Assembly (NCBI GenBank): GCA_900696465.1
Contig: CAADGE010000046.1
Coordinates: 1 to 64,000, forward strand
Source: an uncultured Planctomycetota bacterium
GTDB taxonomy: Bacteria; Planctomycetota; Phycisphaerae; UBA1845; UTPLA1
Length of the DNA: 64,000 nucleotides
Reading direction: 5' to 3'
The notes under the pieces were generated by a model, which had not been told where the DNA came from, ran no database searches, and saw only the letters and a program-made list of their open reading frames with translations. Positions 1 through 64,000 of the stretch are shown piece after piece. Positions within the stretch are counted from its first letter, which is position 1. Every line of letters starts with the position of its first letter. Position numbers and translations under genes: made by a program.

Positions 1-482
1 GCCGCCTGGGCTCGGCCTTGACGGCGCGAACAACGCGATCCCGAAAGACGGAATGTCTCCTGCGAGTTCTCACGCATGACCTGATGATCCTCAGGCGTGC
101 AAGTTAGGGATTTCTACAGAGCAATTTAAGACTTGAGATTTCAGGGTTTGGATTTGAACGTCTTGCTGAAAAACCATGCGATTGTCGGCCGTCCGCACTA
201 TCGTCGGCTGGTGAGACGCCAGCCGCAACGGTGTATAGGCCGTGCGATCGACGAAGATACACACCAATCGGCCATAGCTATGCTTCGCGGCCCTGGGTGT
301 CTGGACCGAGCGTTCGTCGGCCGCTCACACGTTAATCGCCGTTGAGCATCACGCCGGTCGGGGCGAAGCGGGTGAGCAACGTTACAGAAAGGGATATCAG
401 CCACGGGCGGTCCAAGTTGACAGGTGGGGACGGGTCGCTTCTAATGCGTGGTTTTCCCACGGTCCGCCGGCTGTGACGTTCT
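1..482. other. upstream region without a recognisable gene
   Basis: Open frames here are short, sit on both strands, and show no recognisable motif or convincing ribosome binding site. The stretch immediately before pheA has no clear Shine-Dalgarno sequence. It may carry the promoter and leader of the downstream biosynthetic cluster, but I could not pick out confident -35/-10 boxes. Confidence 0.5.
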
Positions 483-1562
483 ATGGCAACCCTAGACGAG
501 TTGCGAAAGCAGATTGACTCCCTCGACGGGGAGATTGTGCGCCTGCTGAATGCCCGGGCGGCGGCGGCGGTGGAGATCGGGAAGATCAAGGCGGCGTCGG
601 GGGTGGGCGTCTTTGCGCCGGATCGCGAGCGGGAGGTACTCGACCGGATCACGGCCGGCTCGCAGGGACCGCTCACGAAGGATTCGCTACTCGCGATCTA
701 CCGGGAGCTGATGTCGGCCTCGTTCGCCCTGGAGCGACCGCCGCGGGTGGGCTACCTGGGGCCGAAGGGGTCTTACTCGCACGAGGCGGCGATGGGGAAA
801 TTCGGGGCGTCGGTGGAGTACGAAGCGTTGTCGAGCATTCGGGCGGTGTTTGACGAGATGGCGCGGGGGCATGTCGATTACGGCGTGGTGCCGGTGGAGA
901 ACTCATCGAGCGGCGCGGTGCTGGATACGCTGGATGCATTCATGCAGTTCGGCACGCGGATCTGCTGCGAGATGTATCGCGCGATTCATCACAACCTGCT
1001 GGCGGCCTGCCGACAGGAAGAGATTGAAGTGATCTATTCGAAGCCGGAGGCGTTCGTCCAGTGCCAGCGATGGCTGGCGGAAACCGGTCTGGCGTCGAAG
1101 GTCTCGCCGGCACCGAGCACGAGCCGGGCGGCGGAGATGGCGGCCGGCCAGCGCGGGGCGGCGGCGATCGGCAGCCGGCTTGCGGGCCAGTTGTACGGGC
1201 TGCCGATTCTGGCGGCGAACATCGAAGATCATCCGAACAATGCGACGCGTTTTTTTGTGCTGGGTCATGATGCAACCCCACCGACGGGCAACGATCGGAC
1301 AAGTCTGATGTTCGTGACGGCGCACCGTGCCGGGGCGCTGGTGGAGGTGCTGCTGGCGTTTCAGAAGTCGGGCATCAACCTGACAATGCTGACAGCGCGG
1401 CCCAGCGCCAAGGCCGACCTGGAGTACAACTTCTTCGTGGACATCGACGGTCATGCCGAAGACGATGCCCTGCGCAAGGCGCTCGACGAGGCGCGGACGC
1501 ACTGCAAGACGCTGCAGGTGCTGGGCTCGTACCCGAAGTCGACGGACGTGCTGGCGGCGTGA
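483..1562 (+). CDS. pheA: bifunctional chorismate mutase / prephenate dehydratase (P-protein)
   Basis: Converts chorismate to prephenate and then phenylpyruvate, the committed branch to phenylalanine, in the cytoplasm. Residues 1-85 form an AroQ chorismate mutase helix bundle (MATLDELRKQIDSLDGEI). Prephenate dehydratase follows at about 90-270, starting VGYLGPKGSYSHEA and containing VVPVENSSSGAV and the TRF motif in NNATRFFVLG. A C-terminal ACT domain occupies about 275-350, with GALVEVL and GINLTMLTARPS. The 359-residue length is normal for the fusion. In the ACT domain the usual ESRP phenylalanine-binding motif reads TARP, so feedback inhibition may differ (inference). It heads a run of same-strand genes, with tpiA 18 bases downstream. 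Confidence 0.96.
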   Translation: MATLDELRKQIDSLDGEIVRLLNARAAAAVEIGKIKAASGVGVFAPDREREVLDRITAGSQGPLTKDSLLAIYRELMSASFALERPPRVGYLGPKGSYSHEAAMGKFGASVEYEALSSIRAVFDEMARGHVDYGVVPVENSSSGAVLDTLDAFMQFGTRICCEMYRAIHHNLLAACRQEEIEVIYSKPEAFVQCQRWLAETGLASKVSPAPSTSRAAEMAAGQRGAAAIGSRLAGQLYGLPILAANIEDHPNNATRFFVLGHDATPPTGNDRTSLMFVTAHRAGALVEVLLAFQKSGINLTMLTARPSAKADLEYNFFVDIDGHAEDDALRKALDEARTHCKTLQVLGSYPKSTDVLAA

Positions 1563-1580
1563 ATCAGCGGAGTTGAGAAC

Positions 1581-2381
1581 ATGCGACGACCCTTTGTGGC
1601 GGGTAACTGGAAGATGAATCTGGATCTGGCGACGGGCCGGGCGCTGGTGAGCGAGCTGCGCACGCGCCTGCCGGCGTCGCCGCCGATCGACGTGGCGATC
1701 TGCCCGCCGCACATTTATCTGTTTCCGATGGCCAAGGCGGTCGCCGATACGCCGATCCGCCTCGGGGCGCAGAATTGTTTTCATGAATCCTCGGGTGCGT
1801 TCACCGGCGAGGTGTCGGCGGCGATGGTCAAAGAGACGGGCTGCACATACGTCATCCTCGGCCACAGCGAGCGCCGGCACACGATCGGTCCGAAGGATGC
1901 GAGCGGCCGCGTGCAGGGAGAGACGGACGCGATGATCGCCGCGAAATGCCGCGCCGCGATGTCGGCCGGGCTGGTTCCGATCGTCTGTGTCGGCGAGACA
2001 CTGGAGGAACGAGACCGTGATCAGACAGAAGCAGTGCTCTCGCGACAGATCGATGGCAGTCTGGCGGGAATCGCGCTCGACGGACCGGAGAAGCTGGTGA
2101 TTGCCTATGAACCGGTCTGGGCGATCGGCACGGGCCGGAACGCGACACCGGAGCAGGCACAGGCGGCCCACCGGCATCTGCGAGGCCGACTGGCCGAGCG
2201 ATTCGGCAGGGGCATGGCGGATGGGATTCGGATACAATACGGCGGCAGCGTGAAGCCGGACAACGCGATTACCCTGATGAAGGAAGCAGACGTGGACGGC
2301 GCCCTGGTGGGCGGCGCGAGTCTGAAGGCGAGCGACTTCGCAGGAATCATCGAGGGCTGCATACGAGCAAAGGGACTTTGA
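1581..2381 (+). CDS. tpiA: triose-phosphate isomerase
   Basis: Interconverts dihydroxyacetone phosphate and glyceraldehyde 3-phosphate in glycolysis and gluconeogenesis. The sequence shows GNWKMN at the N-terminus (Lys11), ILGHSERR with the catalytic His95, and IAYEPVWAIGTG with the catalytic Glu177. The phosphate-binding YGGSVKPDN and GALVGGASL segments lie near the C-terminus. Its 266 residues slightly exceed the usual 250, partly because of a short insertion right after HSERR (HTIGPKDASGRVQGE). A CGGAG ribosome site lies 9 bases before the ATG. The stop codon overlaps the TGAGGA ribosome site of secG, suggesting coupled translation. Confidence 0.97.
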   Translation: MRRPFVAGNWKMNLDLATGRALVSELRTRLPASPPIDVAICPPHIYLFPMAKAVADTPIRLGAQNCFHESSGAFTGEVSAAMVKETGCTYVILGHSERRHTIGPKDASGRVQGETDAMIAAKCRAAMSAGLVPIVCVGETLEERDRDQTEAVLSRQIDGSLAGIALDGPEKLVIAYEPVWAIGTGRNATPEQAQAAHRHLRGRLAERFGRGMADGIRIQYGGSVKPDNAITLMKEADVDGALVGGASLKASDFAGIIEGCIRAKGL

Positions 2382-2390
2382 GGACGAACC

Positions 2391-2858
2391 ATGGCAACCA
2401 TGATGCTGGCAACATTCGGAACGACGGTGGTGACGATTCTGCTGGTGGGCGTATCACTCCTGCTGATCGGATTGATCCTGCTGCAGAAGAACCGGGGCTC
2501 GGGACTCAGTGGTGCGTTCGGCGGCGTCGGCGGGCATACGGCCTTCGGTACGAAGACGGGCGACTTTCTGACGTGGGTCACGGTCGGATTCACGGCGCTG
2601 TTCCTGCTGCTTTCGGTGGCGGGCGTGTTCATCTTTGAACCGGAGTCGCGCACGGCCCGACCGACACCTGCGGCAGTACCAGCAGGTACCGGGCAAGCGC
2701 CCGCCGATGAAGGGACTGCGCCGATGACGCCGGTTGAGACGGGAGAGAGTTCGGCGCCCAAGCCCATTGAGTTGATACCGATGTCAGCTCCTCCGGAGGG
2801 TTTTGAGCCGCCGGCCAAGCCGTCGGAACCGGCGCCGACGTCGAACGATACGCCTTAA
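2391..2858 (+). CDS. secG: preprotein translocase subunit SecG
   Basis: Small membrane subunit of the SecYEG export channel. Two hydrophobic segments (about residues 10-30 and 60-83) flank the conserved loop RGSGLSGAFGG, which is the SecG signature. After the second membrane segment comes an unusually long hydrophilic tail, rich in Pro, Ala and Glu, giving 155 residues against the usual 75-110. Tails of this kind occur in other SecG proteins and their role is not known to me. The ATG at 2391 follows TGAGGA with 7 bases spacing. tpiA-secG adjacency is common in bacteria, which supports both calls. Confidence 0.93.
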   Translation: MATMMLATFGTTVVTILLVGVSLLLIGLILLQKNRGSGLSGAFGGVGGHTAFGTKTGDFLTWVTVGFTALFLLLSVAGVFIFEPESRTARPTPAAVPAGTGQAPADEGTAPMTPVETGESSAPKPIELIPMSAPPEGFEPPAKPSEPAPTSNDTP

Positions 2859-2878
2859 GGGGTGGTTGGAGCCGCCGC

Positions 2879-3760
2879 ATGATCCTGAGCATGACCGGTT
2901 TCGGCGCCGCGGAGGCCTGCGAAGGCGGCGTATCGTATCGCGTCGAAATCCGTAGCGTGAACAACCGGTACTTCAAGTCGGCGATCAAGCTCCCGGAGCA
3001 CCTGCAACGGTTTGAAGGCGATGTGGATCGCCTGCTGCGAAGCCGACTGGGCCGCGGGAGTGTGGCCTTTGCACTGCGACTGCGTGATGACAACTCACCG
3101 ACCTCGGTGCGGATCAACCCGGCGGCGCTGAAGAAATACGTGGAGACGCTCGAGATGGTAGCGGCCTCGCACCCGTCGGCGTCAATCGACCTGGCCGTGC
3201 TGCTGGAATATCCCGGCGTGTGCGAGCCGGTGGAGATGGATGAGGCGGTGCTGACCGCACAGTTTCGAATCGTCGAGCGGCTGACGACGGAGGCGATGGA
3301 CAAGCTGATCTCGATGCGTCAGGTCGAGGGGCAGGCGCTGGAGCGCGACCTTGCTGAGCAGTGCACGACGATCCGCGATCGGCTGTCGCAGATTGCCGAT
3401 CGGGCGCCAAGTGTGGTGGAAGAGTATCACAAGCGTTTGCACACGCGGGTACAGCAGTTGCTGGAGACGGCGAGCGTCGAGTTGGACCAGGAATCACTGA
3501 TCCGCGAGGTGGCGATCTTTGCTGAGCGCTGCGACGTGAACGAAGAACTGTCGCGGCTGGCGAGTCATCTGGACCAGTTTGCGGAATTGTGCGCCTCGCC
3601 GGAGGAAGCCGGCCGGAAGCTGGATTTTCTGGCGCAGGAGATGCTTCGCGAGGCGAACACGATCGGCAGCAAGGCCTCCGACGGGCAGGTTTCCCGGCAC
3701 GTCGTGGAGATCAAGGCGGCGATCGATCGGTTGAAGGAACAGGTACAAAACATCGAATGA
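2879..3760 (+). CDS. yicC: YicC family endoribonuclease-like protein
   Basis: Member of the YicC/YloC family, described as endoribonucleases or RNase adaptors in other bacteria. The N-terminus MILSMTGFGAAE and the segment VEIRSVNNRYF are the classic YicC-N signature. The C-terminal DUF1732 part contains EEAGRKLDFLAQEMLREANT followed by IGSKASD, the most conserved stretch of the family. The length of 293 residues is typical. It lies directly before gmk, the usual bacterial neighbour. It starts at ATG 2879, 20 bases after secG. Confidence 0.93.
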   Translation: MILSMTGFGAAEACEGGVSYRVEIRSVNNRYFKSAIKLPEHLQRFEGDVDRLLRSRLGRGSVAFALRLRDDNSPTSVRINPAALKKYVETLEMVAASHPSASIDLAVLLEYPGVCEPVEMDEAVLTAQFRIVERLTTEAMDKLISMRQVEGQALERDLAEQCTTIRDRLSQIADRAPSVVEEYHKRLHTRVQQLLETASVELDQESLIREVAIFAERCDVNEELSRLASHLDQFAELCASPEEAGRKLDFLAQEMLREANTIGSKASDGQVSRHVVEIKAAIDRLKEQVQNIE

Positions 3761-3782
3761 GAGAGGTCGGGTCTTCGGTCGC

Positions 3783-4373
3783 ATGGCAGGGAACGAGTCG
3801 CCAGGGAAGGGCAACGTGGTGGTCATCAGCGGACCGAGCGGCGTGGGGAAGTCGACGGTCTGCAAGCGTCTGTGTGAGCGTCTTCCGGCGCGATTCAGCG
3901 TGTCGGTGACGACGCGACCGCCTCGTCCGAACGAGCAATCGGCGCGCGACTATGATTTCGTGTCGCCGGAGGAGTTTACCCGGCTGCGGGATTCGGGCGG
4001 CCTGCTGGAATGGGCGCAGGTGTATGGCCACCTGTACGGGACGCCGCTGGCGGAAGTGGAAAAGGCCGTCCGCGAGGGGCGCACGATCATCCTGGAAATC
4101 GACATCCAGGGTTGCATCCAGGTGCGATCGAAGCTGCCGGAGGCGAAGACGTTCTTCCTGATGCCGCCGACGCCGGAAGAACAGCGCCGACGGATCGAAG
4201 GTCGCCGGACGGACGACGCCGAATCGATCCGCCGCCGACTGGAGAAGGCGGACGGCGAGATCCGTTACGCGATGGAATCCGGATGCTATGACGCTTTCAT
4301 CGTCAACGACGATCTGGATGAGGCGGTGAACAAAATCGAAGCGTTCATCCGACAAGGCGGATGCGCCAGATAA
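3783..4373 (+). CDS. gmk: guanylate kinase
   Basis: Phosphorylates GMP to GDP with ATP, an essential nucleotide step. The P-loop GPSGVGKST lies near residue 17, followed by the GMP-binding region VTTRPPRPNEQSARDY and YGHLYGTPLAEVE. The IILEIDIQG segment corresponds to Walker B. The lid region EEQRRRIEGRRTDD carries the expected arginines. The length of 196 residues is typical. The gene lies between yicC and rpoZ, the same order as in many bacteria. Confidence 0.96.
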   Translation: MAGNESPGKGNVVVISGPSGVGKSTVCKRLCERLPARFSVSVTTRPPRPNEQSARDYDFVSPEEFTRLRDSGGLLEWAQVYGHLYGTPLAEVEKAVREGRTIILEIDIQGCIQVRSKLPEAKTFFLMPPTPEEQRRRIEGRRTDDAESIRRRLEKADGEIRYAMESGCYDAFIVNDDLDEAVNKIEAFIRQGGCAR

Positions 4374-4391
4374 GACGAGAGGTAACCCACA

Positions 4392-4604
4392 ATGATTGAC
4401 GCACTGAAGAATGAGGATCTGGTCAACAAGGTCGGCGGCCGATTCAAGCTGGCCGCCCTGATTCAGAAGCGGATGAAGGAGCTGATGTTCGGCGCCCGCC
4501 CGCTGGTCGAGCCGGGCAAGATGACGCCCGCCGAGATCGTGGTGCAGGAGATCATGGAAGGCAAGCTGGAGGCGGTGATTCAGGAAGGCAAGCGTGACTC
4601 CTGA
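4392..4604 (+). CDS. rpoZ: RNA polymerase omega subunit
   Basis: A 70-residue protein that helps assemble and stabilise RNA polymerase by binding the beta-prime subunit. It begins MIDALKNEDLVNKVGGRFKL, close to the omega motif seen before the conserved LAALIQKRMKEL helix. The gmk-rpoZ-coaBC neighbourhood is the conserved location of rpoZ and strengthens a call that sequence length alone would leave moderate. An AGAGG ribosome site precedes the ATG at 4392. Its last 11 bases overlap the start of coaC. Confidence 0.85.
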   Translation: MIDALKNEDLVNKVGGRFKLAALIQKRMKELMFGARPLVEPGKMTPAEIVVQEIMEGKLEAVIQEGKRDS

Positions 4605-5199
4605 TTCGACGGGCGGCGCGATGCGACCGGATGCCTCGCTGCTCTCGGGCTACGAGGTCGTGGTGGGCGTCTGCGGCGGGATCGCCGCTTACAAGGTCGC
4701 GTCGCTGGTCTCGGCGCTGGTGCAGCGCGGCGCGGGGGTGACCGTGGCGATGACGTCTGCGGCGCAGCGGTTCATCACGCCGCTCACGTTTCAATCGCTC
4801 ACGGCGCGCCAGGTCTTTACCGATCTCTGGGAAGCGGAAAACTATCACGATCCGCAGCATCTGAACCTCACGGAGGCGGCGGACCTGTTCATCGTCGCGC
4901 CGGCCACGGCGAACATGATCGGCAAGATGGCCTGCGGCCTGGCTGACGATCTTCTCTCAACGATGATGCTCTCAGCAGCGTGCCCGGTGCTTCTCGCGCC
5001 GGCCATGAATACGCGGATGTGGGAGAACCCGATCGTTCAGAAGAACCTGGAATCGCTCCGTTCGCGCGGGTATCAGGTGACCCCGCCGGGTGAAGGTTGG
5101 CTGGCCTGTCGGACCATCGGCGCGGGACGCATGGCCGAGCCGCAGCAGATTCTGGACCAGGCGATCGGCCTGCTGCGCAAGTCACCACCGCGGCGATGA
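4594..5199 (+). CDS. coaC: phosphopantothenoylcysteine decarboxylase
   Basis: Flavoenzyme that decarboxylates phosphopantothenoylcysteine to phosphopantetheine in coenzyme A synthesis. The flavoprotein fold starts VVGVCGGIAAYK. The active-site His lies in DPQHLNLT, and the substrate-binding PAMNTRMW and clamp Cys in GWLACRTIGAGRM are present. At 201 residues it is the CoaC half only; the CoaB half is encoded separately 21 bases downstream rather than fused as in E. coli. The GTG at 4594 overlaps the rpoZ stop region. An in-frame ATG at 4621 is an alternative start nearer the conserved fold. Confidence 0.93.
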   Translation: MTPDSTGGAMRPDASLLSGYEVVVGVCGGIAAYKVASLVSALVQRGAGVTVAMTSAAQRFITPLTFQSLTARQVFTDLWEAENYHDPQHLNLTEAADLFIVAPATANMIGKMACGLADDLLSTMMLSAACPVLLAPAMNTRMWENPIVQKNLESLRSRGYQVTPPGEGWLACRTIGAGRMAEPQQILDQAIGLLRKSPPRR

Positions 5200-5220
5200 C
5201 GAAAGCCCTCGCTTCACATC

Positions 5221-5871
5221 GTGCCAACTTCAAGACACTCAACATTGCGAATCGTGATCACGGCAGGGCCGACGCGCGAGCCGTTGGACACGGTTCGCTT
5301 TCTCTCGAATCCCTCCTCCGGGCGAATGGGCTATGCCATCGCCGCGGCGGCGAAGGCCGCAGGGCACCGAGTCACGCTCGTCAGCGGGCCGGTCGAGCTG
5401 CCGAGTCCCCGAGGCGTGCGTGTCATTCGGGTGCAGACCGCGGCGGAGATGCTTGCGGCTGCGAGTCAGGCATTCCGCGCTGCCGATGGTGCGATCTTCG
5501 CGGCGGCCGTGTGCGACTATCGCCCGAGGCGAACTGTCCGTCGCAAGCTGCCGAAGTCGACGAAGGCCACGTCACTCGAACTGTTGCCGACGGCGGACAT
5601 CGCGGCGACGCTCGGCCGGCTCAAGGGGCGACGGGTGACGATCGCCTTCGCGCTGGAAGACCATGATGCACGGCGACATGCAGAGGTGAAACTGCGAAAG
5701 AAGAACTGCGACGCCATCCTGCTCAACGGGCCGGAAAACGTCGGCGCGCCGACCGGGCGATTTGAGCTGCTGACGCGCGGCGGTGCGTGGGAGACGTGGC
5801 CGGTTGCATCGAAACGGGCAATTGCCCGGCGGATCGTTCAACTCTTCGAGCGGCTCGCGGCGGCGCGATAG
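5221..5871 (+). CDS. coaB: phosphopantothenate-cysteine ligase (CoaB, separate from CoaC)
   Basis: Joins cysteine to phosphopantothenate in coenzyme A synthesis. It starts IVITAGPTREPLDTVRFLSN, followed by PSSGRMGYAIA, the nucleotide-binding signature of CoaB. It also contains AAVCDYRPR and, further on, DAILLNGPENVG, which matches the conserved D-x-I-v-x-N region. At 216 residues it is the free-standing ligase domain. The GTG at 5221 is used here; a GTG at 5251 is also possible. The 3' end overlaps the 3' end of the convergent kdsB by 34 bases. Confidence 0.93.
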   Translation: MPTSRHSTLRIVITAGPTREPLDTVRFLSNPSSGRMGYAIAAAAKAAGHRVTLVSGPVELPSPRGVRVIRVQTAAEMLAAASQAFRAADGAIFAAAVCDYRPRRTVRRKLPKSTKATSLELLPTADIAATLGRLKGRRVTIAFALEDHDARRHAEVKLRKKNCDAILLNGPENVGAPTGRFELLTRGGAWETWPVASKRAIARRIVQLFERLAAAR

Positions 5872-6596
5872 CGGGCGACGAATGCGGCGTAGTCCTGCGG
5901 TGTGTCGATGCCGACCGCGGCGCGCGGCACCACGCCGACGGCGATGGCATATCCATTCTCAAGAAATCTGAGTTGCTCGAGCTTTTCGCGGGTCTCGTTG
6001 GGGGTGGGCGGCAGTTTGGCCAGTTCCAGAAGAGTCGCGCGCCGGTAGGCATAGATGCCGAGGTGAAGCAGCCATCGCGACGAATCGTCGGGCCGTCCGG
6101 CGTGATCTCGCGGGTAGGGAATCAGCGCGCGGGAGAAATACATGGCACGACCTCGCTGATCGAGCACGACCTTTACGGTGTTGGGATCGGCGGGATCAGC
6201 GCCGGCGGAGAACGGACAGGCAAGCGTGGCGATGGACAGGTCGCTGGCATCGGCGAGCAGTCCTATCAGCCGGTCGATGTTGTCCGGCTCCATTTCGGGT
6301 TCGTCGCCCTGCACGTTGACGATGATCTGTGCGTCCAAATCGGCGGCCACTTCGGCGATTCGGTCGGTGCCGGTTGGATGGTCGGCGCGGGTCATGCGGA
6401 CCTCACCGCCGAAACCGCGGACGGCCTCGGCGATTCGCTCGTCGTCCGTGGCGACGATGACGCCGTCGAGCCGGGCGGCTCTCGACGCTTGTTCGTAAAC
6501 GTGCTGAATCAGGAACTTGCCGGTCTCCCGGGCGAGGGGTTTGCCGGGAAACCGCGTGGAACCGAAGCGAGCGGGTATGACAGCGACCGCTTTCAC
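5838..6596 (-). CDS. kdsB: 3-deoxy-manno-octulosonate cytidylyltransferase
   Basis: Activates Kdo with CTP for lipopolysaccharide inner-core synthesis. The sequence has AVIPARFGSTRFPGKPL, IVATDDERI, TRADHPTGTDRIAEV, NVQGDEP and PQDY near the end, all KdsB signatures. The frame stays open upstream, but homology begins at a GTG at 6596, giving the usual length of about 252 residues, so I place the start there. It converges with and overlaps coaB by 34 bases. Its presence argues for a Kdo-containing lipopolysaccharide in this organism. Confidence 0.95.
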   Translation of the reverse strand: MKAVAVIPARFGSTRFPGKPLARETGKFLIQHVYEQASRAARLDGVIVATDDERIAEAVRGFGGEVRMTRADHPTGTDRIAEVAADLDAQIIVNVQGDEPEMEPDNIDRLIGLLADASDLSIATLACPFSAGADPADPNTVKVVLDQRGRAMYFSRALIPYPRDHAGRPDDSSRWLLHLGIYAYRRATLLELAKLPPTPNETREKLEQLRFLENGYAIAVGVVPRAAVGIDTPQDYAAFVARYRAAASRSKS

Positions 6597-6725
6597 GGCC
6601 GGGAGGGTAGCTTCGGCATCGGGCCCTGTCAAAGTCGCAGGTGCGCCGAGTTCGTGACGGACCGGCGATCGCCAGCTATGATGGACGCAAGCGCTGCGGG
6701 CCATGCGCGGTTGTGAGGAGATCGT

Positions 6726-7493
6726 ATGATGAGGATGATACAGAGCTCGAGTCGTGCGAGCATCCGTCTTTCGGTCATCGCGGTGCTTGCCGTAGCGGGA
6801 CTGATGATCGGTCTATCCACGCTACCGCACCGGGCTTTTGCGGATGATGCGAAGACGGACGCGCCGGCGAAAAAGAAGGACGCGAAGCGGAAAGCAGTCC
6901 CTGCCAAGGATACGAAGAAGATGCCTGCCCTGCAGTTCAAGATGAAGGACATCGACGGAAAGGATCAGAACCTGGCGCAATATCACGGCAACGTGATCCT
7001 GGTGGTGAACGTCGCTTCGGAGTGCGGATTAACGCCGCAATACAAGGGCCTGCAGGAGCTGTACGACACGTACAAGGATCAGGGCTTCGTGGTGCTGGGT
7101 TTTCCGGCGAACGAGTTCGGACGACAGGAACCGGGCAGCGATTCGGTAATCAAGGATTTCTGTACGAAGAATTTCAAGGTGACGTTTCCCATGTTCTCCA
7201 AGGTGGTCGTCAAGGGCGAAGGCATCTGCCCCCTCTTTTCGTACCTGACCTCGAAGGAGGCGGGGCATGAGTTCGGCGGGGAAATCGCGTGGAACTTCAA
7301 CAAGTTCCTGATTGATCGCGAGGGCCGGGTCATCGGCCGGTTTGAACCGCGGACGGCGCCGGACGCCGAGCCGCTGGTGGAGGCGGTCACGAAGGCGCTG
7401 GAGCAGCCGATCCCGCCAGACTCCGCGTTGGCCAAACAGAAGAAAGCGACCTCCGACGCGCCTTCGAAGAAGCGCGATCGCCAAGGCCATTAG
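6726..7493 (+). CDS. exported glutathione peroxidase-like peroxidase
   Basis: Thiol peroxidase of the GPx family, probably periplasmic. A signal peptide with hydrophobic core SVIAVLAVAGLMIGLS lies near residues 17-33, followed by a Lys-rich linker to about residue 68. The GPx domain carries the peroxidatic Cys in NVASECGLTPQY, the Gln-bearing segment FPANEFGRQEPG, and Trp/Asn in IAWNFNKFLID, so the Cys-Gln-Trp-Asn set is complete. The active residue is Cys, not selenocysteine. A Lys-rich tail follows the domain. The gene is divergent from kdsB and 66 bases before metF. The electron donor is unknown; thioredoxin is typical for Cys-GPx. Confidence 0.92.
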   Translation: MMRMIQSSSRASIRLSVIAVLAVAGLMIGLSTLPHRAFADDAKTDAPAKKKDAKRKAVPAKDTKKMPALQFKMKDIDGKDQNLAQYHGNVILVVNVASECGLTPQYKGLQELYDTYKDQGFVVLGFPANEFGRQEPGSDSVIKDFCTKNFKVTFPMFSKVVVKGEGICPLFSYLTSKEAGHEFGGEIAWNFNKFLIDREGRVIGRFEPRTAPDAEPLVEAVTKALEQPIPPDSALAKQKKATSDAPSKKRDRQGH

Positions 7494-7559
7494 TCAGCGC
7501 GAAAACACCACCCCTGCCGGCTTTTCACCCGCGCCGGCGCGTGAGGACCGACAAGAGCG

Positions 7560-8468
7560 ATGAGAATCCGCGAGCTACTTTCCACCGGCCGGCCGTGCTT
7601 TTCGTTTGAGTTCTTCCCACCGAAGACGGACGCCGGACTGGAACAACTGCGTCAGTCGATCCGCGCGCTGCGCGATCTGCATCCGACGTTTGTCTCCGTC
7701 ACCTATGGCGCAGGCGGGAGCACACGCGACCGGACCATCGAACTGGTGGCTGAGATTCAGCGGCACTACGGCGTGCAGGCGATGGCCCATCTGACCTGTG
7801 TCGGCGCGACGCGTGAGGAGATCGGTGACGTGCTGCACCGGCTGCGCAGCGCCGGGGTGGACAACGTGCTGGCCCTTCGAGGGGACCCGCCGAAGGGGCA
7901 GGAGCGGTTCGAAGCCGTCGAAGGCGGCTTTCGATATGCCAGCGAGCTGGCGGCGTTCATCAAGCAGAATCATCCGTTCTGCATCGGCGGGGCGTGTTAT
8001 CCGGAGGGGCATCTGGAATGTACCGGAGCGGGCGGCGCGCGCGACCTGGCGCGCGACCTGGAGAACCTGCAACGGAAGGTCGATGCCGGGGCGGAGTTTC
8101 TGATCACGCAGCTCTTCTTTGATAATCAGAAGTATTTTGATTTCGTAGCGCGTGCACGGTCGGCGGGCATCGGCGTACCGATCATTCCCGGCATCATGCC
8201 GATTACGAACGTGGAGCAGATTCGCCGCTTCACGCAGATGTGCGGGGCGACGATCCCGGAGCGCCTGCTGACGGAGCTGGATCGGCTGAAGGACGACGAG
8301 GACGCGGTCCTCTCGCAGGGCGTGGCCTACGCAGCGGCGCAGTGTTTCGACCTGTTGCAGCGCGGCGCGCCGGGGATCCACTTCTACACGCTCAACAAGT
8401 CCGCCGCGACGCGGACGATTCTCACGGCGCTGCGCACCGTCTGGCCGCCCGCGGCGCGGCCGGCATGA
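7560..8468 (+). CDS. metF: methylenetetrahydrofolate reductase
   Basis: FAD enzyme reducing 5,10-methylene-THF to 5-methyl-THF for methionine synthesis. The barrel begins FSFEFFPPKTDAG, followed by FVSVTYGAGGSTRDRT, MAHLTCVG, NVLALRGDPPKG and IGGACYPEGH. FLITQLFFDNQKYFDFV and PIIPGIMPITN are also present. All are characteristic MetF segments. The length of 302 residues matches the bacterial enzyme. No methionine riboswitch was recognised in the short gap upstream. rfbD starts 6 bases after the stop. Confidence 0.96.
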   Translation: MRIRELLSTGRPCFSFEFFPPKTDAGLEQLRQSIRALRDLHPTFVSVTYGAGGSTRDRTIELVAEIQRHYGVQAMAHLTCVGATREEIGDVLHRLRSAGVDNVLALRGDPPKGQERFEAVEGGFRYASELAAFIKQNHPFCIGGACYPEGHLECTGAGGARDLARDLENLQRKVDAGAEFLITQLFFDNQKYFDFVARARSAGIGVPIIPGIMPITNVEQIRRFTQMCGATIPERLLTELDRLKDDEDAVLSQGVAYAAAQCFDLLQRGAPGIHFYTLNKSAATRTILTALRTVWPPAARPA

Positions 8469-8474
8469 TCAACC

Positions 8475-9356
8475 GTGGCACCTGATGCGCTGGCCCATTC
8501 CATGCAACGCGTGCTGATTACCGGTGCGAGAGGGCTTCTGGGCACGCCGACGACGCAGATGCTCGCGGCGCTCGAAGGCGTCAATGTTCTTGCAGCGGGC
8601 CATGGCGAGCTGGACATCACGAACCGGCAGGCCGTGCAAAGCTGCCTGAAGGAGTTCCGCCCGGACCTGGTCATCAACTGCGCGGCCTTCACGAAGGTGG
8701 ATGCCTGCGAAAGTGAAAGCGATCGGGCGGAACAGGTGAATGGCCACGGCGCGGGCATCGTCGCAGAAGCCGCGGCGGCCGTGAACGCGCGGCTGATTCA
8801 CATCTCAACCGATTACGTTTTCGACGGTGCTTCAATGCGGCCGTATCGGGCGGAGGACCCCCCTGCCCCGGCGGAGTTGCTTTGTGCCTACGGGCGATCG
8901 AAGCTGCTCGGCGAGCGGCTTGTGCAGGCGAAACATGCTTCGCCGCTGATCGTTCGCACGGCCTGGGTCTATGGAGAAGATGGACCGTGTTTCCCTCGGA
9001 CGATCCTGCGGCTGGCGGCTGAGCGACCGGAGCTGCGCGTGGTGAACGATCAGACCGGTTCGCCGACATACGCGGCAGACCTCGCCGGGGCGCTGGTGGC
9101 GTTGGCACAGACGGGCGCAACCGGCATCGTGCATGTGACGAACGGCGGGCAATGCACATGGTATGAATTCGCCTGCGAGATTGTGCGGCTGGCGGGAATG
9201 ACGACGAAGGTGGTTCCCATTGCGACCGAGGAGTATCCCCTGCCGGCGCGGCGGCCGAAGTACTCGGTGCTGGACAATCAGAAGTATGTGGAGATCGCCG
9301 GTGCGCCGTTGCGATCCTGGCGCGAGGCGATCGCGGAGTTCGTGCGTTCGGCTTGA
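8475..9356 (+). CDS. rfbD: dTDP-4-dehydrorhamnose reductase
   Basis: Last step of dTDP-L-rhamnose synthesis for cell-surface polysaccharide, NAD(P)H dependent. An extended short-chain dehydrogenase: the Rossmann motif is RVLITGARGLLG, with INCAAFTKVDACE, the conserved STDYVFDG, YGRSKLLGE with the catalytic Tyr and Lys, and VVNDQTGSPTYAADLA. The length of 293 residues is typical. The GTG at 8475 gives nine extra residues before an in-frame ATG at 8502, and either start is possible. The other rhamnose genes (rfbA, B, C) are not in the window. Confidence 0.92.
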   Translation: MAPDALAHSMQRVLITGARGLLGTPTTQMLAALEGVNVLAAGHGELDITNRQAVQSCLKEFRPDLVINCAAFTKVDACESESDRAEQVNGHGAGIVAEAAAAVNARLIHISTDYVFDGASMRPYRAEDPPAPAELLCAYGRSKLLGERLVQAKHASPLIVRTAWVYGEDGPCFPRTILRLAAERPELRVVNDQTGSPTYAADLAGALVALAQTGATGIVHVTNGGQCTWYEFACEIVRLAGMTTKVVPIATEEYPLPARRPKYSVLDNQKYVEIAGAPLRSWREAIAEFVRSA

Positions 9357-9458
9357 GCTTCACCGCAATAAACGCGAGCGAACCAGTCGTATGGAGCCCT
9401 TCTGCCGACGAGGACGCCGGCCGCTGCGACGGCGCGCAAAATGTTCTGACGGGTTATC

Positions 9459-10415
9459 CTACCGCCGGCGCAGGCGTGCGAGGTCGGCCTCGGAGGCGAT
9501 ATAGCCGAATGCGGGCCAGTAACCGCCGGCGACGACCTTCTCGAAGATTTCCACGGCCTTGGCGCGATTGCCTTCGCACAGATGCCAGTTGCCGACGCCA
9601 TAGCCCATCGTGGCCAGGTCGAGGTCGCTCGCATTGCGAACGTCAAGCAGGTCTTCGGGACGCAGCAGTCCCTTGTACATCAGCAGGCGCTTGTGATAGG
9701 CGTGGTTCTCGATGATTTCCATCTCTTCGGTGATCGGTTCGAGCAGCTTTTCGGCGTCGGCATCGCGATTGAGCCGTCGCATGGCCATGTACATCCAGTC
9801 GGTCACGGCGACGAGGTTGTCATCGTACTTGCCGCGGCATTGCATGCACTTCTCGAAGGCATCCAGCGCACCGGAGAAATCTCCTTTGAGATAGCGGGCG
9901 ACGCCGAGGTGATACCACACGTTGAAGTGCAGCGTCGTCAGAGGGATGTTGCGCGCGTTCGGCGCGCCGTCCTGCTCAATCACGTCTTCCTGACCGGTGA
10001 TCAGGCGGGACGCGCTTTCCAGATCGGCGATGGCTCGGTCGAACTGTCGCAGGGTGATGTAGCGGTGGCCGCGATGGCGGTAGAGCGGCGCATACTTGCG
10101 GTGCTTCTCGATCCCCCTCGTGTAGACTTCGACGGCCTCGGTCATCCGCCACAGGTAACCAAGCCGGCGACCGACCCAGATGATTGCCTCGGGGTCGTTC
10201 GGACGATCGCGCATCATTTCGCGCGCGCGGCGGAGGTCGGACTCCAGCCGGTCACGCTGGGCCTCCGGCGGATTGGCATAGAGCGGACGACCGAGGAGCG
10301 AAGTGGCCTCCGGTGCCTGCAGGTCGTTCGGCTTCTGCCGCTGAGCGGTCTCATACTGCCCGATCGGCTGCGCGCAAGTGGCGGCGAGAATCAGCGAAAT
10401 GGTCGTGATTGTCAT
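9459..10415 (-). CDS. exported tetratricopeptide-repeat protein
   Basis: About 318 residues. A short N-terminal hydrophobic segment (TTISLILAATCAQPIG) looks like a signal peptide. Several TPR-like helical pairs follow, for example DPEAIIWVGRRLGYLWRMTE, KYAPLYRHRGHRYITLRQFD and VWYHLGVARYLKGDFSGALD. Such repeats usually mediate protein contacts; no enzyme motif is visible. The frame is open much further upstream, but that extension runs antisense through tRNA-Tyr. The ATG at 10415 has GGGGAGG 6 bases before it and is preferred. An alternative ATG lies at 10433. The protein's partner is unknown. Confidence 0.82.
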   Translation of the reverse strand: MTITTISLILAATCAQPIGQYETAQRQKPNDLQAPEATSLLGRPLYANPPEAQRDRLESDLRRAREMMRDRPNDPEAIIWVGRRLGYLWRMTEAVEVYTRGIEKHRKYAPLYRHRGHRYITLRQFDRAIADLESASRLITGQEDVIEQDGAPNARNIPLTTLHFNVWYHLGVARYLKGDFSGALDAFEKCMQCRGKYDDNLVAVTDWMYMAMRRLNRDADAEKLLEPITEEMEIIENHAYHKRLLMYKGLLRPEDLLDVRNASDLDLATMGYGVGNWHLCEGNRAKAVEIFEKVVAGGYWPAFGYIASEADLARLRRR

Positions 10416-10662
10416 GGTGGTCCTCCCCGTCATGGTTCCTGCCAATCGGATAATGCTCGCTTGCCTCGAAACAATGGCGTCCGACGGCGACAACCTTCTG
10501 TAGCCCCATACCATATATCGGGAATCGCGCCGTGTCCGGATCAGAGTGACCCCATGGAGTCTAGCTGGTGGCGCGCTTGATTTTTGTCGCCTGAGGCCTG
10601 ATATTGCGTGGCTCGCAGCCCCCGGTGCGACTGCCGGAGGGCCCTGCGAGCGAGAAAAACCG

Positions 10663-10745
10663 GGGCGTGTGTCCGAGTGGCCAAAGGAGACGGGCTGTAA
10701 ACCCGTTGGCTTATGCCTTCGCTGGTTCGAATCCAGCCGCGCCCA
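10663..10745 (+). tRNA. tRNA-Tyr (anticodon GTA)
   Basis: An 83-base class II tRNA. The acceptor GGGCGTG pairs with CGCGCCC (one G-U pair). The anticodon stem ACGGG/CCCGT encloses the loop CTGTAAA, so the anticodon is GTA. A long variable arm follows, and the T arm is GCTGG-TTCGAAT-CCAGC. The discriminator base is A and CCA is not encoded. It lies between the divergent TPR gene and pgsA. Confidence 0.96.
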
Positions 10746-10797
10746 GTCGTGTCGTAGCCAACTGTGATTTCCTGTCGGCCGGCGCCCACCGCCCCGG

Positions 10798-11409
10798 ATG
10801 AGGATGAACCTCCCCAACCAGATCACCACCGGGCGACTGCTTCTGTCCGTTGTCTTCCTCTGTCTGCTGGCGACGTTCGAGTATTCGCGGCGCGCGGCAC
10901 AACTCTGGATGCTCGACCTGGCCTTCGTGTTGTTTATCGTGTGCGCGTTGTCGGACATCCTCGACGGTTACCTGGCCCGACGGCATAACCAGGTGACGTC
11001 GTTCGGGCGGATTCTCGATCCCTTCGCGGACAAGATCCTGGTTTGCGGCGCGTTCATCCTGCTGTTGGGCCGCGGCTATGTCGATGAGGATGGTCAGAAC
11101 GTCGCCGGACTCTCGGCGTGGATGGTAGTGATCATCGTGGCGCGCGAACTCCTGGTGAGCGGCTTGCGGGGATATTCGGAATCATCCGGCAAGCCCTTCG
11201 GGGCCAACTACTGGGGCAAGGCAAAGATGCTGGTGCAATCCGTAACGGTGCCGATCATCGTCATCTCCGTGGGACGACTGCGCGGGACGGAGTGGATCGT
11301 TCCGCTGAGGACCTTCATGATCTGGCTCACCCTTGCCATCACCCTGCTGTCCGTTGGCTCGTATCTGATGGCCTCGCGCGGTGCGCTCATGGAGCAGTCG
11401 CGTGACTGA
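10798..11409 (+). CDS. pgsA: CDP-diacylglycerol-glycerol-3-phosphate 3-phosphatidyltransferase
   Basis: Membrane enzyme making phosphatidylglycerol phosphate, the precursor of phosphatidylglycerol and cardiolipin. The CDP-alcohol phosphatidyltransferase motif D-G-x2-A-R-x8-G-x3-D-x3-D is complete in LDGYLARRHNQVTSFGRILD followed by PFADK. Several membrane segments are visible (about 14-30, 38-54, 83-95, 150-165, 175-195). The N-terminus MNLPNQIT is typical of PgsA. The length is 203 residues. ATG codons occur at 10798 and 10804. The stop overlaps the start of uppP by 8 bases. Confidence 0.93.
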   Translation: MRMNLPNQITTGRLLLSVVFLCLLATFEYSRRAAQLWMLDLAFVLFIVCALSDILDGYLARRHNQVTSFGRILDPFADKILVCGAFILLLGRGYVDEDGQNVAGLSAWMVVIIVARELLVSGLRGYSESSGKPFGANYWGKAKMLVQSVTVPIIVISVGRLRGTEWIVPLRTFMIWLTLAITLLSVGSYLMASRGALMEQSRD

Positions 11410-12205
11410 TACGATCCGCGCCGTCGTACTCGGCATCATCGAAGGGCTGACCGAGTTTCTTCCGGTATCCAGCACGGGCCACATGGTGCTCGCCATGCCG
11501 ATGCTGGGGATCGACGGCGAACACGAGCCCTGGCCGGCGTTTCTTTACTTCATTCAGACCGGCGCGATCCTTGCAGTGCTGATTTACTTCTTTCGCACCC
11601 TCGTGCGGCAGGTCTTTACCATGCCGACGCGCGGCTGGAAGGATCACATCCTCACCAAGCTCTTTCTCGCGATACTCCCGGCGATCGTGATCGGGATGCC
11701 GCTCAATGACATCGCCGAGAAGTATCTTGAGAAACCGATGCCGGTGGCGATGGCACTGATTGTCGGCGGGGCGCTCATGGTGGTGATCGAACGCCGCTAT
11801 CGCAGGCCCACCGGCCCGACGATCGAGCAGGTCTCCCTGCGACAGGCGCTGTACGTCGGGCTGGCCCAGTGCGTGGCGATCATCCCCGGGACCAGCCGCT
11901 CGATGGCCACGATCATGGGCGGGCTGATGGCGGGGATGCCGGGTGCCGTGGCGGCAGAGTTTTCATTCTACCTGGCCATTCCGACGCTGCTGGGGGCGGG
12001 GCTGCTCCGGGTGATCAAGCACCGGGAGGCACTGACCGGCGATCATGCCACGATCATGCTGATCGGGTTCGCCGTGTCGTTCGTCGTGGCGTGGGCGGTC
12101 GTGGCGGCCTTCATGCGATACATCCAGACGCGCCCGCTCTGGCCGTTTGCCATCTATCGGGCGGTGCTCGGAGTAGCCGTCCTCGGCTGGTACCTGACGC
12201 GCTAG
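11402..12205 (+). CDS. uppP: undecaprenyl-diphosphatase
   Basis: Recycles the undecaprenyl lipid carrier for peptidoglycan and O-antigen synthesis. The two signature motifs are intact: EGLTEFLPVSSTGHM near residue 15 and IIPGTSRSMATIMGGL near 160. About eight hydrophobic helices are visible, with total length about 267 residues. An upstream start at 11381 would add residues inside pgsA; the GTG at 11402 places the protein at the family's normal beginning (MTDTIRAVVLGIIEGLTE) and overlaps the pgsA stop, suggesting coupled translation. Confidence 0.95.
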   Translation: MTDTIRAVVLGIIEGLTEFLPVSSTGHMVLAMPMLGIDGEHEPWPAFLYFIQTGAILAVLIYFFRTLVRQVFTMPTRGWKDHILTKLFLAILPAIVIGMPLNDIAEKYLEKPMPVAMALIVGGALMVVIERRYRRPTGPTIEQVSLRQALYVGLAQCVAIIPGTSRSMATIMGGLMAGMPGAVAAEFSFYLAIPTLLGAGLLRVIKHREALTGDHATIMLIGFAVSFVVAWAVVAAFMRYIQTRPLWPFAIYRAVLGVAVLGWYLTR

Positions 12206-12460
12206 GCGGCCTGTGTGGTACAAGTCCTTCTCCATGGGTCAGTTACGGTTAAGTCGATTCATCAGGGTTATGCGTACCTGACCTGTTTTTCTTCATCTGG
12301 TCGAAAAATCTGGAATCTCGGGGAAATCCCGCTAACCTTTTTCATACGTACCTGTCTGACAGATCGTGACCGTGCGTGCGGTCAACCGCGGTCGGGTAAA
12401 TCGCGGAACGGGAAGATCGGGTCCTGTATTCGGAGCGTTTCGAGCCCACGGGAGGTCAGC

Positions 12461-12859
12461 ATGTCCAGTCGCGTTTCCAGATTCGTCGTTGGCTTCGCAC
12501 TCGCCGCCGGCGCCATGTTGGCAATGGGGGCGCGCGAGGCGAAGGCCCAGTACGGGTACGGGTATGGTTACAGCAGCTACAGTGGCTACGGGGGCTATTC
12601 CACGAGCTACTATCGCGCCAGCAGCTTCGGCTATGGCGGCTTTGGCGGCTGCGCGCCGGTCTATGCACCGCCTCCGCCGCCCTGCGGCCCACGCTTCGGC
12701 TACAGCGCGGGGTATGTGGGTTTCGGGGGCGCCGGCTACTACCCGCCGCCGCCTCGGCGCAGCTTCGGGTTCTCCTTTAATTACGGTCGTTCACGCGGCT
12801 TCCATCCGGGCTTCCATGGCCGTCCGTATCGCGGCGGCTTCGGACGCGGATGCAGGTAG
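12461..12859 (+). CDS. exported Gly/Tyr-rich low-complexity protein
   Basis: About 132 residues. Signal peptide MSSRVSRFVVGFALAAGAML ends near AKA-Q (residue 30). The mature part is dominated by Gly, Tyr, Ser, Pro and Arg: YGYGYGYSSYSGYGGY, a PPPPP stretch and a C-terminal region of FGFSFNYGRSRGFHPGFHG type. Two Cys lie in the middle and one near the end. GGGAGG precedes the ATG by about 6 bases, so I use ATG 12461 rather than the longer open frame. No family is recognised. Composition resembles structural cell-surface proteins (inference). An intrinsic terminator lies 62 bases after the stop. Confidence 0.75.
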   Translation: MSSRVSRFVVGFALAAGAMLAMGAREAKAQYGYGYGYSSYSGYGGYSTSYYRASSFGYGGFGGCAPVYAPPPPPCGPRFGYSAGYVGFGGAGYYPPPPRRSFGFSFNYGRSRGFHPGFHGRPYRGGFGRGCR

Positions 12860-12875
12860 GCGAACCCAACAAGAG

Positions 12876-12904
12876 GACACGGGCGAGACGCCCGTACCAC
12901 CCTC
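12876..12904. repeat. REP-like short palindromic element, copy 1
   Basis: A perfect 7-base inverted repeat ACGGGCG-AGA-CGCCCGT (12879-12895) followed by ACCACCCTC. Two related copies with the same tail type lie at 20191-20215 and 41778-41808, all intergenic. The pattern resembles repetitive extragenic palindromes. Confidence 0.55.
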
Positions 12905-12921
12905 ATTGAGAAAGTCACTCA

Positions 12922-12954
12922 GGGGATCGGGTGCGTGCCCGATCCCTTCTTCTT
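12922..12954 (+). terminator. rho-independent terminator after the Gly/Tyr-rich gene
   Basis: Stem GGGATCGGG / CCCGATCCC (9 pairs, loop TGCGTG) followed by TTCTTCTT. It lies between the plus-strand Gly/Tyr-rich gene and the convergent pseudouridine synthase gene. Confidence 0.6.
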
Positions 12955-12965
12955 GCGCGGGTACA

Positions 12966-13727
12966 TCAGATCTGCCCGGCATCTTCCGGACGCGGTTCAT
13001 CAAGATGAAACTTGTTCAGCATGCCTTTTAAGTCCGCGGGCCAGGGTGCGTGCACGGTGATGCGCCGCTGCGTCTCCGGATGGAGGAACGACAGACTTGC
13101 CGCGTGGAGACACAGGCGCGGCACCCTGGGAAGTGCGACCCCTCGGGCGTATGTGTCTTCTCCCAAGACAGGGCAGCCGAGGTCGGCCATGTGGATGCGG
13201 ATCTGGTGCAGCCGGCCGGTCTTGGGGCGGGCTTCGATCAGCGACACGTCTTCGGATTCCTGGAGCACACGATAGGCCGTGATCGCCTGCTGACCGGTCC
13301 GGGTGAGCACCGCTTTTTTCCTTCCGGCGACGACTTCGGCGATGGGCTTCTGGATCACTCCCTGTGCCGGGCGCGGATGGCCGGCCACGATCGCCCAGTA
13401 GATTTTCTGTACCTTGCGATCGCGGAATTGCTGCAGCAGATGTTCGTAGGAAGCATTGCGCAGGGCAACGAGCACCAGGCCGGAGGTCTCCCGATCGAGC
13501 CGGTGGAGCAGGCCCCATCCGCGCGCCTCGCCAAGATTCTGCAGGAGGTTTCCATAGTCAACAAAGAGCGCATTGAGCAGACTGTCTTTCTCATGGCCCT
13601 TGCCCGGCTGGGTGACGACGCCGGACGGTTTTTCGACGACGAGAAAACTTGAGTCCGCCTGTCGAAGCACGAAGGGGATGTTCGGATTCGGTGTGACGGA
13701 ATAGTCGCGCATGAGTACCCGAACCAC
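12966..13727 (-). CDS. RluA-family RNA pseudouridine synthase
   Basis: Isomerises uridine to pseudouridine in rRNA or tRNA. The catalytic motif HRLDRETSGLVLVAL with its Asp lies near residue 75-90. Other family marks are VVEKPSGVVTQPG near the start, RLHQIRIHMADLGCPVLGED and RLCLHAASLSFLHPE. At 253 residues it is the core catalytic domain without the N-terminal S4 domain found in RluD or RluC. The target site cannot be told from sequence. A start at 13727 is used; an ATG five codons further in is also possible. Confidence 0.9.
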   Translation of the reverse strand: MVRVLMRDYSVTPNPNIPFVLRQADSSFLVVEKPSGVVTQPGKGHEKDSLLNALFVDYGNLLQNLGEARGWGLLHRLDRETSGLVLVALRNASYEHLLQQFRDRKVQKIYWAIVAGHPRPAQGVIQKPIAEVVAGRKKAVLTRTGQQAITAYRVLQESEDVSLIEARPKTGRLHQIRIHMADLGCPVLGEDTYARGVALPRVPRLCLHAASLSFLHPETQRRITVHAPWPADLKGMLNKFHLDEPRPEDAGQI

Positions 13728-14014
13728 CGGTCGACAGGAAGCGCCGACTTCGGCGGGCGCAGGTAGTGTATCCGCATGCGTCAGGCGTGAGAATCGTCTC
13801 GGCGAACGACGCCGGGACCATTGAGCGTGTGCAGAAGAAAAAGACGGACGCCGCCGCGATCAGAGGCCGACGGTGTCGGGTCGTGAACAGCAGTGCTCTC
13901 GGAAGGTTCGCGGGGAAAAGGGAGACAAACGAACCGGCACATGTCACGACCCCATCACCGCTTCGGAGGAAGCTGCAACCGGCCGATCGAGGGCGGCGTC
14001 CGTAGCTGGTGCAT

Positions 14015-14051
14015 GGCCGCGCCGCGCGATGGAGACCCTCGCGGCGCGGCC
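14015..14051 (-). terminator. strong GC hairpin, possible terminator
   Basis: Perfect 12-base inverted repeat GGCCGCGCCGCG / CGCGGCGCGGCC with a 13-base loop, starting 8 bases past the stop of the minus-strand 37-residue ORF. No T-run follows, so it is not a standard intrinsic terminator. The rest of 13728-14014 shows no supported gene. Confidence 0.4.
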
Positions 14052-14059
14052 GATGGTCA

Positions 14060-14173
14060 TTAGCCGACGTTGAATATGGAGAGGATGGAGTTGAGAAGCT
14101 GACCCATCCATCCAAAGAGGGACTCGAAAATTGCCTGGAACGGACCAAACAAACTGCTGAGATCAGGAAGCAT
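14060..14173 (-). CDS. 37-residue hydrophobic peptide, coupled to the upstream glycosyltransferase
   Basis: A short frame beginning MLPDLSSLFGPFQAIF and ending SILSIFNVG, rich in Leu, Phe and Ile with almost no charge. AGGAG lies 8 bases before the ATG and overlaps the TAG stop of the upstream glycosyltransferase gene, the pattern expected for coupled translation. One amphipathic or membrane-inserting helix is likely. Function is unknown. It could be a small membrane subunit of the glycosyltransferase (inference). A strong hairpin follows it. Confidence 0.55.
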   Translation of the reverse strand: MLPDLSSLFGPFQAIFESLFGWMGQLLNSILSIFNVG

Positions 14174-14184
14174 CGGACATTCTC

Positions 14185-16059
14185 CTATCGCTGAGCCCGG
14201 TGTACATCGAATTGCCCGACACAGCGCCGGGCGGACGAAGCGAGAGTAAGCAGCGCGTATGCCAGCATGCTTTGTCCTTTAATAACAGCCGCCAGTGGCG
14301 TTTGGATGATGCCGGGGCTTCGGAGTTGGGCAGAGTTGCCCATCACCTGCCGCGGTCTGGGGGCAATGGCGCTTTTCTGGGGGGCACCACCAACCTGCCT
14401 GCCCACCTTTTGCGTGCCGGGGGAGGTTTCAGCGCATTCGCGCCTGAAGATCGAGAAGGGGCCGATTCGGTCGAAGAAAGTCGCCTGCTGCACGGTTGTG
14501 CAATCTGTGGCGGAGGCCTCGTGCAGAAAAATGTACTCGGCCTGGTCGAAGCCCTGCGGCTCAGGTCCGCGGTGACCGCATTCGACGATGCCCACTGCCG
14601 GGCGGCGCGAGAGATAGGATGCGCCGAGCAGCGTGACCTTCGCCTGATCGGCCCGAGGCACATAGCCGAGGAAGCCGGCCTCCGGCGGCATGTGCGCGCG
14701 CTGCCATTGAGCAATCTGCTCGGTCTCAAACCATCTATCGGCGGTGCGGCGACGTGATCGGTCAAGCGACTGATGCGTCAGCAGCAGCTCGTATCCCAGG
14801 ATCAGGGCGACCGATATGATCGCGGCTCCGCGTATCGAAGGGGAAGCGTTGAATACCGGCACATGCGCAGCTGCACTTTTTGCGGCCCAGACGATGGCCG
14901 CCCAGAAGATCGGCAGCAACGGCAGGACCAGCCGCGGTCCTTCCTCCCACGGCCAGAGGGCAAGCATGACCAGGGTCAGCAGCGCGTAGAGATCAATCAG
15001 AGAACGAAGAAGAAGAAGCCGTGCGAGAAGGAGGGCAACGACTCCCCCGCCGATGAGCCAGTCGGCGGCCATGGAGGCAGGACCCGTGAAGGCCCTCCAC
15101 GCGAGATGAGCAGGCAGGATCGCGGCCTTGATGTCGGCGAGGCGCTGCGGACCGAATTGAAGCAGCCGCTCGAATTGGAGTGCTATCCCGGTGGCATCGG
15201 TGGCCTCGATCTGCCGAGCGGTTGTCCAGATCGAACCGTAGCCGTAGGCGGCGGGGTAGGCCGATTGTCGAAGGTGCCAGAGCGCGGGCAGGACGGCGAG
15301 GGCGATCAGGAAAATCGCGACGTTCATCCAGCGCATTGCAGCAGGATCGCGACGGCGCGAAGCGAGTGCAATCAGCAGGATCGGCACGAGCATGATGCCC
15401 ATCGAACGAATGAGGATCGCCGCGGCCGCGAGTAAACCACCGAGCAGCAGTTCGCTTCGCCTGATCTCGGGTCGTGACTGCCAACGGACAGCAAGCCAGA
15501 GGCACCCGAGCATGGCCGGGAGAAAAGCCATCTCCGAGAGGAGCCGGGTGGACTGGATCAGCATGATCGGACTGGTCGCGAGGAGCGCGGCGGTGAGCCA
15601 TGCGGACGGCCTGCCGAGAAGCGGCCGCATCAGCAACCAGGTGAGCAGCACGGAAGCAACCCAGCAGAGAAGTGAGAAGATACGGATTGCGGCAAACGGC
15701 AGCTCTCCCTGCACGATGAGCGGCGCAAGCAGAAGCGAGTAGCCGGGCGGATGCACGAGCCGGGCATCGCCCCAACCGCCCTGCTCCCAGATCGAACGGG
15801 CTGCGCCGAGGTATGCGAAGCTGTCGGGCGAGAGGCCACACCAGTCGCCGAGCGCGGGCACACCGACCAGAAGCGTCAATGCGATCAGGCCGCTTGACTG
15901 GAACAGCCACGCGCGATCCGGCCGTGCGGCATGTGTCGATGTGGGTACTTGCGCAGTCGCGCGGCGTTGTGTGAGGGTCAGCTCCAACTGGGCGGCTCCC
16001 AAACTTTTGCGATCCTGCCACGAGTTTCGTGCGGCGCTCACCAGGGAGAAGACCACCAA
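14185..16059 (-). CDS. polytopic membrane glycosyltransferase of the ArnT/PMT type
   Basis: About 600 residues with roughly ten to twelve hydrophobic segments, for example LIALTLLVGVPALGDW, SVLLTWLLMRPLLG and AAIISVALILGYELLL. Near the first periplasmic loop is GLSPDSFAYLGAARSIWEQG followed by HPPGYSLLLAPL. An acidic residue there plus a HPPGY motif is typical of GT39/GT83-like enzymes that use polyprenyl-phosphate sugars. The acceptor is unknown; surface protein or lipopolysaccharide glycosylation is plausible. The start is uncertain, since the frame is open at 16059 with a TTG and no good ribosome site, and GTG codons lie further in. The TAG stop overlaps the ribosome site of the following 37-residue peptide. 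Confidence 0.8.
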   Translation of the reverse strand: MVVFSLVSAARNSWQDRKSLGAAQLELTLTQRRATAQVPTSTHAARPDRAWLFQSSGLIALTLLVGVPALGDWCGLSPDSFAYLGAARSIWEQGGWGDARLVHPPGYSLLLAPLIVQGELPFAAIRIFSLLCWVASVLLTWLLMRPLLGRPSAWLTAALLATSPIMLIQSTRLLSEMAFLPAMLGCLWLAVRWQSRPEIRRSELLLGGLLAAAAILIRSMGIMLVPILLIALASRRRDPAAMRWMNVAIFLIALAVLPALWHLRQSAYPAAYGYGSIWTTARQIEATDATGIALQFERLLQFGPQRLADIKAAILPAHLAWRAFTGPASMAADWLIGGGVVALLLARLLLLRSLIDLYALLTLVMLALWPWEEGPRLVLPLLPIFWAAIVWAAKSAAAHVPVFNASPSIRGAAIISVALILGYELLLTHQSLDRSRRRTADRWFETEQIAQWQRAHMPPEAGFLGYVPRADQAKVTLLGASYLSRRPAVGIVECGHRGPEPQGFDQAEYIFLHEASATDCTTVQQATFFDRIGPFSIFRRECAETSPGTQKVGRQVGGAPQKSAIAPRPRQVMGNSAQLRSPGIIQTPLAAVIKGQSMLAYALLTLASSARRCVGQFDVHRAQR

Positions 16060-16562
16060 CGGCGGGCGGATCGCGCTTCGTGGAATTCATCGACGAGCCG
16101 ACGGCACTGCCCGAAGTGCAAACGCCGACCGACCGGCAAATGCTGCGTATGCTGTTCTGGAAAGTGAGATGGGCGGGATAACGGGCAGGGCTGGCTGGTA
16201 AAAAAATGCTGTGCGGCAGGCACGCCAGTCTGGTCACGAGTGTTCGGGCCGGAGAGAGGAAGGATCGTGACCGAACCGTAGGCGGCGCACCCACCGCACA
16301 TCCTCTGTGGGATTAAATGGCAAGCCATGTGCCATCGCGTCGAAATTGCGAGGCGGAGCAGATTGCTCCAGTTGAGTGCGCTGAATGGAGAGACGCGCTC
16401 CTGAATGTCGGGCGAATGTCGCTTAGCGAGTCTGGAAGTGCGTGTTTCAGGACGCACCGACCTGCGGTGCGTTCTGAAGCAGGCGGAGGTTTCCGCTCTG
16501 CCGCGAGAATATCCGCAGGAGAAGCGAGGGCACTGCCCCGAACTGACGATCGAAACCGAACA
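16060..16562. other. 503-base gap without a supported gene
   Basis: Open frames here are short and compositionally unlike the neighbours, and none has both a ribosome site and recognisable sequence. A plus-strand frame at 16317-16628 runs antisense into the 3' end of the GH3 gene and is rejected. The region may hold the promoter of the glycosyltransferase and the 3' untranslated part of the GH3 transcript. Confidence 0.4.
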
Positions 16563-18284
16563 CTAGGTCGTGCGAACTTTCTCACGGGGAATTTCCACGG
16601 CCTCGAGTTCGCCATCGAGACCCGGTGAGGGCTGGAGGTACTGATGCTTGAACTGCTCAGAGGTTCTTGAGCGCTTCATGCGAAGTTCGCGGTCGCGCCG
16701 CACCAGCTCGCCATCGGGCAGGACGGCCAATTCCACGGCTCCCAGCCGGAAGGTCTTTCGCTTGGATTCGTATTCGTTGTTGATTCGAGCGAGGGCGGCA
16801 TCCATTTCAGCGGCCAGACTGGGGCGCGTGCGGATCGCCTCGGCTTCCACGTAGAGTCGATAGTACGGCACTTCTCCCCAGCGCGGGGCGAGAACGAAAT
16901 CCACGATCTGTTCGCGATCCGCTTCGAGCGCGCCGTTGGACTCCACCTCGCGGGCACAGACCTGCTGCATGGCCTGAACAACCTGGTCTTCGGTGAGTTT
17001 CTCGCCGGTCATCGAGGAGGTGTGGGCGTCACGACTGAGGAACTCGATGAGCGGGGCCTGTCCCATGCGACCCGTGACGCGGACGCGATCACCGAGATCG
17101 TAGCGGAAAAGTCCGCTGGCGTTGGTGAGCAGGAGGAAATACTCGCCCTGCTCGCGGATATCGTGCATGCGCAGAACAGTGGGACCGGGCGTGCCGTACT
17201 CCTCGGCGGGAATGAACTCGTAGAAATGTGAGGTGACCGCGAGAATGCCGGAGGCCGTGTGGTCGGCAATAGGAATGGACATGCGGCCCTCGCTGGCGAT
17301 CAGGCCGATGTCGCGGACGGGGATGTCACCGAAGAAGCGAGGGAACTGGGCGCGGTAGAGGCCCATCGTTCCGCCGGTCCAGTGGGCGAGGAAGTCCATT
17401 CGCCAGTAGTCCTTCGGATAGAGCGTGCCGGTTCGGGAAGCGATGGACGCGAGCCGTGCGGCGGACTGCGGATCGGCCTTGAGCCGCGGGCGGAGTGCCG
17501 ATCGCACGGCGGCAGGCACGGGCAGCTCGGACCACAGGGTGCCATCGTGAATGTCACGGATGAGTCGCTCCTTGTGCTCGTTGCCGATGCGTGCGAGCAA
17601 CAGCAGCGTGGCGGGGTTCGCGGTGACGGCCCACGAGACATCTCGTGGCATGGCGAGCCGCATGATGGTGTAGTACTTGGCTGTGGGGTCGGTGATGGCA
17701 GCGACATCGGGCGGAGAGGTGTAATAGCGACGCACCAGCTTCTTCTGCGTGGCGGCCAGGAGCCCGGTGATCGCACCGCAGGGCACACCGGAAGGGGCGG
17801 CATGATCGTGCATGGAGCTGGTCACCTGGAGGATGTGGCGCAGCAACGACGCGGGGTGATCCATGATCGCCTTGAGGCCCCAGATGTTCCATCCGGCGCG
17901 GCACTCGGCGAGTACTTCCCTGGTGATGGGGATGTACTTGGGCTGGTCGGTCGTGCCGCTGGTCAGGGCGAACATGAGGATGCGCTCGCCGGGGGCGAAG
18001 AGCGCATCGACGCGGCCTTCGCGGACTTGTTCGATATAGGGCGAAAGGTCGCTGTAGCTTCGGACGGGCACCTGTCGGACAAAATCCTCGTACGTACGAA
18101 TACGATCAAACCCATGACTGCGACCGAAGCGGCTGGGAGCCGACCGCCGGATGAGCTTCTCAAGACCGCGGGCCTGCACGCCGTCGGCGTCGTTCACGGC
18201 GCGGAAGAATCGCCTCGCGACCGCTCCGGCGTGGGAGCTGGCGAAAAAGGCGAGAATCGAATCGAGGAAAGATCGCTTGTGCAC
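16563..18284 (-). CDS. GH3-family adenylating (acyl-acid-amido synthetase-like) protein
   Basis: 573 residues of the GH3 fold, first known from plant auxin-conjugating enzymes and widespread in bacteria. The phosphate-binding motif ALTSGTTDQPKYIPIT (near residue 107) is intact. Family segments such as YYTSPPDVAAITDPTAKY and LLLTNASGLFRYDLGDRVRV (AMP-binding region) are present. The expected reaction is adenylation of a carboxylic acid followed by transfer to an amine; the substrate is unknown. It is 38 bases downstream of an alpha/beta hydrolase gene on the same strand, so the two are probably co-transcribed. The GTG start at 18284 has no obvious ribosome site. Confidence 0.85.
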   Translation of the reverse strand: MHKRSFLDSILAFFASSHAGAVARRFFRAVNDADGVQARGLEKLIRRSAPSRFGRSHGFDRIRTYEDFVRQVPVRSYSDLSPYIEQVREGRVDALFAPGERILMFALTSGTTDQPKYIPITREVLAECRAGWNIWGLKAIMDHPASLLRHILQVTSSMHDHAAPSGVPCGAITGLLAATQKKLVRRYYTSPPDVAAITDPTAKYYTIMRLAMPRDVSWAVTANPATLLLLARIGNEHKERLIRDIHDGTLWSELPVPAAVRSALRPRLKADPQSAARLASIASRTGTLYPKDYWRMDFLAHWTGGTMGLYRAQFPRFFGDIPVRDIGLIASEGRMSIPIADHTASGILAVTSHFYEFIPAEEYGTPGPTVLRMHDIREQGEYFLLLTNASGLFRYDLGDRVRVTGRMGQAPLIEFLSRDAHTSSMTGEKLTEDQVVQAMQQVCAREVESNGALEADREQIVDFVLAPRWGEVPYYRLYVEAEAIRTRPSLAAEMDAALARINNEYESKRKTFRLGAVELAVLPDGELVRRDRELRMKRSRTSEQFKHQYLQPSPGLDGELEAVEIPREKVRTT

Positions 18285-18322
18285 CGGTGAATTGTCGCAC
18301 AGGAGCGGCCGCAGGTGAAGGA

Positions 18323-19603
18323 TCAGTTCGAATCAACTTCGGAAGAATCTGCAGCAGCCAGTGCGGGTTGTTTCTCGCGCGAGCTGTCCGGCACAACTCG
18401 AGTTGCGAGACCCGTTTTGTCGGTTTCGGTGGAACGCGCGAGCGGTTCCGCGGACGGCAGGCGGGCAGGCACCGGCGCCGCGGAGCCGTCCTCGGCAGCG
18501 GTGAAAGAATGCGGCTTCGCCAGACGACCCAGGGCGGTCTCGACGAAGCGGCCTTCCATGTACATGTTTCCGGGGTCTTCCCGGCGTGCCAGGTAACGAT
18601 CGAAGAACTGCACGATTCGCCGGGCGTATTCCTCGGGCACCAGGTCCACGGACTGATTGTGTTTGGCCGCCGCGACGATCCAGAGGAACTTCGGCTGCGC
18701 GGAAAGGGCGTAGAGAAGGCGGGACTGTTCAACCGGGATGTAGCTGTCGCGTTCGCCGTGGATGAAGAGCATCGGCCGCGGGATCATGCGGGTGAGGGTC
18801 TTTCGGACGGAGGGAAACGTGCACTTGAACTTAACGCGGCAGGTCAGGAACAGGCACCAGCGGAGAAACTGCCAGAACTCCGGCGGGTGATTTTCATAGA
18901 CAAACTTGACCTTGGCGAAGATCTTGGCCCATCGCTGCATGAGATGTTCGAGGGTGCAATCCGAGGAGAAGGCGCCGTCGGTGACGATCGCCTTGACGGA
19001 GGTGCACGACTCACTTGCAAGAATGGCGGCACACGCGCCGCGGGAGATGCCGAAGATGCCCATCTCGATGGGTCTGCCCTGTTCTTCCAGCCATTGCTCG
19101 ACGAAGGCGATGGCCCCCATCATGTCTGCGACTTCGCGGTCGCTGGCCCACTGCCGCGGCGTGTAGCCCTCTTCGGCAGCGCTGGCGCCGTGGCCTCGGA
19201 AGTCAAAAGAAAAAACATCGTAACCCGCCTGAAGCAAAGAGCGGCAGTAGCGCGCGCAGCTAAGTCGATTGCTCTTGAATTCCGGGGCGAAGAGGATCAT
19301 GCCGCGCCGTTCGACGTTCGGTGGCGGGTGCATCAGAATGCCGCGGAGGCGGATTCCGTCGGTGGCGTAGAAATCCTGCTCCTTACCCGGAATCGGTCGA
19401 AAACCGACCTGCGGGACTGAGAGCGGCGGCAGGGTATCGCTGATGATGTTCAGACAGATTCGGACATACTTTGCAAGAATCAGGGCGGGGATGACGACGA
19501 GCAGCAGGAGTGTCAAAACAATCGAGGAGAGGGCCCAGTTGTGATAGAAAACCTTCCAGACGGCGGTAAGCCCGTCGGCGAGGATGGTGCCCGTGGAAAT
19601 CAA
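18323..19603 (-). CDS. membrane-anchored alpha/beta hydrolase
   Basis: About 426 residues. A single N-terminal membrane segment (LSSIVLTLLLLVVIPALILA) is followed by an alpha/beta hydrolase domain. The nucleophile elbow is FGISRGACA (G-x-S-x-G), upstream is FDFRGHGASA, and PMLFIHGERDSYIPVEQS holds the likely acid. The catalytic His is probably in AAAKHNQSVDL. The C-terminal 70 residues are Ala/Pro/Ser rich and look disordered. A TTG at 19603 preceded by GGAGG (9 bases) is preferred over the far-upstream ATG at 19714. The neighbouring GH3 enzyme suggests processing of an acyl or amide substrate, but this is inference. Confidence 0.82.
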   Translation of the reverse strand: MISTGTILADGLTAVWKVFYHNWALSSIVLTLLLLVVIPALILAKYVRICLNIISDTLPPLSVPQVGFRPIPGKEQDFYATDGIRLRGILMHPPPNVERRGMILFAPEFKSNRLSCARYCRSLLQAGYDVFSFDFRGHGASAAEEGYTPRQWASDREVADMMGAIAFVEQWLEEQGRPIEMGIFGISRGACAAILASESCTSVKAIVTDGAFSSDCTLEHLMQRWAKIFAKVKFVYENHPPEFWQFLRWCLFLTCRVKFKCTFPSVRKTLTRMIPRPMLFIHGERDSYIPVEQSRLLYALSAQPKFLWIVAAAKHNQSVDLVPEEYARRIVQFFDRYLARREDPGNMYMEGRFVETALGRLAKPHSFTAAEDGSAAPVPARLPSAEPLARSTETDKTGLATRVVPDSSREKQPALAAADSSEVDSN

Positions 19604-20022
19604 CCGTTCATACCTCCAAGTTATCCTGAGCGGGCATGATAGGAGTAAAACGGGCCGCTGACTAGTTCCCTTGATGCGGGCCGACAATATCGGACGAAAG
19701 TGTCCTTTGATCAAGAAACCTGAATCCCATCGTCGTATCTGATCGACGTGCTGCGCAACACTTGAGCAATGCTTTTATCGGGCTATTCGTCCAATTAGTA
19801 ACCTGATAAGGAGTATCGGCAATGGGTACCTTACTTCGGGGAAAACACGTGAAAACCGCCACAGGAAATAGGTATTTTCAGCAATATCGGAAATCGAATG
19901 AAGGCGGCTCCCTAAAGGTCCGAATGGAGGGGGGCGTCGGACCGCGAATCTCGCGGCTGACGACCTCGCCCACAACCCGCCGAGGCATCAACCCAAGGGT
20001 GCCGAAGCGGTCTTCCCACCAG
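19604..20022. other. intergenic region leading to a plus-strand terminator
   Basis: No protein gene is supported. A 96-codon frame from 19822 has an AAGGAG site but runs through the terminator at 20023-20055, so it is unlikely to be a gene. The stretch can fold: around 19930-19965, CGTCGG...CTGACG encloses CCGCG...CGCGG. Together with the strong terminator this suggests a short untranslated transcript, discussed as a finding. Confidence 0.4.
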
Positions 20023-20055
20023 GCCGGGGCCTTCAGCAAGGCCTCGGCTTTTTTT
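20023..20055 (+). terminator. strong rho-independent terminator of an unassigned transcript
   Basis: Stem GCCGGGGCC / GGCCTCGGC (9 pairs with one G-U, loop TTCAGCAA) followed by seven Ts. The nearest protein genes on both sides are on the minus strand, so it must end a plus-strand transcript not explained by annotated genes. Confidence 0.75.
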
Positions 20056-20190
20056 ATTGGCTTTTCAAGCAGAGGCAGAGATGAGTGCGCACAACAGACG
20101 CTCCGCATCTAGAGATTTCGTAGCGTGCCAGTGTTTACTCACAAACGACTTCCGAGTTCCTGCGGCTACGCATTCTCGGCAAAGAAGCAT

Positions 20191-20215
20191 GGACGGAACG
20201 CCCATACCACCCTCG
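20191..20215. repeat. REP-like short palindromic element, copy 2
   Basis: GGACGGAACGCCCATACCAC followed by CCTC. It shares the GCCC-R-T-R-CCACC tail and the ACGG/GCCC arms of the element at 12876-12904 in degenerate form. It is intergenic, just past the stop of the DUF1501 gene. Confidence 0.4.
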
Positions 20216-20228
20216 CTTCACTGGGCTA

Positions 20229-21716
20229 TTATTGATCGAGGAGGCGGCGGGTGAATTCCTGGATGTCCCGGCCGTCGATCTCGCCGTCGCCGTTGAGATC
20301 GGCATTGAGGGGATCACAGGAGGCATTCGCAGCACGGAAGGCGTCCTCATCCAGTATCGCTTGTGAGAAGCCGGGCACGTCATTGATGCTGATGGCGCCG
20401 TCGCAGTTCATGTCGCCGCGCGGAGAGGCGCAGGCCTCGGTCACACCGCGGAAGGTGGGCGAGAAGTTCGGGAAAACGGTAGTGAGGTTACTGTTGGCCA
20501 GCCGGTGCTGAATGATTTCGGCGAGAATATCGCGGTAGTCGATGGTCGTCTGGAGGTCCCGGCCCTCGAAGAGCTGTTCGGGCTGGAGACCGGGCCAGTT
20601 GGTCAGGACGCGGCCGCCGGCGATGTGGTTGCCGAGGACGATCATGGCGTTTCCGTGGCCGTGATCCGTGCCCTTGTTGCCGTTTTCCTCGATGCGGCGG
20701 CCGAATTCAGAGACGACGACGACGGTAACGTTTTTCCCGTTGCCGGCGAACATGTCCGCATGGAAGGCGGCGAGGCCTGCCGCTAAATCAGTGAGCTTGG
20801 TGGCGAGGATTCCTTCGCGGGCGCCCATCTCGATGTGGTGATCCCAACCGCCGATGTCAACCTGAATGGCTTCGACGCCGATCTCGGCGCGGATGAGCGC
20901 GGCGGAGGATTTGAGCGACTGGCCAAAGGGCGAGTTCGGATAAGCGGTGTTGCCCTGCGACTGGTAGCCGTTGAAGTTGATGGTCGCGAGCAGGTCGATG
21001 GTGGCCTGCGTGGTGATCGCGGAGGTCTTGAGCGGGTCGTCGGTCTGCTGATAGAGGTTGGTCAGCGCACTGCGACGCGCGGGACGCGTCGCGGCATTGC
21101 CCTGCAGGTTGAAATCATTGGGCTTGGGAATCGGCAACGAATCCGGAGCGCCGTGAAGGGTGCGCTGCAGACCGAAGTTGAGACCGATGGCTCGAAGGAT
21201 GGAACCAGGAACCATCGGGGCGCTGGTCATCAGATGCCGCCCGAGCCAGCCGCTGAAGATCACAGGGTCGTTGGGGTTCGCATACTCCATGACCTTCATG
21301 GCGTCGAAGTGCGAGCGGGTGGTGTCGGTCGAACCGCAGGCATGAACGAAAAGCAGGTCGCCATTCTGATAGGCGGGCAGGAGCGGGGCCATGTAGGGTG
21401 GAATGCCGAAGAAGCCGTTGAGGTCGATGGCGGCAAAGGGGCTTCCGCTGTCGGGCTGCGGGATGTTGAGCGTCGGGCGGGCGGCGTAATAGGCGCTTTC
21501 GAGATAAGGGACGCACATGGTCAGCCCATCGACTGCGCCGCGCAGGAAGATGGAGACGATGACATCGCGGGCTGCACAGAACTCGCTGGCCAGGGCGACG
21601 CGCGGCAGCCATGCGGGAACGCCGGCGGCGATGATGCCTGCGCCGGTTGCGCCGAGAAACTGCCGCCGGGACAGTTCCATGTATTCGCGACAACCCAGTC
21701 CGTCACACCTGCTCAT
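20229..21716 (-). CDS. DUF1501 family exported protein with dockerin-like C-terminus
   Basis: 495 residues. A Tat-type signal with SRRQFLGATGAG lies near residue 17. The DUF1501 (sulfatase-like alkaline phosphatase fold) domain shows FLRGAVDGLTMCVPY, HFDAMKVMEYA, DIGGWDHH and VVVSEFGRRIEENGNKGTDH, with His and Asp residues positioned for metal binding. The last 60 residues are two dockerin-like calcium loops: GDMNCDGAISINDVPGF and NADLNGDGEIDGRDIQEF. Substrate is unknown. It lies 38 bases after the DUF1800 gene, the pairing known from planctomycetes. AGAGG precedes the ATG at 21716. Confidence 0.9.
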   Translation of the reverse strand: MSRCDGLGCREYMELSRRQFLGATGAGIIAAGVPAWLPRVALASEFCAARDVIVSIFLRGAVDGLTMCVPYLESAYYAARPTLNIPQPDSGSPFAAIDLNGFFGIPPYMAPLLPAYQNGDLLFVHACGSTDTTRSHFDAMKVMEYANPNDPVIFSGWLGRHLMTSAPMVPGSILRAIGLNFGLQRTLHGAPDSLPIPKPNDFNLQGNAATRPARRSALTNLYQQTDDPLKTSAITTQATIDLLATINFNGYQSQGNTAYPNSPFGQSLKSSAALIRAEIGVEAIQVDIGGWDHHIEMGAREGILATKLTDLAAGLAAFHADMFAGNGKNVTVVVVSEFGRRIEENGNKGTDHGHGNAMIVLGNHIAGGRVLTNWPGLQPEQLFEGRDLQTTIDYRDILAEIIQHRLANSNLTTVFPNFSPTFRGVTEACASPRGDMNCDGAISINDVPGFSQAILDEDAFRAANASCDPLNADLNGDGEIDGRDIQEFTRRLLDQ

Positions 21717-21754
21717 TCGACAACCTCTTATCGGTCATGCCCGCGGGCGGGGCA

Positions 21755-23260
21755 TCAGTACCATTGGTAACTCGGTGCGGAAGCGGCCAGCCCGATGGCA
21801 TCGCGGATGATGCCTTCGGTGGGTGAACCAGCGCCGAGATAGTTGAGAAGGAGGGCCTTTTCCGAAGCGGGCATTCGACCACCAAAGAGCCGTTGATCGA
21901 TGCGGTCGGCGACGGCTGCGGAGGTCGATGCGCCGTCGAGGAACGCGGCAAGATTGATCGACGTATCTGCGATTCCGTTGTTGGCGAGAATCGCGGAAAA
22001 GTTCCATCGCGGAAGAAGCAGGCCCGACCAGGCATCGAGCCGATCGGGATAACCATCCGGTGGGCTGTGGTAGAACGGATGATGACCGGCGCTGCTGTAG
22101 AGATTTCTCAATGCGGAGCCGGTGAAGAACGGCTGGGGATTGATCTGCGTCTTGGTGGCCCGCATGGTGGAGGCGAACAGGTGGAACGGTCGCTTGAACT
22201 TGGGTGCGGCCGTCGAAGGATTCTCGGTGGTGAAGAGGGTCCGCAGCATGGCCTTGATGTCGCCGCCAGTGTTCATGTAAGTCGTGGTCACGGCGTCGAC
22301 GAGGGTCTCGGACGGGTTGTAATCCCAGAAGCGCTGGCAGAGCTTGCGGGAGATGAATCGGGCCGTACTGGGATGATGTGCAAGAATGTCGAGCACGGTC
22401 AGGCCGTCGTTAAAACCTCCGCCAGCGGGAATCTGGGTGCCGAGAACGACCTTGGGGCCGTTGTCGTGCCATTCGGGGCGATAGAGGAACTCCCACGTGC
22501 TGCCGGAACCGTAGCCGTAGTGCACGGTCCAACCGGTGAAGCAGCGGGCTACTTCTTCGACGTCTTCCTGGGTGTATCCGCCGCCAACATCCATGGTGTG
22601 GAGTTCCATGAGCTCGCGGGAATAGTTTTCATTGGGACTCGTGCCGTTGCTGATGACGTTGTCGAGGTAGAACATCATCACCTGCGACTGAGCGGTTGCG
22701 GCGAGCAGTTGTGGGAAGGTGCCGAGGGCGTGCTGGCGGATGGCCAGCCGCAGCCAGAGCGGGAAGAGCCAGGGAATGTGGCTCTTGTTGATATCGACGT
22801 TGAAGTGGTCGGTCCAGAACTCGACCATGCGCTCGAGGAGTTGGCGCTTGCTGTAAACGGCGCGGACGATGGTGGATTCCGTCACCTGATGGACGGTGAC
22901 CTGCGGCTGGACGCTGTGAAGATTGTAGGGGTTCCAGTTCAACCGCAGATAGCTGGAGATTAACGAGTCGCATGCATTGTCAGGGATCGCCTCCGGATTG
23001 AGATGGTGCTCCAGATAGCCGTGGTACCCGAGGGTATCGGCCAAGAGCTGCTCCTCCTCGGTCCAACCGAAGGTCAGGCGATTGACGAGGAACCGGTTCG
23101 CAGAGGGCTGCGGGGCCGCCTGGGTGGCGGAAGGACGCATCGCAGCCAATGATGAGAAACCGGCGAGCAGGAGTGACCGACGCGAAAGGACAGAATCGCC
23201 GCTGCGGGACGAAGTCCCACCGGCAACCTGCTTTGCAAGGCGTTCGAGCAGATTCAGCAT
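21755..23260 (-). CDS. DUF1800 family exported protein
   Basis: 501 residues. The N-terminus carries SRRSLLLAGFSSLAAM, a Tat-like export signal. The DUF1800 domain is recognised from RFLVNRLTFGWTEEE, MVEFWTDHFNVDINK, NGTSPNENYSRELMELHTMD, YTQEDVEEVARCFTGWTV and ISRKLCQRFWDYNP. Biochemical function is not established to my knowledge. It is the upstream gene of a two-gene unit with DUF1501. Both are exported, so they may act together in the periplasm. Confidence 0.9.
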   Translation of the reverse strand: MLNLLERLAKQVAGGTSSRSGDSVLSRRSLLLAGFSSLAAMRPSATQAAPQPSANRFLVNRLTFGWTEEEQLLADTLGYHGYLEHHLNPEAIPDNACDSLISSYLRLNWNPYNLHSVQPQVTVHQVTESTIVRAVYSKRQLLERMVEFWTDHFNVDINKSHIPWLFPLWLRLAIRQHALGTFPQLLAATAQSQVMMFYLDNVISNGTSPNENYSRELMELHTMDVGGGYTQEDVEEVARCFTGWTVHYGYGSGSTWEFLYRPEWHDNGPKVVLGTQIPAGGGFNDGLTVLDILAHHPSTARFISRKLCQRFWDYNPSETLVDAVTTTYMNTGGDIKAMLRTLFTTENPSTAAPKFKRPFHLFASTMRATKTQINPQPFFTGSALRNLYSSAGHHPFYHSPPDGYPDRLDAWSGLLLPRWNFSAILANNGIADTSINLAAFLDGASTSAAVADRIDQRLFGGRMPASEKALLLNYLGAGSPTEGIIRDAIGLAASAPSYQWY

Positions 23261-23413
23261 GTTTCCCGCTCCGCCCTGTCCGCTCTGGACCGGCCCTTCT
23301 CATGCCCGCTCTGAATGAGCGCGATAACCATTCTACCTTCTCTAAGGATCAAATCAACGTCCGTCATTTCGTGCGAGTGGCGACCCGTACATCCACTGTT
23401 GGGTGGCGACCGC

Positions 23414-24592
23414 TTAGTTCCCAAGCAGCAAGGTCAGGAAACCGGGCACGTCAGCCATCGTAACCGCCTGGTCGCTGTTTATGTCGCAAGCGCATAATTC
23501 CTCACCCTGCGGGGGCTGGCCGGTCAGGATTTCGATAAACCTTTGAAGATCCAGCGCGTTAACGACGTCGTCTTCGTTAACGTCTCCAAGGATCGAATTT
23601 GCGCAATCGTCACACACGTCGCCGATGCCGTCGTTGTCGGTATCGGACTGGTCCGGATTCGGGACGGTCGGGCAGTTGTCGCAGCCGTCGACCACGCCGT
23701 CGCCGTCGGTATCGATCGGGCAACCGTTCGGCAGGACCGGAGTCGCGCAGGCCGGTGTGCCGGGGCACTGGTCCTGATCGTTCAGCACGCCGTCGCCGTC
23801 GTCATCGAGGATGGAACAGCCATTGCCGTCAACCGGTTCGCCCGTCGCGGTCGCAGCGCAAAGATCGTTGACATCCGGCACGCCATCGCCATCGGTATCC
23901 GCGAGGGCTGCGATGAAGAGATTGTCGTAGAAGGCGTGATCGTCACCACCGCCATCGAGATGATACAGGTCAATATCGGCGAGGGTGTTGTTGGACTCGG
24001 GGACAAAGGGGACGTTGTAGGCGACGCGCGTGCCGTTGAGATAGACGCTGTAATTCCTGGCGGACGGCGCGTAGTTCAGATTGACGCGCAGGGCATTCCA
24101 GGTGCCGCGGGTCACGGTCACGCCGGTGACCTGAAAGGCGTTGCCGGACCAGACGAGGAGCCGATCCTGCGCGTCGATGATGACAGCCGCGACGCGGCGC
24201 GAGACGGGCAAGGAAGTGTCGTAGAGATCGATCCCCCAGCCGGCGCTCTTCGGGCCTGCGCCGGCGCTGAGGAACATGTCCCAGGTGATCTGGATGATCG
24301 GAGCGGAGGCAATCTGAACGGAGTGATTCAGCTCGCGCCAGTACCAGTCGGCGCTGGTGATCACGACCGATGCATCGCACCGAAAGGACATCAGACCGGT
24401 CTTGGCGAAGGAACTCTGGACGACGCCGCGGCCGGGGGTTGCTGGGTCATCTGTGGACTGCCAGCCGTCCTGGCCGAGGAGGTTCCCGTTGACAAATGGC
24501 GGATTCTCGAAGCCGGTCTGATAGAGCACCTGAGCTGTGGACGAGGCGGTACCGCAGAAAACGATCAGGATTGCCAGGAAGGCGGGACGCAT
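23414..24592 (-). CDS. exported protein with jelly-roll domain, calcium-type repeats and dockerin-like end (paralogue A)
   Basis: About 392 residues. Signal peptide MRPAFLAILIVFCGTASSTA. Residues about 25-220 form a lectin/jelly-roll-like domain starting YQTGFENPPF. Thrombospondin type-3-like calcium repeats follow (DTDGDGVPDVNDLC, DDDGDGVLNDQDQCPGTP, DTDGDGVVDGCDNCPTVPNP). The C-terminus is dockerin-like: GDVNEDDVVNALDLQRF and CDINSDQAVTMADVPGF. It is clearly paralogous to the neighbour at 24970-26220, domain by domain. The ATG at 24592 is preferred, with GAGGGG upstream. Ligand unknown; probably a secreted, calcium-stabilised surface protein. Confidence 0.85.
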   Translation of the reverse strand: MRPAFLAILIVFCGTASSTAQVLYQTGFENPPFVNGNLLGQDGWQSTDDPATPGRGVVQSSFAKTGLMSFRCDASVVITSADWYWRELNHSVQIASAPIIQITWDMFLSAGAGPKSAGWGIDLYDTSLPVSRRVAAVIIDAQDRLLVWSGNAFQVTGVTVTRGTWNALRVNLNYAPSARNYSVYLNGTRVAYNVPFVPESNNTLADIDLYHLDGGGDDHAFYDNLFIAALADTDGDGVPDVNDLCAATATGEPVDGNGCSILDDDGDGVLNDQDQCPGTPACATPVLPNGCPIDTDGDGVVDGCDNCPTVPNPDQSDTDNDGIGDVCDDCANSILGDVNEDDVVNALDLQRFIEILTGQPPQGEELCACDINSDQAVTMADVPGFLTLLLGN

Positions 24593-24969
24593 GAAACGGA
24601 TACCCCTCACGCCGCGGCCTTCGGGAGGATCCGAAAGTCGCGGAGCAGATGAAGGCCTCGTCGGCTCGCGGAGAGTGAGGCGGGTCAGAAGCTTCTTTCA
24701 CCCTGCAACTACAGGATATCCGGCCGGCCGGCCGGATTCAAGATCGGCCAACGTCCCGGAAACTGCGATCGCCGACAGTAAAACCGATCTATCCGGCCAT
24801 CGTCTGAAATTATCGCCTCCCGTGAGGCATTCGCAGGATGCGGGACTGCTGATGTCACGAGTCCGCAAGGAGCTTGAAAGTCCGGATCGTCGTCGTGCAT
24901 CGTCCGCACGATCAACCGAGCCGATTCGTCCCCCGATGCGGTAATGTGAAGATTACGTTGAAGATTACT
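24593..24969. other. gap between tandem paralogues
   Basis: No gene is supported. A GGCC-rich stretch of the CCGGCCGGCC type lies near 24720-24735. The minus-strand promoter of paralogue A probably lies here, but no clear boxes were found. Confidence 0.4.
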
Positions 24970-26220
24970 CTATTGAAGCAGGAGGGCCGCGAAGCCGGGA
25001 ATATCGAGGTGGTCCACCACGCTGTCTTCGTTGCAGTCTCCGGCGCAGCGCTCGTATCGCTCGGCATGATCGCCCATGACCAGCTCGACGAAGCGCCGGA
25101 GGTCGTGGCTGTCGACGAGCAGATCGACGTTGATGTCTCCTGGGATGGTCTCGGGGCATTCGTCACACGGCGTACCGATACCGTCACAGTCGATGTCCGG
25201 CTGCCAGAGGCCCTGATCGTTCACCAGTCCGAGGAGCAGGGCGCAGTCTCCAAACGAATCGCCAGAATGGTACGTCACGAATGGGTTGTGGTGTTCAGGA
25301 CAACTATCACAGCCGTGGAAAACACCATCGGCGTCGGTGTCGACAGGGCAGCCATTGGGGGTCACCAGATTGACGCAGGCAGGCATCACCGGACATTCAT
25401 CAAAATCATTGGTGACACCGTCGCCATCGTCGTCGAGCAAAGAGCAGCCGTTCGCGTCGATCGGCTCACTGTCAGCCGTGCTCGGGCACAGGTCGGAGAG
25501 ATTGGGAATGCCGTCGCCGTCCGCGTCGTCCGGCGCGATGACCGAGAGATTGTCGAAGAATGCGTGATCGGTGCCCAGTGCGTCGATGTTGTAGAGGTCC
25601 ACATCGGCGAGGACATTGGTCGTGTTTGGCGAGAAGGAACGATTGAGCGCTACGAGCGTACCGTTGAGGAAGACCACGACTTTTCTTTTACCGACGGCGT
25701 AGTTCATGTCCACTCGGAGCGCATGCCACTGGTCCCGGCTTACGGTGAAGCCGGTGTCGTAGAAATTGTTGCCGTTCCAGACGAGGAGGCGCCCCTGGGC
25801 ATTGACGATCACCGCCGTCACCCTGCGCTGAAGCGGGACAGAATGGTCGTAGACGTCGATTCCCCAGCCGGCGCTCCTCGGCCCGACGCTGCTCGCAAGG
25901 TACATGTCCCAGGTGATCTGAATTACAGTCGCTGCGGATACGTTGACCGCATGATACAGATCCTTCCAATACCAGTCGGCACTCGTCGTGACGACGGAGG
26001 CATCAAATCGAAAAGCCCGCATGCCGGTATGGGCAAAGGCGCTTTGAACGATGCCGCGGCCGATGGTCGGAGGATTGTTGGTGGAATGCCAGCCCTGCTG
26101 TCCGAGCAGGTTACCGTCAAAATAAGGCGGGCTTTCGAAATCGGTCTGGTAAATGATCTCGTCTGCGCGGATCGGCAGAGTGATGAGTAGTATCAGCCAC
26201 GCAGCTACGGCCCGGCGCAT
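24970..26220 (-). CDS. exported protein with jelly-roll domain, calcium-type repeats and dockerin-like end (paralogue B)
   Basis: 416 residues with the same architecture as the protein at 23414-24592. Signal peptide MRRAVAAWLILLITLPIRA, then a jelly-roll domain starting YQTDFESPPYFDGNLLGQQG. Calcium repeats (DADGDGIPNLSDLCPS, DDDGDGVTNDFDECPVMP, DTDADGVFHGCDSCPE) follow, and the end is dockerin-like (GDINVDLLVDSHDLRRF, CNEDSVVDHLDIPGF). It differs from paralogue A by an insertion between the calcium repeats and the dockerin-like end. Tandem duplication followed by divergence is the simplest explanation. Function unknown. Confidence 0.85.
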   Translation of the reverse strand: MRRAVAAWLILLITLPIRADEIIYQTDFESPPYFDGNLLGQQGWHSTNNPPTIGRGIVQSAFAHTGMRAFRFDASVVTTSADWYWKDLYHAVNVSAATVIQITWDMYLASSVGPRSAGWGIDVYDHSVPLQRRVTAVIVNAQGRLLVWNGNNFYDTGFTVSRDQWHALRVDMNYAVGKRKVVVFLNGTLVALNRSFSPNTTNVLADVDLYNIDALGTDHAFFDNLSVIAPDDADGDGIPNLSDLCPSTADSEPIDANGCSLLDDDGDGVTNDFDECPVMPACVNLVTPNGCPVDTDADGVFHGCDSCPEHHNPFVTYHSGDSFGDCALLLGLVNDQGLWQPDIDCDGIGTPCDECPETIPGDINVDLLVDSHDLRRFVELVMGDHAERYERCAGDCNEDSVVDHLDIPGFAALLLQ

Positions 26221-26427
26221 GACAAGTTTCCAGTTTCGCGCGGCGGCGCGAATACACGCGGTGCGGCGAAGCCCCCGGCCCTGCTCGAATGAGTACAGAT
26301 GAGAGTTTGCCCGCTCCGAATGTGCAGGATAACACAGGTCTGATTGCGATTCAAGAAGCGGCGGCGGACGCTTGAACCCGTCTGTCTTTGATATCGGTCA
26401 TCCTGGCAAATCCAATTCGGCGTGCAT

Positions 26428-26461
26428 CAAAATGGAGCCCCGACCGGCTTGCGTCGGGGCT
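26428..26461 (-). terminator. terminator after the HAF-repeat gene
   Basis: Perfect 9-pair stem AGCCCCGAC / GTCGGGGCT read on the minus strand (8-base loop), followed shortly by TTTT. It lies 38 bases past the minus-strand stop at 26499. The rest of 26221-26427 has no supported gene. Confidence 0.55.
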
Positions 26462-26498
26462 GTACCCGAGAGGATGAATACGGCACTGTCGGCCGCAC

Positions 26499-28613
26499 TC
26501 ACTTTTTTTGCAGTAGACCGCGAGTCGCCGACTTGCTCGAAACAACATCGCGTTTGGATCGAGACCATCGCGTTCTTCGCCCGGTATGAAGGACAACGAA
26601 GCCGGCCACGAGCGCCCCCAGCGGCATGACGGCACCGGCACCGCAGATGACGGACTCCTGTGCGGAAGTCGACTGTGGCACCGCATCACTGCGTGAGATG
26701 CCGGGCGCGCCGGGATCGATGATGATACCGTTGGCGATCAGGTCCGCATCGCCGCGAAGTCCATCGACGAATGTCAGGGTAATGACATTGCCGGAGATTT
26801 CGGCGCCGGTTGTGCCGTCGAACTGAAAATCGTACCAGTGCGGCGAGGGCTCGTCCGGTGTCGGACCATACTTGTAATACTTGTTGAATGTCGTTCCTTC
26901 CGGCACGTGAACAAAGATCTGTACCACAACGGTCGCACCGGGCTTGATGCCTTCGATGGTGAAGCTGATAAAGCCGGCGGCGAAGTTGATGCCTGCCGGG
27001 GCGTCGTCCGGTGCCGGATTGTCGCCTGCCTTGACGTGGATCAGGATTGTCCCCTCGGGCGCGGCAACGGTCACCCAGTCGCCGTTCGTGTTGAGCACGG
27101 AGCGGACGTGGTCCTGCTGGTCATCCGGGATGCCGTCGAAATTGCCGTCCACCGGCGGCGGTGTGCCGCCGCAACCGGCGATGGGCGAGTAGACGCAACT
27201 CCCATCTACGCAGGCGTCGAGCGTGCAGGGGTCTTTGTCGTCGCAATGTGCATCGGAGAGACACTCGAAGCAGCCATCCGCAACATCGTCGCAGTATTCC
27301 GCCTCGTCGCATGGAGGCGTGCCGGACAGGCACACACCGTTTTCGCAGGTCTCCATTCCATTGCAGAAGTTGCCGTCGTCGCACGGCGTGATCTGGCTGC
27401 AGGAGCAGCCCTGTGGATTGATTCCTTCCCCGGGCGGCGTGTTGGGGCAGAAATCGTCCGTGTCGCAGACGCCGTCGAGGTCGGAATCCGCACAAAGGCG
27501 AGCCAACCATGCTGCGCCGAAGCCGTTGGGGTCAATGCCCCATCCGACGATGGTTCGCCCGTCGTCTGAAATGCCTTGCGCCGCGTTGAGGGTCCAACCG
27601 GTGAGGTCAAGACCGTAGCTGATCAGGACGCTTTTGAGATTTCGCATGCCTGTCGCCGGTGTCCAGACGAAGGCCTCGCGTCCAGCGGCGGTGGTTCCTT
27701 CACCGACCACGACTGCGCCGTTGGACGAGGCATCCCACGCGGCGCTGTAGAACGTACCGCCGGGAAAATCACCAAGCCGAATGACTCCGGTGGCCTCCGT
27801 CCAGACGAAGGCCTCTCGATTGAAGGGCGGTGTCGTCGGTTGACCGTTCCCAACGATTGCAATGCCATCGGTCGAGATGCCGTACGCCGAGAGGGTTCGA
27901 AAGTTATCCGGCTCGCCGGAGAGATGCGTCATTCCCGTGGCGGAGGTCCATCTGAAGGCGCCGAAATTGAATGGTTCCATCCCGCTTGCACTCTCACCGA
28001 CGATGATCGAGCCGTTTCCGGAAATATCCCAGGCAATGGAATTGCCGCTTCCGCCGGGAAGTGTGCCAAGACTGACCATTCCACCGGCTGCCGTCCAGCG
28101 AAAGGCACGGAGCGGTTGGACCGAAGTCGTCTGGACGGAACCGACGACCACTGATCCATCGCCAGAGACGCCGAGGGCCTCGCTTCGGCGCAAGGGCTGA
28201 CCGGGAAGGCCGCCAAGTCCGACCATTCCGGAGGAGGTCCAACGGAAGGCCTCGGTCCAGCCGGGCGTGAGCGCGCTGGAGCTTCTGCCGACGATCACGG
28301 CACCGTTGGAGGAAGCGCGAAATGCCTGGCTCCAGAACTCGCCGCCGGGCAGATCACCGAGGCCGACCATTCCGCCGGCCTGCGTCCAGCGAAAGGCCTC
28401 GTTGCCGGAAGCAGAGGAGCCGCGACCGACCGCAACGAGACCGTTTGCAGAAATGCCCAGTCCCATGCTGTCGAACACGCCGCTGGGTAGATCACCCAAG
28501 CCCTGAAAGCTCGGTCCTGGCTGTGCAAGCGTGGCGGGAATCGGTGTTGCCAGAAGGAGTGCAAAAGTCAGCGTGACGTTGACTGCCGGACGAATCTGCT
28601 GTGCGGCTCCCAT
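26499..28613 (-). CDS. exported HAF-repeat protein with choice-of-anchor-type domain
   Basis: About 704 residues. Signal peptide around VTLTFALLLATPIPATLA. Residues about 35-370 contain seven or eight HAF-type repeats of the form GLGDLPGGEFWSQAFRASSN followed by G-x-VIVGRSSS and EAFRWT. A Cys-rich segment with calcium-like loops follows (DSDLDGVCDTDDFCPNTPPG, PCDDGNFCNGMETCENGVC). Next is a domain starting DGNFDGIPDDQQDHVRS and ending GLRGDADLIANGIIIDPGAP, resembling the choice-of-anchor U type. A membrane segment and a basic tail end the protein, a sorting-signal-like layout. GGAGG lies 8 bases before ATG 28613. Function unknown. Confidence 0.85.
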   Translation of the reverse strand: MGAAQQIRPAVNVTLTFALLLATPIPATLAQPGPSFQGLGDLPSGVFDSMGLGISANGLVAVGRGSSASGNEAFRWTQAGGMVGLGDLPGGEFWSQAFRASSNGAVIVGRSSSALTPGWTEAFRWTSSGMVGLGGLPGQPLRRSEALGVSGDGSVVVGSVQTTSVQPLRAFRWTAAGGMVSLGTLPGGSGNSIAWDISGNGSIIVGESASGMEPFNFGAFRWTSATGMTHLSGEPDNFRTLSAYGISTDGIAIVGNGQPTTPPFNREAFVWTEATGVIRLGDFPGGTFYSAAWDASSNGAVVVGEGTTAAGREAFVWTPATGMRNLKSVLISYGLDLTGWTLNAAQGISDDGRTIVGWGIDPNGFGAAWLARLCADSDLDGVCDTDDFCPNTPPGEGINPQGCSCSQITPCDDGNFCNGMETCENGVCLSGTPPCDEAEYCDDVADGCFECLSDAHCDDKDPCTLDACVDGSCVYSPIAGCGGTPPPVDGNFDGIPDDQQDHVRSVLNTNGDWVTVAAPEGTILIHVKAGDNPAPDDAPAGINFAAGFISFTIEGIKPGATVVVQIFVHVPEGTTFNKYYKYGPTPDEPSPHWYDFQFDGTTGAEISGNVITLTFVDGLRGDADLIANGIIIDPGAPGISRSDAVPQSTSAQESVICGAGAVMPLGALVAGFVVLHTGRRTRWSRSKRDVVSSKSATRGLLQKK

Positions 28614-28930
28614 TTTGATAACCTCCAGATAATGCATCGCATACCTCGAGCAGCTTGAATACCGCGCTCGGCGGGCCCGCAGAGGGCACGGCGGCGCTGT
28701 AGTCGGGGTACGCTCCCCACAGAAATACTCCTGACCGAGATGAATCTCACACGCGAATCGGATCCAAGTTCGTCAATGAACGGGCCAAGCGGATTCTGGA
28801 TTGGAGAAGCCGGGTCGCCCATTGCGGGCGTGAGAACTCGATCTGCATGGTGTATGACAGAAAGGAAAGCCCCGGTCATGGCGCAGCGATCCGACGCCAT
28901 GCCTGCCCGACAGCGTGGATCGAGTAAGAT

Positions 28931-28956
28931 AGGTGTCCGGAAAGGACACCTCTTTT
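28931..28956 (+). promoter_or_regulatory. hairpin with T-run overlapping the sigma factor start
   Basis: Perfect inverted repeat AGGTGTCC-GGAAA-GGACACCT followed by CTTTT. The TTG start of the sigma factor gene lies within the T-run, so the hairpin would cover the region where a ribosome site must be. It may be an attenuator, a translational switch or a terminator of an upstream transcript. The rest of 28614-28930 has no gene and separates divergent units. Confidence 0.5.
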
Positions 28957-29530
28957 GGATACCACGCGTCCGAGTTTGCTGTTACGCATCCGGAACCGCG
29001 ACGACGAAGCGGCCTGGGGCACGTTCGACGGAATCTACCGGCCGCTGCTCCAGCGATATGCGCTGGCCTGCGGCCTGAAGCAGAGCGACGCCGAGGACGT
29101 GGTACAGCACTGCATGGCGGCGATCCACGAGAAGATCGGCGCGTTTGACTACGACCCGCAGAAGGGTCGCTTCAAGGCATGGCTGCGGACGATCGTCCAG
29201 AATCGCGTGCGGAACCTGGTCCGCAGCCGAAAGGAACAGGGCGACCGAGACGCGCAAATCGATCGACTTGAATCGCGCGAGCAATCGCCCGAGGACGTAT
29301 TCGATCAACTGTGGATGCAGGAGCATCTCTGGCACTGCCTGGAGCAGGTTCGGAAGGATGTGGAGGAATCGACCTACCGGGCGTTTCAGATGTACGTTCT
29401 TGAACAGCGGCCGATCGAGGAGGTCTGCCGCGCGCTGAACATGCGATCGAACCTGGTCTATACCATCAAGTGGCGACTGACGGAAAAAGTCGCCGAGCGG
29501 ATGCGGGAACTCATCGGCGATGCGGATTGA
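28955..29530 (+). CDS. ECF-type RNA polymerase sigma factor
   Basis: 191 residues with sigma-70 region 2 (YRPLLQRYALACGLKQSDAE then DVVQHCMAAIHEKI, and FKAWLRTIVQNRVRNLVRS) and region 4 (YVLEQRPIEEVCRALNMRSN then LVYTIKWRLTEKV). It is of the sort found next to Ser/Thr kinases in planctomycetes. The TTG at 28955 is the only start that keeps the whole of region 2, because an in-frame stop lies shortly upstream. It sits inside the T-run of a hairpin. The 3' end overlaps the kinase gene by 11 bases, pointing to coupled translation and a shared signalling role. Confidence 0.88.
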   Translation: MDTTRPSLLLRIRNRDDEAAWGTFDGIYRPLLQRYALACGLKQSDAEDVVQHCMAAIHEKIGAFDYDPQKGRFKAWLRTIVQNRVRNLVRSRKEQGDRDAQIDRLESREQSPEDVFDQLWMQEHLWHCLEQVRKDVEESTYRAFQMYVLEQRPIEEVCRALNMRSNLVYTIKWRLTEKVAERMRELIGDAD

Positions 29531-32201
29531 GATCATGACGCAATGTCCGAGCGATACGATGCTGGTCGCGTATCATGCCCGCGAGCTGCGTGAGACGGAC
29601 CATGCGGCGATCGACGAGCACCTGCGGCAGTGCGATGCCTGTGCACGTCGTGATGCCGCCATGGTGGCACGACACGAGAGCTGGGTTGGTCGGCTTCGGC
29701 AGGCGGGGTTGCCTGAAAGGTGCGTGGAAAGTCAGATCCGCCCGGCTGGGCGGACCGGCTCGGGCAGCGGTGCGTCGCCATCGGCCGGCGCGGCGGCATC
29801 TACTCCTCTCGGCGTGAACGAGTCTACTGCTTTGATCGGCGTGATCGCCGGTTACGACCTTGAACGGGAGCTGGCGCGCGGCGGGCAAGGCATCGTCTAC
29901 AAGGCGATTCAGCGATCGACGCGGCGGCACGTGGCGCTGAAGGTCCTTCGCGAAGGCCCGTTCGCATCGCTTTCGGCACGGCGGCGATTCGAGCGGGAGA
30001 TCGAGCTGGTCGCCGGACTGCGGCATCCAAACATTGTGCAGGTCTTCGACTCGGGCGTAGCGGCGGACGGTCGGCACTACTTCGTCATGGACCTTGTGCG
30101 CGGCGAGCGGCTCGATCAGTACGCCGGCACGCACAAGCTGGACCTGCGCGGCCGGCTGGCACTCTTCGTGCTGGTCTGTGATGCGGTTAATCACGCTCAT
30201 CAGCGCGGCATCATCCATCGTGATCTGAAGCCATCGAATGTAATTGTGGATGAGCAGGGTCAGCCGCGGGTACTCGATTTCGGCCTGGCGCGGATGGCCG
30301 AGAGCGAGCCCGATGCAGGCATCACGGCGACAGCCATGCTCGCCGGTACGCTGGCTTATCTCTCGCCTGAGCAGGCGCGGGGCAGGCCTGATGAGCTGGA
30401 TATTCGCAGTGATGTGTACGCGCTGGGCGTGGTGCTGTACGAACTGGTGACGGGGGCATCTCCGTACCCGGTAGAGGGCGATATGACGACGGTGCTTCGT
30501 CACATCGTGGAAACGCCCCCGCTGCGACCGAACGCGGCCCGCCGATCGAGCGGCGGCCGTGGTGCATCGATCGACGGCGAGTTGGAGACGATCCTGCTGA
30601 CGGCGCTGGCAAAGGAGCGCGAACGTCGCTATCAGACGGCGGGCGAACTGGCACGGGACATCCGGCAATACCTTGCAGGCGAACCGATCGACGCGAAGCG
30701 CGACCGCCGCTGGTACCTCATGAAGAAAGCAATACGGCGCTATCGCACTGCGGTTGCGGCCGCGGCGATGGTCTTCGTGGTCGTCCTCGGTTCGGCGGTC
30801 GCCCTGGGTGTGATGTATCGGCGGCAGGGCGCTCTGCTGAACGAAGTGACTCGGCAACAGCAGCTCGCGGAATCGGCACAGACCCTTGCGGTCGAACGGT
30901 TCGAGGACCTTCGGAAACTGGCTCGCTCCTTTATCTTCGAACTCAATCCGCTCCTGTCGAATCTACCGGGTTCGACGAAGGCCCAGGCCTTTATTGTGGA
31001 AACGGGACTGGCCTATCTCGATCGGCTGGCTCGGAGCGACGCACTGACGGAGGACTTGAAGAACGATCTGTCCGCCGCGTACTTCGCGATCGGCGATATT
31101 CAGGGCGATCCGGAGTCGGACAACCTGGGCGATCCGACCGGTTCACTGGAGAGCTATCACAAGGGACTTAAGCTGCTGTACGAATTGACCGGACCGGTGC
31201 CGGAAAAGATGGCGCATCTGAGTACGCACTGGCTTGTTCACATGCGCCTATCCAAGGTGTACTTCGCCCAGGGTATGCGGGACGAGGGGCGGGAATATGA
31301 GCAGAAGGCAGTGGCGCTGGCGGAGCGAATGTACGCCAAGGATGCGACGGATGCTCGGGCGCGTTCGAACCTGAGCTACGTGCGTGGATTGCAGGGGGAT
31401 CGCCTGCGCTCCCGTGAGCAGTTTGAGGAAGCGCTGGCACTCTACCAGGAAGCCGCCGAGCTGGCCCGACCTCCGGAAGGCACACAGCTCAGCGTCCATC
31501 AACGCCACGGTCTGGCGCAGACGCACGGGGCCATCGGTCAGGTGCTCATCCGCCTTGGACGGATGGAGGCGGCGCTGGAAGAATACCGCGAATGTCTGAC
31601 GCTGCTCGCGGAACTGGTCAAAGAGGTCCCCCGCCACGCGCGGTTTCTCAATGATCTGGCCATCAGTCACGAACGCACGGGCTTCCTGCAGCAGACGCTG
31701 GGCCAACCGGAGGAGGCCGTGAAGCATTTCGAGGCATCCATCGCCATGTCGGAATCGCTGCTGGCCGTCGAAGCCAACAACGCGCCGGCAAAGGCCAATC
31801 TTCTGTCGACGCTGTCGCGATTGGGTGAAATCCACCTGGCGCGCGGTGATGTAGAACAAGCACGTGATGCCTTCGAGGTCTCGGCCCGCTACGCAAAGGA
31901 GATGTATGAGAAGTTTCCGCAGGACAGCAGCCGGCGACGGGACTGGGCGGTCGTGTTTTACAAGCGGTCGGAAGTGAATCGGTATCTGGCGGACCGAGAG
32001 GGCATCGCGCCGGATGTACGACTCACGCATCTGCGAGCGGCGCGGGAAGACCTGAGGGAGTGTCTCGGCGAATTTGAAGGCATGCGCGAAAGCGGAATCA
32101 TCTGGCCGAGCGACGCCGGTGTGCCGGACATGCTTGCAGAGGAGATCGAGAAGCTTGACGCGGCGATTCTCGCGATGGAGAGCACGCCGTCATCTCCCTG
32201 A
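29520..32201 (+). CDS. zinc-motif / Ser-Thr protein kinase / TPR membrane protein
   Basis: 893 residues. The N-terminal 50 residues contain EHLRQCDAC, an H-x3-C-x2-C zinc motif as in zinc-binding anti-sigma factors (His34, Cys38, Cys41). A full kinase domain spans about 112-385: Gly loop ARGGQGIVY, Lys141 in VALKVL, HRDLKPSN with Asp235, DFGLARM and the SPEQARG segment, all catalytic residues present. One membrane helix lies at about 410-432. The remaining 450 residues are predicted TPR-type helices outside the membrane. It overlaps the ECF sigma gene, so the kinase probably controls that sigma factor by zinc-motif binding or phosphorylation (inference). ATG 29520 or 29535. Confidence 0.9.
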   Translation: MRIEIMTQCPSDTMLVAYHARELRETDHAAIDEHLRQCDACARRDAAMVARHESWVGRLRQAGLPERCVESQIRPAGRTGSGSGASPSAGAAASTPLGVNESTALIGVIAGYDLERELARGGQGIVYKAIQRSTRRHVALKVLREGPFASLSARRRFEREIELVAGLRHPNIVQVFDSGVAADGRHYFVMDLVRGERLDQYAGTHKLDLRGRLALFVLVCDAVNHAHQRGIIHRDLKPSNVIVDEQGQPRVLDFGLARMAESEPDAGITATAMLAGTLAYLSPEQARGRPDELDIRSDVYALGVVLYELVTGASPYPVEGDMTTVLRHIVETPPLRPNAARRSSGGRGASIDGELETILLTALAKERERRYQTAGELARDIRQYLAGEPIDAKRDRRWYLMKKAIRRYRTAVAAAAMVFVVVLGSAVALGVMYRRQGALLNEVTRQQQLAESAQTLAVERFEDLRKLARSFIFELNPLLSNLPGSTKAQAFIVETGLAYLDRLARSDALTEDLKNDLSAAYFAIGDIQGDPESDNLGDPTGSLESYHKGLKLLYELTGPVPEKMAHLSTHWLVHMRLSKVYFAQGMRDEGREYEQKAVALAERMYAKDATDARARSNLSYVRGLQGDRLRSREQFEEALALYQEAAELARPPEGTQLSVHQRHGLAQTHGAIGQVLIRLGRMEAALEEYRECLTLLAELVKEVPRHARFLNDLAISHERTGFLQQTLGQPEEAVKHFEASIAMSESLLAVEANNAPAKANLLSTLSRLGEIHLARGDVEQARDAFEVSARYAKEMYEKFPQDSSRRRDWAVVFYKRSEVNRYLADREGIAPDVRLTHLRAAREDLRECLGEFEGMRESGIIWPSDAGVPDMLAEEIEKLDAAILAMESTPSSP

Positions 32202-32337
32202 TTCCAAGCCAATGATTCACGCGGCGCGATGTCCGGATTTTGACGGGCGCACGTGCCGTGAATAAACTCCATTCTCGATCGCCGGCGGCGCGGTCCATCG
32301 TTCAATCCGACATTACACCTGCTTTCGGAGGTGCGAC

Positions 32338-33588
32338 GTGCGAATCGTTCGACCCCGCTGGTTGATTCTCTGTTTCCTGCTGCTTGTGTGCTGGAGCGGC
32401 TGCGTATTCGGTCCGACGGCGCTGCAGATGAGCCGGGCCAGCTACAACGAGGCGATTCAGCGGACGACGAATGAGCAGCTTCTGCTCAATCTCGTGCGCT
32501 TGCGCTATCGCGACGTGCCGTTTGTTCTCGAGGTGGGCAGCGTCTCGGCGCAGTTTGAGCTGCGACAGGATGCCTCGGCGGTGGGAACGCTTCGGGAAAA
32601 TGTCGGGCCGAGCAAGCCCAATCCGCATTCGCTCGATGTGGGGATGGGCGTCACTTTCTTTGACCGCCCCACCGTGACGTTTTCGCCGGTGCAAGGGCAG
32701 GAATTTGTTCAGCGGCTGATGACGCCGCTGACGCTCGAGACGATCGTGCTGCTTCAGCGCTCGGGCTGGAGTATCGAGCGTGTCCTGCGGCTGACGGTGC
32801 AGCAGATCAACGGCGTGGATAACGCAACGCGGGCGACCGGCCCAACGCCGCAGCATGTACCGCCCTATCGGGAGTTTGCCCGGGTCTGCGAGCTGATTCG
32901 CGTACTGCAGCTACGCCGCGACCTGGCCATCGGATACGTCACGAAGGACGTGCCGATCTCGGATCCGATCGCGCTCACGGGCATCTCGGGGGAAACGCTG
33001 ATAACCGCGGCGAAGGAAGGTTACCGGCTGATGCAGCCGGATGGTGGCAAAGCGAGATATGTCCTGATGGGACCGCGGCAGTACCTGGAGCTGTTCCTTT
33101 CGGAGTCGGCGCTTGCATCGCCGGAGGTCAAGGAGCTGTGCGGACTGCTCGGCCTGGCGCCGGAAAGGAAACACTACGAGATTGTGCAGATCGGCACTGA
33201 TCTGATCGATCACGCCGCTACGCACGGGTCGAGGGACACGCTGGCCATCGGCACGCGGGCGCTGCTCGGGATCATGTTTTACCTGTCGCAGGGGATCGAA
33301 GTTCCCTCGCTGCACGAGTATCTTGGACTGGTCACGGTGACGCGCGATGAGCAGGGACTGCCCTTCGACTGGAACGAGATCACCGGTGATCAGCTTCGTG
33401 TACGATGTTCGATCCTTCAACCGAGAAATGCGGCGGTGGCGGTGAAGTACCGCGGCTGGTGGTTTTTCGTGGAAGACAGCGACCTCGATTCCAAGGCGAC
33501 GTTTACCCTGCTAGCGCAGTTGATGTCGTTGCAGGCGGGCGTGGAGGCGGGGCCGGGACCGGTGCTGACGCTGCCGTTGGGCGGCTGA
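32338..33588 (+). CDS. putative lipoprotein of unknown function
   Basis: 416 residues. A hydrophobic N-terminus (LILCFLLLVCWSGC) ends in a Cys that could be lipid-modified, though the -3 residue is Trp, so the lipobox is imperfect. The mature part begins with SRASYNEAIQRTTNEQLLLN then LVRLRYRDVPFVLEVGS, and later has FMTPLT-type and Trp-rich segments near the end (KYRGWWFFVEDSDLDSK). I recognise the general look of a conserved bacterial outer-membrane lipoprotein family but cannot name it. A GTG start at 32338 follows GGAGG. It lies 136 bases after the kinase gene on the same strand. Confidence 0.72.
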   Translation: MRIVRPRWLILCFLLLVCWSGCVFGPTALQMSRASYNEAIQRTTNEQLLLNLVRLRYRDVPFVLEVGSVSAQFELRQDASAVGTLRENVGPSKPNPHSLDVGMGVTFFDRPTVTFSPVQGQEFVQRLMTPLTLETIVLLQRSGWSIERVLRLTVQQINGVDNATRATGPTPQHVPPYREFARVCELIRVLQLRRDLAIGYVTKDVPISDPIALTGISGETLITAAKEGYRLMQPDGGKARYVLMGPRQYLELFLSESALASPEVKELCGLLGLAPERKHYEIVQIGTDLIDHAATHGSRDTLAIGTRALLGIMFYLSQGIEVPSLHEYLGLVTVTRDEQGLPFDWNEITGDQLRVRCSILQPRNAAVAVKYRGWWFFVEDSDLDSKATFTLLAQLMSLQAGVEAGPGPVLTLPLGG

Positions 33589-33607
33589 GCGTGAGAAGAA
33601 CGATCCG

Positions 33608-34450
33608 ATGAACCGATCACGTTCGATTGAGAAGGAGATACACATCCTTGCGCCGGTGGAGGCGGTTTGGCACGCACTGACGGACGCGGAGGAGTTGACG
33701 CGATGGTTTCCGCTGGAGGCGCGGGTGACACCGGGCGAGGGTGGCACGGTCTGGATGTCGTGGAAAAATGAGTATCAGTTCCAGACGCCGATCGCAGCAT
33801 GGAAGCCGAACGCGCACCTGCGCTTGATTTACATGGAGCCGACGTCGGCGGCGAAGCCGGGTGAGCCGGGGATTCCTTTTGAGGTGCCCTATAGGGTGGC
33901 ACTCGATTATCACCTGGAGGGGCGGGTGGGCGAGACGGTCTTGCGATTGGTGCATTCAGGTTTTTCGTCGGATGCCTCGTGGGATTCGCAGTACGAGGCG
34001 ACGGTCGCGGGGTGGGAGTTTCAGCTTGCCGGGCTCAAGCTCTATCTGGAGCGGCATCGGGGGACGCCGCGGCGGTGTATCGTCTGTCGTGCCATGCGAC
34101 CGACACTCACGCGCGAGGAGGCGTGGGGGCGGCTATGGGGAGATGGCGGGCTGGCGGCGCGGGCTCATCGACCTCCGGGCGAAGTGGGCGTGCGGTACGC
34201 GATCACGACGGCGGCAGGGGATCATCTGGAAGGCATCGTGGAGAACTGGTCACCACCGGTGAATTACTGCGCGACCGTGACGACGCTGAACGACGCATGG
34301 ATGCGGGTTCATCTGGACGAACTTCAGCTTTTCGGCGTGCGCGATACGAACTTGTGGATCTCCACATTTGCCCTGCCGGAGCAGCAGGTGTACGACCTGC
34401 AAGGACGGTTTGACGGGTTGTTCGCGCGGTTGTTCGGCGGGAGGGCATGA
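33608..34450 (+). CDS. SRPBCC (AHSA1-like) domain protein
   Basis: 280 residues. The N-terminal half is a START-like hydrophobic-ligand-binding fold: IEKEIHILAPVEAVWHALTD, then AEELTRWFPLEARVTPGEG, and GYEFQ-type helix WEFQLAGLKLYLERH near residue 150. The C-terminal 120 residues (RPTLTREEAWGRLWGDGGLA onward) look like a second, degenerate copy of the same fold. Ligand unknown. It is 19 bases after the lipoprotein gene. Base composition and codon use match the neighbours. Confidence 0.82.
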   Translation: MNRSRSIEKEIHILAPVEAVWHALTDAEELTRWFPLEARVTPGEGGTVWMSWKNEYQFQTPIAAWKPNAHLRLIYMEPTSAAKPGEPGIPFEVPYRVALDYHLEGRVGETVLRLVHSGFSSDASWDSQYEATVAGWEFQLAGLKLYLERHRGTPRRCIVCRAMRPTLTREEAWGRLWGDGGLAARAHRPPGEVGVRYAITTAAGDHLEGIVENWSPPVNYCATVTTLNDAWMRVHLDELQLFGVRDTNLWISTFALPEQQVYDLQGRFDGLFARLFGGRA

Positions 34451-34647
34451 ACGATTGGAGAGCGCGTCTCGCGGTTCCACACTTCGCAATCCGTCGGATA
34501 CTTGCAAGTTTCCGACAATCCTGCACTAATGCAATGATTGCCGCGCGAGCTTCGGCAGGCCTGACCGGGGCTCGGGTGCAGGCGGTTCAGGTTTCTGTTG
34601 CATTCGATTGAACATCGCTCGTACTCGTTCATGGTGAGGTGCGATTC

Positions 34648-36444
34648 ATGCGTTGGTCCCGCTATCTGATTCCCACGACGAAGGAAGTGCCGAAGGATGC
34701 AGTCGTCGCGTCGCATCAACTCATGCTCCGGGCGGGGCTGATCCGCCAGCTTGCGGCGGGGATTTATTCGTATCTGCCGCTGGGCTATCGGGCGCTGCGC
34801 AAGGTCGAGCGGATTGTGCGAGAGGAGATGGATCGTGCCGGGGCGATTGAGCTGCACATGCCGGTCATGCACCCGATCGAGCTGTGGCAGCAGACGGGTC
34901 GGACGCAGGCGATGGGCGACGTGCTGCTTAAGCTGCGGCCGGTCAAGGATGGGGATGAGTCGGACTGGCGGGCGCAGACGGTGCTCGGGCCGACGCACGA
35001 GGAGCCGGTGACGGAGATCGCCCGGGCGTATCTGAACAGTTACAAGCTGCTGCCGGTGAATCTTTATCAGATTCAGGTGAAGTTCCGTGGCGAGGCGCGG
35101 CCGAAGAGCGGCGTCTTGCGGACGCGCGAGTTTCTGATGAAGGATGCGTACAGCTTTGACCGGGACAAGGCGGGGCTGGATGCGAGCTATCAGAAGATGT
35201 ACGACGCCTATTGCCGCATCTTCTCGCGGTGCGGGCTGCCGTACATCGTCTGTGAAGCGGAGAGCGGGCCGATCGGCGGGGATGCCTCGCATGAGTTTAT
35301 GGTGCTGACGGACGCGGGCGAGGATTTTGTCGCGGTGAGCGAGAACGGCGACTACGCGGCGAACACGGAGCGGGCGACGTGCGCGCCGCTGCCGCAGGAT
35401 GAATCGCTGATGCAGGAGATGAAGGAGGTTCACACGCCGGGGCAGCGGACGATTGAGGAGGTTTGCGCATTTTTGAAGACGAAGCCGGCGCAGATGATTA
35501 AGACACTTGTTTATGCAGAAACGTCGAAAAGTCAAAACGTCGAAAAGTCGAAATCGGAAGCGCCGGGCGTCTTTGTCGTACTCGTGCGCGGAGATCATGA
35601 GGTTAATGAGAACAAGCTCAATCGGGTGGCGGGTACGAGGTTGGAACTCGCGCCACCGGAGACCATTCGCAAACTGACCGGCGCTGAGGTTGGGTTTGCG
35701 GGGCCGCATACGCTGGGTAAGTCTGTCGTCGCGCATACGCTGATCGTCGATCAGGCGGTGGCAGTAATGCGGAATGCTGCGACGGGGGCGAACAAGACGG
35801 ATTATCACGTGACGGGGATCAATCCGGGGCGGGATTTTCCACTGACCGGCGACCACGTCACTGTCGCCGATGTGCGGACGGTGATTGACGGCGATTTGTC
35901 GCCGACGGGAAGCGGATCGCCAATTCGGATCAAGAAGGCGATCGAGATCGGGCACGTCTTCAAGCTGGGGACGAAGTACAGCGACGCGATGAAGGCGACA
36001 TTCCTGGACAGCGACGGCAAGCCGAAGCCGCTGATCATGGGTTGTTACGGCATCGGGCTCAACCGCATCATGGCGGCGGCGATTGAGGCGCATCATGACG
36101 AAACGGGGATCATCTGGCCTACGTCGATCGCGCCGTTTGCCGTGCTCATCGTCGCGCTGGACCCGCGCGAGAAGGACGTGATGGACACGGCGGAGAAGAT
36201 TTACAACGAGCTGACGGCCGCGGGGATAGACGTGCTGTTTGATGATCGCGACGAGCGGGCGGGGTTCAAGTTCAAGGATGCCGACTTGATCGGGATACCG
36301 GTGCGGATCACGGTCGGCCGCAAGGCGCTGGCGGAAGGCGTGGTGGAGTTAAAGGAGCGAGCGAAGGGAGAGGTGGAGAAGGTGGGGCCGGAGGAGGTTG
36401 TATCGCGTGCAGTCGCGTTGATACTTGGCACGATGTCGAAGTAG
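34648..36444 (+). CDS. proS: prolyl-tRNA synthetase
   Basis: Charges tRNA-Pro. About 598 residues, bacterial type with an editing insertion. Starts MRWSRYLIPTTKEVPKDA; class II motifs include YLPLGYRALRKVERIVREEM, GPTHEEPVTEIAR, FRGEARPKSGVLRTREFLMK (motif 2 region) and GCYGIGLNRIMAAAIE (motif 3). The YbaK-like editing domain spans about 225-385. Inside it, a Lys/Ser-rich stretch (TSKSQNVEKSKSEAPG) corresponds to a 16-base tandem duplication at 35521-35552, an unusual low-complexity insert. The C-terminal anticodon-binding domain is complete. GGTGAGG precedes the ATG at 34648, which is preferred over the GTG at 34639. Confidence 0.96.
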   Translation: MRWSRYLIPTTKEVPKDAVVASHQLMLRAGLIRQLAAGIYSYLPLGYRALRKVERIVREEMDRAGAIELHMPVMHPIELWQQTGRTQAMGDVLLKLRPVKDGDESDWRAQTVLGPTHEEPVTEIARAYLNSYKLLPVNLYQIQVKFRGEARPKSGVLRTREFLMKDAYSFDRDKAGLDASYQKMYDAYCRIFSRCGLPYIVCEAESGPIGGDASHEFMVLTDAGEDFVAVSENGDYAANTERATCAPLPQDESLMQEMKEVHTPGQRTIEEVCAFLKTKPAQMIKTLVYAETSKSQNVEKSKSEAPGVFVVLVRGDHEVNENKLNRVAGTRLELAPPETIRKLTGAEVGFAGPHTLGKSVVAHTLIVDQAVAVMRNAATGANKTDYHVTGINPGRDFPLTGDHVTVADVRTVIDGDLSPTGSGSPIRIKKAIEIGHVFKLGTKYSDAMKATFLDSDGKPKPLIMGCYGIGLNRIMAAAIEAHHDETGIIWPTSIAPFAVLIVALDPREKDVMDTAEKIYNELTAAGIDVLFDDRDERAGFKFKDADLIGIPVRITVGRKALAEGVVELKERAKGEVEKVGPEEVVSRAVALILGTMSK

Positions 36445-36460
36445 TACTGAGTTCAGCGGT

Positions 36461-36489
36461 TTGAGTAACAGGTTCGGATAACCTATACT
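36461..36489 (+). promoter_or_regulatory. sigma-70-type promoter of the nucleotidyltransferase pseudogene
   Basis: TTGAGT, 17-base spacer, TATACT. The expected transcription start is near 36496, only about 7 bases before the ATG at 36503. No ribosome site is seen, so the transcript would be nearly leaderless. Confidence 0.5.
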
Positions 36490-36502
36490 GTTATTATTGA
36501 AT

Positions 36503-37090
36503 ATGACTACTCAAGCCCTGCCGAGTTTTGAGGCCGCTTTCATGGCTGTCGAACGTGTCGGAAGGTTGCTGCGCAGTGCTACGACAGCGTTGGATGAGGG
36601 CGATGTCCCGTACGCCGTCATCGGCGGCAATGCGGTGGCAGCATAGGTTGCAACGGTCGATCCCGGCGCAATCCGCTTCACCAAGGATGTCGATATCCTG
36701 ATCCGCCGAGCCGATCTGGCGAGAGCAGCTCAGTGTCTGGACACGATCGGGCTTGAACAGGTCGATGTGTTGGGCGGAACGGCCTTTGTCGAAAAGGGTG
36801 ATCCACGACCTTCACAGGGTGTGCACTTTCTGTTCGCGGGCGAGCGTATCAAGCCGAGTTATGCACATGCCGCTCCCGAGTTGACTCAAGTCCATCGGAG
36901 CGCTGAGGGGCATTTTGTGATCGATCTTTTGTCCCTCTTGGCCATGAAGCTTCAATCGTTCCGACCTGTGGATCAGACACATATCATCGATCTTAAGGCG
37001 GACGGGCTAATTACCCGGGAACTCGTCGCGCAGTTGCCGACGGACCTGCGAGAACGGCTCGAGCAGCTCCCTGAGCCGGACACGCATTAA
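36503..37090 (+). pseudogene. nucleotidyltransferase-fold protein interrupted by an in-frame TAG
   Basis: One continuous frame of 196 codons, ATG to TAA, with a single TAG at codon 48 (36644-36646). Upstream it reads DVPYAVIGGNAVAA; downstream VATVDPGAIRFTKDVDILIR, and together they form the conserved GGxAVAAW...TxDVDIL core of MNT-like nucleotidyltransferases (the Asp pair of the metal site is DVDIL). Related sequences as I know them have Trp at the TAG position, so a TGG to TAG change is likely. The rest (AAPELTQVHRSAEGHFVIDL, LAMKLQSFRP) is intact. A good promoter precedes it. It may be a recent pseudogene, a sequencing error or a readthrough gene. Confidence 0.75.
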
Positions 37091-37112
37091 GCTCACCGAG
37101 ATTTCATTGCAG

Positions 37113-37676
37113 CTATCCGTGATCCTTTCCCGCATACGTCTTTGTGCGCGTGTCCACCTTGATTACGTCTCCGGTTTTGATGAAGAGCGGCACGCGGATT
37201 TCGAGGCCATTCTCCAGCGTCGCCTCTTTCGTGATGTTTGACGCGGCGCCGACGCTGTGGCCGGGCGGTGCGGTCATGGTGACGGCCAGCGCGACAACGT
37301 CGTCGACCTGCACGCTGATGGGCCTTCCTTCGAGCGTTACAACGCGATAGGTGTCGCCTTCCTTGATGAACACATCGCGTCCGCCGAGCTGCGAGCGCGA
37401 CAGCTCATGCTCTTCATAGGTTTCGCTGTCCATGAAGACCAGAGCGTCGCCCTTGTCGTAGATGTATTGCATCATGCAGTAACCGTGCTCGACTTCCTCG
37501 ATGGGCATCAGATCGTCGAGGGAACGGTCCACGGGATGACCATCGCGGATGTCGCGCAGGGCAACATGGACAGTTGGTTTCTGCTTGCCTGTGTGGCGTT
37601 CGTTGAAATCGACGACTTCGTAGACGTGGCCCTCGTGCCGGAGCCACATACCACGCTGAAGGGGGATGTTGGCCAT
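37113..37676 (-). CDS. efp: translation elongation factor P
   Basis: Relieves ribosome stalling at polyproline stretches. 187 residues, three OB-type domains. Begins MANIPLQRGMWLRHEGHVYE; the loop HTGKQKP holds the Lys that corresponds to the modified residue. VPLFIKTGDVIKVDTRTKTY is the C-terminal EF-P signature. The longer open frame upstream of 37676 is not homologous. GGAGG lies 7 bases before ATG 37676. Modification enzymes (epmA, ymfI or others) are not in the window. EF-P is relevant here because several neighbours encode Pro-rich proteins. Confidence 0.95.
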   Translation of the reverse strand: MANIPLQRGMWLRHEGHVYEVVDFNERHTGKQKPTVHVALRDIRDGHPVDRSLDDLMPIEEVEHGYCMMQYIYDKGDALVFMDSETYEEHELSRSQLGGRDVFIKEGDTYRVVTLEGRPISVQVDDVVALAVTMTAPPGHSVGAASNITKEATLENGLEIRVPLFIKTGDVIKVDTRTKTYAGKDHG

Positions 37677-37810
37677 GGGGATGCCTCCGTGAGGTTCGAA
37701 CTGTATTCTACTGGAAGGGGCCAGTGGGTCGAAAGATTTTAGATTTTGGATTGCCGATTGCAGATTTGGGAACGCGGAAATCGGGGCGATTCGAGCGAAG
37801 GTTGCATTCG

Positions 37811-39166
37811 TCAGCGGCGGAGGTATTCGAGGGCGGCGTCGAGGACGGGGTCGCGGTCCTTGAAATCGCCCTTCTTTACTTTGACGACGACATCCGGGGC
37901 GATGCCCTTGCCTTCGATGATCGTGCCGTCGGGCTGCATGTCCTTCCAGGAGGGCAGCGCGACCATGACACCGTTGGGCAGCTTGTGCGGTTTGGGGTTG
38001 CCGCTGCTGCCGAAGGTTTTTTCGCCCACGAGCTTTGCGCCGGCGCCGTGGCGCATCATCAACACGAACGATTCGCAACTGCTCATAACACCTTTTCCTA
38101 TGAGCACGACGACTTTGCCGCGATACGCAGGCCGCGCCTTGTTGGGCTCGATCGACCGATCGACCGCCTTGGCGAAGCCGCTTTTGCTGCGCTTCGTCCG
38201 GTAGGCATTTTTAGAATAAACAGCGCGCCGGGTGGCAAAGCAACCGGCAAAATCGCGCGCCAGCATTTCGTCACCGCCTGCGTTCGGGCGGACGTCAATG
38301 ATCAGGCCGGGGGCGTCGGCGAATTCGGCCAGGGCAGCGTAGGCGGGCTCCAGATCGGCGGGCGTGCGCGGCCCCTAGGTGCTTATCAGGATGTAGCCGA
38401 TGCCGTCGTCGAAGCGGCCGATGCTGACCGTGTCGTTCTGTTTTGTGAAGCCGGGCACGAGTTTTTCGAGAAGTGCGCCGCGGTAATTCGGCTGGATGCT
38501 CCGCTGATACGAAGCAAAGGGGATGGAATCGACCTGCACAAGGATGTGCACATCCTTCGCATGGGCCAGGAGGGCCGCTGCCTCGCGGGCGAAGGCGGCC
38601 TGCGTGCGCGCATTCAGGAGCTTCGGAGTGTATTGTTTGAAGCGTTCGTCCCAGTTTACCTTGCGAAGATCTCGATAGGAGTACGCTTCATCGATCAGTT
38701 GTCGAAGCTTGTTGATGCTTTCTTCATTGACTTTTTTTGAGAGTCGCTTCGGTTTGGCGCCGCTCTGCGCAGCCGTGTGAAACGATATCGGATAAATCTC
38801 CGCCGGCTCGCCGCTCACGCCGCGGAAATTCGTTGCCGCCGGACAATTGACACTGTAATGATACGCATGGTTCGGCTGCAGCTTGACCGGCACGACGAGA
38901 ACCCGCTTGTTTACCCAGCGGGGTTTGTCGGTGAACTCCGGAAAGTTCGGCCCGCCGCCGCAGATGGACCACCCGTCGGGGTTCATGTCCTGATCGAACT
39001 CGATTCGGATTTCCTTCCGCTCAGGATCGACGTGTGTATCGCCGTGGTCGGGCACGGCCTTGATGACGCGCGGCGGCGCGGCATTAGCCGGCACGGAACA
39101 GATACTCGCGATGATCACGAAAAGTATCGTGCTGCGAGAAAGCCACTGACGTTTTCGCGGAAACAT
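37811..39166 (-). pseudogene. S41-family (C-terminal processing-like) peptidase interrupted by an in-frame TAG
   Basis: A single frame of 452 codons with one TAG at codon 264 (38377-38375). N-terminal signal around SRSTILFVIIASICSVPANA, then an Ig-like Big_5 domain (RVIKAVPDHGDTHVDPERKE). Before the TAG is IGRFDDGIGYILIST; after it GPRTPADLEPAYAALAEF and LIIDVRPNAGGDEM, continuing through the S41 core with GKGVMSSCESFVLMMRHGAG (nucleophile Ser region), LVGEKTFGSSGNP and the C-terminal GIAPDVVVKVKKGDF. Frame and homology continue exactly across the TAG, and a Trp or Gln codon one change away would restore it. Whether the protein is made depends on suppression or the TAG being an assembly error. 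Confidence 0.75.
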
Positions 39167-39795
39167 CACAAAATCGTAGCGACATTCGTTTCCACCGGCG
39201 AAACGCGCAGGACCCCGCCGCAGACGCTGACAGCACAGCACCCGGCCAGACTGAACCCTTGCCGCCGCGCAATCGCTTCATGTAATTGCTTGTGAAAGCG
39301 TAAGTTATGTGCGCAGACCAGATACTCGAATGCACGAATACAAATTCAGGATACCAGCGCTATACTCGTCCAGAGAGAAGTGGCGGATGGCTGTCCGGTG
39401 GGTGTAGACCCGGCTGAGTACTCCATCCCTCCCAGGGCTTCTCGATAAGGTCGATTCAGACCGCAGCTATTCCGAAACCACGAAAATAAGAAGGGCTCTA
39501 TCGCGCAGCATTCGCGCGCCGCGCCGGACGTACGGCTCAGTCCAAGCGGTGCGGCGGTAAGCGAGTTGCGCAAGGTCGCCTGACTGCGTACGCAGCATTC
39601 AGAGCTTGTGTGCGCTCCTGCTGATCGTGGATGTCGGAGGGATGTGGTCGAACCGTTGGGAGGACGTGTATGACCTAGTGTTAATGTCAGCCATTTATCA
39701 AAGCAGTTTTTCAAACCCAGTGAACAAGGACCTGTTACCGAAAGAAGTCGTTTGACCGCCTGTTCTTCACAGGCAGAAAACAAGGAGAAACAACG
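39167..39795. other. 629-base gap without a supported gene
   Basis: A 145-codon minus-strand frame (39346-39783) is Cys/Ser/Arg rich and unlike neighbouring genes in codon use, so I do not accept it. A small hairpin GCCTGT-TCTTC-ACAGGC at 39758-39774 lies in the probable leader of the next gene, directly before its AAGGAG ribosome site. Confidence 0.4.
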
Positions 39796-40200
39796 ATGTC
39801 ATTACGAAACTGGATTCTCTCAGCCGTTGCACTCGTCGCGGTATGTGGCGCTGTGGCTTTTGCCCAGGTGGGCTCGCCGGGCCAGAAGGCGATTGCTCCG
39901 AAGGAAGTCACGCTGACGGGCAAGGTGGTCGACCTGCAGAACTTCATGACCGAGAAGTTCGCGTCCAGCGATCACAAAATGTGCACGCAGACCTGCATCC
40001 GCGCGGGCGTCCCGGTCGCACTGGAAACCACCAACGGGCTGTACATTCTCAGCCAGGGCGAGAAGGGCGCTTCGAACCTGTTCGCGCCGTTCGCCTTCGA
40101 GCGTGCCGAAGTGAAGGGCAAGCTTTATGAGAAGCACGGGGTGAAGTACATCGACGTCACCTCCGCCACAAAGGCACCCGAGTCCCACAGCAAGATGTAA
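39796..40200 (+). CDS. small exported protein with a conserved CxxxC segment
   Basis: 134 residues. Signal peptide WILSAVALVAVCGAVAFA ends at AFA-Q. The mature domain begins VTLTGKVVDLQNF and contains HKMCTQTCIRAGVPVAL then ETTNGLYIL, and later VKGKLYEKHGVKYIDV. This matches a small OB-fold-like periplasmic family with a C-x3-C pair and a G-x-PV strand that I have seen in many bacteria but cannot name. The Cys pair could bind a metal or form a disulfide (inference). AAGGAG precedes the ATG. A 10-pair hairpin lies 36 bases downstream. Confidence 0.75.
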   Translation: MSLRNWILSAVALVAVCGAVAFAQVGSPGQKAIAPKEVTLTGKVVDLQNFMTEKFASSDHKMCTQTCIRAGVPVALETTNGLYILSQGEKGASNLFAPFAFERAEVKGKLYEKHGVKYIDVTSATKAPESHSKM

Positions 40201-40236
40201 CCACACGACGGTTCTGTCGGTCTTGCTGATTCGTAT

Positions 40237-40261
40237 GGAGCGGGGACCACTTCCCCGCTCC
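40237..40261 (+). terminator. GC-rich hairpin after the small exported protein
   Basis: Perfect stem GGAGCGGGGA / TCCCCGCTCC (10 pairs, loop CCACT). It is followed by AGCAAAAAG rather than Ts, so it may stabilise the 3' end of the transcript or act in a factor-dependent way rather than as a standard terminator. Confidence 0.4.
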
Positions 40262-40383
40262 AGCAAAAAGTTGCTTGATGTAAAGAAACACTGCGGGCGG
40301 ATGCGTCACGCTGACCGCATCCGGCTGCAGCGAAAACTGGTTAATGTCCAGGATTGACTGGGCATCCATACGGAGTACCGAAC

Positions 40384-40500
40384 ATGGCTACGAATGTACC
40401 GCATCCGACTCAACAGCCCGGCAAGCCTGCGCCGCAGCCGCAGAAGCAGACGCAGCCGCCCAAGCCGGCTCCACCGGCGCCCAAGCCCGCCAAGAAGTAA
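40384..40500 (+). CDS. 38-residue Pro/Lys/Gln-rich peptide
   Basis: A short frame MATNVPHPTQQPGKP continuing as APQPQKQTQPPKPAPPAP and ending KPAKK. More than a third of the residues are Pro and it is strongly basic at the end. GGAG lies about 8 bases before the ATG. The extreme, consistent composition with no stop until the final TAA argues for a real small gene. No family is recognised. It resembles disordered basic tails of nucleic-acid-binding or wall-associated proteins (inference). EF-P would be needed to translate its Pro runs efficiently. Confidence 0.5.
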   Translation: MATNVPHPTQQPGKPAPQPQKQTQPPKPAPPAPKPAKK

Positions 40501-40588
40501 CGGGCTTAAGTGCATGAGTTGATAATTTCCGCGTCACCGTGGCGAAGTCATCGCCGCGGTGGCGCGGATTTCTATTTATCAGCAGTAT

Positions 40589-41500
40589 TCAGTGAATGCG
40601 TCTGCGAAGGGCGAGATTTCCCAGTTGACCGCAGGCGGCCATGGCGGCGGTGCCCTTGGTGTTGCGGCGAAAACACAGCTGGCCGGCTCCCATGAGTTCG
40701 AGTTGGAACCGTGTGATCACCCCGTCCTCCGGCGTCTCGTACGGTGAGTCCTCCCGCGGATTATACGGGATCAAGTTTACGCAGGTTCGCAGACCGCGCA
40801 GGTAATCAGCAAGCTCGCGGGCGTGATCCACTGCGTCATTCAGGCCACGGATAAGCACGTATTCGATGAGCACATGGCCTCCTGCCCGGACGGGGTAAGC
40901 GGCGATCGCTTCCCGTAGCAGGGCCATCGGCTCAACGCGGTTGATGGGCATGATCTGCGAGCGGATCTCGTCATTGGGGGCATTGAGTGAGACCGCTAGA
41001 TTAAGCCGCCGCCAGCCCAGCGATGCCAGCCGGCGGATTCCGTCGCAGCGGCCGACCGTTGAGACGGTGATGCGCCGACGGGGTATCTGATTGGCGTGGT
41101 CGTCGTGCATGGCGCGGATGGCGTCGATGACGTTGTCGAGGTTGTCCATCGGCTCGCCCATTCCCATGAACACGACGTTGCGGACGTTGGCGTTGAAATG
41201 TTCGCGTGCGGCGCGGACCTGGCCGAGGATTTCGCTTGTCGTGAGATTTCGCAGCAGTCCCATCTGCGCCGTCTGGCAGAAGGTGCAACCGCGCTTGCAC
41301 CCGATCTGAGAAGAGACGCAGAGCGTGCGCCAAGTCTTGTCGCGGGCGCCCATGGGGATGATGACGGACTCGATTTCATATCCGTCCGGCGTCCGCTGGC
41401 AGAACTTGATCACGTCGCCGTCGACGAGCTTCCGCGAGACGGGCAGAACGTCAACGGGCGAAGCAACAGCCAAAGCGTTCGTTTCGAGCGAGATCATCAT
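40589..41500 (-). CDS. rlmN: RlmN-type radical SAM 23S rRNA adenine-2 methyltransferase
   Basis: Methylates A2503 of 23S rRNA (and tRNA A37 in some bacteria). The radical SAM cluster motif is CKRGCTFC (Cys68, Cys72, Cys75). The methylated catalytic Cys61 lies in TLCVSSQIGC and the partner Cys290 in MAACGQLGN. MGMGEPMDNLDNV and VSLNAPNDEIR are further family marks. At 303 residues it is shorter than the E. coli enzyme (about 384) because the N-terminal accessory domain is reduced to about 30 residues before DGDVIKF. Its start (ATG 41500 or 41497) lies 159 bases from tRNA-Cys. Confidence 0.9.
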   Translation of the reverse strand: MMISLETNALAVASPVDVLPVSRKLVDGDVIKFCQRTPDGYEIESVIIPMGARDKTWRTLCVSSQIGCKRGCTFCQTAQMGLLRNLTTSEILGQVRAAREHFNANVRNVVFMGMGEPMDNLDNVIDAIRAMHDDHANQIPRRRITVSTVGRCDGIRRLASLGWRRLNLAVSLNAPNDEIRSQIMPINRVEPMALLREAIAAYPVRAGGHVLIEYVLIRGLNDAVDHARELADYLRGLRTCVNLIPYNPREDSPYETPEDGVITRFQLELMGAGQLCFRRNTKGTAAMAACGQLGNLALRRRIH

Positions 41501-41659
41501 TCACTAGGATATCAGACGATCGGCCCCGGCGTCAGCAAAGTAGGTTTGCGCATGTGAGGCGATGACATTGCTTGACGACTACGCCCGGGGTGGACAATAA
41601 TCAGGGGCTCTCCGGTGGCAGCTCCGCAAGGCACCTGCAGAACCGTGAGAAGCATCGTC

Positions 41660-41733
41660 GGCCGCGTGCCCGAGTGGACTAAGGGAGCGGATTGCAAATC
41701 CGTGATTCGTCGGTTCGAATCCGACCGCGGCCT
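41660..41733 (+). tRNA. tRNA-Cys (anticodon GCA)
   Basis: A 74-base tRNA. The acceptor GGCCGCG pairs perfectly with CGCGGCC. The anticodon stem encloses loop TTGCAAA, anticodon GCA. The T arm is GTCGG-TTCGAAT-CCGAC. The discriminator base is T, the identity element for cysteine, and CCA is not encoded. It is divergent from rlmN. Confidence 0.96.
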
Positions 41734-41777
41734 GTTTTCGGGTGGGGAAGTATTCCTTTCAAGTTAGGCACGGTCAA

Positions 41778-41808
41778 CACGGGCAGGTTGCGCTTGCCCA
41801 TGCCACCC
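41778..41808. repeat. REP-like short palindromic element, copy 3
   Basis: ACACGGGCAGG, a short loop, then TTGCCCATGCCACCC. Arms GGGCA/TGCCC and the CCACCC tail match the elements at 12876-12904 and 20191-20215. Intergenic, just after tRNA-Cys. Confidence 0.45.
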
Positions 41809-41828
41809 ATCACAATCCTGATCGGGGC

Positions 41829-41957
41829 GGCCGGCTCGTCAAAGCGGCTGGCTCATGAGCGTGGCCGGCTCGTCAAAGCGCTGGTTCGTCAAGGAAACTG
41901 ACACAACGGCGCGACTGGCTCAATAAGGAACATGCTCATCACGGCGACTGGCTCATC
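41829..41957. repeat. degenerate tandem repeat entering the subtilase 3' end
   Basis: The 18-mer GGCCGGCTCGTCAAAGCG occurs at 41829-41846 and 41863-41880 (34-base period). Related units (CTGGTTCGTCAAGG, CGACTGGCTCAATAAGG, CGACTGGCTCATCAGGG) continue to the last codons of the minus-strand subtilase gene. Confidence 0.5.
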
Positions 41958-44900
41958 AGGGCGTCGGTGTAGGGCTGGACGTCGAGTGCATCGTTGACTT
42001 CGTCGTCGTTGGCATCGGCGAGGCAGCGCTCGAGATCCGTTGCGTCAAAATGCTCGAGCAGCACGGCGACGAATTCCTCGATGCCCATCGCCGGGAGGTA
42101 TCCGCTGCTGGCCAGGAAGGCGGCACGGAAGGCCTGCCAGTCGACACAGTCCACGTCGCCATCGGCATCGCTGTCGCCCGGCTCGCACTGCGGTACGACC
42201 GGCCCGGAATCGGCGCCGGTGTAACAGATTCGGAACTGCTCGAAGTCGTCCTCATCGACGTCGCCGTCGTTATCGAAATCACCAAACATCTGATCGGGAA
42301 TAAGCAAGTAGAGCTTCTTCGTATCGGTGCGGGCACTTTGGTCGACAATGTGGAAGATAGGCTTGAAGAGGCCCACTTCGGTCGGCGTGCCGCTCAGCAG
42401 GCCGCCGCTGGAGAGCGACATTCCGATCGGAAGCCGTGAAAGCTGCAGTTCGATGGAATCGACATTGGTGAGCGCCGGCTGGGCGTTATACGACGCGAGG
42501 AAGAACTTGTTGACGCCGTTGGAGACGCCGATTGTGCAGGTCAGGTTGGCGTTGGTAGCTCCGTAGTTCATGCGGATGCGGCCGTCCTGGAAGAGCGTGC
42601 AACTGAAGTTCGCAGGAATGCTGCCGGAGCGAACGACGCCCTGCCAGCGGAAGGTAACCTGACCGGCAATGCTGGAACTGATGAAGATGTCACCGCCGGG
42701 GACATTGGTGCGCAGGTCGTCCCACATGACGGCGATGCGCCGATTGGCCTGGAGCAGGGCCGTGCTGTTGTTCCAGGTGCTGCCGACATAGGCGCCGAAG
42801 TTAATCCAGCCGTCGGTGGCGACCTTCACGGCGGTATAAGTCTGACCGTAGAACGGAAATGCGAACGGCAGGTTGTAATCGAACGCCGCGTCGTCGGCCT
42901 GCCAGCCCTGGGCGATGCCGACGCCGCCGTCGAACAGACTCTCACCGAAGGAGTCCTCACCGTAGTTGTCGATGATGCTCCAGGTCAGCGGGAGATCGCC
43001 ACCGACGGCATCAAGCTGCAGCGGACCGTAGGGCTGACCCTCAGCGCCATCGGGCAGCGCGGACGTGGCAATCAGCGGATCGCTCGTGCCCTGGATGAGC
43101 ATGATGTTATCCAGTGCGATGCCGTCCGTGGGAATCGACTGATCGTCGTACTGCTGGAAGCGCAGTCGGAAGGTCTTGTTGTAGCTGATGCCGGCCGCGG
43201 CGGCCGCGTCGTCAAGGTTGAGCAGGACGGTCTGGTAAGACGTCGTGCCGTTGATGAGCTGGGCGATGCGATACCAGGTGTTGCCGTCGGCGCTGATGGC
43301 CACGCCATCGCCTACGGCCGAACCGACCCAGGACGCGGGCAGAGAGTGGGTCTCGTCGTTGAACTCCTTCCAGTCGTATTGCAGAAGCACGTTGGAAGCG
43401 CCTTCGAGATCGATGACGAGCGTCAGTTCATTCGAAGCGAAACCGGACGACGAATCCATCGTCACGTGGTAGTTACCGATGGGCCCGTTCGCGTTGGTCA
43501 CACGTATGCGACCCGTCGGCGTGCTGCTTGCCGTCCAGAAGACGGAGACGGGCGGGCCGGACTCAAAGTCCTCGGTAAAGGGGAATGAGGCGGGCGTGAG
43601 GATGGTGATCCGCACGGTGGCCGCGTTGGAAGCGATCGCGCCGTCGTTCACCCGGTACATGAAGGTGTCTTCGGGATTGAAATTGAGATCCGGCGCGTAG
43701 GAGACGGCGTTCCCCCCGGCGACAAGGGTATAGGGCACAGAAAAGATCGGACCGGCATTGGGGTCGACGAGCGTGCCGCCGACCGGAAGCGAAACGATCT
43801 CGTAGGTCAGCGGGTCATCGTTGGCGTCGCTGCCGACGAGGGTGAGATCGATCGGCGTGTTGATGGCCGTCGTGGCCGACACGTCCTGTGCGTAGGGCGG
43901 CATGTTCGCGGACGGTGTACCGATGGCCAGGATCATAACGTCGTCGATGTTCCAGCCGGAGAAGACGGTGTTCGTATCCGTCGGGCCCATGCCCCAGCGA
44001 ATGAGCACGAAGGGCTGATCATCGGCAACGTGGCCGATGTCGTAGGACTGCTGGCTCCAGGCGTTTTCCTGAAGATCGCTCGTGGGGTTGGTGAAGACGG
44101 TCGTCCAGTTAACGGCATCGGTCGACACCTGGATTGTGGCCTTATCGAAGGCCGCGTTCTCAACACCGAGCCAGCGAGCGAACTTGAGCGTCACACCGTG
44201 CAGGCCGGTGCAGTTGAGCGGCTGCATGGTCAGATACTTGACGGAGAGATTGTCGGGATACGCGCCCTGCAGGTTGTAGCCGAAGACAAACAGGCCGGTG
44301 AAGCCGGTGGTCGGATCTCCACCCTGTCCGCCGGGCTGGCCGAACTGCCACTGGCCTTCACGGGCCCAGCCGGGATCTTCATCCAAAGGGAAATTGAAGA
44401 CCATGACCGGCGTGCCGACCGTCACTTTGACGCTGGCGGTATTCGAATCGAGCAGGCCGTCGTTGGCGACGAAGGTGAACTGGTCCGGTCCTTCGTAGCC
44501 CGTGCCGGGGACGTAATGCACAAAGTTCTGATTGTTCACCAGCGTGTAGGGCACGGAGTTGATGGCGCCGGCGTTCGGATCGACGAGCTGACCGTTGGTC
44601 GGCAGCGAAGTAATGACGAACGACAGCACGTTGCCGGGATTGGGATCAGAGGCGAAGAGGCCGATCGCCGTGGTGATGTTCTGCGGGGTCTTGGCAGTGC
44701 GATTTCGTGCGACGGGCGGCAGGTTGACCTGCGCTGCGGCGACGATGCGCACGTCATCAATGAACCAGCCGTCACGCTGGAAAATGCCGTCGGAGACAAG
44801 TCGCCAGCGGACCTTGATGACCTGCCCGGCAAAGGGCGTCAGGTCGTAGACTTTTTGTGACCAGTCATAGTCACCGCCGGTGTCGGAGTCGACATAGCCG

Positions 44901-47323
44901 ACGAATTGATCGTTCGCATCGACGACTTCGAGGGTGCAGCGGTCGTAGAAGGTCTCCAGCATGCACCAGTCCCAGTACTCGAGGAAAACGGGCGCCGTGA
45001 CCCCCGTCAGATTGATCGGCGGCGTCTGCAGCCAGGCGTTGGTATCCTGATCGTACGTGTAGGTCAGGTCAGTACCCCAGCAGCGGTTGCCGCCGATGGC
45101 TCGAACACCGCGCGTGCCCGCGAGAGGTCCGCTCCCGCCGACTGCCTGGCTGAAGGGGATGTTCGTCGAAGTCGGGATGCCGCGCTGCCACTCATTGTTG
45201 GTGCCGCCGCTGGTCCAGCCGGGGTCGGCGCCTTCGCTGTTGTCGAGGAACATCGTCACGCCGTTGCGGAAGATGTGAGCTCGTGCGCCGAAGCCGTAGC
45301 GATTGGCGCTGCTGCGCGGATAGACACCGTAGAAGAAACCGCCCTCAGCAGCGCCGACATCGGTGAACGAGGCAACCGCGCCGTTGTAGATGACCTCGAC
45401 ACCGGGAGCAACTTGCTGACCGACGGTGTAGGACTGGCCGTCGGTGGGCATCCATGCGAACGGGATATAGGAGCGAACGAGCAGACTGGTGTCGTAATCG
45501 TTGGGCGGCGGGGTCCAGGAGACGAAGACATCGTTCGCAATCCCGGTGACGGAAACGGTCTTGATCCGGTCGGGCCAGCGGATGCCCGCATGCGCCGAGG
45601 CCACGGCCATGCCTGCATCGGAGCGGCCGAAGCCAAGCCGGTGACTGTGACCGGTAATGCCGTCGAATCGGCCGTAGGGTTCTTCAATCCGTACGGCATT
45701 GTGTTGCAGAATGGCGCGGGCCTGTGCGGCGGTCATGTTCGGATCCTGCGAGAAGATCAGGCCGAGAACGCCGGCTGCCAGCGGCGTCGCGGAGCTGGTG
45801 CCGCCGAAGGCGTTGGTGTAGTCGAGATTGTCGGGAATGCCGTTGTAGCCGCTTGAGCCGGTGTTGTCGGTGGTGGTGATGTCGATCCAGGAGAAGCGCA
45901 CGCCGTCGTCACCGCGATCGTTGGTGGGCGTGGTGATGCCGACCTCGGGTCCGACGTCGCTGAACTCGGTGTGCATGGCGTTGCTGTTGGTTCCGCCGAC
46001 GGCCATGACGGTCGGGAGTTGTGCCAGCGCGGAGACGCCGTTGACGGTGTGATCGCTGTTGGCGGAGGCGAAGAGGACGATGCAGCCCTTGCCGTTGCGA
46101 CCGTTGTTGGCCGCAAAGTTGATCGAGTTGACGACAGCCGTGGGAGCGAACACGCCATCGGCAAATCCCCAGCTGTTGCTGAGGATCGCCGCGCCGTCGC
46201 TGTGGTCGCCGTTGTCGTCGGGGTCTACGCTGAAGTAGAAGCCGGTCGCGATCTCAGAGACGGTTGCCCCGAAGAACTTAACGCCGATCAGACCGCAATC
46301 CGGGCAGGCGCCGCGGACGCCGATGTTGTTGCCCTTGGCGACGGCCACGCCGGCACAGGCGGTGCCATGGCGCTGGCCGCCATCTGGACTCGGGTCGTCA
46401 TCCGGAGGGACGTTGTCAAGATCGATGCCGGCCGCCCAGTTCGGGAAGAGGTCCGGGTGCAGCTTTTCCACGCATTCATCAAGAATCGAGACGCGAACGA
46501 TGGATTGTCCCTGGGCGTGGGGACCGTGATCCGTATCCCAGGCGGCTTCGACGTTGATATCTGAATTCGGCTGAGCACCCTTGCTCGTGTCGCCGTCGAG
46601 ATGCCACTGATGAGAGTGATAGAGCGGGTCCTGAATGACGGGCGGTGCGTAGGTGACCATCGGCAGATGGGCATCGAGATGTGCGAACTCAACAAGTTCC
46701 TTCTTCTCGTGCAGCAGGTTGCCCACGTCGAGCGGCTTGGTGGTCGTGACGTCGCGAACCACGAGGTAGTAGCGATTCGGCCCGCGAGCGACCTTTTCGA
46801 CGTCGCAGCCGTGGGCCCCAGCGAAGTCACGAAGTGCGGCCTCGTCAGCGCCATCCTTGAGACTCAGAATGATGCGGTTGGTCGGGTAGATCGGCACGTC
46901 ACTGCCTTCGCGATAAAGTAGCGGCAGTGCGTAATCGAGGTCCGCCAAGGCGCGTACCTGCGTTGCATCCAGCCCGCGAACGACGTGCAGGTCACGGTTC
47001 TTGAGGCGCTCCTCGGTCTGCTTGATCAATTCAGGGAATTCCTCGGGATAATCCATCGCAGGCCAGAGCGTCGGTCGCTGACCGGCGGCCCTCGTGGCTG
47101 TGGACTTCGGCCGGGCAACGAACTCATCGGTCGCTTCCCTCAACTGGAGTTTTACGTCCGCCCCTGACGGATCTGTCTGGTAAATGTAGGGCACGGGCAA
47201 CACCGGGCCGGAGGCCGCGGCGCCGGATTCCGGTTTGTCGGCAGCGGTTAAGAGGGATGTCTCGATCCCGATCCAGGAGACGGCAACACAGACACAATAG
47301 ATGACGATTGATCGCAGGGTCAC
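41939..47323 (-). CDS. large secreted subtilisin-like (S8) serine protease with cadherin-like, jelly-roll and dockerin-like domains
   Basis: About 1794 residues. Membrane/signal segment SIVIYCVCVAVSWIGI, then a propeptide-like region to about 230. The S8 domain has all three catalytic residues: Asp282 in VSILDECVEKLHPDL, His319 in GGQRHGTACAG, Ser510 in FGGTSSATPLAAG. After it come several jelly-roll modules (for example FLDNSEGADPGWTSGGTNNE) alternating with two cadherin-like tandem repeats (VARNRTAKTPQNITTAIGLF; YAQDVSATTAINTPIDLTLV). The end is dockerin-like: FGDFDNDGDVDEDDFEQF and DANDDEVNDALDVQPY. The GTG at 47323 with GGAGG 6 bases upstream is preferred over the longer frame. Divergent from the P-domain protein. 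Confidence 0.92.
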   Translation of the reverse strand: MTLRSIVIYCVCVAVSWIGIETSLLTAADKPESGAAASGPVLPVPYIYQTDPSGADVKLQLREATDEFVARPKSTATRAAGQRPTLWPAMDYPEEFPELIKQTEERLKNRDLHVVRGLDATQVRALADLDYALPLLYREGSDVPIYPTNRIILSLKDGADEAALRDFAGAHGCDVEKVARGPNRYYLVVRDVTTTKPLDVGNLLHEKKELVEFAHLDAHLPMVTYAPPVIQDPLYHSHQWHLDGDTSKGAQPNSDINVEAAWDTDHGPHAQGQSIVRVSILDECVEKLHPDLFPNWAAGIDLDNVPPDDDPSPDGGQRHGTACAGVAVAKGNNIGVRGACPDCGLIGVKFFGATVSEIATGFYFSVDPDDNGDHSDGAAILSNSWGFADGVFAPTAVVNSINFAANNGRNGKGCIVLFASANSDHTVNGVSALAQLPTVMAVGGTNSNAMHTEFSDVGPEVGITTPTNDRGDDGVRFSWIDITTTDNTGSSGYNGIPDNLDYTNAFGGTSSATPLAAGVLGLIFSQDPNMTAAQARAILQHNAVRIEEPYGRFDGITGHSHRLGFGRSDAGMAVASAHAGIRWPDRIKTVSVTGIANDVFVSWTPPPNDYDTSLLVRSYIPFAWMPTDGQSYTVGQQVAPGVEVIYNGAVASFTDVGAAEGGFFYGVYPRSSANRYGFGARAHIFRNGVTMFLDNSEGADPGWTSGGTNNEWQRGIPTSTNIPFSQAVGGSGPLAGTRGVRAIGGNRCWGTDLTYTYDQDTNAWLQTPPINLTGVTAPVFLEYWDWCMLETFYDRCTLEVVDANDQFVGYVDSDTGGDYDWSQKVYDLTPFAGQVIKVRWRLVSDGIFQRDGWFIDDVRIVAAAQVNLPPVARNRTAKTPQNITTAIGLFASDPNPGNVLSFVITSLPTNGQLVDPNAGAINSVPYTLVNNQNFVHYVPGTGYEGPDQFTFVANDGLLDSNTASVKVTVGTPVMVFNFPLDEDPGWAREGQWQFGQPGGQGGDPTTGFTGLFVFGYNLQGAYPDNLSVKYLTMQPLNCTGLHGVTLKFARWLGVENAAFDKATIQVSTDAVNWTTVFTNPTSDLQENAWSQQSYDIGHVADDQPFVLIRWGMGPTDTNTVFSGWNIDDVMILAIGTPSANMPPYAQDVSATTAINTPIDLTLVGSDANDDPLTYEIVSLPVGGTLVDPNAGPIFSVPYTLVAGGNAVSYAPDLNFNPEDTFMYRVNDGAIASNAATVRITILTPASFPFTEDFESGPPVSVFWTASSTPTGRIRVTNANGPIGNYHVTMDSSSGFASNELTLVIDLEGASNVLLQYDWKEFNDETHSLPASWVGSAVGDGVAISADGNTWYRIAQLINGTTSYQTVLLNLDDAAAAAGISYNKTFRLRFQQYDDQSIPTDGIALDNIMLIQGTSDPLIATSALPDGAEGQPYGPLQLDAVGGDLPLTWSIIDNYGEDSFGESLFDGGVGIAQGWQADDAAFDYNLPFAFPFYGQTYTAVKVATDGWINFGAYVGSTWNNSTALLQANRRIAVMWDDLRTNVPGGDIFISSSIAGQVTFRWQGVVRSGSIPANFSCTLFQDGRIRMNYGATNANLTCTIGVSNGVNKFFLASYNAQPALTNVDSIELQLSRLPIGMSLSSGGLLSGTPTEVGLFKPIFHIVDQSARTDTKKLYLLIPDQMFGDFDNDGDVDEDDFEQFRICYTGADSGPVVPQCEPGDSDADGDVDCVDWQAFRAAFLASSGYLPAMGIEEFVAVLLEHFDATDLERCLADANDDEVNDALDVQPYTDALMSQSP

Positions 47324-47584
47324 AGGTATCCTCCGCGCGCAGGCGGCCATAGAAGGGTGAAGATCGCAGTCGCCAGAACGCCCGAATCGGGCGCACGCCA
47401 ACCCCCCAGGTATGAAATCCTCCAACAATGCCCGCCGTAGCAGACTTGAGTGTAACCGGGAAAAGTGGTAAGTTCAATATAACGTTAACATCGGCGAGGC
47501 AATTTTCCTTGCCCCATCCGGCGAGCCGGTGATCCACCAGGGGGGATCGACGCTCGTAGTTTCGTTTCGTGGAAGGAGCAAACC

Positions 47585-50500
47585 GTGTCGCGATCCAATT
47601 TTCGCCTCGTTCTGGTTTCCCTGTGCGCGCTGACGGCCTGCCTGGTTTCACATCCGTCCGTCTTTGCCGCGTTCCCCCCGCCGTCGAATGACACGTCGGC
47701 AACGGCCCAGGTCATCACCTCGCTGCCTGCGATCATCGAAGGTTCAAACGTCAACGGTACCAGCACGATCGACGCGACGACCGTCACCGGACTGTCGTCG
47801 GTGCCCGGTCCGGATGTCTTCTACCGTTTCACCCCCCCATCGACGGGTTCGTATTGGATCATGATGATCCCGTGGCGTCAGGTTCCTGTTTACGGAGCGA
47901 CGGGCGCGATGCTGCCCTCGCCCGATCTTTGTGTTTATGTGCGCCGAGTATCGAATGGCGTATTTCAAGGCGGTGCCGACGCCAACCCGCGCTTCATGCC
48001 GGAAACGGTCGTGCTCAATCTGACCGGCGGCGTGCAGTATGAGATCATCGTCGACAGCATCTATGCCGACCCACGCCTGAACCAGTTCGAATTCACGCTG
48101 ATCGTCTCCGGGGCACCGGTCGGATCGACCGAGGATTGCACGAACTACGGAACGATCGACGGCACCATGCTGCCGCATGTGTCCGTTGGAACGGTGACCG
48201 GCGCGGTGGATGACGTCTCCTTCACCGAGGGCACCGGGCGATGCGACGTGGCCAATACCTCCGGACTTGCTCTGGCCGGGCGCGACCATGTGTATGAGTT
48301 CCAGACCGGTCCGGACCCTTCCGACGCCGGTGAATACGTGATCAATCTCATACCGACGGGGACGGTCTGGAACGGTTACGTTTACGTGGTCGATTCATGC
48401 CCCCCCTTCTACCCGCTGGGGTGTTTCGGGGCCGCGAGTCACACGGCATCGACCTCGAACCAGGCCGAGGCAATCGTGGTGAGTCTCGACTTCGATAAGA
48501 AGTATTACATTATTGTTGACGCGGCCACGACGACGCTCACCAACGCCAGGTATGCACTGCTGGTGGATCGCGCCACGGGATACAACATCACCGAGGTCGA
48601 GCCGAACGACACGCCGGGTACGGCCTCACCCCTGCACGCGACAGATCAGAATGGCGGACAACTGGTCGGCCCGTTCGACGTGGACTACTTCTCCTTCGCT
48701 GCGCAGGCCGGGAGTCGGCTGTACGCCTTCGTTGACCTGGGCACGGTGCTGCTCTCCGGGCTGGACACCAGGCTGCGGGTCTTCGGGACCAACGGCACGA
48801 CGCTGCTTGAATTTGACGATGACGACGGGGAGCCCACCAACTCTCCGGTCGCGACCCTCGTGCAGCGTACTTCAGCCGGTGCCAGCGTGATCGCCGGGAC
48901 GCCGCTGTTTTCGACCGGCACGCATTATCTCCAGGTCGCCGGCGACGGCTCGGGCACCAACACGGTCGCCCGCTACTTTGTTCACTATGGACTTCAGCCG
49001 GCCGGCCGTGCGCCGACGCCGGAATGCGAGCCGAACAACACGGCGCTGGCCGCCGACATGAGCGGCAAGGAATACTACTCCGGCGTCATCGCCACGCAGG
49101 GCGATCAGGACTACTACGCTTTTACCGCCACGGCCGGCGAGCGCGTGCTCGTCGCACTGGACGGTGACCCCGAGCGTGACAGCGGCGGATCACAGGCCGA
49201 TCATCCGGCACACCTGCGCGGCGCACTGACCGTCTATGACCCCGATGGCGATCTCCTGATCAGCGTGACCGATCCGAATGCCATCAACGCGGCACAGGTC
49301 CCCGACTACCCGGCACAGGCGCTGGCGTTCACGGCTCCGATCTCGGGTACCTACAAGGTTCGCGTTACCGGCGCGGGGGCGACGGACTTCGGTCCGGGGC
49401 GAACCTATCACCTGGCGATCTTCCGGAACAACGCCGCGCCGTCACTCGCCGAAGCCAGGGATCCGGTAATCGACAGCATCACGCCGGACTTCGACGCTGA
49501 CACGCTCGCCGTGGAGGCGCGGGACAATGCACCGGGCGACACCGGCATCTGCGCGCTGGCACTCTCGGCGGATTCAGTCAATTTGCAAATTTCCGCGAGC
49601 TTTTCCAACGGTGACCCGACCGTTTCGTTTACCGTCGGCCTCGTCACCCCCGGCATGAGTGGTTACGGCAAGATCATCGTGACGGATTGCGCCGGCAACA
49701 CGGCCTGCGCGTTCGTACAGATTGACGCCGATGACCCGGTATGTTCCGGCAGCGCAACAGTCAACCCACGACGCACTTTCCGCAGCCGGCACGATCCGAT
49801 CCATGTGCCTGACAATCAGCCCGCCGGGCCGGGCATCAACGGCACGATCAACATCCCGGAATCTGCCATCATTCAGGACCTCAACGTCACGGTCACGATT
49901 GAGACGATCTACCCGCTGGATATTGATGTGTTTCTTGAGAGTCCGATGGGAACGGTGTTCGAAGTGTTCACCGATCGCGGCGGAACCTCGTCGGGATGGG
50001 ACATCACCAATGCGACCTTTGATGACAGCGCCTCGCAACTGATGCCTCTGCTATCGAGCGCGGCACCCTACACGGGCACGTGGCTACCGGAAGGCGCTGG
50101 CGGTCTTGCGGTTTTCAACGGTCAGAATGCCCAGGGCACCTGGAAGCTCAACGTGCGCGACGATTCGGGCAGCGGCTCGACCGCCGGCGGCGGTGCGCGG
50201 CTGGTTCGATGGTCACTGGATATCAACGCGGGATTCGCGGGGCCGGAAACCTATCAGGGTCTTGCGACGGATACGGCAGGGGTGAACGGCGGCGTGGCCT
50301 CGATCGACATGATCGACGCGGACAACGTCACGCTGGAAGTCTCGCCGGGCTTTGTCGTCGGTGATTTGAGCGTGCCGTATACAGTGCGCCTTATCAACCC
50401 GGCGCAGAACGGCTCCTGCACCATCGTGGTGACGGACCTCTCGGAAAACACCTGCGAGACGCTGGTTTCGCTCAATGGACTTCCGGATTCGACGCCGCCG

Positions 50501-52453
50501 TCGAACACCGGCTTTGCCAGCCGGGAGATCGAGATGTCCAGGGAAGTACAGGGACTGCTCCCGAATGCGAATCCGGTCGGCGTGGTCTCCACGGTGAACC
50601 TCGGCGCGAGCAACGTCGTCGGCGAAGTGGAAGTGGAAGTGATGATCGACACGCTCTCCGTGGGTCGCATCGCATCGACGCTCACGCACGACGGACGCTA
50701 CGCCGTGCTTCTCAATCGAACCGGCATGACGGAGCGAGGCAGCGTCGGCCTGACCAAGGACAACATCGAGGTCTATCTTGATGACGATGCGCCCGCGGCC
50801 GACGACGCGCACCTCGAGCCGCCGCTGGGAACGATCGAGTTTCTCGGTCTTCACCAGCCGGACGGTCGCGGCGAGTACGTCGGCGACGGCATTACGACGG
50901 ACTATCGTGACAACATGCTCTTCGCCCTCGAGGGGCTGGACTCGGCCGGTGCGTGGGACCTGTATGTGGCGGACTTCCGCCTGCAGGGAGCTGCCGGTGA
51001 GCGGTCTGTCTTCCGCCGCTGGCGGGCCGTCGTCAAATCGCCTGGCGCGCCGGAACGCTTCGTGGGCCAGGTGCGCGACGAGTTCCCGCAGGCCGGAATC
51101 TGCTCGATTGAGCTGGGGCTCGGCGCGTCGAACCTGACGCTGGAGGCATCCTTCAGCCCGGGCGGTGCAGAGGCGGAATACGTCGTGAGTCTGACGGATC
51201 CATCGGAGTCGGGCACGGGCAGCGTGGAGATCACAGACTGCGTCGGCAATACGACGATCGTACCGATCAGTCTGGCCGCGGGCCTGGACGATCAGAATCT
51301 GCCGACGATCAGCGGCGCGGTCGATCCGGTGGGCAAGAAGTTCGAAGGTGTGGCGACAGACCAGCAGCCGGGGGATTCCGGCATTGTCTCGGTCGAACTG
51401 CTCCCCTACTCCGAGAATCTGCAATTCGTCTCCATCAGTCCGAATCCGCCGAACGGCGCGGGCATGGTGGAGTTCACAGTCGGTCTCGTGAATACGGCTG
51501 CCAACGGGCGGGGTTACGTTCGCGTGACGGACGCGACGGGCTACCGGCGGCACGTGCTGGTTCACATCGACGTGGTCCCGCCGACGTGCGACGGCTTCGT
51601 GAGCCGGTCAAAGCGCTATCGGAGCAACGATCTGCCGCAGGCGATCCCCGACAACAATCCGTCGGGCGTGGTGTCGAGCATCGTCGTGCCGGACCTGAAC
51701 ATCGTCAGCGACGTGGATATCACGGTGAACATCACGCACGGCTTTGATGATGACATCCATGTGGCACTGACCAGCCCCGCCTTCCTGACGCTCTGGGGCG
51801 ACATCGGCTCGACCGGCAACGATTTCATTCACACCACCATCGACGATGAGGCGGCCGGGCCGATGCCCGACGTCGCCGCTGCCGCGCCGTTTACCGGTCG
51901 ATGGCAGCCGCTGGGCGGCCCCACCCTCTTCAACCTCGACGGCGTGCCCGCAGCAGGGACGTACTCCCTGCTGGTGCGCGACGACAAGACGTTTGACACG
52001 GGCTCGTTCGACAGTTGGTCGATCACAATCGAATCGCTCAACTTCCCGTGGCGATTCCAGGGCGAGACGTTCGACTGGGAAGCGCGCGGACTGGGTGTCG
52101 GGTCGATCGCGCTGCTCGGTGATGCCTGCAACGTCGCCCTGAACACCGACCCGTACACGCCGGGCGACTTCCTCGTCGTCTATGAGGTAACACTGGTGAA
52201 TCCGATGGCCTGCGGCCGCGGCACGGTCCGCGTCACCGACCTCGGCGGAAACTACTGCGATCAGTATGTCGAGTTGAACGGCTTCTGCGGAGTGGGTGAC
52301 TTGAACCACGATGGCATGACGGATATCGACGATATTGATCCGTTTGTAGCGGCACTGCTCGCTGGTGCGGGCGATTGTACCGCCGACGCGAACTCCGACG
52401 GCGCGGTGGACGGTCTGGACATTCAACCGTTTATCGTAGCGATATTGCCCTGA
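47585..52453 (+). CDS. giant secreted protein with PPC and three P-domain-like modules, no protease domain
   Basis: 1622 residues. Signal peptide LVLVSLCALTACLVSHPSVF. At least two pre-peptidase C-terminal (PPC) type modules are marked by EVEPNDTPGTASPL and ECEPNNTALAADM (about 338-477 and 480-615), and a third may precede them. Three modules at about 731-882, 977-1152 and 1339-1487 resemble proprotein-convertase P-domains (for example DIDVFLESPMGTVFEVFTDR, GTWKLNVRDDSGSGS, GTYSLLVRDDKTFDTGSFDS). They are separated by repeated Ig-like linkers. The C-terminus is dockerin-like (GDLNHDGMTDIDDIDPF, DANSDGAVDGLDIQPF). No catalytic domain is visible. GTG start with AAGGAG upstream. Divergent from the subtilase at 41939-47323, whose own chain lacks these modules. 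Confidence 0.88.
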   Translation: MSRSNFRLVLVSLCALTACLVSHPSVFAAFPPPSNDTSATAQVITSLPAIIEGSNVNGTSTIDATTVTGLSSVPGPDVFYRFTPPSTGSYWIMMIPWRQVPVYGATGAMLPSPDLCVYVRRVSNGVFQGGADANPRFMPETVVLNLTGGVQYEIIVDSIYADPRLNQFEFTLIVSGAPVGSTEDCTNYGTIDGTMLPHVSVGTVTGAVDDVSFTEGTGRCDVANTSGLALAGRDHVYEFQTGPDPSDAGEYVINLIPTGTVWNGYVYVVDSCPPFYPLGCFGAASHTASTSNQAEAIVVSLDFDKKYYIIVDAATTTLTNARYALLVDRATGYNITEVEPNDTPGTASPLHATDQNGGQLVGPFDVDYFSFAAQAGSRLYAFVDLGTVLLSGLDTRLRVFGTNGTTLLEFDDDDGEPTNSPVATLVQRTSAGASVIAGTPLFSTGTHYLQVAGDGSGTNTVARYFVHYGLQPAGRAPTPECEPNNTALAADMSGKEYYSGVIATQGDQDYYAFTATAGERVLVALDGDPERDSGGSQADHPAHLRGALTVYDPDGDLLISVTDPNAINAAQVPDYPAQALAFTAPISGTYKVRVTGAGATDFGPGRTYHLAIFRNNAAPSLAEARDPVIDSITPDFDADTLAVEARDNAPGDTGICALALSADSVNLQISASFSNGDPTVSFTVGLVTPGMSGYGKIIVTDCAGNTACAFVQIDADDPVCSGSATVNPRRTFRSRHDPIHVPDNQPAGPGINGTINIPESAIIQDLNVTVTIETIYPLDIDVFLESPMGTVFEVFTDRGGTSSGWDITNATFDDSASQLMPLLSSAAPYTGTWLPEGAGGLAVFNGQNAQGTWKLNVRDDSGSGSTAGGGARLVRWSLDINAGFAGPETYQGLATDTAGVNGGVASIDMIDADNVTLEVSPGFVVGDLSVPYTVRLINPAQNGSCTIVVTDLSENTCETLVSLNGLPDSTPPSNTGFASREIEMSREVQGLLPNANPVGVVSTVNLGASNVVGEVEVEVMIDTLSVGRIASTLTHDGRYAVLLNRTGMTERGSVGLTKDNIEVYLDDDAPAADDAHLEPPLGTIEFLGLHQPDGRGEYVGDGITTDYRDNMLFALEGLDSAGAWDLYVADFRLQGAAGERSVFRRWRAVVKSPGAPERFVGQVRDEFPQAGICSIELGLGASNLTLEASFSPGGAEAEYVVSLTDPSESGTGSVEITDCVGNTTIVPISLAAGLDDQNLPTISGAVDPVGKKFEGVATDQQPGDSGIVSVELLPYSENLQFVSISPNPPNGAGMVEFTVGLVNTAANGRGYVRVTDATGYRRHVLVHIDVVPPTCDGFVSRSKRYRSNDLPQAIPDNNPSGVVSSIVVPDLNIVSDVDITVNITHGFDDDIHVALTSPAFLTLWGDIGSTGNDFIHTTIDDEAAGPMPDVAAAAPFTGRWQPLGGPTLFNLDGVPAAGTYSLLVRDDKTFDTGSFDSWSITIESLNFPWRFQGETFDWEARGLGVGSIALLGDACNVALNTDPYTPGDFLVVYEVTLVNPMACGRGTVRVTDLGGNYCDQYVELNGFCGVGDLNHDGMTDIDDIDPFVAALLAGAGDCTADANSDGAVDGLDIQPFIVAILP

Positions 52454-52569
52454 ATACCGGATACGACACGGCCACTTAACGACGCAAGATGATAGAGGAA
52501 GGTACTTTAGCGAAAGCGCTCCACCACGGCGATTCCGTTCGACTTTTGCTGGAAGTATGGGCGGAATTA

Positions 52570-52598
52570 TTGATTCGCCCCGGCTGATCGGTTATGCT
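52570..52598 (+). promoter_or_regulatory. candidate promoter of the PEP-CTERM gene
   Basis: TTGATT, 17-base spacer, TATGCT, about 120 bases before the ATG at 52719. The boxes match the sigma-70 consensus at four of six positions each. No other gene start is nearby. Confidence 0.35.
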
Positions 52599-52718
52599 TA
52601 TCGTTAACCTTGGAGGGGAAAGTATCATCTTTTCCCATTTGTGAGTTGGCGAAGTCTCTGGCGCACAGTTCGGAGCTTCGTCCCGAGACAGTTGCTCAGA
52701 AATCTGGAGGTTAGGAAG

Positions 52719-54062
52719 ATGCGATCTTCGCTTGTCGCAGTGCTCGTTCTTTCCATGGCCGGCATCGTTCATGCTGGTCCACCGGTCGTTATTATCAACC
52801 CGATCGTGTTTGAGGGTTTCAACGTCCCCGGCATCGGCCTGATCTCGGGCGGCTTCGCGGCTTCCGAGCGTCACGCCGTGAATGACCACGGTGACTGGCT
52901 CGTTCGCGCGGACACCACGCATGCCGATACCAATGCCGACCTTGTCGTCCTCAACGGCAACGGCCACAGCACCGGCTCGCTGCTGCTGCGCGAGAATCAG
53001 CTCATGACGGCACCGGCGGGCGCCCGGCTGAGCACGCCCGACTCGATGTACATCAACAATCACGGAAACATGAGCTTCAATCACTTCCTGCGGGACACCG
53101 GCAGCACGAACAACGACAGCGGCGTGTATTTCAACAATGACCTGCTCATTCAGGAGAGCAATCATGTGACCGCCGCCGGTATCTCAGCCAACTCGCCCTG
53201 GCTCGGCTTCTTCGAGACGCGCATCAACAACAGCAACACCGTCATGGTGATGGGCACCTGCGATGATCCGGCGATCGCGTCGGGCGTTGATCAGCTCTTC
53301 GTGCTGGTCAATCCGTTTACACTGGCCCAGACGCTGGTCGCTCGCGAGGGTTCGGAAATCGTCTCCGGCCGCTTCGTCGAGACCTTCGGCACCGGCACCC
53401 ACACGATGGCCCTGAATGATCACGGACACGTGATGTTCACGGTCGATATGACCGGCGCCACGACCGACGACGGCGCCGTCGTTATCTGGGACGGCACCAA
53501 TTACAACGTGGTGATGCGCGAAGGCGACGCCTCGCCCGTAGCGGGTCGCAACTGGCAGAGTACCCCCACTGCCGTCGACTTCAACAGCAACGGCGACTGG
53601 GTGGCCCGCGGCGACCTCGACGGCGCCACGACCGATGACTCCGTCATCGTGAAAAACGGCACCGACATCATCGCCCGCGAAGGCCACGGCCTTCCTGCCA
53701 TCGGCAGCTTCCTCTTCCAGAACTTCGGCACCGGCGGCGTGGCCATCGACAAGAACGGCAACGTGGTCTGGTACGGCGACTGGGATGATCCGGACACCAC
53801 CCGCGATAAGGGCCTCTTCTGGAATGACCAGCTCATCGTTCAGATCGGCGTGACGCAGGTACAGGACGGCCGGATCATTACTTCGATCTCGGCGGTCTCG
53901 GAGAACATCTCGCTGAGCGGAAATGGCCGCTGGCTGGTCTTCGAGGGCGTGCTCAACGACGGCACGGACGGCGCCTTCATGGTCGAGATCATCCCCGAGC
54001 CGGGCACGCTGGCTTTGCTAGCCCTCGGCCTGACGGCTGTGATCCGACGGCGACGCCGGTAA
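52719..54062 (+). CDS. PEP-CTERM sorted exported protein
   Basis: 447 residues. Signal peptide MRSSLVAVLVLSMAGIVHAG. The body carries repeated motifs around NDHGDWLVRADT, NNHGNMSFN, NDHGHVMFTVD, NSNGDWVARGDLDG and GNGRWLVFEGV, spaced about 60-80 residues apart and suggesting a beta-propeller-like or repeat fold. The C-terminus IIPEPGTLALLALGLTAVIR plus RRRR is a PEP-CTERM sorting signal, which is cleaved by an exosortase; none is in this window. ATG 52719 follows GGAGG. A perfect terminator lies about 55 bases after the stop. Confidence 0.9.
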   Translation: MRSSLVAVLVLSMAGIVHAGPPVVIINPIVFEGFNVPGIGLISGGFAASERHAVNDHGDWLVRADTTHADTNADLVVLNGNGHSTGSLLLRENQLMTAPAGARLSTPDSMYINNHGNMSFNHFLRDTGSTNNDSGVYFNNDLLIQESNHVTAAGISANSPWLGFFETRINNSNTVMVMGTCDDPAIASGVDQLFVLVNPFTLAQTLVAREGSEIVSGRFVETFGTGTHTMALNDHGHVMFTVDMTGATTDDGAVVIWDGTNYNVVMREGDASPVAGRNWQSTPTAVDFNSNGDWVARGDLDGATTDDSVIVKNGTDIIAREGHGLPAIGSFLFQNFGTGGVAIDKNGNVVWYGDWDDPDTTRDKGLFWNDQLIVQIGVTQVQDGRIITSISAVSENISLSGNGRWLVFEGVLNDGTDGAFMVEIIPEPGTLALLALGLTAVIRRRRR

Positions 54063-54117
54063 GAATCGTTACGATCGGGATGCTTACAGTTCCGATTACG
54101 TTTACTATTCCACAAAG

Positions 54118-54149
54118 GCCGGTGGGCATCGAGCCCGCCGGCCTTTTTC
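54118..54149 (+). terminator. rho-independent terminator of the PEP-CTERM gene
   Basis: Perfect 11-pair stem GGCCGGTGGGC / GCCCGCCGGCC (loop ATCGA) followed by TTTTT. The 500 bases beyond it to the next gene hold a candidate promoter and a hairpin but no supported ORF. Confidence 0.9.
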
Positions 54150-54391
54150 ATATCCGGACGATCGTACTCTCCTGTTCGCCATCTCACAGCACGATGGTAG
54201 CGTTTCCTGTCTCCTTCACAGCGGTATCTCGACTTCAGACACTTAAAGCCAGGACATGCGATTGTGATCGATAACCGTCGCCGATTCAGCATGCTCAAAT
54301 GTGGAGACAGGCCATCTCATTCACGGTCTGACACGGCACGCCAACGAGCGTCCCAATTCGTTGCGCTGCAAAGGTTCTCGGACCCGGGGGG

Positions 54392-54421
54392 TTGACGCGG
54401 GCCGCAGGTTTCGGATACGAT
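54392..54421 (+). promoter_or_regulatory. candidate promoter of the giant Cys-rich protein
   Basis: TTGACG, 18-base spacer, TACGAT. The predicted start near 54429 gives a 5' leader of about 215 bases to the ATG at 54646. Confidence 0.4.
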
Positions 54422-54452
54422 TTGTGTTTGTGGGAGAGTGGTTTGGGATCCT

Positions 54453-54473
54453 GATGCGGAGTCCTTCCGCATC
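54453..54473 (+). promoter_or_regulatory. leader hairpin
   Basis: Perfect inverted repeat GATGCGGA-GTCCT-TCCGCATC in the predicted long 5' leader of the 54646 gene. It has no T-run, so it is more likely an mRNA stability or regulatory structure than a terminator. Confidence 0.4.
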
Positions 54474-54645
54474 GGGAGTGAGGTGGAGTGGCAGCGTCGC
54501 AGCAATAACAGACGTCTATTCTGTTAAAGCGTCGGCGCGACCTTTCTGCAATCCGAATCAATTCTCGAATCGTTTCTAAACGTGTCCGTCGTCGGGAGTT
54601 TTTTCCGCGAACCGTTCGACACAAAAGGGTTAAGGAGTAGGGTAA

Positions 54646-57600
54646 ATGTTTAATCGCAGAGTCCCATCGTTGTGCGCAGCGCTGACGCTGTGTATCTGTC
54701 TTGCCATTGGTCAGAGTTGGGCGAACGACCTTACGGCCGCTCCGTCTGACGTGTCGGACAATCAGATCCGGCTCAAGAACGGCGAACTCCGCAAGGATCG
54801 CAGTTACACCAGTCAGGCCCGTCCGAACGCATCGTACAACGTGCGCCCGGTCTATCCGGTTCTGCTCCCGCAGATGGATGAAAACGCCGCACAGCCGCGT
54901 GGCGTTGCCCCGGACTGCACGCTGCCTCCATGCGACATCATCATCTATGACAATCTTGCTGGCCCGGCGTCGGCCGGCGCCTTCGGTGATAACGACGGTG
55001 TGCCGCTCTATGACGACTGCGCGCTGGTCGGCCTGGATCGCTTCATCTGCCGATTCACGCTCGGCCTTGGCGGACTGAACAACACCGGCGGCATCGCCCC
55101 GGTCACGCTTGAGATCCGCAGCGGAAACTACTTCCCGATCTGCCCGGAAGACCCCCGCTCGGAAGTTCTCTACACGGCCACCCAGAACATCGCCCTGACC
55201 AACCCCTTTAACCTTGTCAGCTACAACGTCGATCCGCCGGTCTTCCTCGACTACGACTTCTTCTGGGTCGGTGTCAGCACGCCTCCGCCGGATAACGACG
55301 CCGGCTGGACCATCGGCGGCCAAGCCGAAGTCGGCTACACCGAGAACAACATCGTCATCCCCAACATGAACGGGACCTGCGAAGACCTCGGCCCCGGCCA
55401 GATGGACGACTATTTCTGGTACGGCGGTGATCCGTGGGCCGGCATGGGTGTTCAGATTCTGGCCAACCCCGGCCCTCCGGGCGCCTGCTGCGTCCGCGAC
55501 ATCGACCTCGGTGGCGGCCTGGCCCAGTGCGATGACGAAGTGTTCCGCTCGCAGTGTCTCTCGGCGAGCACGACGAACCTCTGGCGACCGGGCGAGTGCG
55601 CCGAATTCGGCGAAGACCCGCCCTGTGCACCGTGTATCTCACAGGCCGGCGCCTGCGACGGCGCGACGGTAGCTTCGGAGGCCAACTGCTCCAACGGTTA
55701 CATCGACACGCACAATCCTGACTGCACGGTCCCGAGTCTTCCGATCATCGGCTGCGGCGATCGCATCTGCGGCACTTCCGGAACGTACGCTTCTGCTTGT
55801 ACGACGGATACACAGTGCGCCGGTGGCATCAGCTGCGTGGGCGGCGTCTGCGACGGCCCGCCGGACACGCGCGACAACGACTGGTATCGCCTGGTGCTGA
55901 CCGAGACCCGCCAGGTCTCGATCAAGGTGCGGGCGCGATTCGCAGTTCAGCTTTCGCTGATGAACAACGGCGGCGATCCACTGACCTGCTCCGACGAGGC
56001 CCTCGATTTCGAAGCCGGCCGCGCCTGTGAAGAGCTGGTGATCAACCGCTGCCTGCCCGCCGGCACCTGGCATGTGCGCGTCCGACCGGACACGTTCTCG
56101 GCCATCCCGTGCGATACGCGGTATCGGCTTGAGGTCGACTGTGGCTCGTGCACACTGCCGACCGGCGCCTGCTGCGATGCCAGCATGGCCGGTTGTTCGA
56201 TTCTGGCCGAAGTGGCCTGCGTGGGTCGCGACGGTGTCTATCGCGGCAACGATACCACATGCGAAACGGCGGACTGCCCCGGCGTTCCGGCCAACAACCT
56301 CTGCTCGGCGGCGACGCTGCTGCCGACGTCGGCCGTGCGTATCAGCTTCCGGCTGGATACGACCTTCGCGTCGGACACCACGACGCCGCCGGCCGATCCC
56401 GGTAACTGCACGAACGAGCTGGACAACGGCACCACGCCGATCCGCAAGGACGTCTTCTTCCGCTATCGCATTCCCACGAACTACCTGGGAACGGCGATCA
56501 CGATCGGTGACGTGGTCATCAGCACCAACGACCAGCCGGATCATCCGCACGAGTCGCTGTTTGACACCTGGGTGGTGGTCTACGGCAATCCGTCGATGGC
56601 CAATCCCTGCGACGCGGCGACGTTGTGCGGCCGCCCGCAGTACGAGTGCAACGACAACATCCTCAACAACGGTACGAACTTCAAGTTCAACTCGCTTTCG
56701 CACCTCGTCATTCCCGTGCAATCGGGAAGCGGTTCGCTCTTTGATCCGGGCGATTGCATCCTGATCCGCGTTGGTCGAGGCGTCAGCGGGATCACCCCGG
56801 CCAACCCGCCGGGCGGTCCGGGCTGGTTGAACATCGACTTCATCCCGCGCAGCGCTCCCTTCTCGCTCGACACGGGAAGATGCTGCTTCGATGCGGATGA
56901 TGCTTTCAAGTGCACCATCGAGTTAACCGAGGCGGCATGCATCGGTGCAGGCGGCTTCCCGCGAAGCCGACTTGACTACAACCAGGGCGACCCCAGCGTG
57001 GTCGAGCAGGTGGCCGGTTGCGATGCCGATCCCTGTCCGCGAGCGGGCGATGCCTGCTACACCGCTTTGGACCTGAATGACATGCTCGGAGGTGATGCGG
57101 GCACGATCACGCGTGGCATCCGGAACGTGACATACTTCAGGTACACGGTCCCGGATGTGGGTGGCATCGTGCTACACACCTGCGGCAGTGCGGGCTTCTA
57201 CGACCCGATCCTCGGTGTCTATCCCAATTCGATAAACGCCAACGGCGACTGCAATCTCAGCGCACTGATCAAGTTCGGCGATGACTGTACGTCCACCACC
57301 TCGGCGGCCGATGGTGCGCTGACGTCCGCCCCCTGTTACGGCGGCATCAACGCGACCTCGAGCGCCTGTCTGTGTCTGAGCGTCGGCCCCGGCATGGACG
57401 TTCAGGCCGGCCAGGAAATCATCATTGCCTTCGGCTCTTCGAACCAGCCCGGCAAGCAGTTCGTCTTCCAGGGTTCACCGCGACTGATCGTGAACCCGGT
57501 GACGGACCCGCTCGACCCGCCGGTTCTGGCTTCGCTGTCGGTGGTCACGCTTTCGCAGTGCTTCTCGTGTCCTTCGGACTGTCCGGGTGGCGCACTGCAG

Positions 57601-60546
57601 GAAGGTTCGGACTTCATCTGTGTCGACACGGCTGATCCCCAGCCGCAGGACCTGCACAACGGCGGATGCAGCGCCACACCGCCGTCCTTCAACGGACCGA
57701 CGATCGATTGTTCGGGCGGACCGGTGGTCATCTGCGGTCGCGCGGGTAACTACCGCCATCCGTTCCCCTGCGACAACACATTCGACTGCCCGAATCTCGA
57801 ACCGTGTTCGGGTCAGGGCGGCTTCTGCATCGGTCCGGCCCGCTTCGTCGCTCGTGACGAGGACTGGTACCGGATCGTCGTGGACAGCCCTCGAACCATC
57901 CGCTGGCGCAGTCTGAGTTCGGAATTCGCGTTGCAGATGGAGATCTTCGCGGATCCCGAGGGCGACTGCGACAACATTTTCGTGCTTGCAGCCGGGTCGA
58001 CGGATTTCGCGTGCACGCCACCGACCGGCGAACCTTCCAACCTTGAGGTGTCCGCCAGCGTCTGCGCCGGTACGTACTATCTGCGTGTCACGCCGTCGGT
58101 CTTCGGCGGCCTGGGCGATACGTCCTGCAACGCCGAGTACACCGTCGAGGCCTCCTGCGAAGAATTTGTCCAGCCGGTTTCCTGCTGCCTGGGCGACATG
58201 AACGGCGACGGCAAGGTGAACGGACTTGACATCCAGAAATGGATCAGCGTCCTGTTCACGCCGCCGACGGCGCTCGACAACTTCCTGGGCTGCTTCGCGG
58301 CCAACTTCTGTCGTGCCGATATCAACAGCAGCGGCGCGATCGACCTGGCCGACCTGCCCGACTTCGTGGATCTGCTGGTCACGGCGAACAAGCCGGTCTG
58401 CACGCTCGGACCGGTTTGTTCCGACGCGGCGACCAGCCAGCTGCCGTTCGACTCGCAGGGCATCACCAAGAGCGACCTCGACGCGACGGATGAACGCCGC
58501 GCCGCAGACTGCTTCAAGCCCCTTGAGAGCGGCATGATCTCCACGGTCTGCTGGTGGGGCGCCTACGCCGACATCGCCGGCGTCGATTGCGGCCCTGAGT
58601 TCGACTGCTTCCAGATCACCTTTTACAGCATGCGGGACGGCTGCGAAAAAACGCAGTTGAACCGCTGTCCGGACCTGCGGATCGAGCCGCCCGGCTCCAT
58701 CTTCGTTCCGGATGCCACGCGCGTGGCCACCGGCGCGATCATCACGCCGAACGGCCTCGTGACCGAGTGGTTCTACACGGCCACGCTGCCGACGCCGATC
58801 CAGGTGACGGCCGGCCAGTGCATGTGGATGGAGATCGTCAACAAGACCCCGGCCAGCAACTGCCAGTGGCATTGGGAACAGTCGCCGCAGGGCGACACCC
58901 GCCATGCCGCCATCCAGTACGTCGTACCCACGGGTGATCTCCCGACGAACTACGACGACTGCACGGCTGCGGCGCGCGACCTGGCGTTCAGCATCAACCT
59001 GCGGATCGACAAGGGCGGCTGCGCCCGGCCGATCGGCCGCTGCTGCTACGACGCCCCGCCGCTCGGCACACTCAACTGTGATAGCACGACGGAAGACTAC
59101 TGCCGTGCGGTACTTAACGGTGAATGGATAGAGGACGGCAATTGTTCTGATCCTCATCCGCCGGGATTGCCAGCAGATCCTCCGTGCGTCGTCGGGCGCT
59201 GCTGCTACCTCGACGAGGAACTGACGCCGCAGTGCGTCAGCACCCTGCTGTCGGCCTGCAATGCCGTCGGTGGTCTCTGGGTCGAGGCGGCTTCCTGTCC
59301 ATGCCCGACCGGCCGCTGCTGTCTGGGCCCTGGCAACTGTCAGGACAGCTACACTGAAATCCAGTGCATCTCGGCCGGCGGTATCTGGGGCCTTGGTGAG
59401 ACCTGCGCCTCACCGTGCCCGACCGGTATCTGCAACAATGTCGGTCGCTGCCAGTTGCCGCATCTGTCCAGCGGTTTGCAGCAGGGCGGCTACGTCAGCG
59501 ATGCGGATAACGAGGTCTCAACGGCTGATGACTTCCGCCCGACCTTCACAAGCGGGCTGAACTACATCGACCAGATCTGCTTCCGTGGATTCCATCGCCG
59601 GACGACGGTCGCGGCGGACTGCGGCGGCGGCGTTGAGACGTCTGAAACCTTCCGGATCACCTACTACGCAAGTGCCGGTGATCTGCCGGATACTTCGACC
59701 ATCATCGGCGGGCCGTTCAACGTGACGCCGCTCAAGAGCGTCCCGGTACCGACAGAAGGTGTTCAGGGCTTCGGTGCCCAGTACCAGTACGAGGCGTTCC
59801 ATGCGGCGGTCCCGGTCACGGCCAACCAGTGCTACTGGATCGAGATCGTCCAGACCGTCTCCGATTCCGATTGCGTCTTCCTCTGGGCGACGTCCAACGA
59901 GGGCGGCAACCAGAAGGCGGCCATCCGGAAGTACGGAGCGGCCGGCGATGCCTTCCCGTACCAGGTCGTGGACCGCGATCTGTCCTTCTGCGTCGGACCG
60001 GTCAACGTCGGCTCGGCCAGTTGTGCCTTCAGCCCGGTGGCGCCGCCGAACAACACCTGTGCCAATGCCATCAACCTCGGCACGGGTTCGATGTCGTCGC
60101 CGGTTGTTGGTACGACGATCGGGGCCACGCTTGAGCCGAACGCCTCCGCAGGATGCACGAACGCGGCCACCGCCGCCGACGTGTATTACAAGTGGACGGC
60201 GGCATCGGGCACGGGCAATCGTGTCTTCAGCTTGTGTTACCTCGACACAACGTTTGACTCTGTTCTTTCGGTCCACCTGACCACGGGCACTAACGTGCCG
60301 CCGGGCGGATGTCCTCCGACGACGGTCACGCAGGTCAACCCGCTGAGCGGCTGTAATGCCGACGGTTGCCCGGCCGGTTTTGGAACGAACTTCCTGTTCT
60401 TCCAGGGTCGCCAGTCCCGCGTCTCCGTGGGTCAGGCGGTCATCCCGGCCGGCTCGACGGTCGTCGTGCGTGTCAGCGGTACCACCAAGGGCGGCCCGGG
60501 CAACAACCCGCCGAACGGCAAGTTCCGGCTGCTCGTCACGCAGTAA
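54646..60546 (+). CDS. giant exported Cys-rich repeat protein with internal dockerin-like module
   Basis: 1966 residues. Signal peptide LCAALTLCICLAIGQSWA. Six Cys-rich modules start G-(A/R)-CC at about 279, 506, 743, 1463, 1517 and 1555 (GACCVRDIDL, GACCDASMAG, GRCCFDADDA, GRCCYDAPPL, GRCCYLDEEL, GRCCLGPGNC). Two larger duplicated units contain DTRDNDWYRLVLTETRQ and ARDEDWYRIVVDSPRT. A dockerin-like module GDMNGDGKVNGLDIQKW lies at about 1180-1255, internal rather than terminal. Two related jelly-roll-like units follow (FQITFYSMRDGCEK; FRITYYASAGDLPD). No enzyme motif is visible. A structural or adhesive surface role with many disulfides is plausible. AAGGAG precedes the ATG and a terminator follows the stop. 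Confidence 0.88.
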   Translation: MFNRRVPSLCAALTLCICLAIGQSWANDLTAAPSDVSDNQIRLKNGELRKDRSYTSQARPNASYNVRPVYPVLLPQMDENAAQPRGVAPDCTLPPCDIIIYDNLAGPASAGAFGDNDGVPLYDDCALVGLDRFICRFTLGLGGLNNTGGIAPVTLEIRSGNYFPICPEDPRSEVLYTATQNIALTNPFNLVSYNVDPPVFLDYDFFWVGVSTPPPDNDAGWTIGGQAEVGYTENNIVIPNMNGTCEDLGPGQMDDYFWYGGDPWAGMGVQILANPGPPGACCVRDIDLGGGLAQCDDEVFRSQCLSASTTNLWRPGECAEFGEDPPCAPCISQAGACDGATVASEANCSNGYIDTHNPDCTVPSLPIIGCGDRICGTSGTYASACTTDTQCAGGISCVGGVCDGPPDTRDNDWYRLVLTETRQVSIKVRARFAVQLSLMNNGGDPLTCSDEALDFEAGRACEELVINRCLPAGTWHVRVRPDTFSAIPCDTRYRLEVDCGSCTLPTGACCDASMAGCSILAEVACVGRDGVYRGNDTTCETADCPGVPANNLCSAATLLPTSAVRISFRLDTTFASDTTTPPADPGNCTNELDNGTTPIRKDVFFRYRIPTNYLGTAITIGDVVISTNDQPDHPHESLFDTWVVVYGNPSMANPCDAATLCGRPQYECNDNILNNGTNFKFNSLSHLVIPVQSGSGSLFDPGDCILIRVGRGVSGITPANPPGGPGWLNIDFIPRSAPFSLDTGRCCFDADDAFKCTIELTEAACIGAGGFPRSRLDYNQGDPSVVEQVAGCDADPCPRAGDACYTALDLNDMLGGDAGTITRGIRNVTYFRYTVPDVGGIVLHTCGSAGFYDPILGVYPNSINANGDCNLSALIKFGDDCTSTTSAADGALTSAPCYGGINATSSACLCLSVGPGMDVQAGQEIIIAFGSSNQPGKQFVFQGSPRLIVNPVTDPLDPPVLASLSVVTLSQCFSCPSDCPGGALQEGSDFICVDTADPQPQDLHNGGCSATPPSFNGPTIDCSGGPVVICGRAGNYRHPFPCDNTFDCPNLEPCSGQGGFCIGPARFVARDEDWYRIVVDSPRTIRWRSLSSEFALQMEIFADPEGDCDNIFVLAAGSTDFACTPPTGEPSNLEVSASVCAGTYYLRVTPSVFGGLGDTSCNAEYTVEASCEEFVQPVSCCLGDMNGDGKVNGLDIQKWISVLFTPPTALDNFLGCFAANFCRADINSSGAIDLADLPDFVDLLVTANKPVCTLGPVCSDAATSQLPFDSQGITKSDLDATDERRAADCFKPLESGMISTVCWWGAYADIAGVDCGPEFDCFQITFYSMRDGCEKTQLNRCPDLRIEPPGSIFVPDATRVATGAIITPNGLVTEWFYTATLPTPIQVTAGQCMWMEIVNKTPASNCQWHWEQSPQGDTRHAAIQYVVPTGDLPTNYDDCTAAARDLAFSINLRIDKGGCARPIGRCCYDAPPLGTLNCDSTTEDYCRAVLNGEWIEDGNCSDPHPPGLPADPPCVVGRCCYLDEELTPQCVSTLLSACNAVGGLWVEAASCPCPTGRCCLGPGNCQDSYTEIQCISAGGIWGLGETCASPCPTGICNNVGRCQLPHLSSGLQQGGYVSDADNEVSTADDFRPTFTSGLNYIDQICFRGFHRRTTVAADCGGGVETSETFRITYYASAGDLPDTSTIIGGPFNVTPLKSVPVPTEGVQGFGAQYQYEAFHAAVPVTANQCYWIEIVQTVSDSDCVFLWATSNEGGNQKAAIRKYGAAGDAFPYQVVDRDLSFCVGPVNVGSASCAFSPVAPPNNTCANAINLGTGSMSSPVVGTTIGATLEPNASAGCTNAATAADVYYKWTAASGTGNRVFSLCYLDTTFDSVLSVHLTTGTNVPPGGCPPTTVTQVNPLSGCNADGCPAGFGTNFLFFQGRQSRVSVGQAVIPAGSTVVVRVSGTTKGGPGNNPPNGKFRLLVTQ

Positions 60547-60596
60547 TCACGGCGCGCGGCCGGGAGGCCCCGCAGACGTGACCTGATGCCAACTCA

Positions 60597-60632
60597 ACGG
60601 CCCCGTACGCTACCGGCGTGCGGGGCCGTTTT
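60597..60632 (+). terminator. rho-independent terminator of the giant Cys-rich gene
   Basis: Long stem ACGGCCCCG / CGGGGCCGT with inner pairs TACGC/GCGTG and a small loop, followed by TTTT, about 50 bases after the stop at 60546. Confidence 0.85.
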
Positions 60633-60730
60633 CATTGCGGGCGGTGTGGATTGAGTGTTGTCGAGTCGTGCGTACGTTTCCAGATTGCGCATCACAGCGA
60701 TACCGGACGCTGCAACACAGGGCAAAGAGA

Positions 60731-61183
60731 CTAGTCCTTGGTGCCGATGTCGTTGGTGAAGGCCGTTAGGACGAGCAAATTCTCATCGCGCTCGTGGCGT
60801 TCAACGTACTGCAGCAGATTCTGGATGCGGCGGCAGCAGTCGAGGATCAGCAGGTGGTCCTCGGGACGCAGGTCGCCCAACTCGCGGTGTATCTCGTCCA
60901 TCAGATGCGCCAAGGCGGCATGCTCGCTCGCCAGCCGCTCGACCTCGCGTGAGAGCGCCGGCCGCTGCTCGACGACGCAAAGCATGTAGCCATCCTGCTC
61001 CTCGAGGGCCATGTGCTTGATCAGATGGGCACGGAGATGGTCGAAGGCCTGTCGCACATCCTGGATCCATCGTCCCTGGTTGGTCCGCGGGCAGATGGCC
61101 GCCTTCTCCTGGAGCTTCTCGGACAGCGTGTGGACCTTTTCGTGCTCCTGGCGCATCCAGTGAGCCAGTTCCTTGGTTTTCAT
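60731..61183 (-). CDS. hemerythrin-like domain protein
   Basis: 150 residues, a four-helix HHE cation-binding domain expected to hold a di-iron site that can bind O2, NO or peroxide. Candidate ligands are His14, His57 and Glu61 in IKHMALEEQD, His88 in SEHAAL, and His130 with Glu134 in ERHERDEN. AAGGAG lies 5 bases before the ATG. It is the third gene of a minus-strand operon (CBS, tandem-Cys protein, hemerythrin) behind a sigma-54 site, opposite a globin-sensor kinase, which supports a role in O2/NO handling. Confidence 0.87.
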   Translation of the reverse strand: MKTKELAHWMRQEHEKVHTLSEKLQEKAAICPRTNQGRWIQDVRQAFDHLRAHLIKHMALEEQDGYMLCVVEQRPALSREVERLASEHAALAHLMDEIHRELGDLRPEDHLLILDCCRRIQNLLQYVERHERDENLLVLTAFTNDIGTKD

Positions 61184-61213
61184 CGCGACTCCTTGCCGAA
61201 TCTGTGCCCGTCG

Positions 61214-61579
61214 TCACTGCCTGGGCGCAGGCGATGCAGCCGGACAGTTGTTGCCCGACAGTTCCATCTCGATCTCATCAACGATCAGCGGAAAATAGGC
61301 GTCCAGCGCGCAATCCAGATCTTCCCGCAGCGGACAGGTGCCGTGGTCATCCTCATGCGGGCAGACCTGGCAGACGCGTAATCGCAGCGTGTCTGCGTAG
61401 GGATCAATCCGCCAGCTGTGCGTCTTCTGTACGATCTCCACGATTTCGGGCAGACTACGGAAAATGGCACAGGTGCGCGACGGCGGCAGACTGCACGTCC
61501 GCGCACTGGTGAAGCGGGCGCAACGCGGGCAGATCAGATTCCGCAGGCGCGCTTCGACTCGGCTTAGCAGCGGTTCCAT
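61214..61579 (-). CDS. small protein with a duplicated Cx2C-x8-C-x7-C motif
   Basis: 121 residues. Two four-Cys sets have identical spacing: Cys17-x2-Cys20-x8-Cys29-x7-Cys37 and Cys70-x2-Cys73-x8-Cys82-x7-Cys90, offset by exactly 53 residues. Each is followed by a predicted helix (IFRSLPEIVEIVQ; AYFPLIVDEIEMEL), so the whole half-domain appears duplicated. Such sets could hold Fe-S clusters or zinc. I do not recognise the family. It overlaps the CBS gene by 16 bases and has AGGAGG 8 bases before the ATG, so translation is probably coupled. It lies 30 bases before the hemerythrin gene. Confidence 0.78.
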   Translation of the reverse strand: MEPLLSRVEARLRNLICPRCARFTSARTCSLPPSRTCAIFRSLPEIVEIVQKTHSWRIDPYADTLRLRVCQVCPHEDDHGTCPLREDLDCALDAYFPLIVDEIEMELSGNNCPAASPAPRQ

Positions 61580-62019
61580 TGTTCTGTCCTCCTCTCCGTG
61601 CAGGCACGATCAACACCGGACCAGCCCGGATTCGTCTCTGCGGCCTGGGAGAGCGCCAGCATCCGCAGGAGATCGTGCGCACCAAGCATGCCGACGACGT
61701 GATCACCCACGACGACCGGCAGTGCGCCATACCGCTTCCGCGTGAGAATATCGACGGCCTCGCAGATCCGGGTGCCTGGGGTCACGGTCTCCGGGTTCGG
61801 GGTCATGACGTCCGCGGCAGTCAGGACATCGATGCGTCGGGTCTGCAGGCCGCCCAGGACATCGCGCTCGGTGATGATGCCGATGAGGCGATTTCGTTCG
61901 TCCACGACCGGAAGCTGGGCAATCCGATGGTGGAAGATCATCGAGGCCACGCGAACGAGCGGCTCGCCGGCAGAAACCGTCATCGGACACGGAATCATGC
62001 AATCTTCGACGAGCATCAT
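61564..62019 (-). CDS. tandem CBS-domain protein
   Basis: 151 residues, two CBS motifs forming one Bateman module that usually binds adenine nucleotides. CBS1: CPMTVSAGEPLVRVASMIFH then HRIAQLPVVDERNRLIGIIT. CBS2: DVMTPNPETVTPGTRICEAV then KRYGALPVVVGDHVVGML. A short basic Cys-containing tail follows. AGGAG precedes two consecutive ATGs (62019 and 62016), and the second is better spaced. First gene of the operon behind the sigma-54 site at 62123-62137, giving a leader of about 90 bases. Its ligand or partner is not shown by sequence. Confidence 0.88.
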   Translation of the reverse strand: MMLVEDCMIPCPMTVSAGEPLVRVASMIFHHRIAQLPVVDERNRLIGIITERDVLGGLQTRRIDVLTAADVMTPNPETVTPGTRICEAVDILTRKRYGALPVVVGDHVVGMLGAHDLLRMLALSQAAETNPGWSGVDRACTERRTEQWNRC

Positions 62020-62122
62020 TTTCTCCTGATTCGCCCGGTGACGACCAGCGCCACCACAGAAGATTCGCGCAGCACCGTCCGACGAAGACCCTCATCATGG
62101 ACGGCGGCGCACGACGAAGGGG

Positions 62123-62137
62123 GCAATGCTCGTGCCA
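62123..62137 (-). promoter_or_regulatory. sigma-54 promoter (-24/-12) of the CBS/tandem-Cys/hemerythrin operon
   Basis: On the minus strand TGGCAC-GAGCA-TTGC, an exact match to the TGGCAC-N5-TTGC core with GG and GC 10 bases apart. Transcription would start near 62111, about 92 bases before the CBS start codon. It faces the CBS operon and is divergent from the site at 62400-62415. Confidence 0.7.
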
Positions 62138-62264
62138 CAGGGTTCACGAAAACCTCAGAGGCAGTGATGCTCGCGATCTCGATCCACCCCCGAGGGCGAT
62201 GGACGACCCGGTCGGCAGGATTACGGGAGCTAACTCCTCGAGGATGGCGAACGACGTAACTTCT

Positions 62265-62314
62265 TTCCGGAACTGAATCTGCGGAAATCTCCGCAGGAAG
62301 ACGGAAGAAATCCG
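62265..62314. promoter_or_regulatory. candidate enhancer (UAS) cluster between divergent sigma-54 promoters
   Basis: Three dyads in 50 bases: TTCCGGAA (62265-62272), CTGCGGA-AATC-TCCGCAG (62279-62296, perfect 7-base arms) and CGGA-AGAAA-TCCG (62302-62314). All share GGA/TCC half-sites. They lie roughly 110-190 bases from both predicted starts, the usual distance for an NtrC-type activator. A further palindrome TCCTCGAGGA lies at 62235-62244. Confidence 0.5.
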
Positions 62315-62399
62315 CCTGACGAGCGGCGTCGAGGGGAGCATCCGCTCGAACTTCGCGGCGATCGACAGCATTGCTCTCGGTATGGGCAAGTCCGCGAAG

Positions 62400-62415
62400 T
62401 GGCATATCAATTGCT
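62400..62415 (+). promoter_or_regulatory. sigma-54 promoter (-24/-12) facing the globin-sensor kinase
   Basis: TGGCAT-ATCAA-TTGCT, one mismatch to the TGGCAC-N5-TTGCW consensus, with GG and GC 10 bases apart. The start would be near 62427, leaving a leader of about 216 bases to the preferred ATG. It suggests autoregulation by the downstream NtrC-like regulator. Confidence 0.55.
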
Positions 62416-62642
62416 TCATCGGGCCTCACAAGTCGCACGGCGGCAGCCGGCGGCAGGACTCGTTTCTCAATGGCCGGGCAATGAAGCAATCTGCCTCTGA
62501 CTACGACCAACCAGGCGATCACAATTCGCACGAGTGTCCTGACCATCAATCGGCGCGAGGCCGGAGCCCCTCGATTTCAGATTCGGCGGCAGGTTCGATC
62601 GTGGGGTATCTCTCCAGCCGTTACGCAAGATATAATCGCGGT

Positions 62643-63824
62643 ATGGCCGGTGATCTGTTCGCGGAAATGAAGCGCTATGTCGGATTCACCGAGGCCGATG
62701 CCCGGACTTTGGCAGACCTTCGAAGTCGAATATCCCCTTATCTTCCAGAGGTGGTTGACCGCTTTTATACCGCCCTGCTGGCGGACCCAACGGCCCGCGC
62801 CGTGCTGGAGGCGGACCCCAATCGCCTGCCCCGCCTGCGTGTCTATCTGCGGGAGTGGCTGGAGATGCTCTTCTGCGGTGTGTACGACACCGCTTATTAC
62901 GAACAGCGCTGCCGCATCGGCCGCACGCATGTTCGCGTCGACCTCCCGCAGCACTACATGTTCACCGCGATGAACATCATCCGTATCAAGCTGAGCGAGC
63001 GCCTGCGTGCCTTTCAATTGCCCAATGCCTGCGAAGCGTTAAATGCCCTGCACAAGCTGCTGGACCTCGAACTGGCGATCATGAATGAGACCTACCGGGA
63101 GGACTACGTTGATCGCATTCAGTCCATCGAGCGGCTTGAGTTCGAGCAGCGTATCAGCGAGTCCGAACACCTGGCCACCATCGGCCAACTGGCTGCCTCA
63201 CTGGCCCACGAGATCAAGAACCCGCTGGCGGGCATCAGCGGAGCGATCCAGGTGCTGGGGGCCGAGCTGAACGACGGACACCCGCACAAGGAGATCATTG
63301 CCGAGGCACTGCGCCAGATCGACCGGCTCGACGCCGCGGTGCGCGATCTTTTACTCTATGCCCGGCCGAAGCAGCCGAGTCTGCGCCGCGAGGATGTCAG
63401 CCAGATCGTTGCGCATGCCCTCATCCTGCTGCGACAGGAGCCGGCATTCCTGCCGGTTCGCGTGCGTTGTGAGGGGCTGACCGAGCAGCACTGGGCTCTG
63501 GTGGATGAGACCCAGATCAAGCAGGTCATCACCAATTTGATGATCAACGCGGCACACGCCTGCGAAGACGGTGGCTCGGTGGAATGCCGCATCTCAAAGC
63601 ACGGTGACAAGGTCCGCCTGGTCATCGAGGACGACGGCGTCGGCATGCAGCCGCATGTCCTGGCCCGGGCGTTCGAGCCCTTCTACACGACGAAGGCCCG
63701 CGGCACAGGGCTGGGGCTTGCCATCTGCCGGAGGATCGTGGAGACGCATCAGGGTACAATCGAGGTCGAGAGCGAGCCCGGTATGGGCACGCGCGTCACC
63801 ATTGAGCTGCCGGGAGCCGCATGA
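62643..63824 (+). CDS. globin-coupled sensor histidine kinase
   Basis: About 393 residues. Residues 1-150 resemble a protoglobin/globin-sensor domain (FYTALLADPTARAVLEADPN; the candidate haem-ligand His96 in IGRTHVRVDLPQHYM), expected to bind haem and sense O2, NO or CO. A linker leads to the H-box with His189 in ASLAHEIKNPLAG, then N-box INAAHACEDGG, and G-boxes DDGVGMQP and GTGLGLAICRRIVE, typical of NtrB-class kinases. No membrane segment is present, so it is cytoplasmic. ATG 62643 is preferred because the globin fold begins there; a TATAAT lies 6 bases before it. ATGs at 62481 and 62382 are alternatives. The stop overlaps the regulator gene by 4 bases. Confidence 0.88.
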   Translation: MAGDLFAEMKRYVGFTEADARTLADLRSRISPYLPEVVDRFYTALLADPTARAVLEADPNRLPRLRVYLREWLEMLFCGVYDTAYYEQRCRIGRTHVRVDLPQHYMFTAMNIIRIKLSERLRAFQLPNACEALNALHKLLDLELAIMNETYREDYVDRIQSIERLEFEQRISESEHLATIGQLAASLAHEIKNPLAGISGAIQVLGAELNDGHPHKEIIAEALRQIDRLDAAVRDLLLYARPKQPSLRREDVSQIVAHALILLRQEPAFLPVRVRCEGLTEQHWALVDETQIKQVITNLMINAAHACEDGGSVECRISKHGDKVRLVIEDDGVGMQPHVLARAFEPFYTTKARGTGLGLAICRRIVETHQGTIEVESEPGMGTRVTIELPGAA

Positions 63825-64000
63825 GCAAGCCACGCATTCTGATCATCGAAGATGAGAAACTCATCCGCTGGTCACTCCGGCAGCGCTTCGGCGAAGAGGG
63901 CTATGTGGTCGAGGATGCCGAGACCGCGGCCGAAGGGCTGGAGAAGTGGTCGTCCTCCACATTTGACCTGGTCATGCTGGACTACAAGCTGCCCGATTCG
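63821..64000 (+). CDS. NtrC-family response regulator, receiver start only (cut by window end)
   Basis: The first 60 residues of a receiver domain: RILIIEDEKLIRWSLRQRFG with the acidic pocket, and FDLVMLDYKLPDS with the phospho-acceptor Asp. The LIRWSLR element is typical of NtrC-like sigma-54 activators, but the AAA+ and DNA-binding parts lie beyond the window, so the class is inferred. Its ATG overlaps the kinase stop (ATGA), so the two form a two-component pair. It is the obvious candidate activator for the two sigma-54 sites upstream. Confidence 0.8.
   Translation, partial: MSKPRILIIEDEKLIRWSLRQRFGEEGYVVEDAETAAEGLEKWSSSTFDLVMLDYKLPDS

Follow-up and report, generated by a model that had tools for sequence, protein, structure and literature searches.

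How can a heme-based sensor be connected to the transcription of neighboring genes in a planctomycete, and what would the products of these genes do? This question is raised by the region from 60731 to 64000 of the window, which comprises positions 1 to 64,000 of contig CAADGE010000046.1 (assembly GCA_900696465.1) from an uncultured Planctomycetota bacterium (GTDB Phycisphaerae; UBA1845; UTPLA1). Here, a kinase-regulator pair on the plus strand stands divergent to an operon for CBS, cysteine-rich, and hemerythrin proteins on the minus strand. All elements that an earlier note had read from this region were found where it had placed them, and an Rfam search gave no match. The features are as follows.

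60731..61183, minus strand: hemerythrin-like diiron protein, encoded by the third operon gene (PF01814, 34.6 bits versus a cut-off of 25.3)
61214..61579, minus strand: eight-cysteine protein, two copies of CxxC-x8-C-x7-C plus helix
61564..62019, minus strand: CBS-pair protein, encoded by the first operon gene (PF00571 matched in two stretches at 94.7 bits)
62122..62137, minus strand: −24/−12 sigma-54 promoter of the CBS-Cys-hemerythrin operon, TGGCACGAGCATTGCC, 10 of 10 core positions
62279..62296, no strand: palindrome CTGCGGAAATCTCCGCAG, probable activator (enhancer) site
62400..62415, plus strand: −24/−12 sigma-54 promoter facing the kinase-regulator pair, TGGCATATCAATTGCT, 9 of 10 core positions
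62631..62636, plus strand: TATAAT exactly 6 nt upstream of the kinase ATG, recognized by conservation of TANNNT-N6-[AG]TG
62643..63824, plus strand: globin-coupled histidine kinase (Protoglobin, HisKA, and HATPase_c), assigned by Pfam, PDB match, and heme residues, with the start codon placed by conservation
63821..64000, plus strand: NtrC-type response regulator, first 60 codons, continuing to position 65203 of the contig (C46:65203; L003:5821-7203)

The kinase had been claimed to carry a globin sensor and could be specified as a globin-coupled histidine kinase (GcHK), with 98.8 bits for Protoglobin, 53.1 for HisKA, and 105.5 for HATPase_c. Its best PDB match was AfGcHK of Anaeromyxobacter sp. 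Fw109-5 (5ohe, E 1.7e-34; PMC8697598), which it resembles in the sensor domain, the heme residues, and the type of kinase. In the heme pocket, Leu68 and the proximal His99 were present in 14 of 14 sequences each and the distal Tyr45 in 13 of 14. The gene was found in 15 of the 17 genomes of the family, always as a single copy per genome. The active forms of AfGcHK are Fe(II)-O2 and Fe(III), and Fe(II) is the inactive one (PMC8697598). The planctomycete kinase is predicted to bind heme and to autophosphorylate depending on O2. Homology and the distance between TATAAT and ATG indicate that the kinase most likely starts at the ATG at 62643; both favor this position over a start at 62382 in a longer open frame, which opens upstream of the sigma-54 site and was rejected.

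Beyond position 64000, the regulator gene is complete and encodes a receiver (RR), an AAA+ domain (Sigma54_activat) with a GAFTDA loop, and a Fis-type helix-turn-helix (HTH_8), so that the regulator, previously called a probable NtrC-type protein, indeed possesses the AAA+ sigma-54 domain. The GAFTDA variant of the GAFTGA-type loop occurred in 14 of 14 orthologues. The gene shares 4 bases with the kinase gene at the stop of the latter and adjoins the kinase in all 14 genomes with a sufficiently long contig. RpoN is encoded in the genome, and dyad sites lie upstream of the −24/−12 promoters, as for an NtrC-type activator.

The two divergent sigma-54 sites are separated by 262 bases, with the palindrome in between. 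The operon-side core, TGGCAC-N5-TTGC, is exact, and the kinase-side core, TGGCAT-N5-TTGCT, has one mismatch; exact cores numbered 2 in the 64 kb versus 0.13 expected. A kinase-side site with at least 9 of 10 positions was present in 12 of 15 relatives (500 shuffles gave 0.23 on average and 2 at most) and absent in L037, L111, and L114. On the operon side, 8 of 9 genomes possessed such a site (null mean 0.09), the remaining one being L035, where CYS-HHE lacks a matching sigma-54 site. These numbers are far above those of the shuffles, and an explanation of the sites as chance matches was discarded. At least two of the CBS, Cys, and HHE genes were divergent from the kinase-regulator pair in 8 genomes, and the promoter pair is conserved in relatives.

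Between both promoters lies a conserved dyad, TGCGGAAATTTCCGCA, the dominant motif there, which is arranged in tandem at a spacing of 21 bp in four relatives. It was recovered blind by palindromic EM over 8 genomes, with a score of 90.1 versus 66.8 ± 1.8 in shuffles, and together with the palindrome at 62279 to 62296 this agrees with the earlier description of dyad-rich DNA between the sites. Judged from its position and conservation, the dyad or palindrome is probably an enhancer common to both promoters; the match was weak in L033, L034, and L037, and the operator is uncertain in these three. A genome-wide regulon defined by the enhancer word was rejected, since 108 occurrences versus 122 in the control showed no enrichment, and the search yielded no additional targets. 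Elsewhere there were 8 exact sigma-54 sites, all of which lacked a strong enhancer copy upstream, and the cbb3 oxidase region contained no copy.

A second, different type of promoter, absent from the earlier note, may precede the kinase gene. TANNNT-N6-[AG]TG was found in 14 of 15 relatives at a background of 0.39%, which suggests that TATAAT is the −10 motif of a sigma-70-type promoter for a basal leaderless kinase transcript; no −35 match was found for this promoter. Conservation merely as the coding sequence of “RYNxGM” is unlikely: all rows use TAT for Tyr except that of L110 (TAC), the second codon varies in its residue (AAT, GAT, ACT) but retains its last T, and an in-frame stop occupies this coding position in L114.

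A literature search for the planctomycete combination yielded Myxococcus papers only. In M. xanthus, the GcHK NmpU, the NtrC-like NmpR, a sigma-54-dependent CBS gene, and hemN-hemerythrin have been linked experimentally, and the nmpU promoter is NmpR dependent (PMC11841059). In a parallel that the earlier note had missed, the planctomycete locus shares with NmpRSTU (PMC6211767, PMC11841059) the globin kinase, the NtrC-like regulator, the sigma-54 promoters, the CBS and hemerythrin targets, and the activator-type promoter in front of the kinase genes. A dual-CBS gene is located immediately upstream of AfGcHK, too (PMC11841059). The planctomycete locus differs from NmpRSTU in that CBS and hemerythrin share one operon with an eight-cysteine protein, the kinase gene overlaps the regulator gene, and the second, TATAAT leaderless-type promoter is present. 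The NmpR operator is GCGCA-N5-TGCGC with gaps of 14 to 15 bp, whereas TGCGGAAATTTCCGCA with the 21-bp spacing is found here; a half-site-like core, CGCA-N5-TGCG, was present solely in L035 and L043, and the NmpR operator was rejected as the operator of this locus because only these two relatives supported it.

Neither an NmpS hybrid kinase nor NmpT was present between kinase and regulator at the locus in any relative read. The kinase might nevertheless belong to a true NmpRSTU orthologue and act via NmpS/NmpT-like proteins encoded elsewhere, with hypoxia as the inducer of the operon, as in M. xanthus. The same kinds of genes and targets (PMC11841059), the reported NmpSTU homologues in Planctomycetes (PMC6211767), and some planctomycete GcHKs outside the family that adjoin further kinases and receivers (L130, L139, L140, and L145) fit such an arrangement, but the 4-base overlap and adjacency in 14 genomes with no hybrid kinase gene in between, and the single GcHK per genome, make it improbable. 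The phosphate of AfGcHK is transferred to the first receiver of an NmpT homologue (PMC6211767), while the neighbor here is an NtrC-type activator. As far as can be read from the genes, the system is a variant resembling Nmp that is free of a relay at the locus, with an eight-cysteine target protein of no described family.

In the hemerythrin, the ligands H57-x3-E61, H88, and H130-x3-E134 were invariant, and His14 of helix A was Gln in two relatives; this gene and the CBS pair had been named correctly. The eight-cysteine and CBS genes have 16 bases in common. The product of the former had been described as a duplicated four-cysteine protein, and the halves do align with each other in relatives, with the motif occurring twice, a true internal duplication. 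All eight cysteines were invariant across 27 sequences. No match was found in Pfam, NCBIfam, or PDB or by a fold search with the predicted model (pLDDT 74), so the protein stays without a described family; an LRV_FeS match (E 0.02 in two members) was too weak to be accepted. Ignavibacteria and Omnitrophota possess the protein as well, and outside the planctomycetes its gene adjoins those for Rieske/cytochrome b, 2-oxoacid:ferredoxin oxidoreductase (OFOR), and hemerythrin. The invariant cysteines and these gene neighbors indicate that it probably binds Fe-S or Zn. At locus L092, an Rrf2 regulator adjoins the Cys-protein gene, and L043:8698-9462 encodes a fusion of a Cys domain with a receiver-like one.

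This fusion would fit pure signaling, in which the CBS, Cys, and hemerythrin proteins would sense additional ligands and act back on the kinase, with neither a protective nor a metabolic role. CBS and hemerythrin domains are frequently sensory. The Cys gene of other phyla is part of metabolic operons (OFOR, Rieske/cytochrome b), which speaks against pure signaling and leaves it with rather little probability. Defense against nitric oxide is another unlikely explanation. Here, the globin would sense NO, and the hemerythrin and eight-cysteine proteins would repair nitrosylated iron-sulfur clusters in the manner of NorR/RIC. NorR is likewise a sigma-54 activator, whose own GAF domain detects NO, and norVW resembles this locus in that a gas-responsive sigma-54 activator adjoins a divergent operon for O2/NO chemistry; sensing is located in a separate globin kinase here, unlike in NorR. 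The Rrf2 regulator agrees with NO defense, as does the hemerythrin in that it weakly resembles RIC (TIGR03652, E 0.0022, with the cut-off missed by far), but genes for an NO reductase or a flavorubredoxin were not seen next to the locus, the distal Tyr and proximal His fit the O2-type AfGcHK pocket, and this solved relative is an O2 sensor.

The locus quite probably encodes a relay-free system of two proteins related to the Nmp oxygen response of Myxococcus, with the globin kinase acting through the NtrC-type regulator on two divergent sigma-54 promoters. Binding of a diatomic gas to the heme globin, most likely O2, with NO or ferric heme being possible, would alter autophosphorylation, and the phosphate would pass directly to the translationally coupled regulator. 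The phosphorylated regulator may oligomerize on the TGCGGAAATTTCCGCA enhancer and open both promoters, with positive feedback on the kinase-regulator side, and TATAAT may supply the basal leaderless transcript, so that the sensor is present before induction. Hemerythrin would buffer O2 or NO, CBS would report the adenylate state, and the eight-cysteine protein would serve oxygen-sensitive iron-sulfur electron transfer; the “O2 or NO” and the “protective or signalling operon” of the earlier note are thus kept as interpretation. If the kinase has the sign of AfGcHK and nothing inverts it, O2 would switch the operon on, so that the sign of the response is possibly opposite to that in M. xanthus.

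This minimal path from a heme globin to sigma-54 lets the effect of the missing NmpS inverter on the sign of the oxygen response be tested directly. An unnamed, strictly conserved eight-cysteine family recurs across Planctomycetota, Ignavibacteria, and Omnitrophota beside redox enzymes, and the locus offers a regulatory handle for finding its function. Tentatively, the protein may be the first one recognized from a new metal-cluster family that spans several phyla and protects or matures electron-transfer enzymes sensitive to oxygen (Rieske/cytochrome b and OFOR); planctomycetes would pair it with hemerythrin under a relay-free globin/NtrC switch with a sign inverted (O2-ON) compared to Myxococcus.

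Both sigma-54 promoter cores of the earlier note were found again where it had placed them, and its gene positions were likewise confirmed. The window covers positions 1-64000 of contig C46.

62123-62137, minus strand: exact -24/-12 core
62400-62415, plus strand: -24/-12 core with one mismatch
62643-63824, plus strand: globin-coupled histidine kinase
From 63821, plus strand: NtrC-type response regulator, running past the window edge

The 64 kb contain just two exact cores, with 0.13 expected, and the second (16320-16334, minus strand) is unlinked to the locus. The earlier note had made its reading depend in part on conservation of these sites in relatives, and they are conserved. A match to at least 9/10 core positions was directed toward the kinase within 350 bp upstream of it in 12 of 15 genomes, versus 0.23 genomes on average, and 2 at most, in dinucleotide shuffles, and on the opposite strand of these segments the best match was never above 8. 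The operon side carried a site in 8 of 9 genomes (mononucleotide shuffles, 0.09); these counts, like those of the palindrome, come from related genomes and are not independent events.

Between both promoters a palindrome recurs, CTGCGGAAATTTCCGCAG, which blind palindromic EM recovered from eight intergenic regions with a score of 95.7 versus 70.1 +/- 1.7 for shuffles, one of the close relatives L038 and L039 being omitted. Two copies are 21 bp, or two helical turns, apart at the loci L034, L035, L043 and L108. Such spacing is typical of NtrC-type enhancers. Exactly six bases upstream of the kinase ATG or GTG, 14 of 15 genomes possess a TANNNT hexamer, mostly TATAAT (background at that spacing before ATG, 0.39%). 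Because a search for a -35 element found none, we only infer that this hexamer may be the -10 motif of a leaderless sigma-70-type promoter for basal expression.

The kinase carries a protoglobin-type sensor domain, the nearest solved structure of which, by structure-database sequence comparison, is the globin domain of AfGcHK from Anaeromyxobacter sp. Fw109-5 (E 1.7e-34; runner-up, 2.5e-18). The proximal His99 and the HEIKN H-box are retained in 14/14 orthologues and the distal Tyr45 in 13/14. The kinase and regulator genes overlap by 4 bases. The regulator, previously called probably NtrC-type, is complete beyond the window edge with receiver, Sigma54_activat and Fis HTH domains (L003, the extended locus). 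It is among seven strong sigma-54 activators in the 4.14-Mb genome, which contains one sigma-54 DNA-binding-domain match. Exact sigma-54 sites elsewhere (L005, G000:C22:268777; L009, C40:53359; L010, C42:164739) precede flgB-like, acetyl-CoA synthetase-like and Hcp-like genes, as read from translations, and these functions are probably other sigma-54 targets.

Across the 17 family genomes, a grouping supplied with the genome set, the kinase occurs in 15, as a single copy each, and the Cys protein in 12; the regulator adjoins the kinase in 14/14 with a sufficiently long contig. Outside the family, kinases of this type occur in 73 other genomes of 384 of the phylum, in varied contexts. The minus-strand operon starts with the CBS gene, followed by the eight-Cys gene (CYS; 16-base overlap) and the hemerythrin gene (HHE; 30-base gap). 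These divergent neighbours differ among genomes, so that the module combines a sensor half that stays the same with a redox half that varies.

Genes divergent from the kinase pair, by locus
CBS-CYS-HHE: L003, L033, L038, L039
CYS-HHE: L034, L035
CBS-CYS: L037
CBS-HHE: L043
CBS, then Rieske, cytochrome b, multihaem cytochrome c: L108

At L108 (346-4685, minus strand, genome G009), this cytochrome bc-type complex replaces Cys-hemerythrin. Also adjoining the window locus is a gene (54646-60546, plus strand) whose 1966-aa product is rich in Cys, has dockerin-like stretches and appears to be secreted, and a homologue of the same size adjoins the locus at L034:9924-15821.

NmpR of the Myxococcus xanthus oxygen-response system NmpRSTU acts via sigma-54 and tandem GCGCA-N5-TGCGC sites, activating under hypoxia a CBS gene, hemN-hemerythrin, cbb3 oxidase and the nmpU operon, and NmpU is a haem-dependent kinase working through NmpS (PMC11841059); Nmp synteny in planctomycetes was recorded previously (PMC6211767). 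The planctomycete locus has the same kinds of genes, the links between which are proven experimentally in M. xanthus, and it probably works like Nmp. However, an NmpS/NmpT relay is absent from the locus, and its putative operator sequence is not that of NmpR. AfGcHK is active in its O2-bound form but inactive when its haem is in the deoxy state (PMC8697598); if no inverter acts, the predicted sign of the response would be O2-ON.

Searches of the eight-Cys protein against Pfam, NCBIfam and PDB sequences, and a fold search with a predicted model of pLDDT 74, gave no match. Its halves align to one another; all eight Cys plus Y61, R66, R85, D89, L92, D93 and Y95 are invariant in 27 sequences. Beyond the family, 7 of 392 genomes surveyed in the phylum encode it (one a weak partial match), and it is also present in Ignavibacteria/Bacteroidota/Chlorobi and Omnitrophota MAGs.

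Neighbours of the eight-Cys gene outside planctomycetes (at L086 and all oxidoreductase loci except L092 assigned by reading translations, without family scan)
Rieske/cytochrome b: L080, L084, L086, L088
2-oxoacid:ferredoxin oxidoreductase: L073, L087, L089, L090, L092
Radical SAM: L077, L083
Hemerythrin, directly downstream: L087, L090

These redox neighbours point to a role of the protein in oxygen-sensitive electron transfer. Between the oxidoreductase genes and the eight-Cys gene lies a gene for an 85-100 aa protein with a Cys-rich start (CAHNCKEFC) and no Pfam match (L087:1231-1491, L090:3635-3937, L092:7365-7625, L073:3667-3924). At L043 (8698-9462, minus strand) a receiver-like domain carries an eight-Cys domain at its C-terminus, and the gene adjoins one for a DUF4405 membrane cytochrome-like protein (8096-8611); the CBS-hemerythrin operon of this genome, 4 kb away, has no Cys gene.

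The regulatory architecture of the locus is well supported. With two haem-copper oxidases encoded in the genome, one of them cbb3-like in organisation by our reading, O2 is a meaningful signal. It is probably the one perceived by the globin kinase. The undescribed eight-Cys family is the most novel part of the locus, and the remainder varies a known scheme.
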